DNA of 64,000 nucleotides, from NCBI GenBank assembly GCA_019192445.1, contig JAHCMK010000004.1, positions 186,001 to 250,000 of the forward strand, read 5' to 3'. Positions 1 to 64,000 of the stretch are shown one piece after another; the first letter of the stretch is position 1, and the number at the start of each line of letters is the position of its first letter. The notes under the pieces were generated by a model that did no database searches, had not been told where the DNA came from, and was given only the letters and a program-made list of their open reading frames with translations. This DNA is from Oceanococcus sp. HetDA_MAG_MS8 (GTDB taxonomy: Bacteria > Pseudomonadota > Gammaproteobacteria > Nevskiales > Oceanococcaceae). The position numbers and the translations under genes are program-made.

Positions 1-779
1 ACATAGACGGTGCCGTCCGGCGCTGTGGTAATGGCGCCGTGCAGCCCACCAGAGGCGGCCACACCGGTGACTTCGGCGCCCAACGGAAAGGACGCTCCGC
101 CATCAAGGCTGGTGTAGCAGAACACGCCAACGAGCTTGTTGAAGCAGAAGTATGTCGCCGTGTCGTGAATGGGAGCCATGTTCCCAAGCTGGCCATAGCC
201 ACTTTGAGTCCAGGGTCCGGTAGCCAGCTTGATATGGTCATTGACGGGAATCGGCCCATTATCAAAGGGATTACCCAGCCAGGTTTCGCCATCGTCATCG
301 CTCCATGCAATCCAGGTTGTCACCAGAGAGACCATCTGCACGTTGTAAATGCGATCGGTGATGGGGTCGACCCACAAATAGGGGTCGCTAGTGGTCGGTT
401 GACTGAACACATCTTCCACGCTCTCCCAACTTTGGCCCTGGTCGCAAGAGCGCATCACCTTTTCTAAGGCTGTGAAAAACATGCAGCCGCTCGAGGTCAC
501 GCCAATACTGGGCTCGGGCCCGGCTTCACCCACATCGCTGAGACGAAACTTCACATCTAAAGGCTGCGCAGCAACGACCTCGCCCTGGGCATTGGTCACC
601 ACAGCCGGGTGCGCCGCTTCTGACCCAGGAGCCATTGTCGTGTTGCCAGAATCTGATCGGGTGTCGGCGTTAACAGGCTGTCCCCCACCGGAGTTACAGG
701 CAGATATCGTTGTCAGTGTGCAAAGCACCACGGCAACCTGTGCCCCAAGGCGAAGCCCGGGCATCTTCGTTCGCGTCAT
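1..779 (-). CDS. Asp-box (BNR/sialidase-like) lipoprotein, 3' part cut by window edge
   Basis: Reading frame open on the minus strand from an ATG at 779 to the window edge (259 codons visible). It is preceded by a GGAG ribosome site 8 bases upstream. The N-terminus is a lipoprotein signal ending in a TISAC lipobox (Cys28), followed by a Gly/Ser/Asp linker. Three Asp-box signatures (S-x-D-x-G-x-x-W/F) are visible near residues 111-118, 160-167 and 224-231. These repeats are typical of beta-propellers in sialidases and in many non-enzymatic exported proteins. The substrate is unknown and no catalytic residues can be assigned because the C-terminus is missing. It lies downstream of an AraC regulator on the same strand. 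Confidence 0.8.
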   Translation of the reverse strand, partial: MTRTKMPGLRLGAQVAVVLCTLTTISACNSGGGQPVNADTRSDSGNTTMAPGSEAAHPAVVTNAQGEVVAAQPLDVKFRLSDVGEAGPEPSIGVTSSGCMFFTALEKVMRSCDQGQSWESVEDVFSQPTTSDPYLWVDPITDRIYNVQMVSLVTTWIAWSDDDGETWLGNPFDNGPIPVNDHIKLATGPWTQSGYGQLGNMAPIHDTATYFCFNKLVGVFCYTSLDGGASFPLGAEVTGVAASGGLHGAITTAPDGTVY

Positions 780-974
780 TATGAGTTCTCCAGCCCAGGT
801 TCAAAGGGCGTAGTTTGCAATTTGCTATGAGCACTCTGCCGCTGGAACGCCCCATTCGTCAACAATAATCAAAGATTTTCGGAGCCTGAAGTTGATCATC
901 ATGCGCTGCCGCATCCGAATCTGAGCGGCGTTGACAGGACTTACACGTAGCTGCGACAGCAGCTCAGCGGCATG

Positions 975-1994
975 CTAGGAGAGCTCGCGGCGGTAAACTC
1001 CAGGTGCCTTGCCGAACCAGCGTTTAAAAGCGCGAGCAAAGCTGCTTTGCTCGGCGAAGCCCAGCATCATGGCCACATCCAATAAGGACATATCGGCATT
1101 CTTGATGTAGCTCTGAGCTTGCTGCTGGCGAACTTGATCCAACAGCTGGCTATAACTGGTTCGCCGAGAGTCGAGTCGACGTTGGAGCGTCCGCACCGCC
1201 ACACCCAACTCCTGCGCTGCTTGTTCTAATGATGGCGTACCAAAAGCAAGGCGCTCAACCAAAAAAGCGCGTAGCTTGGCCAGTTGAGGGTCTTGCTCAA
1301 TGACCTGGCCACGAAGGTCTTGAAGACGTTTTTGCGCCTGCAGTTCGAGCATGTGCTTGAGCTGTGGGTCAGCCGCTTGTAGAGCGAGGTGCGCATAATT
1401 CGCTGCAAAGTAGATACGTACAGCAGACGCATCAAAGCTGGGTCGCACACCGAAAAGGGCCACGAGCGGAGCGATATCGCTCGGCGCTGCATAGGGTAGC
1501 TCTACCTTGGTGGGCCGCAGCTCAGGCCCCAGTAATGAGGTCTTCAGCTGCCACCAACCTGCCAGAGAATATTCATACTCTTGGCGACTCAAAGCCGGGT
1601 GTCCTGCTGGAGGCTGAACGCGCAGGCAGATGCCCTCCGGCTCTGGCAGATAAGCGGTCTCCAGGCCATTACCGACTAGGCTTTGGTAGCGCGTTTGCAG
1701 CTCAAAAACCTCTTTTACCTCACGGCAATTCACCAATAACAACCCCAAAATACCCAGATGATGCCATTGCATGGACTCCCCCATATGCAGGCCAATGTAG
1801 GGTTCATTGAGTTGCTGCTCAGCCAACTGCAAAAATTGCCGGGCACGACTGTTTGGTATGCGTATGTCTGCCTGATGCAATTGCTCGGAGCTAATACCAA
1901 GCACTTCCAAATAGGGCTCTAGCGGTTGCTGATGCCGTCGCAGATAATCCAACCCAGGGCGGAAGTAACTCAAACTGGTCGCGAACTGACTCAT
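975..1994 (-). CDS. AraC-family transcriptional regulator (OruR/ArgR-like architecture)
   Basis: 339 residues. The N-terminal ~220 residues resemble the arabinose-binding-like effector domain of the OruR group, and the C-terminal ~100 residues carry the double helix-turn-helix with the signature segments VRTLQRRLD and MLGFAEQSSFARAFKRWFG. It starts 18 bases after the gmhA stop on the same strand, so it may be co-transcribed with hldE-gmhA. The exported Asp-box lipoprotein follows it. It is clearly paralogous to the regulator at 42814-43860 along its whole length (shared LSYxRPxxDYLR and YIGLH segments). The effector is unknown. Confidence 0.9.
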   Translation of the reverse strand: MSQFATSLSYFRPGLDYLRRHQQPLEPYLEVLGISSEQLHQADIRIPNSRARQFLQLAEQQLNEPYIGLHMGESMQWHHLGILGLLLVNCREVKEVFELQTRYQSLVGNGLETAYLPEPEGICLRVQPPAGHPALSRQEYEYSLAGWWQLKTSLLGPELRPTKVELPYAAPSDIAPLVALFGVRPSFDASAVRIYFAANYAHLALQAADPQLKHMLELQAQKRLQDLRGQVIEQDPQLAKLRAFLVERLAFGTPSLEQAAQELGVAVRTLQRRLDSRRTSYSQLLDQVRQQQAQSYIKNADMSLLDVAMMLGFAEQSSFARAFKRWFGKAPGVYRRELS

Positions 1995-2012
1995 CGCTCA
2001 GCACGCTGCAAG

Positions 2013-2585
2013 CTAAGGCATGATGGCAGCAGCATCAATCGCGCTACAGAGCATGTGCCCGATCAAACCATGCATCTCCTGAATGCGGGCCGTGACCTGT
2101 GAGGGAACACAGATACTCATCTCGGCCAACTGGCTGAGCTCATTGGGCCCGGCTCCAGTCAAGGCCAAAGTGTGCATGCCTTGACTTCGAGCTGCTTCAA
2201 CCGCTTTCAGAACATTCGCAGACCGGCCGCTAGTGCTGTAGGCCCAGAGCAAATCCCCGGCACCACCCTGCGCGCGCACCTGCCGTTCAAAAATCGACAC
2301 AAAGCCAAAATCATTTCCAACAGACGTGAGAATTGATCCGTCCGTGGTCAGCGCATAAGCAGGCAGGCCTGCACGCTCACATTCAAAGCGCCCCACGATT
2401 TCAGCGGCAATGTGCTGACAGTCGGCGGCCGACCCGCCGTTACCACAGAGCAATATACGATGGCCCGTTGCCAGCGTATCGACCAAGAGTTCAGCAGCCT
2501 GCGTGATGTCCGCCAAGCAACGAGTATGGGTGTCTTGCAATAGCGTTGCATGCGCCGCAAAGATGGCCTCGAAATCAGTGTTCAT
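2013..2585 (-). CDS. gmhA: Sedoheptulose-7-phosphate isomerase
   Basis: 190 residues, the usual GmhA length. It converts sedoheptulose 7-phosphate to D-glycero-D-manno-heptose 7-phosphate, the first step towards the ADP-heptose used in LPS inner core. The SIS domain is visible, with CGNGGSAADCQHIAAE near residues 55-70 and STSGRSANVLKA near 115-130. The ATG at 2585 was chosen because it begins just before the hldE stop (overlap of 11 bases); a longer upstream frame runs inside hldE and is not supported. DiaA is a related SIS protein, but the hldE neighbour favours GmhA. Confidence 0.93.
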   Translation of the reverse strand: MNTDFEAIFAAHATLLQDTHTRCLADITQAAELLVDTLATGHRILLCGNGGSAADCQHIAAEIVGRFECERAGLPAYALTTDGSILTSVGNDFGFVSIFERQVRAQGGAGDLLWAYSTSGRSANVLKAVEAARSQGMHTLALTGAGPNELSQLAEMSICVPSQVTARIQEMHGLIGHMLCSAIDAAAIMP

Positions 2586-4104
2586 TGCGCGCCACCTTTT
2601 GAATGAGTCTAGTCGTGGAGTACCCCTCGGCCAGGGGCACGATGCAAACCCGGCCGCCCTGAGCTTGGACATGCGCAGCACCGACGACTTCTTCAGGCTT
2701 GTAATCGCCACCCTTGACCAAGACGTCCGGACTGACCGATTGAATCAGGCCGAGCGGAGTGTCCTCGTCAAAAACAACCAAGGCGTCTACATCGCGAATG
2801 CCTTGGAGCATTCTTAAACGCTCCGCCAAACTATTGACCGGCCGCTGCGGGCCTTTCAGCCTACGCACGCCCTCATCACTGTTCAGCGCCAGCAATAAGC
2901 AATCGCCTTCAGCTCGCGCTCGACGCAGGCATTCCAAGTGGCCCCAATGCAACAGATCGAAACAACCGTTGGTCATCACAATACGCCGACCTAAACGACG
3001 CTGGTTAGCGACCCATGCCGCTAAGGTAGTCTGATCCAAAACCGGCGGAAGACCGGAGCCCGCCTGGGTGAGCGCAGCCTGCAGCTCTACCCGCGTCAAT
3101 GCCTTTGTGCCTGGGGTCGACACGGCTAAGCCACCAGCCACGTTGGCCAGTTCTGCCGCCTGCTCCAATGGCATTCCAGCAGCTAGCGCGGCTGCAATCA
3201 CAGCCACAAAACTGTCTCCCGCCCCCGTCACATCAAAGACCTCCAAAGCCTGCGCGGGTAGGTGTAATGGAGGAGTATCTGCGGTGTACACACTGACCCC
3301 ATCGGAACCACGCGTCACCACCAGAGCTTGTATCCCCGCCCAGGCTCGCAGAGCCTGCGCGTCTTCTTCCACTGAACCTCGACCCTGTCCCCAAAATGAG
3401 CGAGCGAGGTTGAATTCAGACCAATTCGGAGTGAGCAGCGTTGCTCCGGAGTACCGGCGCCAATCACAATGCTTAGGGTCCGCGACGACGGGAAGCCCTG
3501 CTTCGACGGCCGATTGGATATGAACTTGCACCTCGGCCAGAGTGCCTTTGGCGTAATCAGATAGCAGCAGTACATCAGCATCCCGGAGCTGCTTTCTTAG
3601 GGCGCTGGCCAAGCCTAGGTCTTGAGCGGCCTTCTCGTACGCGGCCGGCAAAGGCTCATAATCGAATCGCAGCAACTGTTGCCCGCGCGAGATAACGCGT
3701 GTTTTGCGAATCGTTGGCAATCCCGCCGCCATTAATAACTGGGCCGAAATGCCCACGCGGCCCACTTGCTCAAGCATAACCTGAGCCTGGGGGTCATCCC
3801 CAACCAAGCCCAATAGGCGCACCTCCAGGCCCAGTCCGGCTAGGTTGGCAGCCACATTCGCGGCGCCACCAAGTCGCTGGTCCTCCCCGCGGACCTGCAC
3901 TACGGGCACGGGAGCTTCTGGGGACACCCTCGCAGTATCGCCGTAGACACTGTGATCCAGCATCACGTCTCCGCAAACCACAATCCGCAAAGCAGAAAAA
4001 TCAGGACAGCTCAGTCTCACTGCCAACTCGGGGAGTGCTACCTTAAGCGACGCCCTCCTCCGACACCTCGTACAGGTTGAATTCCAAACGCAAGCGTACG
4101 CCAT
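2575..4104 (-). CDS. hldE: Bifunctional heptose-7-phosphate kinase / heptose-1-phosphate adenylyltransferase
   Basis: Two-domain enzyme making ADP-heptose for LPS core. The ribokinase-like domain covers about residues 35-340 (SPEAPVPVV, GGAANVAANLAGLG, and the anion-hole/base motif DVTGAGDSF). The cytidylyltransferase-like domain covers about 370-509 (TNGCFDLLHWGH with the HxGH signature, then LNSDEGVRRLKG). The first ~19 residues from ATG 4104 are Arg/Cys-rich and unlike the family, whose N-terminus aligns with LKVALPELA at codon 20. A strong GGAGGAGGG sits 5 bases before that codon, but the codon is CTT. ATG 4104 has a weaker AGAGG upstream. The start is therefore unsettled; TTG 4026 and GTG 4020 are other options. 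Confidence 0.92.
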   Translation of the reverse strand: MAYACVWNSTCTRCRRRASLKVALPELAVRLSCPDFSALRIVVCGDVMLDHSVYGDTARVSPEAPVPVVQVRGEDQRLGGAANVAANLAGLGLEVRLLGLVGDDPQAQVMLEQVGRVGISAQLLMAAGLPTIRKTRVISRGQQLLRFDYEPLPAAYEKAAQDLGLASALRKQLRDADVLLLSDYAKGTLAEVQVHIQSAVEAGLPVVADPKHCDWRRYSGATLLTPNWSEFNLARSFWGQGRGSVEEDAQALRAWAGIQALVVTRGSDGVSVYTADTPPLHLPAQALEVFDVTGAGDSFVAVIAAALAAGMPLEQAAELANVAGGLAVSTPGTKALTRVELQAALTQAGSGLPPVLDQTTLAAWVANQRRLGRRIVMTNGCFDLLHWGHLECLRRARAEGDCLLLALNSDEGVRRLKGPQRPVNSLAERLRMLQGIRDVDALVVFDEDTPLGLIQSVSPDVLVKGGDYKPEEVVGAAHVQAQGGRVCIVPLAEGYSTTRLIQKVARNEH

Positions 4105-4736
4105 TTAGCCTCTGGTTGCGGCCAGGCTCACATAACCGGGGACGCGGCAAGCTTGCCGTGGTGGACCGCGATGGGTTTCTCATAGCCGATACGGGCTATC
4201 CCCATCAGCCCCATCAATTAGAGCTTTTGCCCAGCGGCATTGCCCTGTGTCGGCGTTGGCGTCGACAGGGCTACGCCTTGGTTATCGTGACCAATCAATC
4301 GGGTGTCGCCCGCGGTTTTTTTGGCGCGCGCGACTACGCGCACTTCACGCAGCTGATGTTGGAGGCCTTTGCCAAGCAAGGCATTTTTTTCAGGGCCGTG
4401 TTGGCTTGCCCGCATCACCCTCAGGGGACTGTGGCCAGCGGTCAACGGAAGTTCTGCCTGTGTCGCAAACCCCGCCCGGCCCTTGCCGCCAAAGCCATGC
4501 ATGTGCTCCGCATCCCACCGCAGCGCTGTTTGGTCGCCGGTGATCGAATGCGTGACCTAAGCCCCGGCCAACGATTAGGTATTGCCAAGCGTTACTTGGT
4601 GCCCTCATCCACCCCATCAGCGCCTGACAGACCGTATCGCTTGCGCCCGCGTTCATTTGGCGTCGGCGCTGGGCGGAACAGCCGCGATCACGCACACTAT
4701 GCCCATCGCAACAGTGCTCACCGCCTCCTTCAATAA
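4077..4736 (+). CDS. gmhB: D-glycero-D-manno-heptose 1,7-bisphosphate 7-phosphatase
   Basis: HAD-family phosphatase removing the 7-phosphate in ADP-heptose synthesis. Visible motifs: DRDG near residue 30 (nucleophile and acid/base Asp), VTNQSGVARG (motif II), a CPHHPQG...CLC zinc knuckle, KPRPA (motif III) and VAGDRMRD (motif IV). It is divergent from hldE and completes the pathway with hldE and gmhA. The frame opens at a TTG (4077) that would overlap the longest hldE frame by 28 bases, so one of the two starts is probably further in. The last ~45 residues are Arg/His-rich and unlike GmhB; a frame change after about 4600 is possible. Confidence 0.82.
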   Translation: MNSKRKRTPFSLWLRPGSHNRGRGKLAVVDRDGFLIADTGYPHQPHQLELLPSGIALCRRWRRQGYALVIVTNQSGVARGFFGARDYAHFTQLMLEAFAKQGIFFRAVLACPHHPQGTVASGQRKFCLCRKPRPALAAKAMHVLRIPPQRCLVAGDRMRDLSPGQRLGIAKRYLVPSSTPSAPDRPYRLRPRSFGVGAGRNSRDHAHYAHRNSAHRLLQ

Positions 4737-4747
4737 GGACATCTTGA

Positions 4748-5614
4748 ATGAAGATCCCCGCCAGCCTGCGTGACCTTATGGATGAGGGCGTCATTGATGA
4801 GGTCCTCAATCAACTCCAAAGCGGTAAAGAAGCCACGGTATACGTCATTCGCTCTGGCGGTGAACGCCGCTGCGCCAAGGTCTATAAAAGTGTCGAAAAG
4901 CGTAATTTCAAAAGCGCGTCGATGTACCAAGAGGGCCGTCGACTGCGTGGCAGTCGGGATAGCCGTGCTGCCGGCCGGCGTAGCCGGCATGGACGTAAGG
5001 TGCAGGAAATCGCATGGAAATCGGCGGAGGCTGATGCCTTATCAGCACTGGCTCAGGCGCAGGTACGCGTGCCCCGCAGCTATGGCTTATTCGATGGGGT
5101 GCTGATTATGGAGCTGATCTGTGATGCCGAGGGGTATCCAGCACCACGGCTGAGCGAGGTGGAGATCGAGCCTGACTTAGCCAAGCAATGGCATGACTTC
5201 ATGCTGCGGCAAATTGTACGCATGCTGTGTGCTGGACTCGTACACGGTGACTTATCGGAATACAACATCTTGGTCGACGCCGAAGGCCCGGTCATCATCG
5301 ACCTGCCGCAAGCCGTCCAGGTTGCCGGCAATAACAACGCTTTTGCCTTATTGGCCCGCGACGTCATCAACATGCGCTCGGCTTTCTCACGCGTTGTTCC
5401 CAGCCTGGCTCAGACCCGCTATGCCGAAGAGATCTGGCAGCTGTACACCCAAGGCGAGCTGCACCCGGACAGCCCGCTCACCGGGCATTTCCAGGAAGAG
5501 CAGCACAGCCCAGATATTCAAGCCGTGCTCGATGAGATTGAAGATGCCCAGCTGGAGCATGAAGCCCGCGAACGTGGTCGCCGTGAAGCCGAAGCGGATG
5601 AACTGGGGGATTAA
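4748..5614 (+). CDS. RIO-type serine/threonine protein kinase
   Basis: 288 residues with the RIO1-like fold: GKEATVYV nucleotide-binding segment near residue 27, CAKVYK lysine strand, HGDLSEYNILV catalytic loop near residue 180 (catalytic Asp and metal-binding Asn present) and IIDLPQAV with the metal-binding Asp. The C-terminus is acidic and charged. Bacterial RIO proteins of this type are widespread in Proteobacteria but their substrates are poorly known. The ATG is preceded by AAGGAC at good spacing. It begins 11 bases after gmhB, so co-transcription with the heptose gene is likely; a functional link to LPS is only an inference. Confidence 0.9.
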   Translation: MKIPASLRDLMDEGVIDEVLNQLQSGKEATVYVIRSGGERRCAKVYKSVEKRNFKSASMYQEGRRLRGSRDSRAAGRRSRHGRKVQEIAWKSAEADALSALAQAQVRVPRSYGLFDGVLIMELICDAEGYPAPRLSEVEIEPDLAKQWHDFMLRQIVRMLCAGLVHGDLSEYNILVDAEGPVIIDLPQAVQVAGNNNAFALLARDVINMRSAFSRVVPSLAQTRYAEEIWQLYTQGELHPDSPLTGHFQEEQHSPDIQAVLDEIEDAQLEHEARERGRREAEADELGD

Positions 5615-5783
5615 GCGGCCGCAGAGACATTAACTCGGCTGTGGCAGGCCGTGGGTTGCGGCTATCTGCCGTACTCATCTATACGGATTGACGAGCCGCG
5701 GAATTGCAATTGCATGTGTCGGGAACCCGTCCTGCGAAGCCTCTGCTGTTGCCGAGGGCGATTTCCCAACAAGCAGCCAAACC

Positions 5784-8588
5784 GTGAGTAAAACCCGTAG
5801 CGCCCGCCGCCCCGCAGCGACCAACCCGAACCTGCAGCAAGCCATTCAGCTGTACAGTCAGGGGCAATTCGCAGCCTGCCTGAATCAGATACAGACCGTT
5901 CTGGGCAGCAACCCCGAGAATGGGCAGGCTTGGCATATTGCCGCAGCAGCGGCCTTTGCCATGCAGCATCATCAAGATGCCGAACTGCTCTGGCGCACTG
6001 CCATAGAGAAAGCACCGCGCCTGATAGAAGCGCATTACAACTTAGGGGTATTGCTGTATCAAACGCAGCGCCGCGAAGAAGCGGCTGCCGCCTGGGAGAA
6101 AACCCTAAAGCTGGCGCCAAAACACACCGGTGCTCTCAATAATTTGGGGGCGCTCATGCAGGAAGCCGGGCGCTATACCGAGGCGGAAAAGGCCTTTAGA
6201 CGTGCGCTCGCTGCGGATGCCCGGAACGCCCAGAGCATGAACAACCTTGCAGTGTTGCTGCTGGAACGGCAGAACAACAGCGAGGCCGAAAGCTTGTTAG
6301 CTAGGGCCGTGGCCTTGGCCCCCAAAGACCCCGACCTTTTAAATAATTTGGGACGCTGCTTGGCGCGGCGCCGCGCCGACGACGAAGCTGAAGCTCATTA
6401 CCGGCGTGCTCTGGATATAGACCCTGAGCATGCCGACAGTCGCTGGGGCTTGGGCCTGCTGCGACTGGCGCAGGGCGATTTTGCCGAAGGCTGGCCACTG
6501 TATGAGGCCCGCTACCATGCCAACAAAACACGGCGAAACGTCATCCCGCCCAGTCTCCCTTTTCCCCAATGGCAAGGCGAAGACTTGCGGGGGAAACGGC
6601 TGCTGGTCATGGGTGAGCAGGGCTTTGGCGACCAAATTCAATTCGCCCGTTACCTCACCCAAATCAAGCAATCTGGAGCCAGCTATGTTGGCTTGGCCAC
6701 CCGCCAGGCCCTGCTCCCTTTATTACGCACGGTAGAGGGCGTAGATCAACTCTATGCCCTGGAGTCCACGACGGACTATGGCAGCTACGACGCCTGGGCT
6801 TTTTGTATGAGCCTTCCGCTGCACTGCCAAACCCGCCTCAGCAACATTCCCGCCACACAGCCATACCTGCGCAGCTTGCCCGAACGCCGTTCTCTGTGGG
6901 AGCCGCGCCTGCCCTCAGCCGGATTACGCATTGGACTAGTCTGGGCTGGCAACCCTCAGCACGAGAACGACGCAAACCGTAGCTTGCCGGCCGCCGCATT
7001 AGTCGGCGCGTTGCGCCGAGCCTGCCCTCAAGCCCAGCTGATCAGCCTGCAAGCTGGTGTCAGCGCCGACCCTTCCCTGGCGCTGGATGAAGACTTTGGC
7101 CCGCTCATTGCGGATTTTGCTGACACGGCCGCCATCGTCGACCAGTTGGATCTGGTCGTTTGTGTGGATACTGCGATCGCCCACCTTTGCGGCGCTCTAG
7201 GTCGACCCTGCTTTGTGCTTTTACCCTACCTAGAAACCGACTGGCGCTGGCTGCGCGACGGCACAACAAACCCTTGGTATCCGCAGGCCATGCGGATCCT
7301 TAGACAAGACAAGGCTCAGCAATGGGAGGGTGTGCTCCGCGAATTGGAGCAGGCGCTGGTTACTTTCCAGCCGGAGCAGCGCTCAGAGCCATCGTATGAA
7401 CCCAGCTCTGCGGTAAATCCCGATGCCGAAGCCCTGTTGCAGGCCGCCGTGAATCTCATCCCTGCTGGTGCACGTGTTTGCGCCTTGGACTCCCTTGCAA
7501 CAGCGCTGGAACGACAGCTGCCTTGGGGCGCCCAGCTGCAAGGCACTGATGCCCCCCAGACTGCAGATATGGCCTGCTTACTCAGTGGCCTGCCAAACCA
7601 GCCTGAATCTTTAGCGCAGCTGAAGACCTTCGCCGAGCTAAAAGTCCCCTTGTTGTTCAGTCCCGGCCCCGAAGCCAGTCAACTCATGGCCAGCGAACGC
7701 GAGGCACTGCAGCAACTGGGGTATGACACCAAGCCAACAGCTACGACACAGCCTTCGGAGGCCAAAGAGCCCTGTTTACTCAAGCTGTACCCCAAAAGCA
7801 CCTCATTACCTAGAGTCAAGAAAGTTCACGTACTCAGCTTTTTTAACGTGGGCAACTTCGGTGACCGGCTCGGCTTTCATCTTCTCTCCGAGATGTTACC
7901 GGGGCATGTGCAGGTCAGTTGGGGAAGCCTACGCCCGCTGCAAGCTCCGCCCCCCGACTGTGATCTCCTCATTTTAGGTATTGGTAACTCTTTATTCGGA
8001 GACCTGCTCAGCGATGAACTGCTAGAGATCACCCAGCGGGTCCCCACCATCGGCATCTTTGGCACGCAGTATCGAGACTCCTGGCCAGCCACACGACTAC
8101 AAGCATTAATTGGCAATCTCGAGCATTGGTACGCCCGCTACGAGGAAGACCTCTTGCTTTATGGGCGTGGTCACAGCCATGTCAGCCACCTGGGAGACTG
8201 GCTCATCAGAGCATTTCCTCTGCGTCAGGCCGAGCGCAAAGAGCAGCTCGTCATCGATCAAAAGCACTGTGCCGAACCCGCCATGGACCGGCTAATACAA
8301 CACATTCAGTCCTACCAACAGGTGCACTCTACACGCCTGCACCCCCTACTCTGCGCGCTCACCAGCGCACAACGCGTGAGCTATAGCGAACAACACGAGT
8401 CCTCGGAGACACCGGCGGCCTCAGGCAAGTTTCGCTCAATGCTGATGGATGTGTTTGGCCGCCACTATCCCGAGAACACACTCTTTACAGTCGACCGAGA
8501 TGCGGTCCTGGCCTACAGACAACAGGTGCAGCAGCGCTGCTCGGAGCTGCAAGAACACCTCCATCATCTATTGCGTGCAGGCGCATGA
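5784..8588 (+). CDS. Large TPR / glycosyltransferase-like / polysaccharide pyruvyltransferase-like fusion protein
   Basis: About 934 residues from GTG 5784 (a longer frame opens at TTG 5688). Three parts are visible. Residues ~15-250 are tandem TPR units (repeated ALNNLG/EAEKAFRRAL/DPEHADSRWGLG patterns). About 270-525 is a GT-B-like C-terminal domain of TPR glycosyltransferases (GEQGFGDQIQFARYL, GLVWAGNPQHENDANRS, VCVDTAIAHLCGALG, DWRWL, PWYPQAMRI). About 670-910 begins VHVLSFFNVGNFGDRLG and resembles the polysaccharide pyruvyltransferase fold, which starts with a GNxGD loop. Likely cytoplasmic and acting on surface glycans or proteins. Neighbours are heptose genes and a RIO kinase. Activity of either catalytic-type domain is not proven. 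Confidence 0.75.
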   Translation: MSKTRSARRPAATNPNLQQAIQLYSQGQFAACLNQIQTVLGSNPENGQAWHIAAAAAFAMQHHQDAELLWRTAIEKAPRLIEAHYNLGVLLYQTQRREEAAAAWEKTLKLAPKHTGALNNLGALMQEAGRYTEAEKAFRRALAADARNAQSMNNLAVLLLERQNNSEAESLLARAVALAPKDPDLLNNLGRCLARRRADDEAEAHYRRALDIDPEHADSRWGLGLLRLAQGDFAEGWPLYEARYHANKTRRNVIPPSLPFPQWQGEDLRGKRLLVMGEQGFGDQIQFARYLTQIKQSGASYVGLATRQALLPLLRTVEGVDQLYALESTTDYGSYDAWAFCMSLPLHCQTRLSNIPATQPYLRSLPERRSLWEPRLPSAGLRIGLVWAGNPQHENDANRSLPAAALVGALRRACPQAQLISLQAGVSADPSLALDEDFGPLIADFADTAAIVDQLDLVVCVDTAIAHLCGALGRPCFVLLPYLETDWRWLRDGTTNPWYPQAMRILRQDKAQQWEGVLRELEQALVTFQPEQRSEPSYEPSSAVNPDAEALLQAAVNLIPAGARVCALDSLATALERQLPWGAQLQGTDAPQTADMACLLSGLPNQPESLAQLKTFAELKVPLLFSPGPEASQLMASEREALQQLGYDTKPTATTQPSEAKEPCLLKLYPKSTSLPRVKKVHVLSFFNVGNFGDRLGFHLLSEMLPGHVQVSWGSLRPLQAPPPDCDLLILGIGNSLFGDLLSDELLEITQRVPTIGIFGTQYRDSWPATRLQALIGNLEHWYARYEEDLLLYGRGHSHVSHLGDWLIRAFPLRQAERKEQLVIDQKHCAEPAMDRLIQHIQSYQQVHSTRLHPLLCALTSAQRVSYSEQHESSETPAASGKFRSMLMDVFGRHYPENTLFTVDRDAVLAYRQQVQQRCSELQEHLHHLLRAGA

Positions 8589-8616
8589 GTGCGGCTCAGA
8601 CGGGCGATTGAATGTA

Positions 8617-8657
8617 GCGCGCCTGCGCTTTTCCTTGTTGTCCTCTGTAAGGCGCGC
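8617..8657. repeat. 8-bp inverted repeat with T-rich spacer
   Basis: GCGCGCCT at 8617-8624 and its exact complement at 8650-8657, separated by 25 bases. It lies in the 220-base gap between the TPR fusion gene and the DUF1800 gene. There is no T-run after the right arm, so it is not a standard terminator. No clear promoter was recognised in this gap. Confidence 0.3.
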
Positions 8658-8808
8658 ACCCGGTACCGCAAACGCGAAGAGTCAGCCCATGCTGATTGCC
8701 AATTGAGGTTTGCGGATAACGATCGGCCCCATCATTTCTACCCAGCCGCGCAGGTTTCTAGCCGGGCTTGGGTATATGGTGGAACCACTGCTCTACAGGA
8801 CCAGCCAG

Positions 8809-10371
8809 ATGCCCACCTACGACCGCCGCAGTTTTTTGCAGCTGAGTGGCCAAGGCCTAGGGCTCAGCGCCTTTGCCACGCTGTTGCCGAGCTGTGGAGG
8901 CGACGACAGTTCGGGTTCTGAGGCCCCAGCGCCCTCGCCAACCCCCACACCTGACCCCGGCCCACAGGCTGTTCTGCCAGCTCCTGCCCCTGAGGTGCTC
9001 ATGCTCAAGCGCACCAGCTTTGGCCCCAGTAAGGCGAGCCATGCTGAGATCCAGGCCTTAGGAATACCGGGCTACCTGGAACAACAGCTCAATCCGCAGA
9101 GTATCGACACGACAGCACTCGAAAACACGGTTGCGCAGCGCTACCCGCGTACCCTACAAAGCATTCCAGTACAGCGCGCCGGCTTTCCGGATAACCAGCA
9201 GAGCACCATTGAGCAGTTATTGCAGGCGAGGCTGCTGCGCGCATTTACCTCCCCCGCCCAACTCTTAGAGACGATGGTGGAGTTCTGGCTAGACCATTTC
9301 AATGTAGACCTACGCAATGGGGTCGCATCGATTTTTCATGGCAGCTGGGAGCGCGACACCATACGCGCCCACACATTCGGCGCATTTCGAGACTTGCTGG
9401 GAGCAACAGCGCGGGCCCCTGCCATGCTCTACTACCTGGACAATTTCCTCAACGTAGCCTCCAGCCCCCAAGAAAACTACGCCCGCGAGCTGCTGGAGCT
9501 GCATACCTTAGGCGTGGATGGGGGCTACACCGAAACCGACATTAAAGAGGTAGCCCGCTGCTTCACAGGCTGGACACTAGATCGCGAAACTGGCCAATTT
9601 CGCTACCTGCCGGCCATCCATGACAATGGCAGTAAAGTCGTTCTAGGGCAGTTTATTCCCGCCGGCGGTGGCCAGAGCGACGTGGAAACTGTGCTCGACA
9701 TCTTGGCCACGCATCCAGCCACAGCACGCCATCTGGCCACCAAATTGTGCCGGCGCTACATTGGTGACACGCCGCCAATTGCAGCCATTGACGCCGTGGA
9801 GCAAAGCTTTGTCGCAACCAAGGGCGATATGCGGTCCTGCCTACGGACGCTGCTGCAATCCGCAGAGTTTGCTGGCTCAGCTGACCAAAAGTTCGCCAGG
9901 CCCATGGAGTTTTTGGGCCAGATGTGGCGCGCCATGCCTCCTGCGAGCGGCTTTCCTCAAGGCAACGATGCCCGGATTCTGCTCGCGCTCTTAGACCAAC
10001 TCGGTCAGGCTCCGTACTTCTGGCCCGCCCCGAACGGTTACCCAGATATCGCCAGCTATTGGGCCAGTACTAGCGGTCTGCTAAACCGCTGGCGGCAGTC
10101 TTTACTGCCAAATGTTCCGCAGTTCTCGAATCTTGTGGATGTGCAAGCCTTGCTGGGGGAGGCCCGCACCCAAGAAGACATGGTCATTCACCTGGAGGCT
10201 GGTCTGCTGTTTCGGTCTCTGAGTGACACCGACCGCGAGCTGGTGCTGAGCTATCTCCAAGAGCAAACCGGCTTTGCCTCCACTACCGAACTGCCAGCCT
10301 CGGCCATCTCCACGGTGGGCGGACTCACCGCCAGCCTGTTGATGAGCTCCGTGTACTTCCAACTGCGCTGA
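8809..10371 (+). CDS. DUF1800 family exported protein with Tat-like signal and lipobox
   Basis: 520 residues from ATG 8809, chosen because AGGA lies 8 bases upstream and because the true N-terminus carries a twin-arginine motif (DRRSFLQL) followed by a hydrophobic stretch and a LLPSC lipobox. A Pro/Thr/Asp-rich linker follows. The body carries family features such as FGPS near the N-terminus, ARELLELHTLGVDGGYTE and RCFTGWTLD. DUF1800 proteins have no established activity and are usually encoded beside DUF1501 proteins, as here. The product is predicted to be exported folded by Tat and lipid-anchored. Confidence 0.85.
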   Translation: MPTYDRRSFLQLSGQGLGLSAFATLLPSCGGDDSSGSEAPAPSPTPTPDPGPQAVLPAPAPEVLMLKRTSFGPSKASHAEIQALGIPGYLEQQLNPQSIDTTALENTVAQRYPRTLQSIPVQRAGFPDNQQSTIEQLLQARLLRAFTSPAQLLETMVEFWLDHFNVDLRNGVASIFHGSWERDTIRAHTFGAFRDLLGATARAPAMLYYLDNFLNVASSPQENYARELLELHTLGVDGGYTETDIKEVARCFTGWTLDRETGQFRYLPAIHDNGSKVVLGQFIPAGGGQSDVETVLDILATHPATARHLATKLCRRYIGDTPPIAAIDAVEQSFVATKGDMRSCLRTLLQSAEFAGSADQKFARPMEFLGQMWRAMPPASGFPQGNDARILLALLDQLGQAPYFWPAPNGYPDIASYWASTSGLLNRWRQSLLPNVPQFSNLVDVQALLGEARTQEDMVIHLEAGLLFRSLSDTDRELVLSYLQEQTGFASTTELPASAISTVGGLTASLLMSSVYFQLR

Positions 10372-10382
10372 GGGAGGACCCC

Positions 10383-11558
10383 ATGTCCCTAACCCGCCAC
10401 CATCTGCTGCACGGACGCTGGAAGTCGGATTCCGACCAAGCACCCGTACTGATCTGCATCTTCCAGCGCGGAGCTGCCGATGCTTTGAACAGCCTGGTTC
10501 CGTACCAGGATGACGATTACTATCACGCGCGCCCCACGCTCGCCCTGCCAGCGCCGCAGGGCAGCAGCCAGACCCTGGATGTGGACGGCTTTTTTGCCCT
10601 GCCCCAAGCCAGCGCCGGACTCAAAACCCTCTACGATCAGGGGCATTTGGCCTTAATCCCGGCCTGCGGACTACCGCATGGAAGTCGCTCGCACTTCGAC
10701 GCGCAAACCCTGGTGGAGTCCGGGGTTACTGACAAGACCCAGGTGGACCTGGGATGGTTAGGCCGCTACCTCCAAGCCACCGCTTCGCCGCACGACGCCC
10801 TGTTTCGCGCGACGGCCATCTCGGGTAGTGTGCCCCGCGCCCTACTGGGCGCACCGGACCCGCTGGCCGTGTCCAGCCTGGGCGACTTTGGCCTGGGCGA
10901 GTTAGGCGGCAGCCCCTACCAGGACCTATTGTCTGAGCTTTACGGCAGCAACACACCCTATAACCAGGAGGCGCAATCGGCACTCGGGGCCATGGATGTC
11001 CTAGCCATGGCTCAACCTGAACAATTCTTGCCAGACAATGGCGCCGACTATCCCGCAGGAGAGCTCGGCGGCAAGTTGCTGCAGGCTGCACAAATCATCA
11101 AGGCCAATATGGGAGCTGAAATCCTCTGCCTGGATGTCGGTGGCTGGGATCACCACGAAAACCAGGCCAACTTTTTGCCAGGCTCACTGCAAGGACTGGC
11201 GGACAGCCTGCTGGCCCTGCATACCGACCTGGGAACACGGATGCAGCGAGTTACTGTTCTGGTGATGACCGAGTTCGGCCGACGCGTAGCCGAGAACGGC
11301 TCGCGGGGGACTGACCACGGCAGCGCAGGACTGGTGTACGCCCTCGGCGCCGGCGTTCAGGGCGGCCAGATTCATGGGCGCTGGCCTGGGCTATCAGCCG
11401 CGAATTTACAAGATGGAGAAGACCTTGCCATCACCACCGACCTACGCAGCCTGCTCGTCCAAACTCTTTCACGACGACTGGGTTTCGCGAATGCCCTCAG
11501 CCTCTTTCCAGGGTTTACGGAGCCCGCCCAGCCGCCGCAGGTCATAGCGCCTAGCTGA
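10383..11558 (+). CDS. DUF1501 family protein
   Basis: 391 residues, ATG preceded by GGGAGGA and only 11 bases after the DUF1800 stop, so the two form an operon. The family core is visible: LICIFQRGAADALNSLVPY near the N-terminus, YHARPTLALP, the conserved DVGGWDHHENQ segment and a TEFGRRVAENGSRGTDHGS segment resembling the metal site of alkaline phosphatase/sulfatase-like proteins. Unlike many family members no twin-arginine or Sec signal is seen at the N-terminus, so export would need the DUF1800 partner or does not occur. Function unknown. Confidence 0.85.
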   Translation: MSLTRHHLLHGRWKSDSDQAPVLICIFQRGAADALNSLVPYQDDDYYHARPTLALPAPQGSSQTLDVDGFFALPQASAGLKTLYDQGHLALIPACGLPHGSRSHFDAQTLVESGVTDKTQVDLGWLGRYLQATASPHDALFRATAISGSVPRALLGAPDPLAVSSLGDFGLGELGGSPYQDLLSELYGSNTPYNQEAQSALGAMDVLAMAQPEQFLPDNGADYPAGELGGKLLQAAQIIKANMGAEILCLDVGGWDHHENQANFLPGSLQGLADSLLALHTDLGTRMQRVTVLVMTEFGRRVAENGSRGTDHGSAGLVYALGAGVQGGQIHGRWPGLSAANLQDGEDLAITTDLRSLLVQTLSRRLGFANALSLFPGFTEPAQPPQVIAPS

Positions 11559-11696
11559 AGAAGCCCCGAGCTCGGCCGCTTGGCTTTGAAGCCTATTCTT
11601 CCTCGCAACACAGCTTTACATAGGACGCTTTAAATAGAGGCGCGTTAAGGCTGCTGACGACAAGCCCAGCCTAGGACCCGCTGAGCAAAAACCATG

Positions 11697-11724
11697 TTGC
11701 AAATGAAAATCGTTCTTGTATGCT
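11697..11724 (+). promoter_or_regulatory. Sigma-70-like promoter overlapped by a Fur-box-like operator
   Basis: TTGCAA (11697-11702) and TATGCT (11719-11724) are spaced by 16 bases. Bases 11699-11717 match the 19-bp Fur consensus at 13 of 19 positions (GcaAATGAaAATCgTTcTt), covering the whole promoter spacer, where a repressor would block polymerase. It is 86 bases upstream of the collagen-like lipoprotein ATG. The match was made by eye; no background score was computed. Downstream imelysin-like and TonB-receptor genes agree with iron control. Confidence 0.6.
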
Positions 11725-11809
11725 CTTGCATCTAGAGTGTGATGAAGCCCGTACAAACGAGTTGATGTCGCCTCTGTTTTGCAAATCAAAGCGCAAGGAG
11801 CAGCTCTTA

Positions 11810-13345
11810 ATGCATAGACAGTTTTTGTTTGCCGCACTCACGGTAAGCGTGTTGGGATTGACCGCCTGTGATGGTGATGACGGCGCAGTAGGAGCTCAGG
11901 GCCCGGTCGGACCAGCAGGCCCTGCGGGCGCTGATGGCACAGCAGCATCCGCTGCGGATGTCACAGTCGCAGCGGACCGCGTGACCACATCGGCCAATGA
12001 CTTACGTGGGCTGACCTATGCGCGGGTCGCCCCGCATGCCAACAAGCTATATGCCTCTGGTCATGTGGGTACCGCTGATGATTCCCGACAAGTCGTGGTT
12101 GCTCGCCTGTTCGCCGATGGCAGCCCTGACACCAGCTTCGGCGCGGATGGCTTCGTTGAGTTGGAAGCCACCGCCACCCAAGGCAGTGGTGACGAATTCT
12201 CTTACGGAGTTGCGGAGCTGCAAGGCGGTGACGTGGTTGTGGTCGCGCATGCCCTGGACGCCGATGGTGGACAGTCGGTTTATTTGTTCCGACTGAACTC
12301 TGATGGGGAGCAAGTTGCTGGATGGGGCGATGCTCAAGGCAAAGTCGAAGTTGTCTTTGGTTACCCCAATTCCGCTAACGGAGACTTCCCCGGCGCCCCA
12401 GCAACCCTCCCTGAAGACATCGCCTGGGACGTGCTAGTTGACCGCAGCACTACAACAGATCGTGTTGTGGTCTTTGGCCAAGGCTCGGCCAATGACGGAA
12501 CCCGCACCGATCGCGATCGCTACGTGGCCAGAGTCAACATTACCGCCACCGGCGCTGAAGCAGACCCCAGCTTCAACAATGGGAACGCCTTCTCGTACAA
12601 CGCCACCGGAGTCCTCAACGACAGTGAGCGGCGTGGCCTGGTGGAAGCAGACGGCAAGATCATGTCCTCTGGATATACCGATTTAGGCGGCAGCCTGGAT
12701 AATCACATCTTCCAGATTCGTCTGAATGCAGACGGCAGCATTGACGAAACCTTTGGCGGCTTCAGCGATGAGGCGTCGATCCCTGCCCAGCCCGGCGTTG
12801 CCGTGTTCAACCCCTTCAAAGTCGACGGTGGCTATGCCGAAACCTATGGTGCCGTCTTCCAGCCCAGCACCGCCGCCTACGTGATTGTGGGCTACTGCGA
12901 AGCCACCTCACGAGACGCCACCGAGTCCACCTTGGGATACGAGGTATCGGTCGCTCAGGACATGTGCGCCTTCCGCGTCTCTAGCGGCACGGCGGCCAGT
13001 ATCGATATGAGCTTTGGCGATATGGGCACGGTCATTGTGCAATCTGAAAACCAGGGCTTCCCGACCAGCGAAGACCGTGGACGGCACATGGTCATGCTGC
13101 CGGATAATCGGGTCTTGATTGCCGGCCGTTACGGCGGCATCCCAGCTGCCTTTGTGCTCACCCCCGATGGCGTGCTCGATACCCGCGTTGATGGTGACGG
13201 CATTATCGAACTTGGAGGCTCCAGCGTGAACAGTCAGTTCTTCGGAATTGCTCTGTCTCCTGATGGTCGACGCGTCGCGCTGTCGACCAATACCAGCGAT
13301 GCTGGAGCGCGCGTCGTCGTACTCAAAATCGGCCTAGATTCCTGA
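11810..13345 (+). CDS. Collagen-like lipoprotein with delta-60 beta-propeller repeats
   Basis: 511 residues from ATG 11810, which has AAGGAG 9 bases upstream (longer in-frame starts lack this and precede the signal peptide). The signal peptide ends in LTAC (Cys20). Right after it come about eight Gly-X-Y triplets (GDD GAV GAQ GPV GPA GPA GAD GTA), a short collagen-like stalk. The rest has repeated delta-60 type units such as LFADGSPDTSFGADG, LNADGSIDETFGG and LTPDGVLDT, expected to form a beta-propeller. Probably a surface or periplasmic lipoprotein; ligand unknown. It is the first gene behind the Fur-like promoter and is followed by a strong terminator. Confidence 0.82.
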   Translation: MHRQFLFAALTVSVLGLTACDGDDGAVGAQGPVGPAGPAGADGTAASAADVTVAADRVTTSANDLRGLTYARVAPHANKLYASGHVGTADDSRQVVVARLFADGSPDTSFGADGFVELEATATQGSGDEFSYGVAELQGGDVVVVAHALDADGGQSVYLFRLNSDGEQVAGWGDAQGKVEVVFGYPNSANGDFPGAPATLPEDIAWDVLVDRSTTTDRVVVFGQGSANDGTRTDRDRYVARVNITATGAEADPSFNNGNAFSYNATGVLNDSERRGLVEADGKIMSSGYTDLGGSLDNHIFQIRLNADGSIDETFGGFSDEASIPAQPGVAVFNPFKVDGGYAETYGAVFQPSTAAYVIVGYCEATSRDATESTLGYEVSVAQDMCAFRVSSGTAASIDMSFGDMGTVIVQSENQGFPTSEDRGRHMVMLPDNRVLIAGRYGGIPAAFVLTPDGVLDTRVDGDGIIELGGSSVNSQFFGIALSPDGRRVALSTNTSDAGARVVVLKIGLDS

Positions 13346-13360
13346 TCGTCTTGGCCAGAT

Positions 13361-13394
13361 ACAGTGGTGCAACCATGGGTTGCACCACTGTTTT
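13361..13394 (+). terminator. Strong Rho-independent terminator
   Basis: A perfect 14-bp stem (ACAGTGGTGCAACC paired with its complement) with a 3-base loop is followed by TTTTAT. It lies 16 bases after the stop of the delta-60 lipoprotein gene and should end most transcripts from the Fur-like promoter. Confidence 0.9.
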
Positions 13395-13496
13395 ATCTCT
13401 GCCGCCTAAAATGCGGCTCAGCTTATTGATTTCTGCACGCAATCACAGCTGAATCCACACCGCCTGCATCCTTAGAACTCTTCCGTGGAGTCCCCC

Positions 13497-14810
13497 ATGT
13501 CCTACCAAACCCCACCGTCGCTGGAAGCTTGTCCTGCGCTGCGTACCACAATCTATGCGGCGCTCCTCACTTTGACTGTGGCCTGCGGTGGTGGCGGTGG
13601 AGGCTCTTCGGCGGCAGACCCAGACCCCACAGCTGCACCGACACCCACGACCTCACCCACGCCTGCCCCGGGCGACGGTGGCGAGCAGCCCGTAGAAGGC
13701 GATGCTGCCCGTCGGGCCGTGCTCAGCGACATCGGTAGCAACATTGTGTTGCCAGCACTGCGCGACTTCGAACAGCAGGCGCTCGCTTTGCAAACTGCTG
13801 TTGCGGGCCTTGCCGCCAGCCCCGGTGACGCAACTGCCATAGCAAGTGCACGTGCTGCCTGGGTAGCGGCTATGGCGAGTTGGCAGCGCAATGAGGTCTA
13901 CCAGGTCGGCCCTGCGGGGCGCTCCAGCAACCCCGATGCTGTGGCTGGCGGTCAGGACTTCCGCGACCTCATATATTCCTGGCCCTTCACCTTGGATCGT
14001 TGCGGCATTGAAGGCGCTGCCCTGAATGGCAGTGCTGTCACCGCGGCAACCCCCGTCAATCAGGTCGGTTTAGGGGCACTGGAGTACTTGCTGTACACCA
14101 ATGGCCCCGACGCGGATTGCCCAGATGCGCCAACCACCGCGCAGCGGGCAGCGCATGCTGCGCGCCTTGCCGATCGTTTGGTGGTTCTAGCGAGCGCCCT
14201 GCGCCAGCGTTGGGAGCCAGATGATGGCAATTTCCTGGCTCAGTGGAGCCGTGCCGGCCTGGATAGCGTCACCTACTCCGCCCCTCAAGACGCCCTGGAT
14301 GCGCTGTCCATAGCCTTGTTCCACGTGGAGAAGGTGAGCAAAGATCGCAAAACCGCTTTGCCTACCGGGATCCCGGTATCCGGGCTGGAGTGTTCAGACC
14401 CAGTAGCGTGTCCGGAATTTCTGGAGTCGCCGCTGTCGCAAACCTCTGGCGCTCACTTGCTGGTGAATATGCGGGCCTTCCGCGACATCTTCACCGGCGT
14501 TGATGGATCTATGGGGATCAACGACCTGCTCATTGGTGTTGGACGCCAAGACCTTGCCGATGACCTCATCACCGAACTCGACCTTGCCATCGATGCCATG
14601 GAAGCTATTGAGGCTGGAGCGGGTTTTGATGCCGCGGTCGCTGCGATTGATGACTCTACCGAGTGTGTCAACGCCTCGTCGAATGCTACAGGTTTGGCGC
14701 CCTGTGCCTTCCATGGACTGATCAAAAACGCCATGGATATCTTCCGTGCACCCATCGTATCGGCGCTTGGCCTGGCCATCCCCCAAGCCGCTGCTGGTGA
14801 CAACGACTAG
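13497..14810 (+). CDS. Imelysin-like (peptidase M75 family) lipoprotein
   Basis: 437 residues from ATG 13497 (GGAG 6 bases upstream; GTG 13485 also in frame). N-terminal signal with a LTVAC lipobox followed by a Gly-rich run and a Pro/Thr linker. The body is mostly helical and contains the segment NQVGLGALEYLLYTNGPD, which corresponds to the family GxHxxE region but has Gly where His is usual. The family (IrpA, ICMP) is iron-regulated and linked to iron uptake rather than proven proteolysis. It is the first of three closely packed genes (HTTM protein 22 bases later, then a TonB-dependent receptor). Confidence 0.82.
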   Translation: MSYQTPPSLEACPALRTTIYAALLTLTVACGGGGGGSSAADPDPTAAPTPTTSPTPAPGDGGEQPVEGDAARRAVLSDIGSNIVLPALRDFEQQALALQTAVAGLAASPGDATAIASARAAWVAAMASWQRNEVYQVGPAGRSSNPDAVAGGQDFRDLIYSWPFTLDRCGIEGAALNGSAVTAATPVNQVGLGALEYLLYTNGPDADCPDAPTTAQRAAHAARLADRLVVLASALRQRWEPDDGNFLAQWSRAGLDSVTYSAPQDALDALSIALFHVEKVSKDRKTALPTGIPVSGLECSDPVACPEFLESPLSQTSGAHLLVNMRAFRDIFTGVDGSMGINDLLIGVGRQDLADDLITELDLAIDAMEAIEAGAGFDAAVAAIDDSTECVNASSNATGLAPCAFHGLIKNAMDIFRAPIVSALGLAIPQAAAGDND

Positions 14811-14831
14811 TCTCAGACAGCCTCGTTACTG

Positions 14832-16274
14832 ATGCCCACAGCCCAGACCTTGCCTCGCTTACAGGAGTGGCGTGCCCAGGCCTATGCCTGGCTGATGGCA
14901 CCCCGCGATATCGCGGCGCTGGCGGTATTCCGTATGCTCATTGGCGGTCTAATGTGTGTGGGCGCGTTGCGCTTCATGCACAACGGCTGGATCGAGCGCA
15001 TGTATGTGGAGCCCGATTTCCACTTCAAATTCTGGGGCTTTGAGTGGGTGGTAGTCCCCCCTGCGCCCGGGCTTTATGCCCTGTACTGGGGGATTGCAGC
15101 AACGGCATTCTTAGTGGCCATCGGAGCCTTTTACCGCGTCAGCATTGTGGCCTTTTGGTGTTTGTTCACCTACGCGGAGCTGATGGATGTCACCACCTAC
15201 CTGAACCACTATTACTTCATCAGCCTGATTGCATTCATTCTGTGCTTCCTCTCCCCGCACAGAGCGTGGTCGGTAGATGCTTGGCGCAGGCCGGCGCTAC
15301 GGTCGGATACTTTGCCGGCCTGGCAAAGCTACTGGCTACGTTTTCAGGTCGGGCTACTCTACTTCTATGCGGGATGGGCTAAGTTTGAAACCGACTGGCT
15401 GCTGCATGCCCAGCCTCTGAACCTGTGGCTACCACCGCTGAGCGGACTGCCTCTGCTTGGACCCTTCCTCGAATACACGGCTGTGCATTTCGCCTTCTCC
15501 TGGTTCGCCTTTGTATTCGACACCACCATCATCGCTTTCATGCTCATCCGACGCACGCGGCCCTGGGCTTTCCTAGTGATACTGGTGTTTCATTTTTTCA
15601 CCCATTTGTTCTTCAACATTGGGCTATTTCCCTTCATCATGGTTTTCTCGGTGCTCATCTTCTTTGAGCCTAATTGGCCGCGAAGATGGCTGCGCCGCTT
15701 CCACAACCGCAAAGAAGCTACCTCCACTGCGGGGCATACACCCGCGGCTCTGATAGGGCGCAAGCCCTGGCCGCTGAGGCATACGCTGGCCGCCTGGGGC
15801 ATTGCCAGCTTCTGTCTCTTCCAGTTCGTGATGCCGCTACGGCATTGGCTCTATCCCGGAACCGTTCTTTGGCATGAGCAGGGTATGCGTTTCTCCTGGC
15901 GGGTGATGCTGCGCGAAAAATCAGGAACGCTGCAGTACCGCGTGGTACACGGGCCCGAGCGCAAGACTGTTTTGATCTCCCCAAACAGCTACCTCACCGA
16001 AGACCAGTATCGGGAAATGGCCGGTCAGCCCGATATGATCCTGCAACTGGCACACCACATCCGCGATGAGTTTCTCAGCAAAGGGCTGGGGCCGGTTGAG
16101 GTGTACGCAGACTCTAAAGTCTCGCTCAATGGGCGCAAAGCGCACCCCATGATTCGGCCTGGTGCCAACCTCGCCGAGGTGCAGAACACTCTCGCCATTG
16201 CGGATTGGATTACCCCAGCTCCTAGTGAAGCCCCTCCCTTGCAAAAACCCTTGAGGTTGATGGTTCAACGATGA
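14832..16274 (+). CDS. HTTM-domain (vitamin K-dependent carboxylase-like) membrane protein
   Basis: 480 residues with several hydrophobic segments in the first ~310 residues, then a hydrophilic C-terminal region. Near the start, DIAALAVFRMLIGGLMCVGALRF and later YFYAGWAKFETDWL and FHFFTHLFFNIGLFPF are typical of HTTM proteins, bacterial relatives of gamma-glutamyl carboxylase. Bacterial members have no settled reaction. The stop overlaps the start of the TonB-dependent receptor by four bases (ATGA), showing translational coupling. A role in handling an exported partner or iron ligand is inferred from the neighbours only. Confidence 0.82.
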   Translation: MPTAQTLPRLQEWRAQAYAWLMAPRDIAALAVFRMLIGGLMCVGALRFMHNGWIERMYVEPDFHFKFWGFEWVVVPPAPGLYALYWGIAATAFLVAIGAFYRVSIVAFWCLFTYAELMDVTTYLNHYYFISLIAFILCFLSPHRAWSVDAWRRPALRSDTLPAWQSYWLRFQVGLLYFYAGWAKFETDWLLHAQPLNLWLPPLSGLPLLGPFLEYTAVHFAFSWFAFVFDTTIIAFMLIRRTRPWAFLVILVFHFFTHLFFNIGLFPFIMVFSVLIFFEPNWPRRWLRRFHNRKEATSTAGHTPAALIGRKPWPLRHTLAAWGIASFCLFQFVMPLRHWLYPGTVLWHEQGMRFSWRVMLREKSGTLQYRVVHGPERKTVLISPNSYLTEDQYREMAGQPDMILQLAHHIRDEFLSKGLGPVEVYADSKVSLNGRKAHPMIRPGANLAEVQNTLAIADWITPAPSEAPPLQKPLRLMVQR

Positions 16275-18478
16275 TCAAAACTGTGCTTGGCCTCGCCTTG
16301 TGTTTGGCGACGCTCGCAATGACTCCCACACAGGCTCTTGCTCAGGACGAGGCCGATGAGGCCGCCACTGCAGACACCGCGGATGCAGAACCGGGCTCCC
16401 TCAAATCCATGATCGTCTACGGCATCTTCGACGATCCAAACCGGGTGACTGGCTCCGCTCATCGACTGACCGAAGATCAACTAGAAGCCTTCAGGCACAC
16501 CGACATTAATCGCATCCTGAACTTCGTTCCCGGTGTGTATACCCGGGAAGAAGACGGTTTTGGCTTACGTCCCAACATTGGCTTACGCGGCGCCAGTGCC
16601 GAGAGAAGCGTGAAAGTCATGCTGATGGAAGATGGGGTTCCACTTGCGCCAGCGCCGTATTCCGCGCCTGCAGCCTACTTCTTCCCCATTAATGCACGGA
16701 TTGCCGGAGTTGAAGTCTTTAAGGGCCCCGCATCCATCCAGTACGGACCACAAACGGTGGGCGGCGCCATCAACCTGCTATCCACCCCCATTCCCAACGA
16801 CACTGAGTTTATGGCGGAACTGGGCCTGGGCGATTTCGGCTTCCAGCAGCTCCATACGCGCGGCGGTACCCGAACCGATGACTGGGGCTTTTTCGGCGAA
16901 TTTGTCCATATGGGTAGCGATGGTTTCAAAGATTTGGATGGCGGCGGCAACACCGGCTTTGACAAGAACGAGCTCATGCTTAAAGCCGGCCGCTCTTTGG
17001 GCCCCGGCGAGATCGAGTTTCGACTCTCTTACGCTGATGAAGTGTCGAACGAAACCTACCTAGGGCTCACAGAAAGCGACCTCCGGGCCCAACCCTTCCG
17101 ACGCTACGCCGCCAGCGCCTTAGATCGAATGGAGTGGACTTGGCTCAGCGGCCGCGTGGACTACACCCAGACCCTATGGGGCGGGCGCATTGCCTTGACC
17201 GCCTATGCGCAAGAATTGGAACGCGCTTGGTTGAAGTTCAATAATTTCCGTGGGGCCAATATCGGCGATGTGCTCAACAATCCCGAGGGCCCCATCAATC
17301 AACTCTTCGTGGGCATCCTGAATGGAAACAATACGGATGGCGTGAGTGGCTCACCCGATGACATCCTCATCGGCACGAATGATCGCCTGATTAATCAATC
17401 GGGCCTTCAGGGGCGCTTCGAATTGACATTTGGCAACGCCATTGCGCATTCCCTGGAGCTGGGAGCCCGGCTGCATACCGATCGTATCCGTCGCCTGCAT
17501 GACGAGTTTGCCTATGAACAGGACCAGGGCGAACTCGTAATCAATGACCAAGCTCGATCAATCACAACCGACAACACCGGTTGGACGCGTGCACTCTCGA
17601 TATGGGCACAGGATGAAATGTCGATTGGACGCTGGCTCATTGTTCCTGGTTTACGCATTGAAGCCATCCAAAACAGCTTCAACAATCGCCTGGTACCCGC
17701 CAAGCAAGAGAATGATTATTTAGAGCTGCTACCAGGTATTGGCGTGATCTATGCTGCAAGCGCGCAGCTGGACCTCATCGCCGGGGTGCATCGCGGATTC
17801 TCTCCAGCGCTTCCGTCACTCACGGAAGATTTGGAACCTGAGGAATCCCTGAACTTTGAATTGGGGAGCCGCTGGCAAAGCCCCTTAGGCTTTGTGGAGC
17901 TGATGGCCTTCTACAATGACTACAGCAACCTCACTGCCGTATGTACCGTTTCCGCAGGATGCGCGCCGGGCGACCTTGACACCCAGACCAGCGCCGGTCA
18001 GGTTGTCACTCAGGGCCTGGAACTAGGCTGGAATCATAGCTTTGCAGCGACAAAGGAGTATTCCATCCCGGTCAGCATTAACTACACCTATACCGACGCT
18101 GAGTTTGGGGAAGACTTCTCCTCTACCAATCCCCAATATGGTGATGTTGAGGAAGGCTTTGAGCTGCCGTACTTACCTCCGCACCGAGGCAACGCGACTG
18201 TGGGTCTGGCCTCACAACAATGGGATCTCAATCTCTCCATCACCTACATCGACCGCATGCGCGATGTGGCAGGGGCTGGTCCCTTTGCCGCCAATGAAGG
18301 CTCGGATGAAACCACGGTGATCGATCTGGCTGGACGCTACCGGCACGGCAAACACTGGACTCTCACCGCCAGAATCGACAACCTTGCCGACGAGGTTTAC
18401 GTAGTATCGCGGCGGCCGTTTGGGGCTAGACCTGGGCTTCCCAGGAGTGCCCGGCTGCTATTGCGCTACGACTATTAG
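16271..18478 (+). CDS. TonB-dependent outer-membrane receptor (FecA-like)
   Basis: 735 residues. Signal peptide of ~24 residues ending ALA, then a short acidic segment and a TonB-box-like SMIVYG. The plug domain (~60-180) includes LRPNIGLRGASAERSVKVMLMEDGVPLAPAPY and FKGPASIQYGPQTVGGAINL. The rest is a 22-strand-type barrel with FELGSRWQ, and it ends in an aromatic residue (LLLRYDY). The plug resembles Fe(III)-citrate type receptors. It is coupled to the HTTM gene and lies in an iron-themed cluster, so an iron chelate is the likely ligand, though not proven. Confidence 0.92.
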   Translation: MIKTVLGLALCLATLAMTPTQALAQDEADEAATADTADAEPGSLKSMIVYGIFDDPNRVTGSAHRLTEDQLEAFRHTDINRILNFVPGVYTREEDGFGLRPNIGLRGASAERSVKVMLMEDGVPLAPAPYSAPAAYFFPINARIAGVEVFKGPASIQYGPQTVGGAINLLSTPIPNDTEFMAELGLGDFGFQQLHTRGGTRTDDWGFFGEFVHMGSDGFKDLDGGGNTGFDKNELMLKAGRSLGPGEIEFRLSYADEVSNETYLGLTESDLRAQPFRRYAASALDRMEWTWLSGRVDYTQTLWGGRIALTAYAQELERAWLKFNNFRGANIGDVLNNPEGPINQLFVGILNGNNTDGVSGSPDDILIGTNDRLINQSGLQGRFELTFGNAIAHSLELGARLHTDRIRRLHDEFAYEQDQGELVINDQARSITTDNTGWTRALSIWAQDEMSIGRWLIVPGLRIEAIQNSFNNRLVPAKQENDYLELLPGIGVIYAASAQLDLIAGVHRGFSPALPSLTEDLEPEESLNFELGSRWQSPLGFVELMAFYNDYSNLTAVCTVSAGCAPGDLDTQTSAGQVVTQGLELGWNHSFAATKEYSIPVSINYTYTDAEFGEDFSSTNPQYGDVEEGFELPYLPPHRGNATVGLASQQWDLNLSITYIDRMRDVAGAGPFAANEGSDETTVIDLAGRYRHGKHWTLTARIDNLADEVYVVSRRPFGARPGLPRSARLLLRYDY

Positions 18479-18546
18479 GCGAGCCTGACTGCATCACCGC
18501 AACATCGGTAGCGCACGCGGCGATAGCGGCTGGCTGAAAGGCACAG

Positions 18547-18606
18547 AGTTCCTCACAACGTTAAGGAACTGCGCACGCAAGCTCTACTATGAGCTAGCGT
18601 GTGCGC
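18547..18606 (+). promoter_or_regulatory. Two adjacent hairpins between receptor gene and yhhQ
   Basis: First hairpin: AGTTCCT (18547-18553) with AGGAACT (18564-18570). Second: an imperfect stem joining 18571-18584 with 18591-18606 (GCGCACGC-a-AGCTC / GAGCT-a-GCGTGTGCGC), followed by TTTAT. The second may terminate the receptor operon. Because the pair ends 20 bases before the transporter ATG it could also act as a leader. It does not resemble the preQ1-I aptamer pattern. Confidence 0.45.
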
Positions 18607-18626
18607 TTTATCGCTGAGCTCAGTCC

Positions 18627-19361
18627 ATGCAGGCATTTCGCTACTACGATTTCCTGGTCGCCGGCATGGTGGCGGTACTGCTGTGTTCCAACCTGATTGG
18701 CCCGGCCAAAGTATGTACGGTAGAGCTGCCCTGGCTTGGCAGCCTGAGCTTCGGTGCTGGCAACTTATTCTTCCCCATCAGCTACATCTTTGCCGACGTG
18801 CTCACGGAGGTGTATGGCTACGCGCGAGCGCGCCGGGCGATTTGGGCCGGATTCGGCGCCTTGGTTTTTGCCTCGGCGATGGCGGCCATTGTGGTGCAGA
18901 TGCCGGCCAGCGCCTACGAGCCCTACAACGCCACCCTGCAACCAGCCTTAGAGGTCGTCTTTGGCAGCACTTGGCGCATCGTGGCGGCTAGCATCTTGGC
19001 GTATTGGGTAGGCGACTTCATCAACTCCTATGTACTGGCCAAAATGAAGTTGTGGACACAGGGGAAATACCTCTGGAGCCGAACCATAGGCTCAACTATT
19101 GCTGGCCAAGGAGCCGATTCGCTCATTTTTTATCCACTTGCGTTCTACGGCGTATGGAGCAACGACGCTCTGGTCGCCGTGATTGCCTTCAATTTTGTGA
19201 TGAAGCTCAGCGTGGAAGTGCTATTCACTCCCCTGACCTATCTGGTTGTCTACCGTCTCAAACGGGCTGAAGGTGTAGACGCTTACGATAGCCAGACTCA
19301 CTTCACGCCCTTCTCCCTACGCGATGAGGGCGAACTCCAGCGCAGCCGCCAAGCTGAATGA
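18627..19361 (+). CDS. yhhQ: Queuosine-precursor transporter (VUT/DUF165 family)
   Basis: 244 residues, six or so hydrophobic segments in the inner membrane. It imports queuosine precursors (7-cyano-/7-aminomethyl-7-deazaguanine) for tRNA modification. Family features visible: FFPISYIFADVLTEVYGYARARRAIW near residues 48-74, ASILAYWVGDFINSYVLAKMK near 120-140 and the WSRTIGSTIAGQGADSLIF segment. The length is typical for YhhQ. The next small gene starts 25 bases later. Confidence 0.88.
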   Translation: MQAFRYYDFLVAGMVAVLLCSNLIGPAKVCTVELPWLGSLSFGAGNLFFPISYIFADVLTEVYGYARARRAIWAGFGALVFASAMAAIVVQMPASAYEPYNATLQPALEVVFGSTWRIVAASILAYWVGDFINSYVLAKMKLWTQGKYLWSRTIGSTIAGQGADSLIFYPLAFYGVWSNDALVAVIAFNFVMKLSVEVLFTPLTYLVVYRLKRAEGVDAYDSQTHFTPFSLRDEGELQRSRQAE

Positions 19362-19386
19362 CGCTCGGCATGCTTACAATGCTGTT

Positions 19387-19578
19387 ATGAGCGACGACCG
19401 TCCCAAAGGCCTTCCCCCCAAACCCTCTCCTCCGGAGAAGCCACTGCCTACGGACTGCTGCGGCAGTGGCTGTGACCCCTGCGTGCTCGATGTGTATGCA
19501 GATGCTGAGGAAAAATATAGAGAGGCTTTAAAGCATTGGGAAAAGCGTTTTGCTGCTGTACTCCCGCCACGCGACTAA
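19387..19578 (+). CDS. Small Cys-rich oxidoreductase-like domain protein
   Basis: 63 residues from ATG 19387. A Pro/Lys-rich N-terminus precedes DCCGSGCDPCVLDVY, the signature of the oxidoreductase-like N-terminal domain family (PF09791-like), then an amphipathic helix EEKYREALKHWEKRF. In larger proteins this motif sits at the end of oxidoreductases; bacterial stand-alone versions have unknown function. The four closely spaced cysteines could bind a metal or cluster. Encoded directly behind yhhQ and 110 bases before rapA. Confidence 0.75.
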   Translation: MSDDRPKGLPPKPSPPEKPLPTDCCGSGCDPCVLDVYADAEEKYREALKHWEKRFAAVLPPRD

Positions 19579-19688
19579 AGCTCCCCCTGTAGGCGTCAGG
19601 ATGCAGCGAAAGCTGAGGCCTTAGCCGCCACCGTAACCGCGGCGGCCACGACAGCGCATGCTGACCCTGGGGGTCGGACTCGCGTAAG

Positions 19689-22436
19689 ATGCCGGCCCGC
19701 GACGCATTATTGCCAGACGTTTTGAAGAAACCTGTATTTGCTGTTGGACAACGTTGGGTTTCCAACGCCGAGCCCGCCCTGGGGTTGGGCCTGGTCATTG
19801 ATGTTCAGCTGCGTGTGGTGCGCGTCCTGTATCCAGCTGTGGATGAGGAACGGGCCTACTCCGTACAAAGTGCCCCTCTGAGTCGCCTCGTACTCGAGGC
19901 TGGCGATACCGCCAAAAGTGCAGAGGGCTGGTCTGTTACCGTTGATGAAGTCCTGCATCAGGGTGGCTTTACCGTCTACGTAGGTCAGCGCAGTGACACC
20001 AAAGAGATCATCGAGCTTCCCGAGACTCGCCTCGCTCACGACTTAAGGCTGGACGCCCCAAGGGAGCGTTTTCGCACCTTTCAATTCGACGACAACCGCT
20101 GGTTTGAGCTGCGCTTTCAAGCGCTACGCAGCCAAGCCCAGCTGGAGAGCAATGACCTACGCGGCCTGCTCGGCCCACGCATTGCCGCAGTCCCGCACCA
20201 GCTCTACATCGCGCATGAAGTCGCACATCGCCACGCGCCCCGAGTCATGCTGGCCGATGAAGTTGGCCTCGGAAAAACCATTGAAGCAGGATTAATCCTG
20301 CACCATCAGTTCACCACCGAACGGGCGCAGCGGGCCCTGATCATCGTCCCTCCTGCTTTGCTGAGCCAATGGGTCTTGGAACTGCTTCGACGCTTCAATT
20401 TGGAGGCGGCGATCTTTGACGAAGAGCGCTGTCTACAAGCGCAGCAGTCCAGCTCGGATAACCCCTTCCTCACGGCGCAAATTGTGTTGTGCGACCTGGA
20501 ATTTTTGCTGGCGCATCCTGAGCGTGCGGAGCAAATTACCGCCGTAGACTGGGATATCCTCGTCGTCGACGAAGCTCACCACCTGCGCTGGAGTGTGGAC
20601 AGCGACGGCGTCAGCCCAGAATATCGTCTAGTCGAAAAGCTCGCCCGCACCATCCCCGGACTGCTGTTGCTCACAGCAACCCCAGAGCAGTTTGGCGGAA
20701 GTAGTCATTTCGCTCGACTGCGTTTGCTGGACCCCGATCGGTTTTCAGACCTGGAACACTTCGAAGCCGAGCAAGCCACGCTCAAACAAACCGCATCCGA
20801 AGTGGATGCACTGATGGCCCAGGGGCGGGACCAAGAGGTAGCAGAGCTGCTCGACCGTCATGGCACCGGGCGCGTTCTGTTCAGAAATAGCCGCGCCCAC
20901 ATTCAAGGCTTTGGCCAACGGCAGCTCAACACCTACGCTCTCACTAACCCCTACTCCTGCTCCAGTTTGCACCCCGAGCTCATCGAGCCCGAGGATTGGG
21001 AATGCTGTGACCCGCGGGTGAGTTGGCTGGCAGATTGGCTGCGTCAACAAGACCGTAAAGCCTTGGTGATCTGCGCCCATCAATCAACGGCTATGGCCCT
21101 CGCTACCGCTCTGCAAGACGATCATGGCTTAGGCTGCGCAGCCTTTCATGAAGGCATGGGCATGCTGGCGCGGGACCGCGCCGCCGCTGGCTTTGCCTCC
21201 GAAGACAAAGTCCGCGCTCTGATCTGTTCGGAAATTGGCAGCGAAGGCCGCAACTTCCAATTCGTCCAAGATCTGGTGCTCTTCGACCTACCCGATCAGC
21301 CCGATCTACTAGAGCAACGTATAGGGCGCTTGGATCGTATTGGTCAGCAGGGCGTGGTGCAAATCCATGTCCCCTTCCTAGAAGGCAGCCAGCAACACAC
21401 GCTGCTGCGCTGGTACAAAGACGGCTTGGATGCCTTTGAGCATTTCGGCCAAGCCAACAGCGTACTGCGCACTCATTTCGATGCCGAGCTACAAGCTGCG
21501 CTGGCCAGCCCGGATCAAGCCCAGATTGAGGAGCTGATTCAGGCCACTCAGAACAAGCGCAGCGAGTTACTGCAGGAGCTAGAGCAAGGGCGTGACCGGC
21601 TGCTGGAACTCCACTCCTGCAAGGATGACATTGCTCAGAGCCTGGCCAATGGCCTCGTCGAGGCCGATAGAGATGCCGGCTTGCTGCGCTACCTGGAACA
21701 AGTCTGCGATGGCTTCGGTATCGATATCGACACCAAAGACGCTGGAAGCTACGTACTACGGCCGGCGCAAAATTATGAACAAGGCTTCAAGGACATCAGT
21801 AGTGATGGCACCGCCTTCACCCAAAACCGCGCCATGGCTTTGGCCAAAGAAGATCACCAGTTCTTAAGCTGGGAGCATCCTCTCATCACCGAATCATTCG
21901 ACCGTGTGATGGGTAGCTCACGAGGTAACACGGCTCTGGGCGTGATTCGTGGAACCGAAGTCCCTCCGGGCACCTTGATGTTGGAATGCGTGTACCAGGT
22001 GCAGGTTTCCGCGCCGCGCGCCTTGCAAATTGGACGATACCTGCCTCCAAGAACGTTCCGCGTGGTGATCGACCACGAACTGGGTCAGCGACAAGCACAA
22101 CTTCCCTTCGACCTGATTCGCGGCCATGTTCGGGGCCTCCGCTTAGATCGAGTGAAGTCCGCCTTGCAGCAAAAGCAGCAGGTTCTCGAAAACATGCTGA
22201 GCACCGCGGAGGACTTAGTCCAGGCCAAATTGCCGGAACTGATGGCTAGTGCGCACAACAAGGTCGACGAGGACTTGGTAAAGGAACTGGAGCGGTTGAA
22301 GTACCTGCAGTCCGTGAACCCCAACGTGCGACAGGTAGAAATTGATCACCTTGAGAGCAGCATTGATGAGGTACGTGCCGCTGTAGATCAAGCCAGTATT
22401 GGTTTGGCGGCGATACGCATACTCATTGCCAACTAG
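19689..22436 (+). CDS. rapA: RNA polymerase-associated ATPase RapA (HepA)
   Basis: 915 residues, slightly shorter than E. coli RapA. A Swi2/Snf2-type translocase that recycles RNA polymerase. An N-terminal Tudor-like region begins with VGQRWVSNAEPALGLG. Walker A is ADEVGLGKTIEAGLIL near residue 195 and Walker B is VVDEAHHLRW near 295. Motif III is LLTATPEQFGG and the C-terminal helicase lobe includes SEIGSEGRNFQF and LLEQRIGRLDRIGQ. The last 64 codons plus 75 bases of downstream DNA are repeated at 25293-25558. Confidence 0.95.
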   Translation: MPARDALLPDVLKKPVFAVGQRWVSNAEPALGLGLVIDVQLRVVRVLYPAVDEERAYSVQSAPLSRLVLEAGDTAKSAEGWSVTVDEVLHQGGFTVYVGQRSDTKEIIELPETRLAHDLRLDAPRERFRTFQFDDNRWFELRFQALRSQAQLESNDLRGLLGPRIAAVPHQLYIAHEVAHRHAPRVMLADEVGLGKTIEAGLILHHQFTTERAQRALIIVPPALLSQWVLELLRRFNLEAAIFDEERCLQAQQSSSDNPFLTAQIVLCDLEFLLAHPERAEQITAVDWDILVVDEAHHLRWSVDSDGVSPEYRLVEKLARTIPGLLLLTATPEQFGGSSHFARLRLLDPDRFSDLEHFEAEQATLKQTASEVDALMAQGRDQEVAELLDRHGTGRVLFRNSRAHIQGFGQRQLNTYALTNPYSCSSLHPELIEPEDWECCDPRVSWLADWLRQQDRKALVICAHQSTAMALATALQDDHGLGCAAFHEGMGMLARDRAAAGFASEDKVRALICSEIGSEGRNFQFVQDLVLFDLPDQPDLLEQRIGRLDRIGQQGVVQIHVPFLEGSQQHTLLRWYKDGLDAFEHFGQANSVLRTHFDAELQAALASPDQAQIEELIQATQNKRSELLQELEQGRDRLLELHSCKDDIAQSLANGLVEADRDAGLLRYLEQVCDGFGIDIDTKDAGSYVLRPAQNYEQGFKDISSDGTAFTQNRAMALAKEDHQFLSWEHPLITESFDRVMGSSRGNTALGVIRGTEVPPGTLMLECVYQVQVSAPRALQIGRYLPPRTFRVVIDHELGQRQAQLPFDLIRGHVRGLRLDRVKSALQQKQQVLENMLSTAEDLVQAKLPELMASAHNKVDEDLVKELERLKYLQSVNPNVRQVEIDHLESSIDEVRAAVDQASIGLAAIRILIAN

Positions 22437-22511
22437 CCGCAGCTGCCACTCAGCGACAATCATGGCCCGCCTAGAGTGAGCACATGACCAGGCCAGCGTT
22501 ATGAGCTCTGC
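22246..22511 (+). repeat. Direct repeat copy 1 (end of rapA plus downstream DNA)
   Basis: 266 bases with no indels relative to 25293-25558; I count 18 mismatches (about 93% identity). It covers the last rapA codons, its stop, and 75 bases beyond. The final bases also encode, on the minus strand, the QSS-stop ending that the alpha/beta hydrolase has at the other copy. Homology stops abruptly after 22511. Confidence 0.95.
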
Positions 22512-22552
22512 ATCTAGAAAGTTGGCGAAAACCAAACTGTAGCAACAAAGCT

Positions 22553-23569
22553 CTATCCGCCGCGTCCGCGTTTACTGCTGGGTGGAAGCTCGAGTCGCCA
22601 CCTGCGAGGGGACACCCCAAACCATTGTTTAAATGCGCGGGTAAACACGCTCTGGTCTGCGTAACCCAAGAGGCTTGCAACGTCAGAAAGGCTGTACTGA
22701 CCGCTCTCAAGATGTTCACAGGCGATCTCTTTACGCAACTCCGTCAGGAGTTCAGAAAACGACAAGTTATTCAGTGAAAGGTATCTTTGCAATGTCCGTT
22801 CAGTACAATTCATACTTTGCGCCAGGGACGCTAGGTTGGCGCGGTGAAGCGGCAGCAACTGCAATAAACGCTCACGCATTGCCTGAATCTGCTCCGCCTG
22901 AGGCCGCAGCCGCTTGAGCAAGGCAATCGCCTCACGTTCCAGCAAATCGGTCAGCGCTTCATCATGCCGCGGCAAGGGAGTTGCCAATAGCTCGATCGGA
23001 GCCGTCACCGCCGGCACGGAGCACTCGAAGTACACATTGGGTCCGAAGAACTCGGAGTAAGGCTCAATATCTGCCGGTGTTGCGCCGCAGAATTCGACGC
23101 GCAAGTCGTCGAGGGGGGCCCCGGTAATCATCCGTGCGCAACGAAATCCAGCTGCAATTCCAAATTCGTCCCATAACTGCCCCCCAACACCGTCTCGAAG
23201 TGGCCAGCTAAGTTTCACCTCCCTTCTACTCACCTCGACTTTTACCGGATTGTAGTCGGACGCCAAGCCATGAAAGCGCTCCACGCGCCCTAACGCTTCG
23301 ATGACATTGCTGGACGAACGAACTAAATAGCCCAATAGGCCTAGATGTTGCCAGCCGTATCGTTTCGCAACAGCAACCCCAAAAGCAGCCTCCCCCGTGG
23401 TCGCCGCCCCGATGTCGAGCATAGCCTTCCATTCTTGAAATGAGGTACGCGCAAACCCCAGATCCCCGGCACTTGGCCAAGGCTTCGAAAAGAGTGTTTC
23501 CGGGTTAACCCCTAAAGCCTTCAGGTGCTCGTACAAAAGTCGAACGTAGATACTTGCGATCGTGCCCAT
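22553..23569 (-). CDS. AraC-family transcriptional regulator (islet gene)
   Basis: 338 residues from the ATG at 23569; the frame extends to an ATG at 23626, but MGTIASIYVRLLYEHLKALG fits the family N-terminus better. No strong ribosome site precedes either. OruR-like effector domain followed by the AraC DNA-binding domain (CTERTLQRYL, then LLGYADQSVFTRAFKQWFG). It is divergent from the glycosidase-like lipoprotein gene and both sit inside the 266-bp direct repeats. It probably controls that gene; the effector is unknown. Confidence 0.9.
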   Translation of the reverse strand: MGTIASIYVRLLYEHLKALGVNPETLFSKPWPSAGDLGFARTSFQEWKAMLDIGAATTGEAAFGVAVAKRYGWQHLGLLGYLVRSSSNVIEALGRVERFHGLASDYNPVKVEVSRREVKLSWPLRDGVGGQLWDEFGIAAGFRCARMITGAPLDDLRVEFCGATPADIEPYSEFFGPNVYFECSVPAVTAPIELLATPLPRHDEALTDLLEREAIALLKRLRPQAEQIQAMRERLLQLLPLHRANLASLAQSMNCTERTLQRYLSLNNLSFSELLTELRKEIACEHLESGQYSLSDVASLLGYADQSVFTRAFKQWFGVSPRRWRLELPPSSKRGRGG

Positions 23570-23674
23570 GTGTCGTAATTTGCACAAACTTATTTTGAGG
23601 TGCAAAGAATGCCAGACCATCTTCATATTAGGCTCTCCCCCAGACCAGGAACTTGCTTGGAGGAGGGAGTACAG

Positions 23675-25000
23675 ATGGCTCTTGGAACACGGCGTAGCGC
23701 AAAGCTCACACTCAATCTACTTGGCGCGCTGGCTATCGGTCTTCTAATTTGCGCCTGCAATGAAGGCGAAATGGCTAGCCAGAGGGTGACGAGCCTTGCC
23801 GACACAAACCCGGAAGGTAAGACTCTGATAATGATCGGCCAGGCGGTTGAGCCAGCCGTCATCCGCTCGATGGAAGACTATGTTGATGGCATAGAAGAAG
23901 TGCCTGCGGGCTTCTCCTTCTACCTGATCCTGTCCGGTGATCTACAGCGAACACGGGACGAACTTGCCACCATGCAGGAGTTTATGGGTCGGTACCCAGA
24001 TGCAGCCCTTCATCTGGCCGTAGGCTACGGTCCAGAAGCATTGGGGAACGTGAAGGAGTCGTTGTTCCTACTCGCGGGCGGCTTCGACCCAGAGCTAAAC
24101 GCTTTGGCAGAGTGGCTCTCCAGCCTGAATCGGCCTGTACTCTTGCGCCCGTTATACGAGTTCGATCGAGCCTGCGCAACCTACGGAACACCCGACGTCT
24201 ACAAGCCAGCCTACCGCTACATTGTGGACAGCATGCGCAACGCTGGGGTAACGAACACGCGCTATGTCTGGCACTCCACGGGCCCTGGCGTACCTCTAGA
24301 CAAAGGCAGCCTAACACTGGCACTAGCCAGCGTATCTAGCAGCTTGGGTGGCATTCTTCAGCCATTGATTGAACTGGAAGAGGGGCTGTTTACAACCAAC
24401 CTCTGCCCGATCTCCAACTTTTATCCAGGTGATGGCTATGTCGATTTCTTTGCCATCTCCTACTGGGGCCACAGCCTCTTTGGAGAAGGCGACGAGTATG
24501 CACTTGGGATATACGAACGCGAAGCGCGAAGCATGTTGGACGAAGCAAGGCGGCTAGGTTTGGAGCTCATGATTGCCGAAGCCACGCCAGCCTATACAGG
24601 CACAAACTCGGGCGAGGATAGCCTGCGCTGGATGCACAATTTCTTCGACCTGATCGAAGAATACGATATTCGCATCGCCGCCTATATCGCCAACGAATGG
24701 GTTGACGAGGGGGGAAACTGGGGCTCTCCCATGTTTGGCGGCTTTTTCCCCGCGGATGCTCGAATTCACGCCCACGAAGATATTCGACAGTTTTGGCTGC
24801 AGAGGACCGCTAAGGAGCGCTATCGAGTGCCTTCTGCAGAGGAGCAAGCGGCCATACTAGGCGTTGAGCTTCAGCCAACTGCGTTACCTTGGGAGGGTCA
24901 ACCAGAACCCTTCCGTGACACGCTACGCTGGCCTAACTGTCCCCCGCCGTTGCTGCCAGGAACGGGCGGATGGTGCTTGCCTTTGATACCCGGTATTTAG
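23675..25000 (+). CDS. Glycoside hydrolase (GH26-like) lipoprotein
   Basis: 441 residues from ATG 23675 (GGAGGGAG upstream). Signal peptide ends in a LICAC lipobox. The body looks like a TIM-barrel glycosidase: LNRPVLLRPLYEFD resembles the RPxHEM/N acid-base region of GH26 mannanases, FAISYWGHSLFG follows, and LMIAEATPAY would supply the nucleophile Glu. A Cys/Pro-rich tail ends the protein. The family assignment is tentative because the acid-base motif has Tyr where His is usual. It lies in the repeat-bracketed islet, divergent from an AraC gene. Confidence 0.65.
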   Translation: MALGTRRSAKLTLNLLGALAIGLLICACNEGEMASQRVTSLADTNPEGKTLIMIGQAVEPAVIRSMEDYVDGIEEVPAGFSFYLILSGDLQRTRDELATMQEFMGRYPDAALHLAVGYGPEALGNVKESLFLLAGGFDPELNALAEWLSSLNRPVLLRPLYEFDRACATYGTPDVYKPAYRYIVDSMRNAGVTNTRYVWHSTGPGVPLDKGSLTLALASVSSSLGGILQPLIELEEGLFTTNLCPISNFYPGDGYVDFFAISYWGHSLFGEGDEYALGIYEREARSMLDEARRLGLELMIAEATPAYTGTNSGEDSLRWMHNFFDLIEEYDIRIAAYIANEWVDEGGNWGSPMFGGFFPADARIHAHEDIRQFWLQRTAKERYRVPSAEEQAAILGVELQPTALPWEGQPEPFRDTLRWPNCPPPLLPGTGGWCLPLIPGI

Positions 25001-25292
25001 AGTCGTGGCATGAGCATCAGGGACTGCCAACTGTGCCAACAGAATGCCCTGTTTACTAGGCTGACAATCAAGCCTATCCCTGGCTTCTAACCCATAGTTT
25101 CATGCGAAGACGGCTCTGGAATGCTGCGAAGGCTGTGAAAACGTCATAGCAGACTCAACCCAGCGGCTTTGAACTGGATGAACTCTGGATGGCCGGCGAA
25201 ATTCGAGTTGCCTAGGAATTGAGCGCTGCCGCCAGAGGGGGCAGCTTGACGCATACGCTTAATGGGTGCCGCCGCAGTGCACACCTCGTTCA
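25001..25292. other. Gap between islet lipoprotein gene and repeat copy 2
   Basis: No gene, tRNA or promoter was recognised. A short GCTGCC/GGCAGC hairpin is present near 25225-25250 without a clear T-tail. Frames here do not resemble known proteins. This and the following repeat copy make a 545-base stretch without an intact gene. Confidence 0.5.
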
Positions 25293-25483
25293 CTAGTGCG
25301 CACAACAAGGTAGACGAGGACTTGGTGCAGGAGCTGGAACGATTGAAGTACCTGCAGTCCATGAACCCCAATGTGCGACAGGAAGAAATTGATCACCTAG
25401 AGAGCAGCATCGACGAGGTACGTACCGCTGTAGATCAAGCCAGTATTGGTTTGGCGGCGATACGCATACTCATGGCCAACTAG
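25293..25483 (+). pseudogene. rapA 3'-end fragment
   Basis: 63 codons matching the end of RapA (SAHNKVDEDL through IRIL-x-AN) with an intact frame and the same stop. Of the coding mismatches with rapA, most are synonymous and five change an amino acid (K to Q, V to M, V to E, A to T, I to M). It has no proper start and no catalytic part. The mild divergence suggests it derives from a functional rapA of a related strain rather than from decay in place. Confidence 0.85.
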
Positions 25484-25558
25484 TCGCAGCTGCCACTCAT
25501 CGACAATCATGGCCCGCCTAGAGTGGGCACATGACCAGGCCAGTGTTATGAGCTCTGC
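25293..25558 (+). repeat. Direct repeat copy 2
   Basis: Second copy of the 22246-22511 sequence at a constant offset of 3047 bases. Its right end (25546-25558) forms the last codons of the convergent alpha/beta hydrolase gene. Homology begins abruptly at 25293. Confidence 0.95.
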
Positions 25559-26499
25559 TTTAAAACCTGCTGCAGGAAAGCCTGGTAGCGTGCCGCAAGC
25601 TTTGGGGGAGCTTCCACCATCGGCATATGACCAATTCCCGGCCAAACTTCGATCTCGATATGGGGTATGGCCGCCTGCCAGAGGGGAACCGCGGACACAT
25701 CCAGGAGTTGGTCGTCTTTGCCCCAGACCAAGAGGCTGGGTGCGTGGATTTGTTCCAGCAGGGCTGCGACCGAGCTGCGCGCACGCAACTCCTTGAAGAT
25801 TCGCGCGTAATCCTGGCGCCGTTGCATATAGTCATCGGCCAAGGCCTGCTTGATGCTGGGCGGTAGCCAGGGGGGCTGCGCCATGGTCAATGCGTAAAAG
25901 GCCTGGAACTCTTCCGCACTAGAGACCACGAAAGGGTTTGCACCGGCGGCAGCGCGCTTATCCAGTTCACTGGGCTGCGGCGAGGCCAAACCACCAGGAT
26001 CTAGCAGAGCCATCGATAGCACCCGCTGCGGATACGCAGCCGCCATATAGGCCGCGAGTTCGCCTCCCATAGAATTGCCCATCATATGCACCTGCGTCAG
26101 CCGCAAGGCGTCCAGAAATTCTATTACCCGAGCCGCTTGTGCCGGGATGGAGTAACTCGCCGCTGCATCATGACTGGATTCGCCATAGCCGGGCAGATCC
26201 GGAATCAGTACCGAGTAATCTGGAAGCAAATGCCGGGCAAAGCGGGGCCACACATTCTTATCGGCAGTAAAGCCGTGTAACAGCAGCACCGTGGGCTGGT
26301 CGGGATGCTGCGCATGGAAGTAAGTCCAATCATGCTCGCCGGCCCTGAGCTGAGCACGCTCAAAGCCATACAGCCGGGCCTCCAAGGCACCACCTTTCCA
26401 GTACAGCAGCTGGCCGGCAACCGGGTGCCAATAGGCCCCGGCTAATAGCATGACCGTAATCCCAAGTATCCCCAGCCGGAGGTAGTTCCTGCTCCGCAT
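25546..26499 (-). CDS. Alpha/beta hydrolase, membrane-anchored esterase/lipase-like
   Basis: 317 residues. An N-terminal hydrophobic segment (~8-25) would anchor or export it. Alpha/beta hydrolase motifs: LLHGFTADKNVW (oxyanion region) near residue 73, the nucleophile elbow GNSMGG near 141, WGKDDQLLD (acid) and GIGHMPMVE (His). The sequence resembles lipases/esterases of the LipH type. The end of the gene lies in the direct repeat. It is divergent from the sterol-desaturase-family gene, sharing a 213-base regulatory gap. Confidence 0.88.
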   Translation of the reverse strand: MRSRNYLRLGILGITVMLLAGAYWHPVAGQLLYWKGGALEARLYGFERAQLRAGEHDWTYFHAQHPDQPTVLLLHGFTADKNVWPRFARHLLPDYSVLIPDLPGYGESSHDAAASYSIPAQAARVIEFLDALRLTQVHMMGNSMGGELAAYMAAAYPQRVLSMALLDPGGLASPQPSELDKRAAAGANPFVVSSAEEFQAFYALTMAQPPWLPPSIKQALADDYMQRRQDYARIFKELRARSSVAALLEQIHAPSLLVWGKDDQLLDVSAVPLWQAAIPHIEIEVWPGIGHMPMVEAPPKLAARYQAFLQQVLKQSS

Positions 26500-26567
26500 G
26501 TGCTCCTCCTCGCGCCCTGACCGCAGCGCTTCCTGGCGGCACTGTAGACCGAAGCTTGGGGCCTGCC

Positions 26568-26619
26568 TTGACGATTGGTGCCAAATTCAGCGGCCAGAGC
26601 AATTGTCACCAATGGTCAA
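26568..26619. promoter_or_regulatory. Long inverted repeat, candidate operator
   Basis: Left arm TTGACGATTGGTG (26568-26580) and right arm CACCAATGGTCAA (26607-26619) are complementary at 12 of 13 positions, separated by 26 bases. It lies between the divergent hydrolase (start 26499) and sterol-desaturase-family (start 26713) genes, so it may bind a dimeric regulator controlling one or both. No T-run follows, which argues against a terminator. Confidence 0.55.
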
Positions 26620-26712
26620 TACCGCCATCTGCAAGCCGCCAAAGATGTGCGCATCACATTGCCCACCTCGAGTTTTTGGGTGCGGCACATCGCTGAGCAC
26701 AGGATCAAGGCT

Positions 26713-28032
26713 ATGAGCATCAAGAACATCTCCCAACTATGGCGCGCGGACTTGCGCTTCTCCGAAAGGTTTCGGCCCTTCACGAACCTTGTAGCGGTGG
26801 GTTTTGCCATGGGCTTTAGCGTGGCCTTCCTGCCCTTGTTCTTGAGCACCACCTTTGCTGTGGTCGGCCCCTCCCTGGGGGAACCGGTGAGCTTTGGTTT
26901 GGTCATGGAGCAATTCCACGTGTTCTGGGAATGGGCCCAGGCCGGAGGGCATCAGGCCTTTTTCGCTGGCGTGGTTATATTGGTTGCCAGTGCGCTTGCC
27001 AGCCGTGCTCTGGCCGGTCTACGCGCCTACTGGTTGTACCGCGGCGAGAACGGGGAGCGCTTTCCACAAGACCAGTTTTGGACCTATATGGGCCTGAACT
27101 TTCTGGGCCTCCTAGGCACCCTTGCCACGGGTTGGCTGGTTTGGGCGCTGGCCCGCTGGCAAGGGGTGGACCTAGGTTCGGCCATGCAGGCCTTGGTCGC
27201 CATGGGGGAATGGGCGCACCAGCGGGTGCAATGGCATGTTCCCACGCTGATTGAGCTGCCTGGCTGGCTGGCCATATTGCCCATTTTAATGCTCGCGGGG
27301 CTGCTGCATTACTTGGCCCATGCCGCGAGTCACTTATTGCGCGCCCCTTGGTTGCTATTTCATCGGGTTCATCACATGCCCGAGGTCCTCAGCGCGCACA
27401 CCACCACACCGGTGTTTTTTGCCATCCCTTTGCTTCTCATCGTCGTCGTTCCCTACAACTTTATGTTTGCTGCTGCGACCAAACTGTTCGCCAGCCAACC
27501 CTTGTATCTGGAAACCCTAATTCTGTCCGCATTGGCACAGATCATCGATCCCTGGGCCCATGCCTCAGCGCTGTACCAAGAGGCACGCCGCAACAAGTTC
27601 TTACGCTGGATGGGTCTGGCCTTTATGACCGGTGCCTACCACGCCATGCATCACAGCGCCGACCCCAAAGTAGCCGGGCGCAGCGGCGCCAACAACATGG
27701 TGAACTTTGGTGGCTTGGGTTGCCCCTTTGGCATCTGGGACCGTCTCTTTGGAACCTTTGTGGAGCTGAGTGAGGAAACGCCTCCGCCGGGGCTCACTCA
27801 GCGCCCTCCTCTAGCCATGAACCCTCTGCGCTTAGCCTTTGCCGGAATGGCGCAGATAATCTACGAACTCAAAGCCAATACCGGCTGGAATACACGACTG
27901 TGGATTGTGTTTGGCCCGGCCTCCTGGGATCCCCCCATCACCAAAGATTTTGCCCTGGCCGTAGGCGAGCAAGCCTCATCAACAAGCACCCTGCCCCAGG
28001 CTCCAGCCCATAAGCTGTTGCTCAATGACTAG
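26713..28032 (+). CDS. Sterol desaturase / fatty-acid hydroxylase superfamily membrane protein
   Basis: 439 residues from ATG 26713 (AGGA 8 bases upstream; an upstream frame to 26575 lacks support). Several transmembrane segments and the three His clusters of di-iron membrane oxygenases: HYLAHAASH, HRVHH and HAMHH, followed by NFGGLGCPFGIWDRLFGTF, typical of the family. It probably hydroxylates or desaturates a lipid or hydrocarbon at the membrane; substrate unknown. Convergent with the AraC gene that follows. Confidence 0.88.
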   Translation: MSIKNISQLWRADLRFSERFRPFTNLVAVGFAMGFSVAFLPLFLSTTFAVVGPSLGEPVSFGLVMEQFHVFWEWAQAGGHQAFFAGVVILVASALASRALAGLRAYWLYRGENGERFPQDQFWTYMGLNFLGLLGTLATGWLVWALARWQGVDLGSAMQALVAMGEWAHQRVQWHVPTLIELPGWLAILPILMLAGLLHYLAHAASHLLRAPWLLFHRVHHMPEVLSAHTTTPVFFAIPLLLIVVVPYNFMFAAATKLFASQPLYLETLILSALAQIIDPWAHASALYQEARRNKFLRWMGLAFMTGAYHAMHHSADPKVAGRSGANNMVNFGGLGCPFGIWDRLFGTFVELSEETPPPGLTQRPPLAMNPLRLAFAGMAQIIYELKANTGWNTRLWIVFGPASWDPPITKDFALAVGEQASSTSTLPQAPAHKLLLND

Positions 28033-28108
28033 GAATACACTCAATAAATCGCTGTGCTCTCGGCTTTCTTCAGCGGCTCATTCACGGCAAGGGCATTTTT
28101 TGCGTCAC

Positions 28109-29125
28109 TCAAGCGGCCTGGCGTACAGCGGCGTTTTGCTGACGCAGATACTGGGTGGGCGACATGTCCAGCCAGCGGCGAAAAGCCCGGTTAAACGCAC
28201 TTTGCTCAGAAAACCCGAGCAAAAGCGCGACTTCCGATAGGCTCACTTGGCGGTCACGCAGGTAGACGCAGGCCATTCTTTTTCTGGCCGCATCCACCAT
28301 GCTGGAATAACTCACTCCATAGCCTGCCAAAAATCGCTGCAGGCCTCGTCTAGACATCCCCACCTTGGCGGCAACCGCGTCAATGTGCGGGTGGCCCAAC
28401 TGCATCTGCGCCAACAAGGCTTGATGCAGCGCCCGCAGCAGCTCATCAGTGGCAGTTAACACTGGCTCATCCGCAGCGCCTTCCAACATACTTGCCATGC
28501 GCATGGATTCCGGCGGATATAAGGCCAGCTGTATTGCCGCCGGTGGTAACCAGACGCGAAGACTAGGGCAATCAAAATCCATCGCGCACTGAAAAAATGC
28601 CTCGAACCGTCGGCGCTGCGCCGGTTCCGGCCCCATCCATTCCAGGCGCTGGGGCGCTAATGTGGGCATCCGTGTCAACTGCCGGGCAACGCTCATGGTC
28701 CCGGCCATCAGCACATGGTCAGAAAGACGCGTGCCAACATCGCCGAAGTCGTTCCCCCATTCCAAACATAGCTGATCTCCGTCCAATCGCATTTCGGCAA
28801 ACCCGCCGTTGAATAGGCTGGGCTGGAAGCGCTCAAAGAGTCTCCATGCCTCTCCTGCCGACGGTGCATTGGCCAGGACATAGCCTAGAGCTCCGAGGTG
28901 ATGTAATCGGACACGCGCGCCGATATCCAAACCAATGGGCGACTGCGGATATTGCGCTTGGATGCGTTGCAGAAACGCCCACCATTGAGCGTTACGAAGT
29001 GGCCGCCTCGCATCGAAGCGAGACAGCTCAGCAAGCAAGTCCGTGTCGGCACAGCCTCGCTCTTGCAGATAGTCCAACAAGACCCCAGTCACGTTGCCCG
29101 ACACATGAAACTCACTGACCGACAT
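28109..29125 (-). CDS. AraC-family transcriptional regulator next to DUF1302 gene
   Basis: 338 residues from ATG 29125, which is preceded by GAGGAG; the frame extends to 29173. N-terminal OruR-like effector domain (IGLDIGARVRLHHLGALGYVL) and C-terminal AraC DNA-binding domain (MSRRGLQRFL, LLGFSEQSAFNRAFRRWL). Divergent from the DUF1302 outer-membrane protein gene across 163 bases, so it is the obvious candidate regulator of that gene. Effector unknown. Confidence 0.9.
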   Translation of the reverse strand: MSVSEFHVSGNVTGVLLDYLQERGCADTDLLAELSRFDARRPLRNAQWWAFLQRIQAQYPQSPIGLDIGARVRLHHLGALGYVLANAPSAGEAWRLFERFQPSLFNGGFAEMRLDGDQLCLEWGNDFGDVGTRLSDHVLMAGTMSVARQLTRMPTLAPQRLEWMGPEPAQRRRFEAFFQCAMDFDCPSLRVWLPPAAIQLALYPPESMRMASMLEGAADEPVLTATDELLRALHQALLAQMQLGHPHIDAVAAKVGMSRRGLQRFLAGYGVSYSSMVDAARKRMACVYLRDRQVSLSEVALLLGFSEQSAFNRAFRRWLDMSPTQYLRQQNAAVRQAA

Positions 29126-29214
29126 GGTTCGTGTCTCCTCTCTCCCAAGCACCATCGTCAGCGCGGCTGGCACCGAAAGTCAATATGTCTGTGCAGTAAC
29201 ACCTTAGGGTAGGC

Positions 29215-29237
29215 GTGGCAAAAAAACTGGGTGCCAC
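29215..29237. promoter_or_regulatory. Inverted repeat upstream of DUF1302 gene
   Basis: GTGGCA (29215-29220) and TGCCAC (29232-29237) flank an A-run and 11 bases in total. It lies 51 bases before the DUF1302 start and downstream of the divergent AraC start. The spacing does not fit a sigma-54 promoter. It may be a regulator site; weak evidence. Confidence 0.3.
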
Positions 29238-29288
29238 CACCCTGCCGGAGGGGCGCAGCGGCGCCGGTGAATTGTTTGGGGAGACACA

Positions 29289-31442
29289 ATGATGCGGATG
29301 TGGAGGCGCTTAACGGCGCTATTGCTTGTGAGCTATTCATCCATGCTCTGGAGCCTAGAATTTGGCCTGGGCAATATCGATCTCAGCTGGAATAACCGGG
29401 TATCCCTTGGCGCCGCTTGGCGGGTTGAAAACCGTGATCCTGCATTGATCGGAAAGCTCAACCTCAATCCGGACCTCTGTCCTGACGGCTGCATCTCACT
29501 CAGCGGTGACCCAGAGCCGAACCAGAGATTGGTCGATGCTCCTGGTGCCTATTTGGGGCATGAGCAAGACGACGGCAACATGAGCTATGACCAAGGCGAT
29601 ATGGTTGCCGCGGTAGCCAAATGGACCACGACCCTGCAAGCCCAATGGCGCGATACCAGCGTCAAGCTGCGTGGCATCGGCTTCTACGACGCGATCAACA
29701 GCGACTTTCTGGAGCGCCACTTCAACACCGCATTTCAGCCCCAGCGGGTTGCGCGAGATGTGCGTGTGGACGGCTTGGTCGGTTCAGAAGCCGAGCTGCT
29801 GGATTGGAGTATTGCCCAATCCTTCAGCATCGGAGATCGGTTTATTGATGTGTCATTGGGCCAGCAATACTTGCGCTGGGGCGAGTCGGCTCTTATTCCG
29901 CTGAACTCCCTCGCCGAAATCAATCCGCCGGATGCCAGGCGCTTACGCCAACCTGGCTTTGAGGTTAACGAGGTCTTTAGGCCCGTACCCATGGCCGTCA
30001 TTAGTGGCGATCTCTTCCCCCAATGGAACCTCACAGCGCAAGCCTTTTATCAATGGAAATGGCGACCCGTAGTCGCCGACCCCGCCGGCAGTTTTTTTGG
30101 CACCTCCGACCAACTCTATCGCGACAACTCTGTGGCGATATTTGGGCTCGGGAACTACCCCGAAGACCCCCAGGGCCAGAACCGCATCAGCAATGACTTT
30201 GCCGCATTGCTCACCAACACATCCTTTACCGCACAGGTGCGTGACGACCGTGCCGGCTATGCCCGCGATGACGGGCAATTCGGCCTCAAAGTAAGCTGGT
30301 TTGGGGACTTCTTGCTGCCAAGCACCGAATGGAGCCTGCACGCTATGCAGTATCACAGCCGCCTCCCTTATGGCTCCGCCATGGCGGCTGAAGAAACCTG
30401 CCTGCGCGATGCCGTCACCGATAATTTATTGGCCTATGTAGCCGCCTGTCAGGGCTTCCAGCTCCTGGGCGGTCAAGAGCCCTTACCACTCGATACCATT
30501 GAGCTGTTGATTGAATACCCTGAAGACATCCAGCTCTACGGCTTAAGCTTCAATACCAATTGGGGAAGCTGGTCCATTGCCGGGGAATATACCCATCGTC
30601 CTAATCTTCCCCTCCAAGTCCACGCGCCTGACCTCACATGGGCGGCCTTGAACCCGGCCTTTCCCGAGGAAGATATTGTCATTGGAGTTGAGGGGTTGCT
30701 AGGCGCCCTGGGCGGCGCGCTGGATAGCGCACTACAACCCGTCTTGAATGCGGCCTTAAGCGGCGTCACCGGAGGTTTCCCAATAGTAGTACCGGGGGCC
30801 CGCAATGCCCTACCGGATGATATCGAAACGGGATTTAGAGGAAACACTATTCAAGGCCGGCAATACATACCCGGCTTTGAGCGCTTCGCCGTGGACCAAC
30901 TCCAAATCACGGGTATTCGCCTCTGGGGAGCGTCAGCACCCCTGCTCAAGTGGCTACGCGCCGATCAACTGCTGATGCTGGTCGAGGTAGGCGCCATGCA
31001 TATCCGCGACCTTCCCGATGTGCAGGACTTGCAGCTGGAGAGCGGCACCCCCCGCGGGACGCATAACAACCCCGGCGCCGATGGCAGCGGCCAACCTGAT
31101 GGTCAACCCGATACCCGCCTGCAAAATCCTACCCAACAAACCACTGGCTTTGTCACTGCCTGGTCCTGGGGATACCGCAGCCTCTTCCGTCTGGAATACA
31201 ACGATGTGTTCGGCGGCATGCAGCTGCGACCATTATTGATTGTGGGCCACGACCCACAAGGGACCGCTCCTCGACCCATGCAGAACTTCATCGAAGACCG
31301 CATCGACATGCTGTTGGGAGCCGACCTGCAGATCAACCAACAATGGTCGGCCAGCTTGCGCTATCAGATGTTTCATGGCGACGGGGATTACGCCCTACGC
31401 GATCGGGACAATGTCTCGGCAGCCATCGCGCTGACCTTTTGA
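29289..31442 (+). CDS. DUF1302 family outer-membrane protein
   Basis: 717 residues, ATG preceded by GGGGAGA. Signal peptide to about residue 22 (MLWSLEF). The mature part is rich in aromatic beta-strand patterns (LSWNNRVSLGAAWRVENRD at the start; SLRYQMFHGDGDYALRDRDNVSAAIALTF at the end) as expected of a large beta-barrel. DUF1302 proteins usually occur with DUF1329 proteins in clusters for hydrophobic compounds or esters and are thought to be outer-membrane channels. The DUF1329 partner here is 3.3 kb away, beyond the bd-oxidase operon. Confidence 0.88.
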   Translation: MMRMWRRLTALLLVSYSSMLWSLEFGLGNIDLSWNNRVSLGAAWRVENRDPALIGKLNLNPDLCPDGCISLSGDPEPNQRLVDAPGAYLGHEQDDGNMSYDQGDMVAAVAKWTTTLQAQWRDTSVKLRGIGFYDAINSDFLERHFNTAFQPQRVARDVRVDGLVGSEAELLDWSIAQSFSIGDRFIDVSLGQQYLRWGESALIPLNSLAEINPPDARRLRQPGFEVNEVFRPVPMAVISGDLFPQWNLTAQAFYQWKWRPVVADPAGSFFGTSDQLYRDNSVAIFGLGNYPEDPQGQNRISNDFAALLTNTSFTAQVRDDRAGYARDDGQFGLKVSWFGDFLLPSTEWSLHAMQYHSRLPYGSAMAAEETCLRDAVTDNLLAYVAACQGFQLLGGQEPLPLDTIELLIEYPEDIQLYGLSFNTNWGSWSIAGEYTHRPNLPLQVHAPDLTWAALNPAFPEEDIVIGVEGLLGALGGALDSALQPVLNAALSGVTGGFPIVVPGARNALPDDIETGFRGNTIQGRQYIPGFERFAVDQLQITGIRLWGASAPLLKWLRADQLLMLVEVGAMHIRDLPDVQDLQLESGTPRGTHNNPGADGSGQPDGQPDTRLQNPTQQTTGFVTAWSWGYRSLFRLEYNDVFGGMQLRPLLIVGHDPQGTAPRPMQNFIEDRIDMLLGADLQINQQWSASLRYQMFHGDGDYALRDRDNVSAAIALTF

Positions 31443-31512
31443 CTCCCAACCGTCTGTCGAATGGCAATTAATTGGAGTCCAACACCGGCGTACGGCCCCT
31501 GCGCGAGCCCGC

Positions 31513-32556
31513 CTAGCCGTAGCTCAACGGCGCCGCCTTGCCCCGGAAGATGCGATAGACGAACACCGTGTACGCCAAAATGGTGGGAATCACCAACAAG
31601 GCGCCTCCGAGAATGATCATCAGGGACTCGGGGGCACTGGCCGCGTCCCAGATGGTGATGCGGTCCACCACCAGGTAGGGAAACAGGCTGTAGGCCAGCC
31701 CCAAGAAGGCCATCACGAACAAGGCCACCGAGCCGGAGAACGGAGCCCAGTCCCAGCGTGCCAGGCCACGTGCGTTGCCATGGGTGGTGTCCTGCTCCAG
31801 GCGCGCCAGGAAGATGGCCAGCAAAACCACCAGAGCCGCACTGATCAGGGGGATGGGCAGCAAGGCGAAGAAGGTCTGCAGCGAGAACCAGCGGGCGAAG
31901 ATTTGTGGGCTGACTGCCGGTGTGGCTATCGACACCGCAGCAATCCCGGCAGCCGTCACAATGAGAGCGATACGGGCCCAGTGCACGGCGCGGCGCTGTA
32001 AGTCGTCTTCGGTTTTCATAATCAGCCAACCGGCGCCCAGCAAGGCGTAGCCGCCGGCCAACCCGATGCCGATACCCAGGGCAAACAGCCAAGCCCAGCC
32101 GTCGCTGCGAAAGCCGGTAACCAGTTGCCCCAGCATCACGCCCTGGGACAAGGAGGCCAGCAGGCTGCCGGCAAAGAAGGCCCGGTCCCAGGCCGGCTTA
32201 TGCCGAGCGCGGGCCTTCACCCGGAAGTCAAACGCCACTCCGCGCAGGATCAAACCCGCCAACATCAGGGTTACCGGCAGATAGAGATTGGTGAGAATCA
32301 CCCCGTGTGCCAGGGGAAAAGCCACCAGCAGCAGCCCCACCCCCAGCACCAGCCAGGTTTCGTTGGCATCCCAGAAGGGGCCGATGGAGCCAATCATGGT
32401 GTCGCGTTCGTGCTCGCTGCGGGCTTGGGGCAGCAAGATCCCCACGCCCAGGTCGTAGCCATCCAGCACCACGTAGATGAGCATGGACAAGCCCATCAGG
32501 CCCATGAAGATTAGCGGCAGCCAGAATTCGGCGCTGTTCATATCGGCGGGGATCAT
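31513..32556 (-). CDS. cydB: Cytochrome bd-type ubiquinol oxidase subunit II
   Basis: 347 residues, multiple transmembrane segments. The N-terminus FWLPLIFMGLMGLSMLIYVVLDGYDLGVGIL and IGPFWDANETWLVLGVGLLLVAFP are typical of CydB/CioB. It pairs with CydA to reduce oxygen to water with quinol electrons. ATG 32556 has AAGGAG at 7 bases and overlaps the cydA stop (ATGA). No cydX-like small gene was recognised after it. Confidence 0.94.
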   Translation of the reverse strand: MIPADMNSAEFWLPLIFMGLMGLSMLIYVVLDGYDLGVGILLPQARSEHERDTMIGSIGPFWDANETWLVLGVGLLLVAFPLAHGVILTNLYLPVTLMLAGLILRGVAFDFRVKARARHKPAWDRAFFAGSLLASLSQGVMLGQLVTGFRSDGWAWLFALGIGIGLAGGYALLGAGWLIMKTEDDLQRRAVHWARIALIVTAAGIAAVSIATPAVSPQIFARWFSLQTFFALLPIPLISAALVVLLAIFLARLEQDTTHGNARGLARWDWAPFSGSVALFVMAFLGLAYSLFPYLVVDRITIWDAASAPESLMIILGGALLVIPTILAYTVFVYRIFRGKAAPLSYG

Positions 32557-33914
32557 GCCGGCGCTCCTTGCGGCAGCTCTTGGGCCACCGGGACAAAGTC
32601 TTTGGCTTCAGGATCGTCAGCGCGGCGCGCCAAGTAGAAGATCACCGAGATGTAGGCGCTGGTCAGCACCACGTACAAACTTAAGTAAATGGCCAGCGAG
32701 GTCCAGATCAGGCCCGCCCCCACATTGGGGGCCGCCGCATCAGCCGTACTCAGTACGCCCTGTACCAGCCAGGGCTGACGGCCGATTTCGGTGGTGTACC
32801 AGCCCGATAGCACCGCGACCCAGCCGGAGAAACTCATGGCCACAAACACACGTTGTAACCAGGGCCCAATCTGCCCCTGCCGGCGCAGTTGCCACAGCCC
32901 CAACCAGCTCAGCAGCAGCATCAGCATGCCCATGCCCACCATGATGCGGAAGCTCCAGAACACCTTGGCCACCGGCGGGTGAACCCCATCAAAGGCGTCA
33001 ATGCCCTGCACCACGCCATCCCAGTCATGAGTGAGGATGAAGGAGGCCATGCGCGGCACTTCGATGGCGTAGTCATTGCTCTGCGTCTCGGCGTTGGGAA
33101 TCCCAAATAGCACCAAGGGTGCACCGGCGCGTGTTTCCCACAAGCCTTCCATCGCTGCCACCTTGGCCGGCTGATGTTCCAGGGTGTTCAGTCCGTGCAT
33201 ATCGCCAGCGAGAATCTGAATGGGGATAAGGACCGCACCCAGAATCACGCCCACTTTCAGGCCTAGCTTGGCTTCGCCGGCATCACTACCACGGCGCAGG
33301 CGGTAGGCCGAAAGCCCGGCGACCAAAAAGGCCGCGGTGAGACCCGAGGCCAACAGCATGTGCACCAGGCGGTAGGGCATGGAGGGATTGAACAAGATCG
33401 CCAGCCAATCGGTGGCGTGGGCCACACCTTCACGCATCTCAAAGCCCACCGGGGTGTGCATCCAGGAGTTGAGCACCAAAATCCAGAAGGCGGAGAAGCT
33501 GGTGCCCAGGCACACCAGCATGGTGGCGATGGTATGAACCCGATTGGAGACCTTGCCCTGGCCGAAGAGCATCACGGCGAGGAAGGTGGCCTCGAGGAAG
33601 AAGGCCGTAATCACCTCGTAGGCCAGCAAGGGCCCTGCGATGTTGCCCACTTTTTCCATGAAGCCCGGCCAGTTGGTGCCGAACTGGAAGCTCATGGTGA
33701 TGCCGCTGACCACACCCATGGCAAAGGACAAGGCAAAGACCTTGACCCAGAAGCGGTACAGCCCATCCCAACGCGCGTCGCCGGTGGCATTGAAACGCAG
33801 TTTGAAAAACAGAAGCAACCAGCCCAGGGCGATGGTCAGGGTGGGAAAGAGAATGTGAAAACTGATGTTGGCGGCAAACTGAATGCGCGCCAAGCTCAGG
33901 GCATCAAAGTCCAT
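32553..33914 (-). CDS. cydA: Cytochrome bd-type ubiquinol oxidase subunit I (CIO-like, short Q-loop)
   Basis: 453 residues from ATG 33914 (GGAGG 6 bases upstream; another ATG at 33920 sits right against it). The N-terminal LARIQFAANISFHILFP holds the heme b595 His. The quinol-site segment PAKVAAMEGLWETR keeps the conserved Lys and Glu, and the GDMHGLNTLEHQP stretch precedes it. The protein is shorter than E. coli CydA and lacks a long Q-loop, as in cyanide-insensitive CioA. It overlaps the end of the GbsR-type regulator gene. Confidence 0.93.
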   Translation of the reverse strand: MDFDALSLARIQFAANISFHILFPTLTIALGWLLLFFKLRFNATGDARWDGLYRFWVKVFALSFAMGVVSGITMSFQFGTNWPGFMEKVGNIAGPLLAYEVITAFFLEATFLAVMLFGQGKVSNRVHTIATMLVCLGTSFSAFWILVLNSWMHTPVGFEMREGVAHATDWLAILFNPSMPYRLVHMLLASGLTAAFLVAGLSAYRLRRGSDAGEAKLGLKVGVILGAVLIPIQILAGDMHGLNTLEHQPAKVAAMEGLWETRAGAPLVLFGIPNAETQSNDYAIEVPRMASFILTHDWDGVVQGIDAFDGVHPPVAKVFWSFRIMVGMGMLMLLLSWLGLWQLRRQGQIGPWLQRVFVAMSFSGWVAVLSGWYTTEIGRQPWLVQGVLSTADAAAPNVGAGLIWTSLAIYLSLYVVLTSAYISVIFYLARRADDPEAKDFVPVAQELPQGAPA

Positions 33915-34488
33915 GGTCATCCTCCACGACTGGAGTTGAGTGTGGTTTAGCGCCAGGGTGGCGCAGCCGGTCAGTCATCTCAAGCAGGCGCACAACGCCG
34001 GAACCCAGCTTGAGTAGTCGTTCTAGGGTACGCCTATCGAGCCGCTCCACTTCGCGAAACCAGGCACTGAGCAGATCGATGAGATCGTGCATTTCCTGCA
34101 TACGTTCACGCAGATGTGCCTCTTCCGGGTTGTCTGGGTCTTGCATCAGCGCGTCGCGCAACATTGACAGCGTGGGCATGACCTCGCGCTGTAGTCGCTG
34201 GTCTGCCAAGCGACGGAAAATCTCCCAGACGTCCGGCGGCGTGGTAAAGAACTCCCGTCTATCACCGGGCACACTGCGACGGTTCAGGAGTTGCCAGTTA
34301 TCCAGCTCCTTGATGCTCATGCTGACGTTGGAACGAGAGATCTGCAAGGCATCAACAATGTCGTCCGCGCAGAGCGGCTCCGGGCTAGCCACTAGGAGGG
34401 CGTAAACCTGCCCAACGGTGCGGTTAATTCCCCACCGTGAGCCCATTTCGCCAAAGTGCTGGATGAACTGTTCCCGCAGTGAATTCAC
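33904..34488 (-). CDS. GbsR/MarR-type transcriptional regulator
   Basis: 194 residues with a winged helix near residues 20-85 (GINRTVGQVYALL, DDIVDALQISRSNVSMSIKELDNWQLL, RREFF) and a long helical C-terminus rich in charged residues. It resembles the GbsR group of MarR-like repressors. It overlaps cydA by 11 bases, so regulator and oxidase form one operon. A perfect 18-bp palindrome lies just upstream, suggesting autoregulation together with cydAB. Confidence 0.88.
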   Translation of the reverse strand: MNSLREQFIQHFGEMGSRWGINRTVGQVYALLVASPEPLCADDIVDALQISRSNVSMSIKELDNWQLLNRRSVPGDRREFFTTPPDVWEIFRRLADQRLQREVMPTLSMLRDALMQDPDNPEEAHLRERMQEMHDLIDLLSAWFREVERLDRRTLERLLKLGSGVVRLLEMTDRLRHPGAKPHSTPVVEDDHGL

Positions 34489-34502
34489 GAACCCGCCTGT
34501 AG

Positions 34503-34520
34503 TTTCAGTAATTACTGAAA
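34503..34520. promoter_or_regulatory. Perfect 18-bp palindrome, likely operator of the gbsR-cydAB operon
   Basis: TTTCAGTAATTACTGAAA is fully self-complementary and begins 15 bases upstream of the regulator start at 34488. On the minus strand a possible promoter (TTGCGC, 17 bases, CAAAAT) lies just before it, so binding would cover the transcription start. A second weaker repeat GAAC-N8-GTTC is at 34525-34540. Confidence 0.7.
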
Positions 34521-34595
34521 TTTTGAACGAATATTAGTTCCAGCGCAAGTATATGCGGTGCCGGATATGGCCTGAGATATCCCGTGCAGGCAAAG

Positions 34596-34627
34596 AAAAA
34601 CCGCGAGGGCTCAACGCCACTCGCGGT
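34596..34627 (-). terminator. Rho-independent terminator after the DUF1329 gene
   Basis: On the minus strand an 8-bp perfect stem (ACCGCGAG/CTCGCGGT) is followed by TTTTTC. It lies 106 bases after the DUF1329 stop and isolates that transcript from the downstream regulator-cydAB operon. Confidence 0.8.
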
Positions 34628-34633
34628 TATGTT

Positions 34634-34650
34634 GGGCCTAGTCTAGGCCC
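34634..34650. repeat. 17-bp palindrome GGGCCTAG-T-CTAGGCCC
   Basis: Two perfect 8-bp arms around a single T between the DUF1329 stop and its terminator. A GCCTC/GAGGC hairpin lies nearby (about 34659-34672). It probably adds structure to the 3' end of the DUF1329 transcript; a protein-binding role is possible. Confidence 0.45.
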
Positions 34651-34732
34651 TCCCCCAAGCCTCCCCCGAGGCGTAGCGGTAGCCTGAGTGCGGTCATTCC
34701 ACACCCAGGCCTAGAGATACGACCTTGCGGCC

Positions 34733-36100
34733 TCAACGCATTTGCGCAACCCGCGACATATTGTTAGTGCGGAAATGCTCTAGCTCGAATTCACGGGCTT
34801 CTGCCAAGGACTCTTCGTTACTCATTTCCATGGCCAGATAACGCCCGGATTGCAGGTCATACACTGTTCCGGCTGCTGGGCCCACAGCCGCTTCCCAAGG
34901 AATGGTGATTTGGTGATATTCCTGCACGCGCCAAAGCTCATCGCGCTTATCGTAAATGTCGGCCAACACAGCGGTCCAGGAATCTTCATCCACGTAGAAG
35001 GTGCGGCGCTTGTAAATGTGGCTGGTGTCTGGGTTCACTTCTGAATCCACCACCCAAACCCGATGCTTCTCATAGCGCAGGTGCTCGGGATTGAGATGAC
35101 CTGCCATGGCAACGTCGGTGTATTTCAGACGATTGTCGCCCAGCTTGGTGGCGTTGTAGGGAATGAGCATTTCCCGCTTGCCAACGACTTTCCAGGTATA
35201 CCGGTCGGTAGCGCCGTTGAACATGTCGAGCTGATCGTTGGTACGCAAGCCGTCTGAGCCATTGCCCGGGTTGTCATAGGCTACGTTCGGCGCCCGGCGC
35301 ACACGGCGTTGGCCGGGGTTGAACAGCCAGGCCCGGCGTGCTTCCTTCACCTGATCCATGGTCTCGTGTACCAGCAGCACCTGGCCAGCCTGGCGCGGTG
35401 GCGAGGTGGTGAGCTGCAAGAAATAGATCATGACGTTGTCTAGATCTTCAGGCTGCGCATCCGGCCGCCCGTACGCAAAAAGCACATCTTCCCGCAGCAC
35501 ATAAGGGGTGAAGCTGCCATTGGTTTGTACGGCCAGCTGGGTATTGAAGCGGGTCGCACCAATGCCCCGGTACCGGGTTTTATGGTTCCACATGATTTCC
35601 TTGCCCGATTTGGGAATCGGGAAGGGGATGCCGTGAATGGCATTCACCAAGCTTTCGCCATCGTTCTTCAGTTCTGCTTGCAAGGCATTACGCTTGTTAG
35701 CCTCGTAAACCGACTGCGGCGCGAAGGCTGTACGGGCTGACTTGTACACCGGAATCTTGAAGGTGTCCGGATACTGTTTCAGCATGGCCTTCAGACCAGG
35801 CGTGAGCAGCTCGGCGTACTCGTCCATGTTGGATGCCGTGACGGTATAGAGCTGCTCGTCTGGCACGATCTCTGAGTAGGACTCCCAGTGACGCTCTTCG
35901 CCATCGGCTGGGCGTTTGAAATCGGTAGGGCCACCATCCCAAGCCGGAATTGAGCCATCCTCATTGGCCGCCTGCACGGCGCCCATGGGGGTCAAATCAG
36001 CGCCAAGGCGTTCCGCCTCTTTGGGGGATACCTTGGCGAATGCCAAACCAGGAATAACAGCGGCTAGTACCAGCCAGCGCGATGCGCGATGCAAAGTCAT
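34733..36100 (-). CDS. DUF1329 family exported protein (LolA-fold-like)
   Basis: 455 residues, ATG preceded by GAGGAG. Signal peptide to about residue 22 (PGLAFA). Family features: VSPKEAERLGADLTPMGAVQAANEDGSIPAWDGG at the mature N-terminus, GIPFPIPKSGKEIMWNH, VGKREMLIPYNA and HRVWVVDSEV. Members are annotated as lipoprotein-sorting-like periplasmic or outer-membrane proteins and co-occur with DUF1302 barrels. A CATAAT -10-like hexamer lies at 36142-36147 on the minus strand. Confidence 0.9.
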   Translation of the reverse strand: MTLHRASRWLVLAAVIPGLAFAKVSPKEAERLGADLTPMGAVQAANEDGSIPAWDGGPTDFKRPADGEERHWESYSEIVPDEQLYTVTASNMDEYAELLTPGLKAMLKQYPDTFKIPVYKSARTAFAPQSVYEANKRNALQAELKNDGESLVNAIHGIPFPIPKSGKEIMWNHKTRYRGIGATRFNTQLAVQTNGSFTPYVLREDVLFAYGRPDAQPEDLDNVMIYFLQLTTSPPRQAGQVLLVHETMDQVKEARRAWLFNPGQRRVRRAPNVAYDNPGNGSDGLRTNDQLDMFNGATDRYTWKVVGKREMLIPYNATKLGDNRLKYTDVAMAGHLNPEHLRYEKHRVWVVDSEVNPDTSHIYKRRTFYVDEDSWTAVLADIYDKRDELWRVQEYHQITIPWEAAVGPAAGTVYDLQSGRYLAMEMSNEESLAEAREFELEHFRTNNMSRVAQMR

Positions 36101-36177
36101 GAAAGTCTCCTCGGTGCTCCAAATGCCGCCGTCTGCGGTCGATTATGGGAGCAATGCTAACGAAAATTGTACGTCGT

Positions 36178-37005
36178 CTAAAGCTCTTGATCGAATCCTA
36201 ATCGCTGTAGCAGGCCATCAAGCTCATCGAAGTTATGGAAATGCACAGTCAAAGCGCCTTTGCCTGCGGCGTTCCCTTCGAGATTCACCTTGGCATTCAA
36301 ATGGTCTTCCAAGGCCTTGCGCAGGCGGTCCCAGTCGGATTGAGATCCCACTTTTGCGCTCTGCCTAGGCGGCTTGCGCAATCGCAACTCTAATTGCCGC
36401 ACCGACCATTGCCCCTGAATGCAATCTTGTGCCCAACGCGGCTGATGGGATTGGGGAATCCCAGCGAGAGCGCGCGCATGGCCCATACTGAGCTGACCTT
36501 GATCAAGCCACTGCTGGACCTGGGGACAAAGGTTGAGCAAGCGCAAAAAGTTAGTGACATAGACACGCGACTTGCCAATCCGCTGCGCTGCCTGCTCATG
36601 CGTCAGCTGCATTTGTTCCGCTAAGACCTTAAGCCCGTGCGCAGTCTCCATGGGATTGAGCGATTCCCGCTGCAGATTTTCCACCAGACCCAAAATCAAG
36701 GCTTCATCATCGCTGACGTCATCGCGTATCACGGCAGGAACGCTGTGCAAGCCGGCTTGCTGCGCCGCGCGCCAGCGCCGCTCGCCGGCAAGCAGCTCGT
36801 AGCCTGATTCTTGAGCGCGCACCACCACTGGTTGGATCACGCCGCTTTGTCGTATGGACTCCGCCAAGCCCGCAATGGCATCGGGATCAAAATGCCGGCG
36901 CATCTGATGGCGACCGGGACGGATCTGATCGATATCTATGCGACGTATGGGGTACAGGCTAGAAATATCCTGCGTGCGATAATCGGAAGCGTTATCCGTA
37001 TCCAT
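36178..37005 (-). CDS. Orphan ParB-family protein
   Basis: 275 residues from ATG 37005 (the frame opens at TTG 37017). CTPase/ParB motifs are intact: [12 protein letters not shown] and [14 protein letters not shown], followed by the helix-turn-helix ([23 protein letters not shown]) and a C-terminal dimerisation-like tail. No parA neighbour is present; it is next to divergent folE. It could be a secondary ParB-like DNA clamp or nucleoid-occlusion-type protein rather than the main chromosome partition protein. No convincing parS was seen in the window. Confidence 0.85.
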
Positions 37006-37028
37006 TAACTGTTTCAAAGGCGGTATTT

Positions 37029-37571
37029 GTGCAAGAGCTGTATCGGGCGTTGCTGGAGGCTGTGGGCGAAGACCCAGAGCGCGAGGGTCTTAAAGATACT
37101 CCCAAGCGGGCGGCGGCGGCGATGGAGTTCCTCACCAGTGGCTACACCACCGATTTGGAAACAATCGTAAACAACGCCACCTTCGAGTCTGGCTCGGATG
37201 AAATGGTGATCGTGCGCGACATTGAACTGTTCTCTCTGTGCGAACACCACCTACTGCCGTTTATTGGCAAGGCGCATGTGGCCTATCTACCGAATGGGCG
37301 CGTGATTGGCTTGTCCAAAATCCCACGCATTGTGGACATGTTTTCCCGGCGCTTGCAGATCCAAGAGGCCTTGACCCGGCAAATTGCCAATACTGTCCAA
37401 GAAGTGACCAACGCCCGCGGGGTTGCGGTCGTCATCGAATCGAAACACCTATGCATGATGATGCGCGGTGTGGAGAAACAAAACTCCAGCATGACCACAT
37501 CGGTGATGCTGGGCACCTTCCGTAACGACCCGCGTACCCGAGCGGAGTTTTTAACTTTGCTGAAAAACTGA
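37029..37571 (+). CDS. folE: GTP cyclohydrolase I
   Basis: 180 residues from a GTG at 37029 with AAAGGCGG upstream. It converts GTP to 7,8-dihydroneopterin triphosphate for folate. Signature segments: [52 protein letters not shown] (zinc Cys/His present), [24 protein letters not shown] (second zinc Cys) and the C-terminal TRAEFLTLL. Only ~23 bases separate it from divergent parB. The desaturase gene follows after 26 bases. Confidence 0.95.
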
Positions 37572-37597
37572 GGCCGAGCCGCCTCGAGGAGACCTCC

Positions 37598-38548
37598 ATG
37601 TCCACCTTTGACCCCGCAACCATCGCTCCTCAAAAAGAAGTGTTGGGAGCCATCGCCCCACAGGTCGAAGTTCTGGTACAGAAACATTTAGACAAACGTC
37701 AGCTCTGGATGCCCAGCGAAATTTTTGAGGATAAAGAGCGCGACGAACTCCGCGAGAATGCCCGTGGACTACCCGATGAAGTGCGCGCAGGATTAGCGCT
37801 GAACCTTCTCACCGAGGAGGGTTTGCCCCATTTTCACCGGCTGATCACCGTGCATATGGGCGAAGACGGCGTATGGGGGCGCTGGAACAACATTTGGACC
37901 GCGGAGGAAGACCGCCACGGCTGCGTCTTGCGGGACTACGCCCGCGACTCTGGCGTATTCGATATGGTGGCCTTGGAACGCCTTCAGTACGCTTACCTCG
38001 AAGCCGGCTTTAACCCCGACTGGGGCCATGACCCCTACAAGCTGCTGGCCTACACCAGCCTGCAAGAGAAAGCCACGCAGCGCGCTCACGGCAACCTCGC
38101 CCGAATTGCGGCGCGCACAGAGCCGCGACTGCAGACTATTCTTTCGCGGGTGGCCGGCGACGAAGCTCGCCATCATCAGTTCTATCGTGACTGCTTTGCG
38201 CTGATTCTGCGCGAGGATCCGGAGCGGGCCCTCAAAGCAGCGTGGTCGGTGATGCCGAATCTGGCCATGCCTGGTCATACCATTCCGGGTTACAGCGAAT
38301 TAACCGACGTGGTCCGCCAGGCCGATATTTATGGCCCGCTGGACTACTGCAAGATCGTCTCTGATCTGCTTGAGATGTGGGGCATCGCGGCAGCACGTGG
38401 TTTGTCCTCTAGCGCCGAACGCATGCAAGACAAACTCATGGCCCTGCCCGCTCGGCTGGAGCGCTTTGCAGACGTCATTGCTCGCCGCCGCGCTGAGCGC
38501 CCTAGCCTCAACTTTGACTTTCTAACGCGAGCCCCCAGCGCCAGCTAA
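37598..38548 (+). CDS. Acyl-[acyl-carrier-protein] desaturase
   Basis: 316 residues, ATG preceded by GAGGAG. Soluble di-iron desaturase: the two iron-binding motifs are AEEDRHG near residue 107 (ExxRH) and DEARHH near 188. The family introduces a double bond in acyl-ACP and needs ferredoxin. It is common in actinobacteria and some gammaproteobacteria. It may share a transcript with folE. The ferredoxin encoded at 41258 is a possible, unproven donor. Confidence 0.87.
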   Translation: MSTFDPATIAPQKEVLGAIAPQVEVLVQKHLDKRQLWMPSEIFEDKERDELRENARGLPDEVRAGLALNLLTEEGLPHFHRLITVHMGEDGVWGRWNNIWTAEEDRHGCVLRDYARDSGVFDMVALERLQYAYLEAGFNPDWGHDPYKLLAYTSLQEKATQRAHGNLARIAARTEPRLQTILSRVAGDEARHHQFYRDCFALILREDPERALKAAWSVMPNLAMPGHTIPGYSELTDVVRQADIYGPLDYCKIVSDLLEMWGIAAARGLSSSAERMQDKLMALPARLERFADVIARRRAERPSLNFDFLTRAPSAS

Positions 38549-38591
38549 TCTGCAGCAGGCGCGGCAACTCATCCTGGGCAGTTGCGGCCCT

Positions 38592-39848
38592 TCAAGCTGG
38601 GTCCAGCAAGGCCTTTAAGGGCCGCTCCTCAATGGCTAAGTCAGCAGGATCTGGCGAGCAGCCACGGTTCAGCAGCGCCTTGGTGGCCACAAAATCTGCA
38701 GGGCGATTGATGCAATCCGCGGCCAGTAGTTGCCCCTGACGTAAGTAAAACGCACTAAAGCTGCGCCCTGACTGGTGGTCACCGCGCAGCACCACTTGGT
38801 CATAGCCGCTATTCAACCCGGCGATCTGTAGCTTGAGCTCGTATTGATCGGACCAGAACCAGGGCAGACTCTGTTGCGCCAGCTTGTTGCCGCAAATGCT
38901 TGCGGCCGCAGCCTTAGCCTGCTCCATGGCGTTGGGTACCGACTCTAGGCGCAAGCTTTTCCCGTAGCGGGGGTTCCATTGCTTTGCGCAGTCGCCGGCA
39001 GCAACGATGTTGGGATCGCTGGTCTGGCAATACTCATCCACAACCACGCCGTCCTCCACCGCCAGTCCCGCTGTCGCCGCCAAGGCGGTATTCGGCCGCA
39101 CACCAACGCCAATGATCACCATGTCTGCCGCGAAACTTTGGCCGTCGCTGCATAGCACATGGCGGACGCGGTCATCGCCCTCGAAGGCCACAGCGGTTGT
39201 ATCGGTATGAATCTGCACCCCAGCTTCACGATGGATACGCGCATAAAAACTGGCCACAGCGGGCGCGGTAACCCTCTGCAATAGGCGCTTGGCGGCTTCC
39301 AGCACACGTACTTCTAAGCCCAACTTACGCAGCGAAGCGGCGGTTTCCAGCCCGATGTAGCCCCCGCCAATGATCACCACTCGCCGTGCACTAGCGAGCT
39401 GCTGACGAATACCCTCAACCTGAGCCAGGCTGCGCAAATAATGCACGCCCTTAAGCTCGTGCCCTGGCAGATTCAGCCGAACCTCACTGGCGCCGGTACA
39501 CAGTGCCAACTTGTCATAAGCCAGTTGGCGGCCATCGCTCAAAGCCACCATCTGGGCCTGGCGGTCGATAGAACATACCTGCCCCCAGCACGGCTCAATG
39601 CCTTGCTTGGCATAAAACTCCGGCGACCGAATAGCCAGACTCTGCGCATCCTTGTCGCCTGCCAAAAAGGCCTTGGACAGAGGCGGCCTCTGGTAGGGCC
39701 AGCGGGCCTCGTCGCCAATCAGGGTGATGCCTCCGGTCCAGCCTTGCTGGCGCAGGCTAGGCGCCAGCTGGGCGGCGGCATGACTGGCCCCCACAATCAA
39801 ACAGGTCTGCTCGGCGCCCGATCGGGGCTGCGTCGATGAAGGGCTCAT
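38592..39848 (-). CDS. FAD-dependent ferredoxin reductase of the CYP153 system
   Basis: 418 residues, AAGGAGG 4 bases before ATG. Putidaredoxin-reductase-like: the N-terminal FAD motif is atypical (LIVGASHAAAQLAPSL), the NADH-binding motif is VIIGGGYIGLETAASLRKLG near residue 160, and NIVAAGDCAKQWNP is the second FAD motif. It passes electrons from NAD(P)H to the ferredoxin. Last gene of the ferredoxin-P450-reductase operon, 9 bases after the P450 stop. Confidence 0.9.
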   Translation of the reverse strand: MSPSSTQPRSGAEQTCLIVGASHAAAQLAPSLRQQGWTGGITLIGDEARWPYQRPPLSKAFLAGDKDAQSLAIRSPEFYAKQGIEPCWGQVCSIDRQAQMVALSDGRQLAYDKLALCTGASEVRLNLPGHELKGVHYLRSLAQVEGIRQQLASARRVVIIGGGYIGLETAASLRKLGLEVRVLEAAKRLLQRVTAPAVASFYARIHREAGVQIHTDTTAVAFEGDDRVRHVLCSDGQSFAADMVIIGVGVRPNTALAATAGLAVEDGVVVDEYCQTSDPNIVAAGDCAKQWNPRYGKSLRLESVPNAMEQAKAAAASICGNKLAQQSLPWFWSDQYELKLQIAGLNSGYDQVVLRGDHQSGRSFSAFYLRQGQLLAADCINRPADFVATKALLNRGCSPDPADLAIEERPLKALLDPA

Positions 39849-39857
39849 AGGGCCTCC

Positions 39858-41240
39858 TTAAGCCTTGGCGCTCAGCTTGACCTGCATCCGCGAATACCCC
39901 CGCACGAAGTTGGACTGCACGTATTCAGGCTCGCCCAGAACCTCTATGGCGTCGAAACGGGTGAGCAGCTCTTCCCAGAGAATGCGCAGCTGCATCTCCG
40001 CCAGGCGATTCCCCATACAGCGATGCACCCCAAAGCCGAAGGACAAATGGTTACGGGCACCCTTGCGGTCGATGATGAAGTCTTCGGGGTTCTCAATGGA
40101 ACGCTCGTCGCGATTCCCCGAGGCATACCACATCACCACCTTGTCGCCTTTGCGGATGGTCTCGCCCCCAAGCTCCACATCCTGTTTCGCCACCCGCCGC
40201 ATATAAGCCAACGGGGTTTGCCAACGAATGATCTCGGACACCATGTTGGGAATTAGCTTGGGATTGGCTTTGAGCTTGACGAACTCCTCAGGGAAGCGGT
40301 TTAGAGCCAGCACACCTCCGGTCATGGAGTTACGGGTGGTGTCGTTACCGCCCACGATAAGCAGTGCGAGGTTGCCCAAAAACTCCATCGGCCGGTGAAT
40401 CAGGTTCTTGGTGTCCTCATTGTTGAGCATGAGGCTGATCAGGTCGAAGCCTGGCTCTTCGCCGGCTTTTTGCCGCGCCTCTTTCTCCCGCCACAAGGTC
40501 GAAAAGGCTTTGGCCACTTCGGCTACGGCCGGGAAAAGCTGATCACGGTCAGCCAAGCCGCCCGTTGTCTCCGGGCTGGCAGCAGCAATATCGGACCATT
40601 CGATTAACTTGTGGCGCTGCTCATAGGGAAAATCCAGCAAGGTGGCCAGCATCCGCGCGGTGAGCTCCATCGACACGGTGCGCACCCAATCAAAGGGCTG
40701 GCCGATAGGCAGTTTGTCCAGCACATCCTGGGTGCGCCGGCGAATCAAACCCTCCATTTCCTTGAGGTTCTTGGGCGCCACTACACCCTGTACCGCCTGC
40801 CGCTGCTGGTCGTGCTTGGGCGGGTCCATGGCAATGAAGGTTTCCACCGCCAAGCCCGGAGGCCGATCTCCTAGAGTAATAATGGGCTCTGCCGAGAACA
40901 GGTCATGCCGTTTATCCACAAAGAGGATGTCTTCGAAGCGGGTGACCGACCAGAAAGGCCCAAAGGCACTGTTTTTCTGGAAGTGCACCGGGGCCTCATC
41001 ACGCAAGCGCTTGTAGTAGGACGACCACAGGCCCTGACGCCAGAGGAAGGGGTTACTGAGATCAATGTCCTCCAAGGCCAAGCTTGACACATCAGGCAAG
41101 GGCTGCTCTGTGAACTGTGGCGAATGCGGGACTAAACCGGCGCGCTCAAGCGCCTGCTGGGCTAAATGCGCCGCTTTGACTTGCCAATCCATAGGAACCA
41201 CAGGCGCGCTGAGGTTCATCACGGTGGTAGAAAAATTCAT
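39858..41240 (-). CDS. Cytochrome P450, CYP153-type alkane hydroxylase
   Basis: 460 residues, GGAGG 7 bases upstream. P450 signatures: I-helix LLIVGGNDTTRNSMTGG, ExxR in EIIRWQTP, and heme loop LSFGFGVHRCMGNRLAEMQLRILWEEL with the Cys ligand. The overall sequence (AMDPPKHDQQRQAV, AYMRRVAKQDVELGG) matches the CYP153 family of soluble terminal alkane hydroxylases acting on medium-chain n-alkanes. Flanked by its ferredoxin and reductase genes. Substrate range is not readable from sequence. Confidence 0.92.
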   Translation of the reverse strand: MNFSTTVMNLSAPVVPMDWQVKAAHLAQQALERAGLVPHSPQFTEQPLPDVSSLALEDIDLSNPFLWRQGLWSSYYKRLRDEAPVHFQKNSAFGPFWSVTRFEDILFVDKRHDLFSAEPIITLGDRPPGLAVETFIAMDPPKHDQQRQAVQGVVAPKNLKEMEGLIRRRTQDVLDKLPIGQPFDWVRTVSMELTARMLATLLDFPYEQRHKLIEWSDIAAASPETTGGLADRDQLFPAVAEVAKAFSTLWREKEARQKAGEEPGFDLISLMLNNEDTKNLIHRPMEFLGNLALLIVGGNDTTRNSMTGGVLALNRFPEEFVKLKANPKLIPNMVSEIIRWQTPLAYMRRVAKQDVELGGETIRKGDKVVMWYASGNRDERSIENPEDFIIDRKGARNHLSFGFGVHRCMGNRLAEMQLRILWEELLTRFDAIEVLGEPEYVQSNFVRGYSRMQVKLSAKA

Positions 41241-41257
41241 CAGGAAACCTCCAGGGC

Positions 41258-41578
41258 TTACATTTGGAATTCAGGAAGCCGAACAACCATGCCGTCCAAA
41301 GCGTCACTCACAGGAATCTGACAAGCCAAGCGCGAGGTCTTTGCCCCCTCCGGCGTCATTTCCAACATCTGCTTCTCCTCCGGGTTTATGGCGCCGGTTT
41401 GCGCAAACCAGTCCGCATCGACGATGACATGGCAAGTTCCGCAAGCGCATTCCCCACCGCAATCGGCGTCAATACCAGGCACCATATTCTCGGTTGCGTG
41501 CTGCATCAGAGACTTACCCGACTCTAGCTCTACCGTGTGTTCGGTACCGTCGTGTTCAATAAAGGTGAGTTGTCCCAC
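41258..41578 (-). CDS. [2Fe-2S] ferredoxin of the CYP153 system
   Basis: 106 residues from a GTG with GAGG 8 bases upstream. Putidaredoxin/adrenodoxin-type: cluster ligands in DADCGGECACGTCHVIV and RLACQIPVSDALDG. It shuttles electrons from the reductase to the P450. First gene of the operon; the P450 begins 17 bases after its stop. A GGCTC/GAGCC inverted repeat lies near 41616-41633 in its leader. Confidence 0.93.
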   Translation of the reverse strand: MGQLTFIEHDGTEHTVELESGKSLMQHATENMVPGIDADCGGECACGTCHVIVDADWFAQTGAINPEEKQMLEMTPEGAKTSRLACQIPVSDALDGMVVRLPEFQM

Positions 41579-41682
41579 AGGTTTTTCCTCGATGTCGCCA
41601 ATGTGATGTCCAGGGCTCTCTCATTTGAGCCTTGCTGTGTGAGTAGAGTGCGCGCTGCGCTGCGCAGCAAACAGGTCCGGAA

Positions 41683-41699
41683 TTGACATAAGGGGGTCA
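41683..41699 (+). promoter_or_regulatory. Promoter-like element in the AraC/CYP153 divergent region
   Basis: TTGACA (41683-41688) is a perfect -35 hexamer for the AraC gene that starts at 41741; the -10 is weak. It contains an inverted repeat TGAC-N8-GTCA (41684-41699). The 162-base region must serve both the CYP153 operon and the AraC genes. Confidence 0.45.
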
Positions 41700-41740
41700 T
41701 TTAAAGACACTGAGGGATCGTCAATGAGGAGACAGAGGCG

Positions 41741-42817
41741 TTGACCCACACCTTGGCCGCACGCGCCCCGGCTCGGGGGAGCATCCCAACGAATTACACG
41801 CGCCTGGTTGCACAAGAGTTAGGCATGCATACGCGAGATTTGCCTGAGCTGCTCCGCGGCACCTCGCTCACGCCTGAGTCCTTGCTCAATGAGGACACTC
41901 GTCTCACTGGCGCCGAACAAATTCGCATTTTGGACAATGGCTTACAGCTGGCAGACGATCCGGGGCTGGGTCTGAGGCTGGGCCGTCGCCTGACACCGGC
42001 TGCTCATGGGCCTATGGGTTATTTAGCCTGTAGTAGCCCCAACCTGCTGGATGCTCTACGCGCTTTTGATGCGTTTTTGCCAACCCGGCTGAGCTTTGCC
42101 CAATTACATCTACATCAAGACCAGCACATGGTGAGCATTGATTGTGTGTTCACTATCGCCATGTCCAGCGCGGTCAGCCGTTGTTTGGCGGACACTTGCG
42201 CCATGGCATTTTTCGCCTGCGCAGAGTTCATCATTGGCCGTCCTGCCCATGAGGTCGTTGTGCAGTTTGAGCATGCCCCACCGGACGATCTGCAAGGTTA
42301 CAACCAAGCCATGCCCGGACAAGTTGCCTTCAGCTGCGACAAGTTGTGCATCCAAGTGCCATTGTCCTTGTGCGACATACCCAATGCCTCAGCCAACCAC
42401 CAAAGCTATGCCCTCGCCCAGCAACAGTGCGAGGCCCTCATGGCGGATATCCAGCATCCTCCGCAAAGCATTAGGCGAAAACTCGAGTCCATGATGCTGT
42501 CCCATCCTACGGGCATGCTCAGCGAAGACGCCGCAGCATCGGCGTTGTTCATCAGCAAGCGAACACTGGCTCGGCGACTCAAGGACGAAGGCGTCGGGTT
42601 CCGGCAGATCAGAGACGATGTGCTGGCTCGCCAGGCCAGCAATTATCTGCTCGACAAGCGACTGTCCGTAGATGCCATTGCCACTCTGCTCGGCTATCAC
42701 GACAGCTCCAATTTCCGGCGAGCATTCAAGCGCTGGTTCGGGATGAGCCCGGATCAGTTCCGTTCGCGCCGTGGCTCGGAGACGCCGACCAAGCTAAGTT
42801 CGGCACTCACAGATTGA
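41741..42817 (+). CDS. AraC-family regulator divergent from the CYP153 operon
   Basis: 358 residues from a TTG preceded by GAGGAG/GAGG; no ATG is found before residue 29, so the start is less certain. OruR-like effector domain (GLGLRLGRRLTPAAHGPMGYLACSS) and AraC DNA-binding domain (ISKRTLARRLKDEG, LLGYHDSSNFRRAFKRWFG). Divergent position makes it the likely activator of the alkane-hydroxylase operon. Its stop overlaps the next AraC gene by four bases. Confidence 0.9.
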   Translation: MTHTLAARAPARGSIPTNYTRLVAQELGMHTRDLPELLRGTSLTPESLLNEDTRLTGAEQIRILDNGLQLADDPGLGLRLGRRLTPAAHGPMGYLACSSPNLLDALRAFDAFLPTRLSFAQLHLHQDQHMVSIDCVFTIAMSSAVSRCLADTCAMAFFACAEFIIGRPAHEVVVQFEHAPPDDLQGYNQAMPGQVAFSCDKLCIQVPLSLCDIPNASANHQSYALAQQQCEALMADIQHPPQSIRRKLESMMLSHPTGMLSEDAAASALFISKRTLARRLKDEGVGFRQIRDDVLARQASNYLLDKRLSVDAIATLLGYHDSSNFRRAFKRWFGMSPDQFRSRRGSETPTKLSSALTD

Positions 42818-43860
42818 TGACGATGCTCGAGACAGATCCAAGGTTTTACGTGAGCCTGAGCTATGTTCGGCCGATCTTCGATTACCTGCGACAACGCGGT
42901 GAAGACCTTAGCCCCTACCTTGAGTGCTTCGGGATTAACCGAAAGGAACTTGGCAATACTGATCGCCTTGTCAAAGCGAGTGGAATCGACGAGGTTTTCG
43001 CGCTCGCTGAGCAGCGCCTCGAAGACGCCTATATTGGCTTGCACGTCGCGAGAAACACACAATTTCAGAACTTGGGCACCCTGGGCGTACTGATCATGAG
43101 CTGCCAGTACGCGCGAGAGATATTTGAGCTGCATAACCGCTATCAAATGCTCGTCGGTAATCCTCTCTACACCGAATACCGCCTTGAAGCTGAGCATGCC
43201 GTCCTAGAAACCAAGCCGGTAAAAGGGTTTCCTGGGTTCTCACGCCACGGCTACGACTTCATAATCGGTGGCTGGTGGCATATCAAGCAATCCCTGGTTG
43301 GCAACTCCTACATGCCGCAAGGGATTCAACTTCCCTACTCGCAGCCGGCTGATGCGCAACCGTTAGAGAGCTTTTACGGAGTGCCACTGAGCTTTGGGCA
43401 TGTAACCCTCAGAGTTCTATTCGATGCCCACTTTTGGGACCTCGAACTGATGCCTGCCGACCCCGAGATAAAGACATTTCTTGAAGCCTTAGCGAAACAA
43501 AGGCTGAACCGCCTGCAGACGCTGCAAACAGATGCCAACCCCGACTTGGCCCGGCTCAAAAAATTTATCGCTGATCGGCTCGTCTCGGGCGTGCCGAATA
43601 TCGAGAGCGTTGCAGAAGACCTTGGTGTATCGGCGCGTACCGTCCAGCGTCAGTTGGACGACCTGCAAACGAGCTACCGCAGCCTTCTAGAGCAAGTGCG
43701 CACCGACCTTGCGAGAAAACATATGGCCAACTCGGATCTTAGCCTGCTTGACGTCGCAATAATGCTGGGTTTCTCTGAGCAAAGTGCCTTTCAGCGCGCC
43801 TTCAAGCGCTGGTTCGGATGCACCCCTGGGGAATATCGCAAGCAGCTCAAGATCGAATAA
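42814..43860 (+). CDS. Second AraC-family regulator, translationally coupled to the first
   Basis: 348 residues; ATG overlaps the previous stop (ATGA). Effector domain starts LSYVRPIFDYLRQRGEDLSPYLE; DNA-binding domain includes VSARTVQRQLDDLQTSY and IMLGFSEQSAFQRAFKRWFG. It is much closer to the regulator at 975-1994 than to its immediate neighbour. Like that gene it is followed on the same strand by an exported lipoprotein gene. Possible heteromeric or hierarchical action with its coupled partner is an inference. Confidence 0.9.
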   Translation: MMTMLETDPRFYVSLSYVRPIFDYLRQRGEDLSPYLECFGINRKELGNTDRLVKASGIDEVFALAEQRLEDAYIGLHVARNTQFQNLGTLGVLIMSCQYAREIFELHNRYQMLVGNPLYTEYRLEAEHAVLETKPVKGFPGFSRHGYDFIIGGWWHIKQSLVGNSYMPQGIQLPYSQPADAQPLESFYGVPLSFGHVTLRVLFDAHFWDLELMPADPEIKTFLEALAKQRLNRLQTLQTDANPDLARLKKFIADRLVSGVPNIESVAEDLGVSARTVQRQLDDLQTSYRSLLEQVRTDLARKHMANSDLSLLDVAIMLGFSEQSAFQRAFKRWFGCTPGEYRKQLKIE

Positions 43861-44123
43861 TCGGTCATCAAGAGCTTAGGAATCGCTGACCTAACATCTG
43901 TGCTTGCCACCTGGGCCGCCGGCGGTGCTCAAAATCCTCATGTCCATCCCCATGCAAGGCGGCTTCTGCGCTCCCGGCAGCGGCTCAGACTCACCTGACG
44001 GTTCTCGCAGAAGATATCAACCTTCCCCAAGCTGTCAGACTCGATCAATGCATGGCGCAATCAGGCAATACCCCAGCACTCGCTAGCGCACACACTGCGG
44101 CAGGAATTCGAGGAGACAATAGA

Positions 44124-45641
44124 ATGAGCGCCCAAGGTCGACCAACAACGCCGGGGGCTAGCGCGTGCTGTATTGCGCCAGCCATGATGATTGCACTGAC
44201 CATGACCTTGGCTTCGTGCGATTCAGCGATAACGAACGAGGCTACCAGTGTCCCCAGCCAAAACGGGGAGTCTCTGCGTCCACCCGACCTCCCGGGTACA
44301 GCACCAAACCGCCCCAAATTGCCTTTGGGCGCAGCGTGCGGATGGCAAATCGTCTCGGATATCGACACCGTCAATCTCTTCTACCCGGACGAGTCGGCCC
44401 TCTACTGGGTAGCACTGCTGCCGAAGATCCCGGGCACCCGCATCCGACTTGATGGGCGCTTCGGACATATGCGGTATTTCTCCTTCAACATTTACGACCC
44501 TGGCCTCAGGCCCATGGACGCTTTGGCCGATGTGGAATTAGTGCCCGAAGGCGGGCACACAAACCCCTTTGTGGAACAAACTGCCCCACTCGGTGGCAGC
44601 TACGTGGCCTATGTGGAGTACTCGGATGCGCCTGACAACCCGGCGCCAAACACTATGTACGGCGGTTCCTTCCCAACCGGGCCGGCCTCGGTTTCCAATG
44701 AGTTGGGAACAGCAATCTTTTATCGCAGCTACGTGCCCGAGAACGGCTACGACTTTGACGGCGGCGTGGGCCTGCCGATTATCACCATAGAAACCAATGA
44801 CGGATCGCAGGAGGTCGTACCCTTCGCGGACTGTGACGAACCGCTAGTACCCAATGCCGGCGGCTTGGTGTCCTTGGAATTGAATGAGCTGATCCTGTCG
44901 CTAGATCCACCAGATGAGCTACTCGGCTTGATTAATTACCCCACTGCGGTCAATCCACCCAAGACTCAAGTCTTTTATGACTTGCCCAGCCTGCTCATCC
45001 AGTACACCGCAAATGTGCTCGGCACTCCGATCAGCAACGATCCCACCGGCCTACCCTTAACCGGGGGTGGCGGGCTCATGAGTAACCAGCACAACTCGTA
45101 CACCATTACTGAGTTCTCACGCTTTTTCGGATCGACCTTCTTGGTTCGCGGCCGGGCACCCACATGGCGGGGCGCTCCGGGTGTTCCTTGGGGACAGGAG
45201 CAACTTCGCTATTGGTCAGCCTGCCAGGAAGAACACTTGACCCAGCGCTTCGTGGCCTGCGCAAGGGATGACCAAATGGCCATAGATGAGTTCGGCTTTT
45301 TTACGGTCATGGTCAGCGACGCTGCTGACCGCCCCGCCTGGGCCACCGCCGAAAATGGCATAACCTGGCTACCGTATGGCCCCTACAACAATAGCTGGTT
45401 TCTATACCGCCATATGCTCCCCAACGACGGCTTTGTAGAGACCGTCAGCATGGTCCCTCAAGGCACGGCCCCGGCTGACATTATGGGGGACTACCTGCCG
45501 ACCGGCGCCTACTGCTACGCAGATCAGCTCGCTAGCCCTCCGGAGTCGGCTGCGGCCCTGTTCGAAGATTGTATGCAGGCCACGCTTTCCAATGGAGAGC
45601 AGACAGGCTTACTGCCCAGCCTCCTTCCGCCAGGCCGCTAA
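44124..45641 (+). CDS. Exported lipoprotein of unknown function
   Basis: 505 residues from ATG 44124 with GAGGAGA upstream (the frame opens at 44052). Signal peptide with a TLASC lipobox (Cys32). The mature part has LYWVALLPKIPGTRIRLDGRFGHMRYFSFNIYD early on, a pattern I associate with an uncharacterised secreted family of actino- and proteobacteria, and paired cysteines (ADCDEP, SACQEE, VACARDD, YCYADQ, EDCMQ) that could form disulphides. I cannot assign an activity. A GDSL hydrolase lipoprotein starts 9 bases later, so both are probably co-expressed. Confidence 0.75.
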   Translation: MSAQGRPTTPGASACCIAPAMMIALTMTLASCDSAITNEATSVPSQNGESLRPPDLPGTAPNRPKLPLGAACGWQIVSDIDTVNLFYPDESALYWVALLPKIPGTRIRLDGRFGHMRYFSFNIYDPGLRPMDALADVELVPEGGHTNPFVEQTAPLGGSYVAYVEYSDAPDNPAPNTMYGGSFPTGPASVSNELGTAIFYRSYVPENGYDFDGGVGLPIITIETNDGSQEVVPFADCDEPLVPNAGGLVSLELNELILSLDPPDELLGLINYPTAVNPPKTQVFYDLPSLLIQYTANVLGTPISNDPTGLPLTGGGGLMSNQHNSYTITEFSRFFGSTFLVRGRAPTWRGAPGVPWGQEQLRYWSACQEEHLTQRFVACARDDQMAIDEFGFFTVMVSDAADRPAWATAENGITWLPYGPYNNSWFLYRHMLPNDGFVETVSMVPQGTAPADIMGDYLPTGAYCYADQLASPPESAAALFEDCMQATLSNGEQTGLLPSLLPPGR

Positions 45642-45650
45642 GCGCTCATC

Positions 45651-47060
45651 ATGAAGCAACGGCCCTCCCGAATCGCATCATCAGCTTGGCGCTGGAGGCC
45701 ATGGCCAGCGCTGGCATTGGCTTTTGCGCTGCTGGCGACAGGATGCTCAGACCGTTCCGCTGGCGGCGAAGGACGAGGCGCAGCACGAGGTGTGCAACCG
45801 CCATTGCCAGACCGGTGTAGCGTCGTGACGATGGACGATTTTGGCGAAGCTGTTGTCGCGAGCTGGGCGACCGCGCCGAGTGATGCTCTCGTCACGCCGC
45901 CGCTTGCGCAGATGACAGTTCGTCAGTTCATTACACCGCATTGGGATGCCCAAGTCATGCGGCTGCGTTTAAGCAACCGATATGCGCAACTGCCCGTGAC
46001 CTTAGAGAACTTGTTTGTTGCCGAACAGGCCCTAGAGGGCTCTGCAGCGACCGTACCCGGCAGCGCCTGTGCCTTGTCGGTCAAGGGCCAGAGCCGGTTT
46101 ACCATTCCAGCCGGCGGTTCGGTTGTTAGCGACGCCATCGTCTTTCCTGTTCAAGCCTTCTCCTCAATCGCAATTAGTTTCTTCGCGCCCCAGGTTGTTC
46201 CCCAGCTCACGCGTCACTTAGACGCAGTAGAAGTGCCCTATTTCAGTCTTCCTGGCGACTACAGCCAAGACACCAGCGGCGCTGCGTTTGTGCCAGCCCC
46301 GATTTCGCTGAGCAATAACTTTTTGCTACTTGAAGCCTTAGAGGTCGCCGCCCCATCCACAGTCGGCACACTGGTAGCGGTAGGCGACTCCATCACCGAC
46401 GGCTCTGGGAACCTCGCCTTCACAGTCGCCGGACTCACCGGGGCCAACCCCGCCGTTGGTCAAGACCAAAGATACCCAGACTTTCTTGCCCGTCGGGTCC
46501 TGAACGCGGGCCTGCCCCTAAGCGTTGTCAACAAAGGGATCAGCGGCAACAAGCTGCTCAGCCCGGGCACGGTTCCCCAATTCGGGCCCGCACTGCTGGA
46601 GCGCTTCGATCACGATGTTTTGGCAACTCCTGGGCTGTCGCACATCCTCCTCATGATCGGCACCAATGACCTGGGTGTAGGAATACCGGCATCGGCCCAA
46701 GCCATTATTGATGGCTACATTGAACTCATCGATGCAGCCCATGCTGCCGGCGTTCAAATTGCTCTGGGGACGATGCCTCCGGCCAAAGGTGCGGTCAGCG
46801 GTGAACTCCCCCTAGGGCTGAGCGACTCAGTTGGCATTTTGCATGGTAGTCCGCAAGCTGTGGCATCCCGACTGCAGATCAACGAATGGATTCGCAAGCA
46901 ATCACTCAGCGATGGATTCGTCGACTTTTACGCCTGCCTCGAAGATCCAGACAATGCGGGGTATCTGCACCCTGAATACAACAGTGGCGACAACTTGCAC
47001 CCGAACGCGGCCGGCTACGCCGCTATGGCCGAATGCGTGGACCTGGAACTATTCAGGTGA
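45651..47060 (+). CDS. SGNH/GDSL hydrolase lipoprotein
   Basis: 469 residues. Lipoprotein signal ending LLATGC (Cys32). An N-terminal ~200-residue beta-rich region precedes the SGNH domain: block I VAVGDSITDG (catalytic Ser) near residue 245, block II VNKGISGNKLL, block III MIGTNDLG and block V DNLHPNAAGY with the Asp/His pair. Such secreted enzymes are esterases on carbohydrate or lipid esters. Co-oriented with and 9 bases after the unknown lipoprotein gene. Confidence 0.88.
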   Translation: MKQRPSRIASSAWRWRPWPALALAFALLATGCSDRSAGGEGRGAARGVQPPLPDRCSVVTMDDFGEAVVASWATAPSDALVTPPLAQMTVRQFITPHWDAQVMRLRLSNRYAQLPVTLENLFVAEQALEGSAATVPGSACALSVKGQSRFTIPAGGSVVSDAIVFPVQAFSSIAISFFAPQVVPQLTRHLDAVEVPYFSLPGDYSQDTSGAAFVPAPISLSNNFLLLEALEVAAPSTVGTLVAVGDSITDGSGNLAFTVAGLTGANPAVGQDQRYPDFLARRVLNAGLPLSVVNKGISGNKLLSPGTVPQFGPALLERFDHDVLATPGLSHILLMIGTNDLGVGIPASAQAIIDGYIELIDAAHAAGVQIALGTMPPAKGAVSGELPLGLSDSVGILHGSPQAVASRLQINEWIRKQSLSDGFVDFYACLEDPDNAGYLHPEYNSGDNLHPNAAGYAAMAECVDLELFR

Positions 47061-47097
47061 AGTGCGCAGGCTGGCTGCGCCCCACCCCAGCGGCGAC

Positions 47098-47736
47098 CTA
47101 GCGGCAATAAGCAACCAGCCCAGCCGGCATCCAGACCGCGGTGACCATCAGCCCCACGCCACAGGCGGTGATCCACCAACCGCGTCGCGTGGGCGCTTGC
47201 TGTAAGCGCTGCCACAGGCGCTTGAAAACCTGCCCTTGGATCAAAAACAGCGGCAGGGTTCCCAGCCCAAAAGCCGCCATCAGGGCCGCTCCCTGAGCCA
47301 CCGAGGCCGATAGACTGGCAATGAACAGGGCCGCGTACAGAACCGGGCAAGGCACCAAACCCCAGGCTATACCCAGCAACCAGGGCGGCCAGCGTGACGA
47401 TGTTTGTTGATGCACGGCACAGCCCTGCACGGGCCGGCTTTGTTGGCGACAGATGTGCAACACCCCGAGGGCCACCACGGCGAGGCCAATGCTGATGCGA
47501 ACCGTTGTATTGGCCAAACCCTCGGGTAATTGCAGTAGCAACCAACCCCCGACTCCACCGGCAAGAGCGCCCAACAGCGTGTAGCTGAGCAGACGGCCTA
47601 GGTGCATCTGCCACCACGCCCATTGGCGCCCGGGCTGAGCCGCATTCATTGCCCCACACATGAGTACGCAATGAGCACTGGTTTGCACACCGGCCAAAGC
47701 TAGGGCCGGCAAAGACAGGTCAGTGAGGCTGAGCAA
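47098..47736 (-). CDS. TauE/SafE (UreH-like) membrane protein at end of cbb3 cluster
   Basis: 212 residues from a TTG at 47736 (AAGG upstream). Multi-pass membrane protein beginning AGVQTSAHCVLMCGAMNAAQPG, with the HCxxMCG motif of the UreH-like/sulfite-exporter family, and GIAWGLVPCPVLYAALF later. Genes of this family commonly follow ccoS and are suspected to help copper or heme delivery to the oxidase. Function here is inferred from position, 11 bases after ccoS. Confidence 0.82.
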   Translation of the reverse strand: MLSLTDLSLPALALAGVQTSAHCVLMCGAMNAAQPGRQWAWWQMHLGRLLSYTLLGALAGGVGGWLLLQLPEGLANTTVRISIGLAVVALGVLHICRQQSRPVQGCAVHQQTSSRWPPWLLGIAWGLVPCPVLYAALFIASLSASVAQGAALMAAFGLGTLPLFLIQGQVFKRLWQRLQQAPTRRGWWITACGVGLMVTAVWMPAGLVAYCR

Positions 47737-47747
47737 TGGACGTCGCC

Positions 47748-47888
47748 TTAAGAGAAATCGTCGGGCATGCGGCCTTCAAATCGATCCAAATGATCAAACT
47801 GTCCGCGCCGAATAGCCGCAACGAAGAAAGCCAAAGCTAATCCCACCAAAATCATGGCCAGGGGAATCAAGAAAAACAGACTGCTCAT
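47748..47888 (-). CDS. ccoS: cbb3 oxidase maturation protein CcoS
   Basis: 46 residues, starting at the ATG that overlaps the ccoI stop (ATGA). A single hydrophobic segment (LFFLIPLAMILVGLALAFFVAAI) is followed by RRGQFDHLDRFEGRMPDDFS; the QFDDLD-like tail is the CcoS hallmark. Needed for cofactor insertion into cbb3 oxidase in studied bacteria. Confidence 0.9.
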   Translation of the reverse strand: MSSLFFLIPLAMILVGLALAFFVAAIRRGQFDHLDRFEGRMPDDFS

Positions 47889-50083
47889 ACCAAGCACTCC
47901 TGTGGGGCGGAGGTCGTAACGGGGGGCTTGGGCTGGCGCAATAAGCGCAATGCATTGAGGGTCACCAGTAAGGAGCTCGCCCCCATCCCCAAAGCCGCAA
48001 TCCAGGGGGCTACCCAACCCAACATCGCCAACGGGACCATGGTGAGGTTATAGGCCAGTGCCCACAGCAGGTTTTGGGTAGAAATGCGGCGTGCAAGCTC
48101 CGCTGTATGCGCCAAATGTTCTAAGCCATGCAGATCATCATTCAGCAGCAAGGCATCGCCCTGCCCCTGCGCGAGGGCCGCGCCCGAGCCCAGACTCACC
48201 GCCACATCCGCGCCGGCAAGCACCGGCCCGTCATTCAAGCCATCGCCGACATAGAGCACCGCAGCACCATTCTCCTGCAGCTTTTTCACCATGCTGAGCT
48301 TCTGCTCTGGCAGGCTGCCGGCTATGACCTTGCTAAGCTGCAACCGCGCCGCGACGGCTTGGGTGGCTGCAAGCTGGTCACCACTGAGCAGGTGTGGCTC
48401 CAAGCCTTGCTCGCGCAGGGCGGCTACCACAGCGGGCGCCTCAGGGCGCAACTGCTCATTCAAAGCCATGCGGGCTTTGAGCTGGCCGTCGACCCACAAC
48501 CCAAACCAGCGCCATTGGCTATCCAGCTGGGAACTACAGGTGGGCTCTAGAGGACCAACTTCCACCACATGGTCGGCAATCCATCCCCGCACCCCACGCC
48601 CGGTTAATTGCCGGTGATCCACGGCTGGCAGGGGCTGCTCAGGACCTGCTGCAGCAGCCAAGGCCCGAGCCACAGGATGGCTTAAACCCACTTCCATGGC
48701 CGCCGCCCACTGCCTGGCTTGATCTTCGCTGAGGTCTGCCAAGGCCTCACAGCGATGCAACTGCATTTGCCGCGTGGTCAAGGTGCCGGTTTTGTCAAAG
48801 ACGACGGATTGCAAGCGATGCCACTGCAGCAATGCACTGGGCCGCACCAGCAACACACCGACTTTGCCCAGGCGCGTCACCGCGGCGGCCAAGGTGGTTG
48901 GCACCGCTAGAGACAAGGCGCAGGGGCAGGTAATCACTAGAACCGCCAAGGCCGCTTGAATACCCGTTTCGGTATCCGGCCACCACAAGGCAAAGGCCAA
49001 CACAGCGAGGAACAGCACCACAGGGACAATGTATCCCGCGATGCGATCCGCCAAATGAGCCGCCTCATGGCGTTCTAAATGGGCGCGTTGTACAAGCCGC
49101 CCAATTTGCGACAGCGTAGTGGCCTCTCCAGACACCTCCACCTGCAAGCGCAGCGGCTCCAAGCCTAAATGCGTGCTTCCGGCCAAACCCTTATCCCCCA
49201 CAAGCTTGTGTTGAGGAAGGGACTCACCAGACAGCAAGCTTTCATCGAGGTCTACGGCACTGAGGACCACGCCGTCTGCCGGCAAGGCATCACCGGGGGC
49301 GACTTCTACGATATCGCCGCTGCGCAGTTCACTGGCCGATACCTCTGCCCACTGCCCATCACGGAGGCGTCTGGCAGTCGCCGGTTGGGCCGCAGACAGG
49401 CGCCGCAAGCGGTCGGCGGCGGCAAGCTGACCACGCTGCTGCCAGAACCGCGCCACCGACAGCAGCAGTACAAACATGGCCACCGAGTCAAAATACACAT
49501 GACCCGCGCCCTGCAACGTATTCCAAGCACTCAAGCTATAGGCCATAACCAGCGCCACGGCAACCGGGGTATCCATGGTGGCGCTACCCTGCCACAGTGC
49601 TTTCAAACCGGTGCGCAACATGGGCCACCCGGCAATGGCAATCACTGGGGTGACCAAGACCCACTGGGCATAGCGCAGTAGTTCGCGTAGCCCCGGCTCC
49701 ACGGTTCCAAAATACTCTGGCCCAGCCAGCATCATGGCCTGCATGCCCAATAAAGCAGCCAGGCCAATCCGGATCAAGGCCTGGCGGTGTTCTTGTTGCG
49801 CCTGGCTAAAACTTTGATCCGCAGCCAGTAAACGCGTTGGCATATCGGCGGCTTGCATGGCCTCCAGTAACACCGGGAGGTCGACCTTCTCGGGCTGCCA
49901 ACGGAGCTCACAGGTCCCGGTTGGCAGGTCTACGCTCACCTGGGCATCGCGCCCGAGCAACTGCTCCAGCCGGCGCACACAGGCCCTGCAGTGCAAATTG
50001 CCCACATGCAGCAAGACCTCACGGGTGCGAGCATCAACCTGGGTGCTGGCCTCGAGAATGGCCTGAGCGCTGAACGGAGTCAT
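47885..50083 (-). CDS. ccoI: Copper P-type ATPase of cbb3 biogenesis
   Basis: 732 residues. One N-terminal heavy-metal domain with GNLHCRACVRRLE (CxxC) near residue 30, the transmembrane CPC motif in VITCPCALSLAVP, DKTGT phosphorylation site and VGDGLNDGPVLAGADVAVS. It exports copper across the inner membrane for the CcoN CuB site. The Cys-rich N-terminal extension common in CcoI/FixI of pseudomonads (before the metal domain) is missing. Located between the short ccoH-like gene and ccoS, spacing -4 to +2 bases. Confidence 0.92.
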   Translation of the reverse strand: MTPFSAQAILEASTQVDARTREVLLHVGNLHCRACVRRLEQLLGRDAQVSVDLPTGTCELRWQPEKVDLPVLLEAMQAADMPTRLLAADQSFSQAQQEHRQALIRIGLAALLGMQAMMLAGPEYFGTVEPGLRELLRYAQWVLVTPVIAIAGWPMLRTGLKALWQGSATMDTPVAVALVMAYSLSAWNTLQGAGHVYFDSVAMFVLLLSVARFWQQRGQLAAADRLRRLSAAQPATARRLRDGQWAEVSASELRSGDIVEVAPGDALPADGVVLSAVDLDESLLSGESLPQHKLVGDKGLAGSTHLGLEPLRLQVEVSGEATTLSQIGRLVQRAHLERHEAAHLADRIAGYIVPVVLFLAVLAFALWWPDTETGIQAALAVLVITCPCALSLAVPTTLAAAVTRLGKVGVLLVRPSALLQWHRLQSVVFDKTGTLTTRQMQLHRCEALADLSEDQARQWAAAMEVGLSHPVARALAAAAGPEQPLPAVDHRQLTGRGVRGWIADHVVEVGPLEPTCSSQLDSQWRWFGLWVDGQLKARMALNEQLRPEAPAVVAALREQGLEPHLLSGDQLAATQAVAARLQLSKVIAGSLPEQKLSMVKKLQENGAAVLYVGDGLNDGPVLAGADVAVSLGSGAALAQGQGDALLLNDDLHGLEHLAHTAELARRISTQNLLWALAYNLTMVPLAMLGWVAPWIAALGMGASSLLVTLNALRLLRQPKPPVTTSAPQECLV

Positions 50084-50085
50084 GC

Positions 50086-50277
50086 TTACTGCTCTGGTTC
50101 TATGGCGGTGGTTGTAATGTGTGCGAAGCGGTCTTGTTTCACCCCAGGCTCTGGTGTGAAGCCCGCGTCAGCCGCTACTAAAATGGTGGCCACAATGGCG
50201 CCAATCACGATGAGTGGCAGGGCCACCACGACGGTCAGCTCGACGCTCCATGCGGAGCGATGTGTAGTTTGGCTCAT
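50086..50277 (-). CDS. ccoH: Very short CcoH/FixH-like membrane protein
   Basis: 63 residues; ATG overlaps the ccoG stop by four bases. One transmembrane segment (VELTVVVALPLIVIGAIVATILVA) with the ALPL pattern seen in FixH/CcoH, then only ~27 periplasmic residues. FixH/CcoH proteins are usually around 150-170 residues, so the periplasmic domain is nearly absent. Identification rests on order (ccoG-H-I-S) and topology; the symbol is tentative. Confidence 0.6.
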   Translation of the reverse strand: MSQTTHRSAWSVELTVVVALPLIVIGAIVATILVAADAGFTPEPGVKQDRFAHITTTAIEPEQ

Positions 50278-51653
50278 GGGATCTCCTGTCCAATAAAGCG
50301 GGCTCGTGCCTGGGCGCCCGCACCCTCTAAATCGTCGGTCCAGTGGGCGCTGAAGCGGAGGCCCATGGTGGCAGCGCCAGCCAGTGGCGGCACGCGCACG
50401 CTAATCACCTCGCGCAAACTGGCATAAGGAGCCACGGTCCACAGTTCACGACTGAGTTGCACCTGTTGCCCGCGCTCGTCTACCGCGCTCAAGCGGACTT
50501 CACGCGGCGAACTGGCCTTGTTCGTCACCTTGACCGTGTAAATATTCTCCACATAGCCACCACCCACCTGGCGGGCCATGGTGTGCCGGTCACGAATAAC
50601 ATCCAGTTCCATATCTGAGCGTGTGAGCACCAGGGTGGCAAAACCCGCCACCACGGCTAGCCAGACAATGGCATAACCCACGGCTCTGGGCCGAAACAGA
50701 CGGAGTTCTCCGCCTTCATCCCGATGCGTGCTGGAGTAGCGGACCAAACCGCGGGGTTTGCCGACGCGGTCCATCACTTCATCACAGGCGTCCGCGCAGG
50801 CCGCACAAGCAATGCACTCGTACTGCAAGCCATCGCGAATATCGATTCCCGTGGGGCAAACCTGCACGCAGCGCAGGCAGTCAATACAGTCACCAGCAGC
50901 GGTTTTTTCACGTTTGGCCAGGTGCTTACGTGGCTCTCCGCGCAGCGCGTCGTAGCTGATGATCAGGGTGTCCTTATCGAACATCACGCTCTGAAAGCGG
51001 GCGTAAGGACACATATACCGACAGACCTGCTCGCGCATGAAGCCGGCAAAGCCCCAGGTGGCAAAGCCGTAGAAAATGCTCCAAAACAGCGGCCAGCCAC
51101 CGAGTTGGAGTTGCGCGGCATCCGCCACTAAACCCGGCATGGGGGTGAAAAACCCCACAAAAGTCAGGCCGGTCCACCAGGCCAGTAGCACCCACAAGAG
51201 ATGTTTGCCCCCTTTGCGCAGTAGCTTATTGGCCGACCATGGGGCCTTGTCCAGTTTCATACGCTGGTGACGGTCCCCTTCTGTCCAGTGTTCGATCCAC
51301 ATGAACAGTTCCGTCCACACGGTTTGTGGACAGGCGTAGCCACACCAGAGACGCCCGGCCAGGGTTGTCACCAAAAACAAAGTGAGCGCGGCAATCACCA
51401 GCACACCGGTGAGCAAGAACAAATCCTGCGGCACCAGGGTCATGCCAAAGACATGGAAGCGCCGGGCCGGCAGGTCTAGCAACACCAAGGGGATGCCGTC
51501 CCAACGCAGCCATGGCGTCACGTAGAAAAAACCCAATAGAGCCCATACCGCCAGCTTACGTAAGCGCGCGAAGCGCCCCTGTACGCTGCGGGGATAAATC
51601 TTCTCGGCCGAGGCATAGAGTGACTCGGGCACATGGGCTGTGCTCGTGTTCAT
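50274..51653 (-). CDS. ccoG: cbb3 oxidase accessory iron-sulfur protein CcoG
   Basis: 459 residues from ATG 51653 (MNTSTAHVPESLYASAEKIYPRS); the longer frame to 51746 lacks family similarity. Several transmembrane helices (LWCGYACPQTVWTELFMWIEHW) and two ferredoxin-type [4Fe-4S] sites (GDCIDCLRCVQVCPTGIDIRDG; ECIACAACADACDEVMD). C-terminal IgG-like periplasmic domain. It is a cupric reductase supplying copper for cbb3 assembly in studied bacteria. Confidence 0.94.
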   Translation of the reverse strand: MNTSTAHVPESLYASAEKIYPRSVQGRFARLRKLAVWALLGFFYVTPWLRWDGIPLVLLDLPARRFHVFGMTLVPQDLFLLTGVLVIAALTLFLVTTLAGRLWCGYACPQTVWTELFMWIEHWTEGDRHQRMKLDKAPWSANKLLRKGGKHLLWVLLAWWTGLTFVGFFTPMPGLVADAAQLQLGGWPLFWSIFYGFATWGFAGFMREQVCRYMCPYARFQSVMFDKDTLIISYDALRGEPRKHLAKREKTAAGDCIDCLRCVQVCPTGIDIRDGLQYECIACAACADACDEVMDRVGKPRGLVRYSSTHRDEGGELRLFRPRAVGYAIVWLAVVAGFATLVLTRSDMELDVIRDRHTMARQVGGGYVENIYTVKVTNKASSPREVRLSAVDERGQQVQLSRELWTVAPYASLREVISVRVPPLAGAATMGLRFSAHWTDDLEGAGAQARARFIGQEIP

Positions 51654-51660
51654 AGGGGCG

Positions 51661-51966
51661 TTATTCCTGCCGGGGAGGTGGAGCCACAACCGGTGGTTGT
51701 GGGCGTGGACGGGTCGCCAACGAAATCGCCATCGTGGCCACGACACAGGTGATTAGCCAGCACACCATGAAAACCACTGTTAAACCGGCCCAGCTCGGAG
51801 TCTCCAGGGCGAACAGCGCTTCCCAGCCCATGATCAAGGCCAGCAACATCAGCGCTGCGCCAAGAAACCCCGACCAGAGCACCGCCGCGGAGCGGCGCAA
51901 CCAACCGGGCCAGCGCACCACTCCGGGGTACGCTGGCTCGGAGGAGCTCACAGGCTCCAAGGACAT
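51661..51966 (-). CDS. 101-residue membrane protein between ccoP and ccoG
   Basis: Start overlaps the ccoP stop by one base and its stop is 7 bases before ccoG, so it belongs to the operon. Two hydrophobic segments (about residues 28-50 and 60-84), a short N-terminal soluble part and a Pro/Arg-rich tail (RPRPQPPVVAPPPRQE). I do not recognise the family. Position suggests an assembly or regulatory role in the cbb3 oxidase. Confidence 0.75.
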   Translation of the reverse strand: MSLEPVSSSEPAYPGVVRWPGWLRRSAAVLWSGFLGAALMLLALIMGWEALFALETPSWAGLTVVFMVCWLITCVVATMAISLATRPRPQPPVVAPPPRQE

Positions 51967-52862
51967 TACTGCGTGCCTCCGGACACCCAGATCACATAGG
52001 CGGCAAGCAGCTTACGCTCCACCTCTGAAAGCATGTCCTTGTGCGCTGGCATGTTGCCCTGACGGCCTTGAAGAATGGTGGTGCGAATTACCTCCGGACT
52101 GCTGCCATAGAGCCAAGCGTCATCGGCCAAGTTCGGCGCGCCCATGTAAATGTTGCCTTGGGCCTCGGCGCCATGACACATCGCACAGCTCTGCATGAAC
52201 TGCGACTTCGCCGCTTGCAACCGATCCGCTGGCAGGTCTGGGTTATCCCAGTCGGCGACCAAAGCCACAATGTCATCCACAACCTCAGGCTTGAGCATGG
52301 CTTGCTGCGGCGGCATCATGCCGCGCCGACCATTGGTGATGGACGCCAGAATCTGCTCGGGCTTATCGCCGTACAGCCATGCGTCATCGGCCAAGCTCGG
52401 AAAGCCGCTGGCTCCCTGTGCTGAGGGCCCATGGCAACCAGCACAGTTGTCAGCAAAAAGACGCCCGGCAACCCGGATAGCCTCAGGGTTATCGGCCAAG
52501 TCCACGATGCTAGCCTGCTCGAATTGGGCAAAGTGGGCTTGGCGCTTAGCTTGGACCTCGGCTAGACGCGCATCGTGCTGATTCGCTTGCGACCAGCCCA
52601 ACACGCCCTGGAAGCCACCAAGGCCTGGGAACAGAACCAAATAGGCCAAGGCAAACACGATGGTGAGCAAAAACATGTTCAGCCACCAACGCGGCAGAGG
52701 ATTGTTCAGCTCTTTGAGATCGCCATCCCAGACATGTTCTTTCACCTCGCCTTCGGCCACATTGGAGGGCTGACGCTTCGCCGTCCACCAAATCAACCAC
52801 AAGCAAGCCAGTACATTCAGTACCGAGACAATGGCGACGAAAAGGGTTGTTCCCATACTCAT
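51966..52862 (-). CDS. ccoP: cbb3 oxidase subunit III, diheme cytochrome c
   Basis: 298 residues. N-terminal transmembrane segment, an ADVWDGDLKELNNPLPRWW-like region (here VWDGDLKELNNPLPRWW), a second helix, then two heme-binding sites CAGCHG and CAMCHG with downstream Met ligands. Electrons pass through it to CcoO/CcoN. ATG overlaps ccoQ stop. Confidence 0.95.
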   Translation of the reverse strand: MSMGTTLFVAIVSVLNVLACLWLIWWTAKRQPSNVAEGEVKEHVWDGDLKELNNPLPRWWLNMFLLTIVFALAYLVLFPGLGGFQGVLGWSQANQHDARLAEVQAKRQAHFAQFEQASIVDLADNPEAIRVAGRLFADNCAGCHGPSAQGASGFPSLADDAWLYGDKPEQILASITNGRRGMMPPQQAMLKPEVVDDIVALVADWDNPDLPADRLQAAKSQFMQSCAMCHGAEAQGNIYMGAPNLADDAWLYGSSPEVIRTTILQGRQGNMPAHKDMLSEVERKLLAAYVIWVSGGTQ

Positions 52863-53020
52863 GACGACTCTCCCGACTGGTAGCGCTGGGCAACCGAGTC
52901 TTCTTCTAAGGGCAACCTGGAGGCCTCCTCAAAGCGATCGCTATTACGCCGGTCACAGGCCCACCAGACCACGCCGCCGAAGGCAGCAAAGATCATTAAG
53001 GTGATGATTCCGCTCAGCAT
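52859..53020 (-). CDS. ccoQ: cbb3 oxidase small subunit CcoQ
   Basis: 53 residues, found by reading the gap between ccoO and ccoP. The ATG overlaps the ccoO stop by one base and its stop overlaps the cco[24 protein letters not shown] forms the single membrane helix, followed by a charged tail (DRRNSDRFEEASRLPLEED). Matches CcoQ in size, topology and place. Confidence 0.9.
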   Translation of the reverse strand: MLSGIITLMIFAAFGGVVWWACDRRNSDRFEEASRLPLEEDSVAQRYQSGESS

Positions 53021-53643
53021 TACTGCACCTCCGCAACATCTTGTGCTGCCGGTGGGTTTGTCAGCCCCTGTAAAAAGGCAATCAAGGCCTGCATCTTGGT
53101 TTTGTTCTGCACCGCATCGGGCGCAGCCAAAATGTCAGCATCGCTGTAGGGAACACCCACCGTTTTCAGAGCACGCATCATGGCCATGACCTCATCCGGA
53201 TCGACCATTTGCTCGTCTAGCCAGGGATAACCCGGCATATTCGATTGCGGCACCACATCACGCGGATTTATCAGGTGCAGCCGATGCCACTCATCAGAAA
53301 AGCGCCCGCCTACCCGGGCCAAGTCTGGCCCTGTACGCTTAGAGCCCCACTGGAAGGGGTGATCCCAGACCGACTCCTCTGCGGTGGAGTACTGGCCATA
53401 GCGCAGAGTTTCTTCGTGCAGGGTCCGCACCATCTGTGAATGGCAGTTGTAGCAGCCCTCTCGGACATACACATCGCGCCCGGCAACTTCTAGCGCAGAG
53501 CGAGGTTGCATGCCTGGCAAAGGTTGGGTTCCAACACCTTCAGTGATCAGCGGCACGATCTGCACCAGACCACCCACACTGATGACCAGCACAATCAGCA
53601 CGGTCATTAAGGAAATATTCTTCTCAACTCTTTCGTGACTCAT
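53020..53643 (-). CDS. ccoO: cbb3 oxidase subunit II, monoheme cytochrome c
   Basis: 207 residues. N-terminal membrane anchor ([20 protein letters not shown]), heme site [12 protein letters not shown] near residue 62, and [23 protein letters not shown] before it. Met ligand region NMPGYPWL follows. ATG overlaps the ccoN stop by four bases. Confidence 0.95.
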
Positions 53644-55073
53644 GACGCCACTCCTACAGGTTGCATGCGAACCTGTGCGTCTGGGGCCGCTACCGTGCGC
53701 CAGACATTCCAGGCCATCACCAGCATGCCGCTAAAGAACACCAGCCCACCCAGTAACCGCAGGGCGTAGAAGGGATAGGTCGCCTCTAAGGACTCGATAA
53801 AGCTGTAGGTCAGCGTTCCGTCTTCACCAACGGCGCGCCACATCATTCCCTGCATCACGCCCGCAATCCACATGGATGCGATGTAAAGCACGGTGCCGAT
53901 GGTTGAGAGCCAGAAGTGCAAGTTGATCGCTGGCACGCTGAACATCTCTTTTTTGCCGTAAAGACGGGGAATCAGAACGTAGAGCGAGCCCATGGTCATC
54001 ATGGCTACCCAGCCCAAGGCACCGGAGTGCACGTGACCAATGGTCCAGTCGGTGTAATGCGACAGCGCGTTCACCGTCTTGATCGACATCATCGGCCCTT
54101 CAAAGGTACTCATCCCATAGAAGGACAAGGACACCACCATGAATTTGATGATGGGGTCTTCGCGTAGCTTATGCCAGGCGCCCGACAAGGTCATGATGCC
54201 GTTGATCATGCCGCCCCAGCTTGGTGCCAGTAGCACCAAGGAGAAGGCCATACCCAGGCTTTGCACCCAATCTGGCAAGGCGGTGTAATGCAAATGGTGC
54301 GGCCCGGCCCACATATAAATGGAGATCAGAGCCCAGAAATGTACGATCGAGAGCCGGTAGGAATAAATCGGCCGACCTGCCTGTTTGGGCACAAAGTAAT
54401 ACATCATCCCCAAGAAGCCAGCTGTGAGGAAAAAGCCCACGGCGTTATGCCCATACCACCATTGCACCATGGCATCCACGGCCCCGGAGTACACCGAGTA
54501 GGACTTGGTCATGCTGAAAGGAATCGCAGCACTATTGACGATGTGCAAGACCGCAACGGTCAGGATGAAGGCGCCGTAGAACCAATTGGCCACATAAATA
54601 TGGCTCACCCGCCGCTGGAGGATGGTGCCGAAGAAGACTAGGGCATAAGACACCCAGACCACCGCAATCAGCAGGTCAATGGGCCATTCCAGCTCGGCAT
54701 ATTCTTTGCCAGAGGTGATGCCCAGGGGCAAGGTAATCGCAGCCGCTAGGATCACGGTTTGCCAGCCCCAGAAGGTAAACGATGCCAACTTGGGCAGGGC
54801 CAAAGGGGTATGGCAGGTTCGTTGCACCACCCAATAAGAGGTCGCAAACAACGCCGAACCGCCAAAAGCAAAAATCACCGCATTGGTATGCAGTGGACGT
54901 AAGCGCCCATAACTCAGCCAGGGCAGATCAAAGTTCAGGGCCGGCCAAAGTAGCTGCGCGGCGATTAACACCCCCACAGCCATTCCAACCACGCCCCACA
55001 AAACAGTAGCCAAGGCGAACTGCCGTATCACCTTATCGTGATAGCAGGGCTCGGCCGCGGGGTTTGCAGACAT
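53640..55073 (-). CDS. ccoN: cbb3-type cytochrome c oxidase subunit I
   Basis: 477 residues, about twelve membrane helices; catalytic subunit with heme b, heme b3 and CuB. Visible: [17 protein letters not shown] (heme b His), [25 protein letters not shown] (CuB His and crosslinked Tyr region), [14 protein letters not shown] (CuB His pair) and HVHSGALGW (heme ligands). First gene of the operon, 63 bases from an Fnr/Anr box. Confidence 0.96.
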
Positions 55074-55135
55074 CAGTCACTCCAAGTCGTCCAATTCGAC
55101 GCGACCGAGTCTGGAGTAGCCATGGGATGAGCATT

Positions 55136-55149
55136 TTGATCTGAGTCAA
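55136..55149. promoter_or_regulatory. Fnr/Anr box shared by ccoN and hemN
   Basis: TTGATctgaGTCAA matches the TTGAT-N4-ATCAA consensus at 9 of 10 fixed positions. It lies 63 bases from the ccoN start on one side and 62 bases from the hemN start on the other. A class II activator position (-41.5) would put both start sites about 27 bases before the genes. The Fe-S regulator encoded at 60151 is the obvious ligand. Confidence 0.8.
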
Positions 55150-55210
55150 ATAGCCACAGAACCAACACGGGCAGAGTCGGGGCCATGGAAATCCCTGCAC
55201 GAGCTGCTTC

Positions 55211-56629
55211 ATGACCGCCCCCCTCCCGGAACCCACCTCGCTCACCGCGTTGCGGGCACGCGAGCTGCGTGCGCCACGCTATACCTCCTATCCCACTGCA
55301 CTGCAGCTCAAGGACAGCTTCTCCCCCGCGTTGTTCGAACGCGAGCTCGCCGCGTCCAACGATGATCTGGTTCCCAGTGCGCTCGCCCTGTATGTGCACT
55401 TACCTTATTGCGCGGCCGCCTGCTTTTACTGCGGCTGCCACCGGGTTATTAGCCGAAAGGCGAATACGCACAACGCCTATTTGGAACATTTGCTCAAAGA
55501 AATTGCGCAGACCGTCGACCGCATTGACACCGACCGCTTGGTGCAACAAATTCATATGGGTGGCGGCACACCAAACCTGTTGCGACCGGTGCAGCTTGAG
55601 CGCCTGCTTGAGGGGCTGACATCAAATTTCGCGCTGCAAGCTGGGTGCGAGGTCGCCATGGAAGTGGATCCGCGGCAAGCCCGCCCCGGTGACGCTCATG
55701 CCTGGGCCTCATTGGGCTTTAATCGGCTCAGCCTCGGTGTGCAGGACATCGACCCCGATGTGCAAAAGGCCATCAACCGTGTTCAGCCAGCCAGCGATGT
55801 GGCCCGCCTGGTCAAAGAAATTCGCCGGGCGGGTATTCAGGGCTTGAACATGGACTTAGTCCTTGGGCTACCTCGGCAAACGCGCCGCACTGTGGCGCAA
55901 AGTTTGGACTGGGTCATCGAGCAACAACCTTCGCGGATTGCCTTGTATCAATACGCTCATATGCCACTGCGCTTTCCTGCGCAGCGGGCCATCAATGATG
56001 CGGAGCTGCCAAGTTTGGAACAGCGCTTTGCCTTCCAAGACCTCGCCCGTGACCGCCTACAAATTGCCGGCTATGTGGACATTGGTCTAGACCACTATGC
56101 CCGTCCCGATGACGAGCTGGCGCAAGCCTTCCACGATGGTCGACTGCGCCGGAACTTCCAGGGCTACACCGTATTAGCCGATAGCGAGTTATTCGGTTTC
56201 GGGGTCAGTGCCATCAGCTGCGTGGGGCGTTGCATTGTGCAGAACCATAAGGACACACCGGTGTACGCCGAACGTGTCGAAGCCGGTCGCAGCCCTTTGC
56301 AGCGCGGCATGTTGCGCAGCCGTGAAGATTTGCGTCGAGCCCGCCTGATTGAACGCCTGATGTGCCGCCTGGAGGTAGACACTCACGCCTTTGGCGCCGA
56401 TGAAGGGCTCAATTTTGACGAGCACTTTGCCGTTGCTATTGACCGCCTCAACCGCCTCGACCCCGAACAAGAATTCTTGGATCGTCGCCAACCTCTGTGG
56501 AAGGTGACTGCCAGCGGACGCCAGTTCCTGCGCTTACTCGCCTCCTGCTTCGATGAGTACCAACAACAAACACACAATGCTGGCGGAGCTAAGGTGGCCA
56601 GTCCCATGCGGCCAGATACACCAGTTTGA
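55211..56629 (+). CDS. hemN: Oxygen-independent coproporphyrinogen III oxidase
   Basis: 472 residues. Radical SAM enzyme of heme synthesis used at low oxygen. N-terminus APRYTSYPTALQL and VHLPYCAAACFYCGCHRVI holds the C-x3-C-x2-C cluster plus the extra Cys of HemN; MGGGTPNLL and LGVQDIDPDVQKAINR follow. Full-length compared with E. coli HemN. Divergent from ccoN and first of hemN-fixL-fixJ. Confidence 0.96.
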   Translation: MTAPLPEPTSLTALRARELRAPRYTSYPTALQLKDSFSPALFERELAASNDDLVPSALALYVHLPYCAAACFYCGCHRVISRKANTHNAYLEHLLKEIAQTVDRIDTDRLVQQIHMGGGTPNLLRPVQLERLLEGLTSNFALQAGCEVAMEVDPRQARPGDAHAWASLGFNRLSLGVQDIDPDVQKAINRVQPASDVARLVKEIRRAGIQGLNMDLVLGLPRQTRRTVAQSLDWVIEQQPSRIALYQYAHMPLRFPAQRAINDAELPSLEQRFAFQDLARDRLQIAGYVDIGLDHYARPDDELAQAFHDGRLRRNFQGYTVLADSELFGFGVSAISCVGRCIVQNHKDTPVYAERVEAGRSPLQRGMLRSREDLRRARLIERLMCRLEVDTHAFGADEGLNFDEHFAVAIDRLNRLDPEQEFLDRRQPLWKVTASGRQFLRLLASCFDEYQQQTHNAGGAKVASPMRPDTPV

Positions 56630-58281
56630 CGCAGCCGCTCGGGAGTAAGCCCGAAAATTTGGCGCGGCATGTCCCCCACACTGCCCCCAGCCAAGGCAAG
56701 GGTTTACCATGGGTGATGGAGTTTGAAGACCAAGCCACGCCGGTGACGCCGCCCGAATTCACTGCCACATTCCGTCCCTCGGTGAGTGCCGTAGCTGCTC
56801 GCTACCGAGCCATACTCGGGGCCGCCGTGGACGGCATTATTGTGATTGATGCCAACGGCATCGTCCGCGAGTTCAACCCTGCGGCAGCCCGCCTGTTTGG
56901 CTATGAGCCCGACGAAGTACTAGGCCATAACGTGCACATGCTGATGGGCGGCCACTATCACCGCGAACACGATGAGTACATCGCCCGCTATAAGCGCACC
57001 GGTGAAGCCCGCATTATTGGGATTGGCCGGGAAGTGGTTGGCCGACGCAAGGATGGCAGCCAGTTTCCGCTAGAGCTGTCCGTGGGCGAGATTGAGGACG
57101 AGGGGCTACAGGGCTTTGTGGGCTTGATTCGCGATATTACTCAGCGTCGGGCCATCGAGAATCAGCTGGCGGAGCGGGAGGAAGAGCTACGCCTCACCTT
57201 CGAGCAAGCCCCCATGGCCATTGCCACCTGCGACTTGCGTGGACAGTTGCTCACCGCGAACCCCGCATTTTGTAAGCTCTTCGCCACCTGTGACCGTCCC
57301 ATAGGAATGACCTGCTTGCGGAGTTTGGCATGGGATGATGATCGCCCACGCATCGATAGCGCATTGAAGGAGCTCAACACCGGCACGACCGACCACACGC
57401 AGTTTGCGGGACGGTTTCATAATCCGGCTGGAGGCACCCATTACGCCGATGTCGTGATGGCCTTGGTGCGTAATTCCCAAGGTGAAGCGGCCTTCGTGGT
57501 TGTGGAAATCATGGACCGAACCGCTGAGGTATTGGCGGCCAATGAGGCCGCGGCCCATCGCGAACAGCTCGCCCAGGTGGGCCGGCTAGGCACCCTAGGC
57601 GAAATGGCCGCCGGCATCGCCCATGAAATTAACCAACCGCTCACCGCCGTGGCCACCTATGCTCGCGCAGGCCAACGCTTGCTCAGCGCTCCTGACACTG
57701 ACCCTGAGCTTATCGCGAACACCCTGGACAAAATTGCCCAACAAGCGGAGCGGGCCGGCTCCATCATTGAAAAAATCCGCCGCTTCGTGCGCCACCGTGA
57801 ACCGGAGGTGAGCGACCAGCCCGTCACGGCGATCTTTGATGACATCCACACCTTGGCCGAAGTCGATCTGCGTCGCCAAGGCTTACGCTTAGAGCCCCAA
57901 CTGGAAGACAACTTACCGGCGGTGCGCGTCGATCCAGTACAGCTGCAGCAAGTGTTACTCAACCTCATTCGCAACGCCGCCGACGCGATGCAAAGCCAGC
58001 GCCGGGATGACCGTATCCTGATGCAGGCTCGACGACATGGCAGGGACTGGCTAGAAATCGCCGTGGAGGATAGCGGCCCTGGATTGGACCAAGCCATTTT
58101 GGAACGTTTGTTCGAGCCCTTCACCTCCACCAAAGATCGCGGCTTTGGCCTCGGGCTCTCAATCTGTAAAAGTCTGATCGACGCGCATGGGGGAGAGCTC
58201 TCTCATGAAGTCGGTCAGCAGTGGGGCGGCGCTCGCTTCCGCATTCTGCTACCTGTGGAGACCCGCGATGAGCACAGATAA
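56626..58281 (+). CDS. fixL: FixL-like heme-PAS oxygen-sensor histidine kinase
   Basis: 551 residues from a TTG overlapping the hemN stop; ATG 56716 is an alternative giving 521. First PAS (~60-175) closely resembles the FixL heme domain: HMLMGGHYHREHDEYIARYKRTGEARIIGIGREVVGRRKDGS, with the His in REHDEY aligning to the heme ligand and Arg in the FG-loop region. A second PAS (~188-300) lacks that His. Then HisKA (EMAAGIAHEINQPLTA) and an ATPase domain (NLIRNAADAM, VEDSGPGLD, GFGLGLSICKSL). Soluble. Pairs with FixJ. Confidence 0.9.
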   Translation: MTQPLGSKPENLARHVPHTAPSQGKGLPWVMEFEDQATPVTPPEFTATFRPSVSAVAARYRAILGAAVDGIIVIDANGIVREFNPAAARLFGYEPDEVLGHNVHMLMGGHYHREHDEYIARYKRTGEARIIGIGREVVGRRKDGSQFPLELSVGEIEDEGLQGFVGLIRDITQRRAIENQLAEREEELRLTFEQAPMAIATCDLRGQLLTANPAFCKLFATCDRPIGMTCLRSLAWDDDRPRIDSALKELNTGTTDHTQFAGRFHNPAGGTHYADVVMALVRNSQGEAAFVVVEIMDRTAEVLAANEAAAHREQLAQVGRLGTLGEMAAGIAHEINQPLTAVATYARAGQRLLSAPDTDPELIANTLDKIAQQAERAGSIIEKIRRFVRHREPEVSDQPVTAIFDDIHTLAEVDLRRQGLRLEPQLEDNLPAVRVDPVQLQQVLLNLIRNAADAMQSQRRDDRILMQARRHGRDWLEIAVEDSGPGLDQAILERLFEPFTSTKDRGFGLGLSICKSLIDAHGGELSHEVGQQWGGARFRILLPVETRDEHR

Positions 58282-58900
58282 AAATTTGGTGCACATCATC
58301 GATGATGATGATGCCGTTCGAGACAGCCTTGCCCTACTTCTCACATCGGTAGGCTTGGAGAGCCAGCAATACGCCTCGGCGACCGAGTTTCTGGAGAGCA
58401 CGCTGGACGACAGGGTGCCCGGCTGCCTGATTTTGGATGTGCGCATGCCTGGCATGAGCGGCTTACAGCTGTTTAAGGAACTGCATAAGCGCGGGCTGTC
58501 CTGGCCGGTGATCTTCATGACCGGCCACGGCGACGTCCCCATGGCTGTGCAGGCGATGCGCGAGGGCGCCTTTGATTTCGTCCAAAAGCCCTTTCGCGAG
58601 TCCGAATTGCTCGATCGCGTGCAACAGGCTATCGCCCAGGATCGCAATGACCGCACCCAAGACTCAGAGTTGGCCGCGGTGCAGCAGCGCCTGGCCGAGC
58701 TCACCGGACGCGAGCGCGACGTTTTAGATCGTATCGTGGCGGGCCAGGCCAATAAGGTGATCGCCATCGAACTAGACATTAGTCAACGCACCGTCGAGCA
58801 GCATCGTGCCCGCGTTATGCGCAAGATGAATGCCCGCTCACTGGCCCACCTTATTCGGATGGTGATTCATGCCCCGCAAACGAGTGACAACCCCTCCTGA
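58268..58900 (+). CDS. fixJ: FixJ-like response regulator
   Basis: 210 residues from ATG 58268, overlapping the fixL stop by 14 bases. Receiver domain with the acidic cluster IIDDDDAVRDS, phospho-Asp in LILDVRMPGMSG, FMTGHGD Thr and the KPF Lys. C-terminal LuxR-type helix-turn-helix (LTGRERDVLDRIVAGQANKVIAIEL, SQRTVEQHRARVMRKM). In rhizobia FixJ activates fixK and nifA; no fixK-type gene lies next to it here, but an Fnr-type gene is 1.3 kb downstream. Confidence 0.92.
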   Translation: MSTDKNLVHIIDDDDAVRDSLALLLTSVGLESQQYASATEFLESTLDDRVPGCLILDVRMPGMSGLQLFKELHKRGLSWPVIFMTGHGDVPMAVQAMREGAFDFVQKPFRESELLDRVQQAIAQDRNDRTQDSELAAVQQRLAELTGRERDVLDRIVAGQANKVIAIELDISQRTVEQHRARVMRKMNARSLAHLIRMVIHAPQTSDNPS

Positions 58901-59002
58901 TCCCGGCAGCGGCTTGCCGACCAGGCTTGTCATGGACTGGGGCTACCAGCGCATGCCAAATCTGCAGTGCTGTGTTCGCGTGGACCTCAGCCGAGCTAGC
59001 GC

Positions 59003-59974
59003 ATGGTCATGATCTATGGGCTCATCATCGCGCTTGGCCTCGTTCTAGGTGCCTGCAGCGATGACGGCGATAACGCCGCAGGCCTGGTGCGCGATCAAAG
59101 CATCAGCACCCGCTCCGGGCAGACGCGCTACTTTGACTACTACGCCCCTCGCAGCTTGGAGCCTAAGCCAGCGGTGGTGATGATCTATCACGGTGGCGGC
59201 GGGAGTGCCGCTGAACTGCAACAGGACCAGGCCGCGCAGTCGCACTGGTTCAAGATTGCGGATGATGAAGGGCTGTTGTTGCTCTTTCCCAACGGCACCA
59301 ACATACAAACAGGCCAAACCCGGGGCGATAGCCTGAACTGGAACGATTGCCGCATTGGCCCAGATACCAGCGCTGCGGATGATGTGGGCTTTAGTTTGGC
59401 TTTGCTGGACTGGGCTCAGAGCCGTTTCAACGCCGACTCCAGGCAAATTTTTCTCAGTGGCGCCTCAAATGGCGGCATGATGAGTATGCGCATGGCCACT
59501 GAAGCAGCCCAGCGCGTGACTGCCTTTGCGAGCTTTATTGCTAGTCAACCCGACCCTAGCGAGTGCGCCCAGCCTCAGGTAGCCGTACCGGCGCTCATCC
59601 TGCATGGAACTGCTGACCCGCTCATCCCTTACGCAGGCGGCTGTATCGCCGGGGGTGACCGCGGCTGTGTGCGCTCTGCTGGCGATACCATCGCGCTATG
59701 GCGCGACCTACACCCCGTCGACCCTGCGCAAACACAGTCTGTAGCCTTCCCCGATCGCACAAGTAGCGATGACTCCAGAGCAAGTAGCCGTATTTACCGC
59801 GATGCTCAAACTCAGGTGCGTGTGCAATCCATCACCGTGCGCGGCGGTGGGCATCAAATTCCGAGTATCGAGCACCGTCGTAACCCGGCTCTTGCCCAAG
59901 CGCTAGGCCCGCAAAATGCCGACATCGAAGCCGTGGAGCTAGCCTGGGACTTCTTTGCACAATGGCGGCCTTAA
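59003..59974 (+). CDS. Lipoprotein esterase of the PHB-depolymerase/feruloyl-esterase type
   Basis: 323 residues. Short signal peptide with LGAC lipobox (Cys18). Alpha/beta hydrolase motifs: MIYHGGGGSAAEL (oxyanion), LSGASNGGMMS (Ser), LHGTADPLIPY (Asp) and RGGGHQIP (His). Resembles LpqC/PHB depolymerase family esterases acting outside the inner membrane. Transcribed alone; no clear operon link. Confidence 0.87.
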   Translation: MVMIYGLIIALGLVLGACSDDGDNAAGLVRDQSISTRSGQTRYFDYYAPRSLEPKPAVVMIYHGGGGSAAELQQDQAAQSHWFKIADDEGLLLLFPNGTNIQTGQTRGDSLNWNDCRIGPDTSAADDVGFSLALLDWAQSRFNADSRQIFLSGASNGGMMSMRMATEAAQRVTAFASFIASQPDPSECAQPQVAVPALILHGTADPLIPYAGGCIAGGDRGCVRSAGDTIALWRDLHPVDPAQTQSVAFPDRTSSDDSRASSRIYRDAQTQVRVQSITVRGGGHQIPSIEHRRNPALAQALGPQNADIEAVELAWDFFAQWRP

Positions 59975-60053
59975 GCCGCCGGGGCACGGCACTACGACCT
60001 TGGCTGATCTGCGCAAAGACCCGGTACAACGGGGGCCTACATCACGCATTGCC

Positions 60054-60081
60054 CCTAGACGACTAGGTATTTTCCCCTAGT
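60054..60081. promoter_or_regulatory. Cluster of CTAG repeats upstream of the Fnr gene
   Basis: CCTAG (60054-60058), CTAGG (60063-60067) and CCTAG (60076-60080) alternate, and ACTAGG/CCTAGT (60062-60067 and 60076-60081) form an inverted repeat around TATTTTCC. It lies 70-97 bases before the fnr-type gene. CTAG is usually rare in proteobacterial genomes. Possible operator; weak evidence. Confidence 0.3.
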
Positions 60082-60150
60082 TGCCACCGCTCAATTCCGG
60101 CTGTTTTTGCGGGTCCAAAAAACCGACAGTAGACCCACGCCTGTATCGGA

Positions 60151-60885
60151 ATGCCTTCCGTGTCCAAACTGTCCACCAACCCCGGTTGTGCGCGTTGCGG
60201 TTTGTCTGCCTTGTGCCAGTCCAGCAAAGCCGACTGCCAATTACCCGCGCCGTCTCCTGTCCAGGCCGGGCGGCCGCTTGCGGCTGATGATCACCTGGTG
60301 TGGCAGGGCGATCCGGTACAGGCGATCTTTGTACTACGCAGTGGCTGCATCAAGTCCTATGTGGTTGACCCAGACGGCACGGAGCGCGTGCGCGGTTTTT
60401 ACCACGCCGGTGAGGTGGTGGGCCTGGAAAGCCTATGCGATCAGGCCGCCAGCACCAGCTTGCAAGCTCTCACCCCAACCACCGTATGCCGAGTGTCACG
60501 GGGAGCCATTCTGAGCGAGAGCATGCCCGAGGTCGCCAAAACCGTACTGCCGTTGATTAGTAAAGCCTTGGATCAGGCCCAGACCCTGGCCGGCGACTAC
60601 AGCGCGGAGCAGCGCGTGGCGCGCTTCTTACTGGACTTGCGTGAGCATGCCGATGACGCCGATCAGCTACAGCTGGAGATGGGTCGGCGTGATATCGCCA
60701 ACTACCTGCGTTTGGTCACCGAAACCGTGAGCCGGGTGCTCAAGCGCTTCCAGGACGAAGGCCTGATTAGCGTGAAGCGAAAATCCATTCGCATCCTGCA
60801 AGCCAAGCGGCTCAATCAACTGGTGCAGTCGGCAGAGCCTATTCCACGGCTGAACAAGCGCCCCTCTTGCGCGCAGGCCGCCTAA
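60151..60885 (+). CDS. Fe-S oxygen-sensing Crp/Fnr-family regulator (Fnr/Anr type)
   Basis: 244 residues. N-terminal cysteines C13, C16 and C22 (CxxCxxxxxC) plus C113 in TPTTVCRVSR match the four [4Fe-4S] ligands of E. coli FNR in spacing. cNMP-like domain (~35-150), then a helix-turn-helix with RRDIANYLRLVTETVSRVLKRF; the E..SR recognition residues of FNR are kept, so TTGAT-type boxes are expected targets, such as 55136-55149. It should act as the anaerobic regulator for cco and hemN. Confidence 0.92.
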   Translation: MPSVSKLSTNPGCARCGLSALCQSSKADCQLPAPSPVQAGRPLAADDHLVWQGDPVQAIFVLRSGCIKSYVVDPDGTERVRGFYHAGEVVGLESLCDQAASTSLQALTPTTVCRVSRGAILSESMPEVAKTVLPLISKALDQAQTLAGDYSAEQRVARFLLDLREHADDADQLQLEMGRRDIANYLRLVTETVSRVLKRFQDEGLISVKRKSIRILQAKRLNQLVQSAEPIPRLNKRPSCAQAA

Positions 60886-60920
60886 GCCGCATGTCTCGTA
60901 TCGCCCTCCAGGAGTCCCCC

Positions 60921-61829
60921 ATGCAAACCGCTCCCCTGGCCGACACTGCCACCGTCAACGCCCCCATTGTTGACGGCTTTTATGACCCGAATACCTTTAC
61001 CATCAGTTATGTGGTGACCGACCCGCAAACCGGCCTCGCCGCAGTGATCGATCCCGTGCTGGACTACGACCCCAGCAGTGGGGCGATCAGCAACCGCTCC
61101 GCACAGCGATTAATTGAGCACATCCGCGAAACTGGTGCCCAGCTACAGTGGATTCTAGAAACCCATGCCCACGCCGACCATCTGTCTGGGGCCCAGGTCA
61201 TCAAAGACGCTCTAGGCGGGCGCCTCGTCATTGGTGAGCATATTCAGCAGGTACAGAGCACCTTTTCCGAACTCTTCGATTTGGGGGACGATTTCCCGAC
61301 CGATGGCTCCCAATTCGACAAGTTGGTCGCCGACCGCGACGAGCTCCCATTGGGCGAATTGTCGATCAAGGTCATCCACACACCAGGTCATACCCCTGCC
61401 TGTGTCAGCTACCTGATTGACGATGCCTTGTTCGTAGGGGATACCCTTTTTCTGCCGGACTATGGCACCGCCCGAGCGGACTTTCCGGGCGGCGACGCCC
61501 GCGCTTTGTATCGCTCTATACGGCGGCTGCTCTCATTACCCGCAGACACCCGCATGTATATGTGTCATGACTATCCGCCTAAAGGACGTCTGCCGGCCTG
61601 GGAAACCAGCGTGGGCGAACAACGCGAGAACAACATTCATGTGCATGACGGCATCGACGAAAACACCTTTGTCGAGCAACGCTGCCGCCGCGATAGCACC
61701 CTGCCAGCACCCAACCTGATCCTGCCCTCGCTACAGGTCAATATCCGAGCTGGCAGTCTCCCCGAACCTCACGCCAACGGCGTGCGGTATCTACAGATTC
61801 CCTTGAACCAACTGGGTGGAGGCGACTAA
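60921..61829 (+). CDS. MBL-fold hydrolase, persulfide-dioxygenase-like
   Basis: 302 residues from ATG 60921 (AGGAG upstream; longer frame to 60867 overlaps fnr). Metallo-beta-lactamase motif THAHADHLSGA near residue 87, HTPGHTPACVSY and FVGDTLF Asp, CHDYPP His. The pattern matches ETHE1/Blh-type persulfide dioxygenases, which oxidise glutathione persulfide in sulfide detoxification. It follows the Fnr gene by 35 bases and is probably co-transcribed. Confidence 0.85.
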   Translation: MQTAPLADTATVNAPIVDGFYDPNTFTISYVVTDPQTGLAAVIDPVLDYDPSSGAISNRSAQRLIEHIRETGAQLQWILETHAHADHLSGAQVIKDALGGRLVIGEHIQQVQSTFSELFDLGDDFPTDGSQFDKLVADRDELPLGELSIKVIHTPGHTPACVSYLIDDALFVGDTLFLPDYGTARADFPGGDARALYRSIRRLLSLPADTRMYMCHDYPPKGRLPAWETSVGEQRENNIHVHDGIDENTFVEQRCRRDSTLPAPNLILPSLQVNIRAGSLPEPHANGVRYLQIPLNQLGGGD

Positions 61830-61881
61830 GCGCAAACCTCAACGGAACGCCCCCTATTTCGTTGAGCGCCTTGCTCCAGGG

Positions 61882-61918
61882 AACGAGTCGGCTGCACGCA
61901 TCCGGCTCGTTTTTTTTT
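61882..61918 (+). terminator. Rho-independent terminator after the MBL-fold gene
   Basis: Stem ACGAGTCGG/CCGGCTCGT (one G-T pair) with a 10-base loop followed by eight or nine T residues. It lies 53 bases after the stop codon and ends the fnr-MBL transcript before the convergent LysE gene. Confidence 0.93.
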
Positions 61919-61951
61919 GGCGACGCTGTAGCTCTTGAGGCAGAAGCTCTT

Positions 61952-62554
61952 TTATAAAGCCAGCATCGAGCGCAGCAGCACCAAGCCAGCCGCAGCGGCA
62001 AAAAACACGGAGAAGCCCCGAGCCCAGGCCGGCTGGCTCATGCGCTGAGCCAACCTCGCCCCAAGCAGGGCAATCACGGAATACCAGGCCGCATCGATCG
62101 CGGCCGCTAAAGCCGCAGCACAGATCACCTCCAGGGCTCCGGCTCCGGCCGGCACCATAGCGGCGAAGATGCCGGCGAAAAACAACACCACCTTAGGGTT
62201 GAGTAAGGCCACCAACATGCCGCTCACAAAACCGCTACGCGCTGACCGCGGCGGCGCAGATGGAAGATAATCTGCGGAGTCTTTACGTGGCCAGAAGCCA
62301 TAGGCCAGCCACAACAAATAAGCCGCCCCCAACAGGCTGAGGCCCAGTTCGAGCGCAGGGTAAGTCTGGATGACCAAGGCCAATCCTGTAGCCGCAGCGG
62401 CGGCGTACAAGCCCACCCCCAGACCATGCCCCAAAGCCGCCGCCACAGCGGCCATTGAACCATCGCGCCCGCGTACCGCCAGAACAAAGAGCAAACTAGG
62501 CCCAGGGCTCAGCGCACCTGCCAGACATGCTAAGGCCAGCCCCAGCCAAGACAT
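61952..62554 (-). CDS. LysE/RhtB-family amino-acid exporter
   Basis: 200 residues from ATG 62554 (MSWLGLALACLAGALSPGPSLLFVL), the typical start of this family; the long upstream frame lies inside the TRAP gene. Six hydrophobic segments, GLGVGLYAAAAATGLAL, and GMLVALLNPKVVLFF are conserved features. Inner-membrane exporter of amino acids or related compounds. Starts 2 bases after the TRAP permease stop, so co-transcribed with it. Confidence 0.88.
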   Translation of the reverse strand: MSWLGLALACLAGALSPGPSLLFVLAVRGRDGSMAAVAAALGHGLGVGLYAAAAATGLALVIQTYPALELGLSLLGAAYLLWLAYGFWPRKDSADYLPSAPPRSARSGFVSGMLVALLNPKVVLFFAGIFAAMVPAGAGALEVICAAALAAAIDAAWYSVIALLGARLAQRMSQPAWARGFSVFFAAAAGLVLLRSMLAL

Positions 62555-62556
62555 AC

Positions 62557-63909
62557 TTATAGGCCGTAGATCAGTGTCGGCAACCAGGTTGCCAACGGCG
62601 CCCAAAACGCCACCAATGTCAGAACCAATAGCTGGATGAGGACAAAGGGCCATGCGCCTGCCCATATGGCCTGGGTCGGCACTTCCGCGGGAGTGACGCC
62701 GCGCAGGTAAAACAGTGCGAAGCCAAAGGGCGGCGTCAGAAACGAGGTTTGCAGATTCAGTGCGAGCAGAACTCCTAGCCACACCGGGTCAGCACCCAGC
62801 ATAAGCAAGGCAGGCCCCACGATAGGAACCACGACAAAAGTGATCTCAATAAAGTCGAGCACAAAGCCCAGCAGGAAGACCAGCAGCATGACCGCGACCA
62901 AAGCCGTGCTTAAACCACCGGGCAGGCTCCCCAGCAATTCCTGCACAAACACATCGCCCTCATAGGCATTAAAAACCAGCGAGAACAACGAGGCGCCAAT
63001 CAGGATCAAAAACACCATCGCCGTCATCTGCATCGTGGTCAGGGCCGTCTCAAACAACATCCGCACCGCTAAACGCCCACGCGCAGCAGCGAGCAGCAGC
63101 GCGCCTAGCGCCCCCAAAGAAGCGGCCTCGGTGGGAGTCGCCACCCCTCCTAGGATTGAGCCCAACACGGTCAGGATCAAGAGTAGAGGGGCCACCAACA
63201 CCTGGAGAAGTTGGCCCCAGTGCGCGGACTGCTCTGTGGTGGGCACCGCGGGAAGTGTGCGACTGCGCCAGGCAAAGTAGAGCAAATACACAGCCACCAA
63301 AAGCAAGCCTGGCAACAGTGCGCCGGCGAACAAGTCGCCCACCGACACAGTTTGGGTGCTGAACACGCCCAACCGCAGTTGCGCCTGCTGATAAGCCGAA
63401 GACAACACATCGCCGAGCAGCACCAGCACGATAGACGGGGGAATAATCTGCCCCAGCGTTCCGGCCGCTGCGATGGTTCCTGCAGCCAAGCTAGGCGGGC
63501 AGTTCTGGCGCAGCATTACCGGCATACACAGCAAGCCCAAGGTGACCACAGTGGCACCCACAATTCCGGTGGAGGCGGCCAACAAAGCGCCGACCAGAAT
63601 CACGGTATAACCAAGCCCGCCGCGGCTGCGGCCCCATAACTGCTGAAGTCCGTGGAGTAAGTCTTCGGCCAGACGCGCCCGCTCTAAGACCACCCCCATC
63701 AAAATGAACAGGGGCACCGCAATGAGCGTCTCATTGCTCAGGGTCCCGAAGAGCCTAGAGGAAAAATCCAGCAAATCCACCGGGCGGAGTGCGCCCTGCG
63801 CCACACCGCCCAACGCAAACCACAAAGCGACCCCGCCCAAAGTCAGCGCCACCGGGAAGCCGGCCAAAAGAATGGCGCACACCGCCACAAACATGATTAA
63901 GGCGATCAT
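62557..63909 (-). CDS. TRAP transporter large permease (DctM family)
   Basis: 450 residues from ATG 63909. Twelve or so membrane helices; MIALIMFVAVCAILLAGFPVALTLGG and the motifs VPLFILMGVVLERA, AASTGIVGATVVTLGLLCMPVML, GTIAAAGTLGQIIPPSIVLVLLGD and LNLQTSFLTPPFGFALFYLRGV are typical of the DctM subunit. Imports organic acids with a binding protein. Start overlaps the small-subunit stop (ATGA). Confidence 0.92.
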   Translation of the reverse strand: MIALIMFVAVCAILLAGFPVALTLGGVALWFALGGVAQGALRPVDLLDFSSRLFGTLSNETLIAVPLFILMGVVLERARLAEDLLHGLQQLWGRSRGGLGYTVILVGALLAASTGIVGATVVTLGLLCMPVMLRQNCPPSLAAGTIAAAGTLGQIIPPSIVLVLLGDVLSSAYQQAQLRLGVFSTQTVSVGDLFAGALLPGLLLVAVYLLYFAWRSRTLPAVPTTEQSAHWGQLLQVLVAPLLLILTVLGSILGGVATPTEAASLGALGALLLAAARGRLAVRMLFETALTTMQMTAMVFLILIGASLFSLVFNAYEGDVFVQELLGSLPGGLSTALVAVMLLVFLLGFVLDFIEITFVVVPIVGPALLMLGADPVWLGVLLALNLQTSFLTPPFGFALFYLRGVTPAEVPTQAIWAGAWPFVLIQLLVLTLVAFWAPLATWLPTLIYGL

Positions 63910-64000
63910 GCGCTGGGCTGTTCTTGCAGTGGCCGAAACCAAAGGACAACAGCCGCCAGAAGCAACTGCGCCGGCAGCACAAGCAGGCATGTTTTGAGCA
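63906..64000 (-). CDS. TRAP transporter small permease (DctQ family), C-terminal end only
   Basis: The last 30 codons are visible (LKTCLLVLPAQLLLAAVVLWF...), a membrane helix ending in a short polar tail, with a stop overlapping the DctM start. The remainder lies beyond the window. Identification rests on the hydrophobic C-terminus and position. Confidence 0.65.
   Translation of the reverse strand, partial: LKTCLLVLPAQLLLAAVVLWFRPLQEQPSA

Follow-up and report, generated by a model that had tools for sequence, protein, structure and literature searches.

Imelysins have been associated with iron as well as with a redox enzyme, and tests of heme and Fe(III) binding were negative for two of them (PMC3143127). 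In the closest described systems, P. aeruginosa PA4370-4373 and EfeUOB, the imelysin has a link to Fur or iron and a redox enzyme adjoins it (PMC3143127). A gene set annotated like that of the locus studied here is found in a Fur study of Riemerella anatipestifer, in which neighboring tags (RAYM_09779-09794) are annotated as a TonB receptor, a vitamin K-dependent gamma-carboxylase, an imelysin and a hypothetical protein; all four genes are iron-responsive in RNA-seq under iron limitation (PMC5609570, Table 4). This response persists in the fur mutant, and the terms ‘vitamin k’ and ‘imelysin’ occur once each in the main text, in that gene table (PMC5609570). Riemerella belongs to a different phylum and the correspondence with our locus is by annotation only. 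The literature search yielded no description of the module. Among iron papers, the passages searched of PMC5429918, PMC7221216, PMC9618737, PMC5976166, and PMC7976709 contain neither HTTM nor a GGCX-like carboxylase under the terms used (HTTM not being a term for two of the five); those of PMC9478572, PMC7567364, and PMC13066512 mention imelysins, but the terms used brought up neither HTTM nor a carboxylase there.

The window (the whole stretch of 64,000 nucleotides analyzed here, from Oceanococcus sp. HetDA_MAG_MS8) encodes four genes on the + strand between positions 11810 and 18478, found by profile search. A previous sequence-only reading had listed them as the envelope proteins delta-60 lipoprotein, imelysin, HTTM protein, and TonB receptor, and profile matches were found for each. 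The features of the locus are:

11697..11724, + strand: Fur-like site overlapping a weak sigma-70-like promoter (best matrix match 11702-11720, 16.7 bits)
11810..13345, + strand: delta-60/DUF5122 beta-propeller lipoprotein (PF17164, E 5e-16; TIGR02608, E 5e-28)
13361..13391, + strand: terminator-like hairpin with a 14-pair stem, followed by TTTTAT (terminator scan; fold of the gap, z -5.7)
13485..14810, + strand: imelysin lipoprotein (PF09375, E 1e-25)
14832..16274, + strand: vitamin K-dependent gamma-carboxylase homologue (PF05090, E 6e-83; PF22777, E 1e-43)
16271..18478, + strand: TonB-dependent receptor (PF00593 and PF07715)

The last three genes are tightly packed, as had been claimed, with 21 bp between imelysin and HTTM and an ATGA common to the HTTM and receptor genes (4 bp overlap). 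The imelysin starts at GTG 13485 or ATG 13500, ends with GDND, and is the only match to the PF09375 family in the genome (91 bits versus a cut-off of 23.5). Its motif GLGALE is of the GxxxxE type, as in PA4372, and not of the GxHxxE type. The genes on either side of it are those for DUF5122 and HTTM, with no adjacent peroxidase gene. The locus thus differs from PA4370-4373 and EfeUOB (PMC3143127) in having a GGCX-like enzyme in the position of the peroxidase, and in that a TonB receptor and an envelope lipoprotein, either delta-60 or DUF4856, belong to it. A C-terminal DxD is present in 78/80 imelysins; as an HTTM-specific tag it was rejected, the imelysins of loci L083, L088, and L067, which do not adjoin HTTM, also ending with DGD. 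The upstream DUF1800/DUF1501 genes were likewise discarded as module members, being matched in the window only among 87 sources (the window and L009-L094).

The delta-60 lipoprotein has the lipobox LTAC followed by a short Gly-X-Y stretch. The collagen-like part proposed for it is thus visible by eye, but there is no Pfam Collagen match. Its predicted structure is a propeller (pLDDT 88) with residues 17-46 disordered. DUF4856, which takes its place elsewhere, is predicted to be helical (pLDDT 90). The DUF4856 model has no Foldseek match at E 0.001; with VIA-align its best match is a catenin (Z 7.2, rmsd 3.9 over 172), and imelysin 3n8u gives Z 5.0 with an rmsd of 4.8 over 140, from which we conclude neither a novel fold nor a relationship. 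The DUF4856 profile has a single, chance-level match among PDB sequences (E 0.66), and our literature search found no paper on this family. The best NCBIfam models for the TonB receptor all score under their cut-offs, and therefore no substrate can be named.

The same gene order recurs across phyla: a delta-60 propeller or DUF4856 protein, an imelysin and an HTTM/VKGC protein, usually with a TonB receptor. The synteny of HTTM, imelysin, and TonB receptor, which the sequence-only reading had suggested checking, is conserved. Among the nearest relatives (the best 80 of 364), the imelysin adjoins HTTM in 77/80 loci, including L040, where the imelysin was confirmed from its reading frame. These 80 named loci lean to the query, since they are the best of 364, and a sample of Bacteroidota is fairer: here the imelysin adjoins HTTM in 61 of 80 loci, with L194 and L202 counted as not adjoining despite carrying the module signature. 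L010, L011, and L012 duplicate L016, L017, and L019. Gene classes were assigned with profiles grown in this analysis, with which Pfam agreed for 23/27 DUF4856 proteins, for 33/33 delta-60 proteins tested and for 10/10 imelysin, HTTM, and receptor proteins tested. Node supports of the tree are uncertain after re-rooting. No relative of the HTTM protein was found on viral contigs.

At the head of the locus, GCAAATGAAAATCGTTCTT (11699-11717) matches the Fur consensus at 13/19 positions, as noticed before. Taken alone this match is weak, because Markov-shuffled windows have on average 1.4 sites with at least 13 matches and the window itself has four (one strand scanned). A Fur matrix made from 68 sites of related genomes scores positions 11702-11720 at 16.7 bits, the top position of the 64-kb window (next 12.5 and 7.5), a value reached in 5/200 whole-window shuffles and 1/2000 local shuffles. 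By itself the site is moderate, because four sites beside iron or heme genes of the same genome score 23.6-26.0 bits. Thirteen pattern sites were found in this genome; several of them fall within reading frames and are unlikely to be Fur sites. The promoter hexamers (TTGCAA-N16-TATGCT) are present as described but weak, with 8/12 matches, and are not listed by a promoter scan requiring nine.

Matrix scoring covered 70 of the 80 named loci. The best site of the locus lies at the module head in 10/10 gammaproteobacterial loci and in 39/45 loci outside Bacteroidota; 32 of these 39 sites score at least 16 bits, and the lowest 7.3. Bacteroidota-type loci (with L086 included, because it groups there) have a head site in 0/25 with this matrix, which is derived from related genomes and is not a Bacteroidota one. 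The window site and the homologous promoters outside Bacteroidota are above background, and by its matrix match the locus is a candidate member of the Fur regulon. We consider it very probable that the module is conserved and Fur-controlled.

How far this control extends within the window is complicated by the hairpin at 13361-13391, between the delta-60 gene and imelysin (the gap is 13346-13499). Because it resembles a terminator, the Fur-like site may act on imelysin, HTTM, and receptor only via read-through. The idea of a single Fur promoter for all four genes is weakened by this hairpin behind the first of them. One could argue that the site governs the delta-60 lipoprotein only, with imelysin, HTTM, and receptor forming their own unit that iron does not control in this organism; this would fit the terminator-like hairpin, the absence of a comparable Fur-like site upstream of imelysin and a score below those of the iron and heme sites of the same genome. 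The hairpin is the longest stem listed by the scan, which has six matches in all, no more than the average of 8.2 in shuffles. We find such separate control improbable, as divergently arranged loci have a Fur-like site between the two units in 18/19 cases, L012 and L013, in which the DUF4856 gene comes first and a gap of the delta-60/imelysin type is lacking, carry the site at the head, and a gap hairpin is found in 7/7 loci folded, which looks like attenuation.

The ‘HTTM protein’ of the window is homologous to the vitamin K-dependent carboxylase GGCX (PDB match, E 2.4e-60). It does contain the HTTM domain, but this label is incomplete, since a VKGC lumenal domain is present too (PF22777, E 1e-43); L035 and L064 also have both. 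The core homology with vertebrate GGCX spans human residues 48-505 at about 25% identity, and beyond residue 505 no counterpart is aligned with the PDB GGCX. N159, H160, K218, W223, F286, and F299 are conserved in 142/142 module proteins (a count that omits two short HTTM pieces of L224). Leptospira has a bacterial GGCX relative as well, but with Lys218 replaced. According to the residue roles in GGCX (PMC12589487), N159 and H160 hold the Glu side chain, and these, Lys218 and the quinone-ring phenylalanines are all retained in the module. In contrast, residues holding the Glu backbone or the propeptide (N158, R436, and Y425) are not conserved, with a Leu at the Y425 position of the window protein, and the module proteins carry the substitutions K217A, M401V, and N290T. 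To judge from the retained residues the enzyme is probably catalytically active. That it is catalytically dead, and only a membrane scaffold or chaperone, might be suggested by the altered K217, M401, and N158, but is very improbable with six residues kept in every protein. The ‘unknown membrane enzyme step’ of the sequence-only reading can thus be named GGCX-like, with a putative chemistry.

VKOR, MenD (over cut-off), and MqnA were found in 0/7 genomes related to that of the window, which makes it doubtful that they use vitamin K in the classical way; the absence of VKOR is a further difference from vertebrate GGCX. Among module-bearing Bacteroidota, 34/35 have MenD over cut-off. A link between module and VKOR in Bacteroidota was rejected, with VKOR in 10/35 genomes with the module versus 10/35 compared.

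Our main reading, to which we give a probability of about 0.45, is a Fur-repressed iron-acquisition envelope module with a quinol-dependent GGCX-like enzyme that modifies an envelope partner. The envelope lipoprotein (delta-60 here, DUF4856 elsewhere) and the TonB receptor would together import an iron compound through the outer membrane, after which the imelysin lipoprotein would handle it. In the inner membrane, the GGCX-like protein may use reduced quinone and O2 to form a strong base, helped by Lys218, and so modify a periplasmic partner protein, the periplasm being taken as the equivalent of the ER lumen. The modification would most likely be gamma-carboxylation of an imelysin glutamate, yielding a malonate-type iron ligand. 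We infer iron as the substrate in this organism, as well as the cellular location, the reaction and the target. The Fur-matrix sites and the conserved synteny support the iron-acquisition reading proposed from the sequence, and a substrate of the iron type is likely; carboxylation of a module partner is offered tentatively. Speaking against the main reading are the loss of N158, R436, and Y425, the missing counterpart to human GGCX beyond residue 505, the lack of VKOR, MenD, and MqnA in the seven related genomes and of a VKOR link in Bacteroidota, the failure of the Fur matrix on the 25 Bacteroidota-type loci, and the Riemerella iron response that is still seen in the fur mutant.

A different view is that the GGCX-like protein does redox work in place of EfeB or the di-heme peroxidase, using quinol to alter the oxidation state or ligand of the iron handled by imelysin without any protein modification. 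It would account for a quinol enzyme adjoining the only imelysin of the genome, and for quinone-ring residues being retained while several substrate-binding residues are lost. However, the Glu side-chain holders N159 and H160 are kept in 142/142 proteins, and GGCX is not known to contain a metal or heme centre, which also counts against it; we regard it as rather unlikely. Alternatively, the module could handle another metal or an organic compound, iron control being indirect. The receptor, which reaches no cut-off among the substrate-specific NCBIfam models it matches, would allow this, as would the two imelysins negative for heme and Fe(III) binding (PMC3143127), but it is made improbable by the Fur-like sites heading the modules and by the Riemerella genes responding to iron (PMC5609570).

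Beyond the main reading, a broader and rather doubtful proposal is that in at least three phyla a quinol-driven GGCX-type carboxylase equips a secreted envelope protein with gamma-carboxyglutamate that binds iron, in a periplasm comparable to the ER lumen, with menaquinone-less Gammaproteobacteria using ubiquinol instead of vitamin K. The analysis connects a large group of bacterial proteins related to the vitamin K carboxylase, with intact catalytic residues, to one set of partners, to iron and to a regulator that is probable. The question of bacterial GGCX relatives therefore becomes testable in culturable bacteria, since both Myxococcus xanthus (L035) and Sinimarinibacterium flocculans (L016) carry the module. 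A further suggestion is that the redox enzyme may differ from one imelysin system to another, and the analysis makes DUF4856 a candidate iron-linked lipoprotein family.

Part of contig C4 of the 3.53-Mb genome, the window carries four consecutive envelope genes, as the sequence-only reading had proposed. Directly upstream of them lie a DUF1800 and a DUF1501 gene, neither of which was matched in the 86 other sources searched. The features are:

8710-11558, DUF1800 gene followed by DUF1501 gene
11702-11720, Fur-like site
11810-13345, delta-60/DUF5122 propeller lipoprotein
13361-13391, hairpin
13485-14810, imelysin lipoprotein
14832-16274, HTTM protein
16271-18478, TonB receptor

The HTTM protein has a second match, to the vitamin K-dependent carboxylase lumenal domain; Sinimarinibacterium flocculans is among its closest named relatives (best 80 of 364), as is a MAG of Polycyclovorans. 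A PDB search with a profile of seven such HTTM proteins returned eight matches (E up to 1), all named vitamin K-dependent gamma-carboxylase (GGCX), with alignments reaching human residue 505 and a best E-value of 2.4e-60. For residue roles we relied on PMC12589487 and PMC9146348; PMC5343777 is a clinical GGCX review that mentions bacterial HTTM. We surveyed 142 module proteins and 25 other proteins in human numbering. N159, H160, Y211, K218, W223, F286, F299 and D442 are kept in 142/142 module proteins, which also share the replacements K217 to Ala (142/142), M401 to Val (142/142) and N290 to Thr (141/142). The other proteins all keep K218, H160 and N159 (25/25), and most have M401 (23/25) and N290 (23/25) as in the human enzyme. 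Conservation does not in general extend to R436, N158 or Y425, the last a propeptide residue. A single split in the tree, of uncertain support, parts module from other proteins. A GGCX-like function of the module protein is plausible; it is not established that it is a carboxylase dependent on vitamin K in the vertebrate style. HTTM-only loci such as L183, L188, L191, L192 and L199 hold a second bacterial class with HTTM and lumenal domain and no imelysin, in which N290 and M401 are mostly as in the human protein.

The neighborhood of HTTM, imelysin and TonB receptor genes, whose synteny the sequence-only reading had proposed to check, is conserved. In 77 of the 80 nearest named relatives (best 80 of 364) imelysin adjoins HTTM, and in 70 of these 77 a TonB receptor lies in the examined stretch; at loci L079, L084 and L087 HTTM stands without module partners. 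The accompanying lipoprotein is delta-60 in 35 of the 77 loci, DUF4856 in 30, neither in 12 and both in none, so the two families seem to substitute for each other. In a Bacteroidota sample the lumenal-domain family occurs in 69/296 genomes (80 matches), with imelysin adjoining HTTM in 61/80 loci, DUF4856 in 57/80 and delta-60 in 0/80. The family is rare in Gammaproteobacteria (4/369 genomes, including our own); among 61 genomes around that of the window, seven, again including our own, encode the protein, one of them (locus L014) without the module. Locus L057 has the imelysin-HTTM pair twice on a single contig. The HTTM of L086 clusters with Bacteroidota although the contig belongs to a MAG named Saccharospirillaceae, pointing to misbinning or transfer.

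The imelysins of the module belong to the GxxxxE type, with Glu at the position aligned to residue 317 of the window frame in 79/80 and a DxD C-terminus in 78/80, both features also being found outside the module. Additional imelysins occur at seven loci (L083, L067, L068, L158, L165, L166, L215); in all but L215 one carries GxHxxE, which places classical imelysins close to the module. The predicted structure of the window propeller (pLDDT 88, residues 17-46 disordered) matched propellers in Foldseek, with CylK on top (E 1.9e-14) and E. coli YncE also present. The Pfam Collagen model matched just 1/33 delta-60 members, so the collagen-like stretch is no family feature. DUF4856 (L064:5619-6803, from a relative's locus) gave a confident helical model (pLDDT 90) with no clear PDB match. 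A lipobox pattern was found in 35/39 delta-60, 27/33 DUF4856 and 63/90 imelysin stop-to-stop frames, some of which are incomplete.

The Fur-like site, a 13/19 consensus match, is genuine, yet near chance level for 64 kb. Our genome has 13 Fur-box-like sites at ≤3 mismatches to the palindromic consensus (reversed control, 0); by eye, some adjoin bfd-like and heme-uptake genes and others lie within reading frames. Sites at ≤2 mismatches occur in 39/41 genomes, including our own, and 68 of those listed, none on a module contig, were used to build a matrix. With it, the module site is the top position of the window (16.7 bits, attained by 5/200 shuffled windows) and scores above background in the matrix check that the sequence-only reading had proposed; the second-best site is 3703-3721 (12.5 bits). 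Among the 70 named loci scored (of the best 80 of 364), the module head is locus-best in 39/45 outside Bacteroidota and in 0/25 Bacteroidota-type loci with this matrix from window-related genomes. A scan of gammaproteobacterial loci gave 10/10. Moderate when taken singly, the candidate Fur site becomes convincing through its conservation.

The idea of a Fur promoter heading the whole locus stands as to the site, and its link to the operon is weakened by a 14-pair hairpin followed by TTTTAT between the propeller and imelysin genes. Terminator-like sites in the window are overall not above chance (6 vs 8.2 from shuffles). In 7/7 gammaproteobacterial loci tested, the delta-60/imelysin gap has a more stable fold than its dinucleotide-shuffled versions (z -3.2 to -5.7), and its sequence differs between loci. 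The hairpin may act as an attenuator in favour of the first lipoprotein. In most Myxococcaceae loci the module is split into divergent imelysin-HTTM and delta-60-receptor units. Of 19 divergent loci, 18 have the Fur-like site in the region separating the two units, and one of these, L017, is gammaproteobacterial.

For Riemerella anatipestifer, PMC5609570 prints low-iron/high-iron values of 2.11 for RAYM_09779 (TonB receptor), 2.64 for 09784 (vitamin K-dependent gamma-carboxylase), 3.07 for 09789 (imelysin) and 2.41 for 09794 (hypothetical). The response is retained in a fur mutant (2.70, 2.77, 2.92, 3.07), so Fur control of these genes is partial at most. PMC3143127 links imelysins to iron and EfeB-type peroxidases. 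Among the papers listed by the searches, of which few were subscription papers, none describes such a module; searches for imelysin together with HTTM and for DUF4856 gave no paper.

As to quinone supply, VKOR and MqnA were not found in the seven HTTM-positive genomes of the window's order, where MenD gave only weak matches to other enzymes and none over the cut-off. MenD exceeded it in 34/35 module Bacteroidota and one Myxococcus, and not in genome G446 or the gammaproteobacterium G144. In Bacteroidota, VKOR is equally frequent with the module (10/35) and without HTTM (10/35). The pocket pair L210 and A259 occurs in 11/142 module proteins, all gammaproteobacterial and forming one clade, so the change may be a single event; adaptation to ubiquinol could take this form.

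Both the original observation and the idea of iron acquisition with a membrane enzyme step stand. What is new is that this enzyme is homologous to GGCX, that its core is intact and that it belongs to a putatively Fur-linked module found across phyla.
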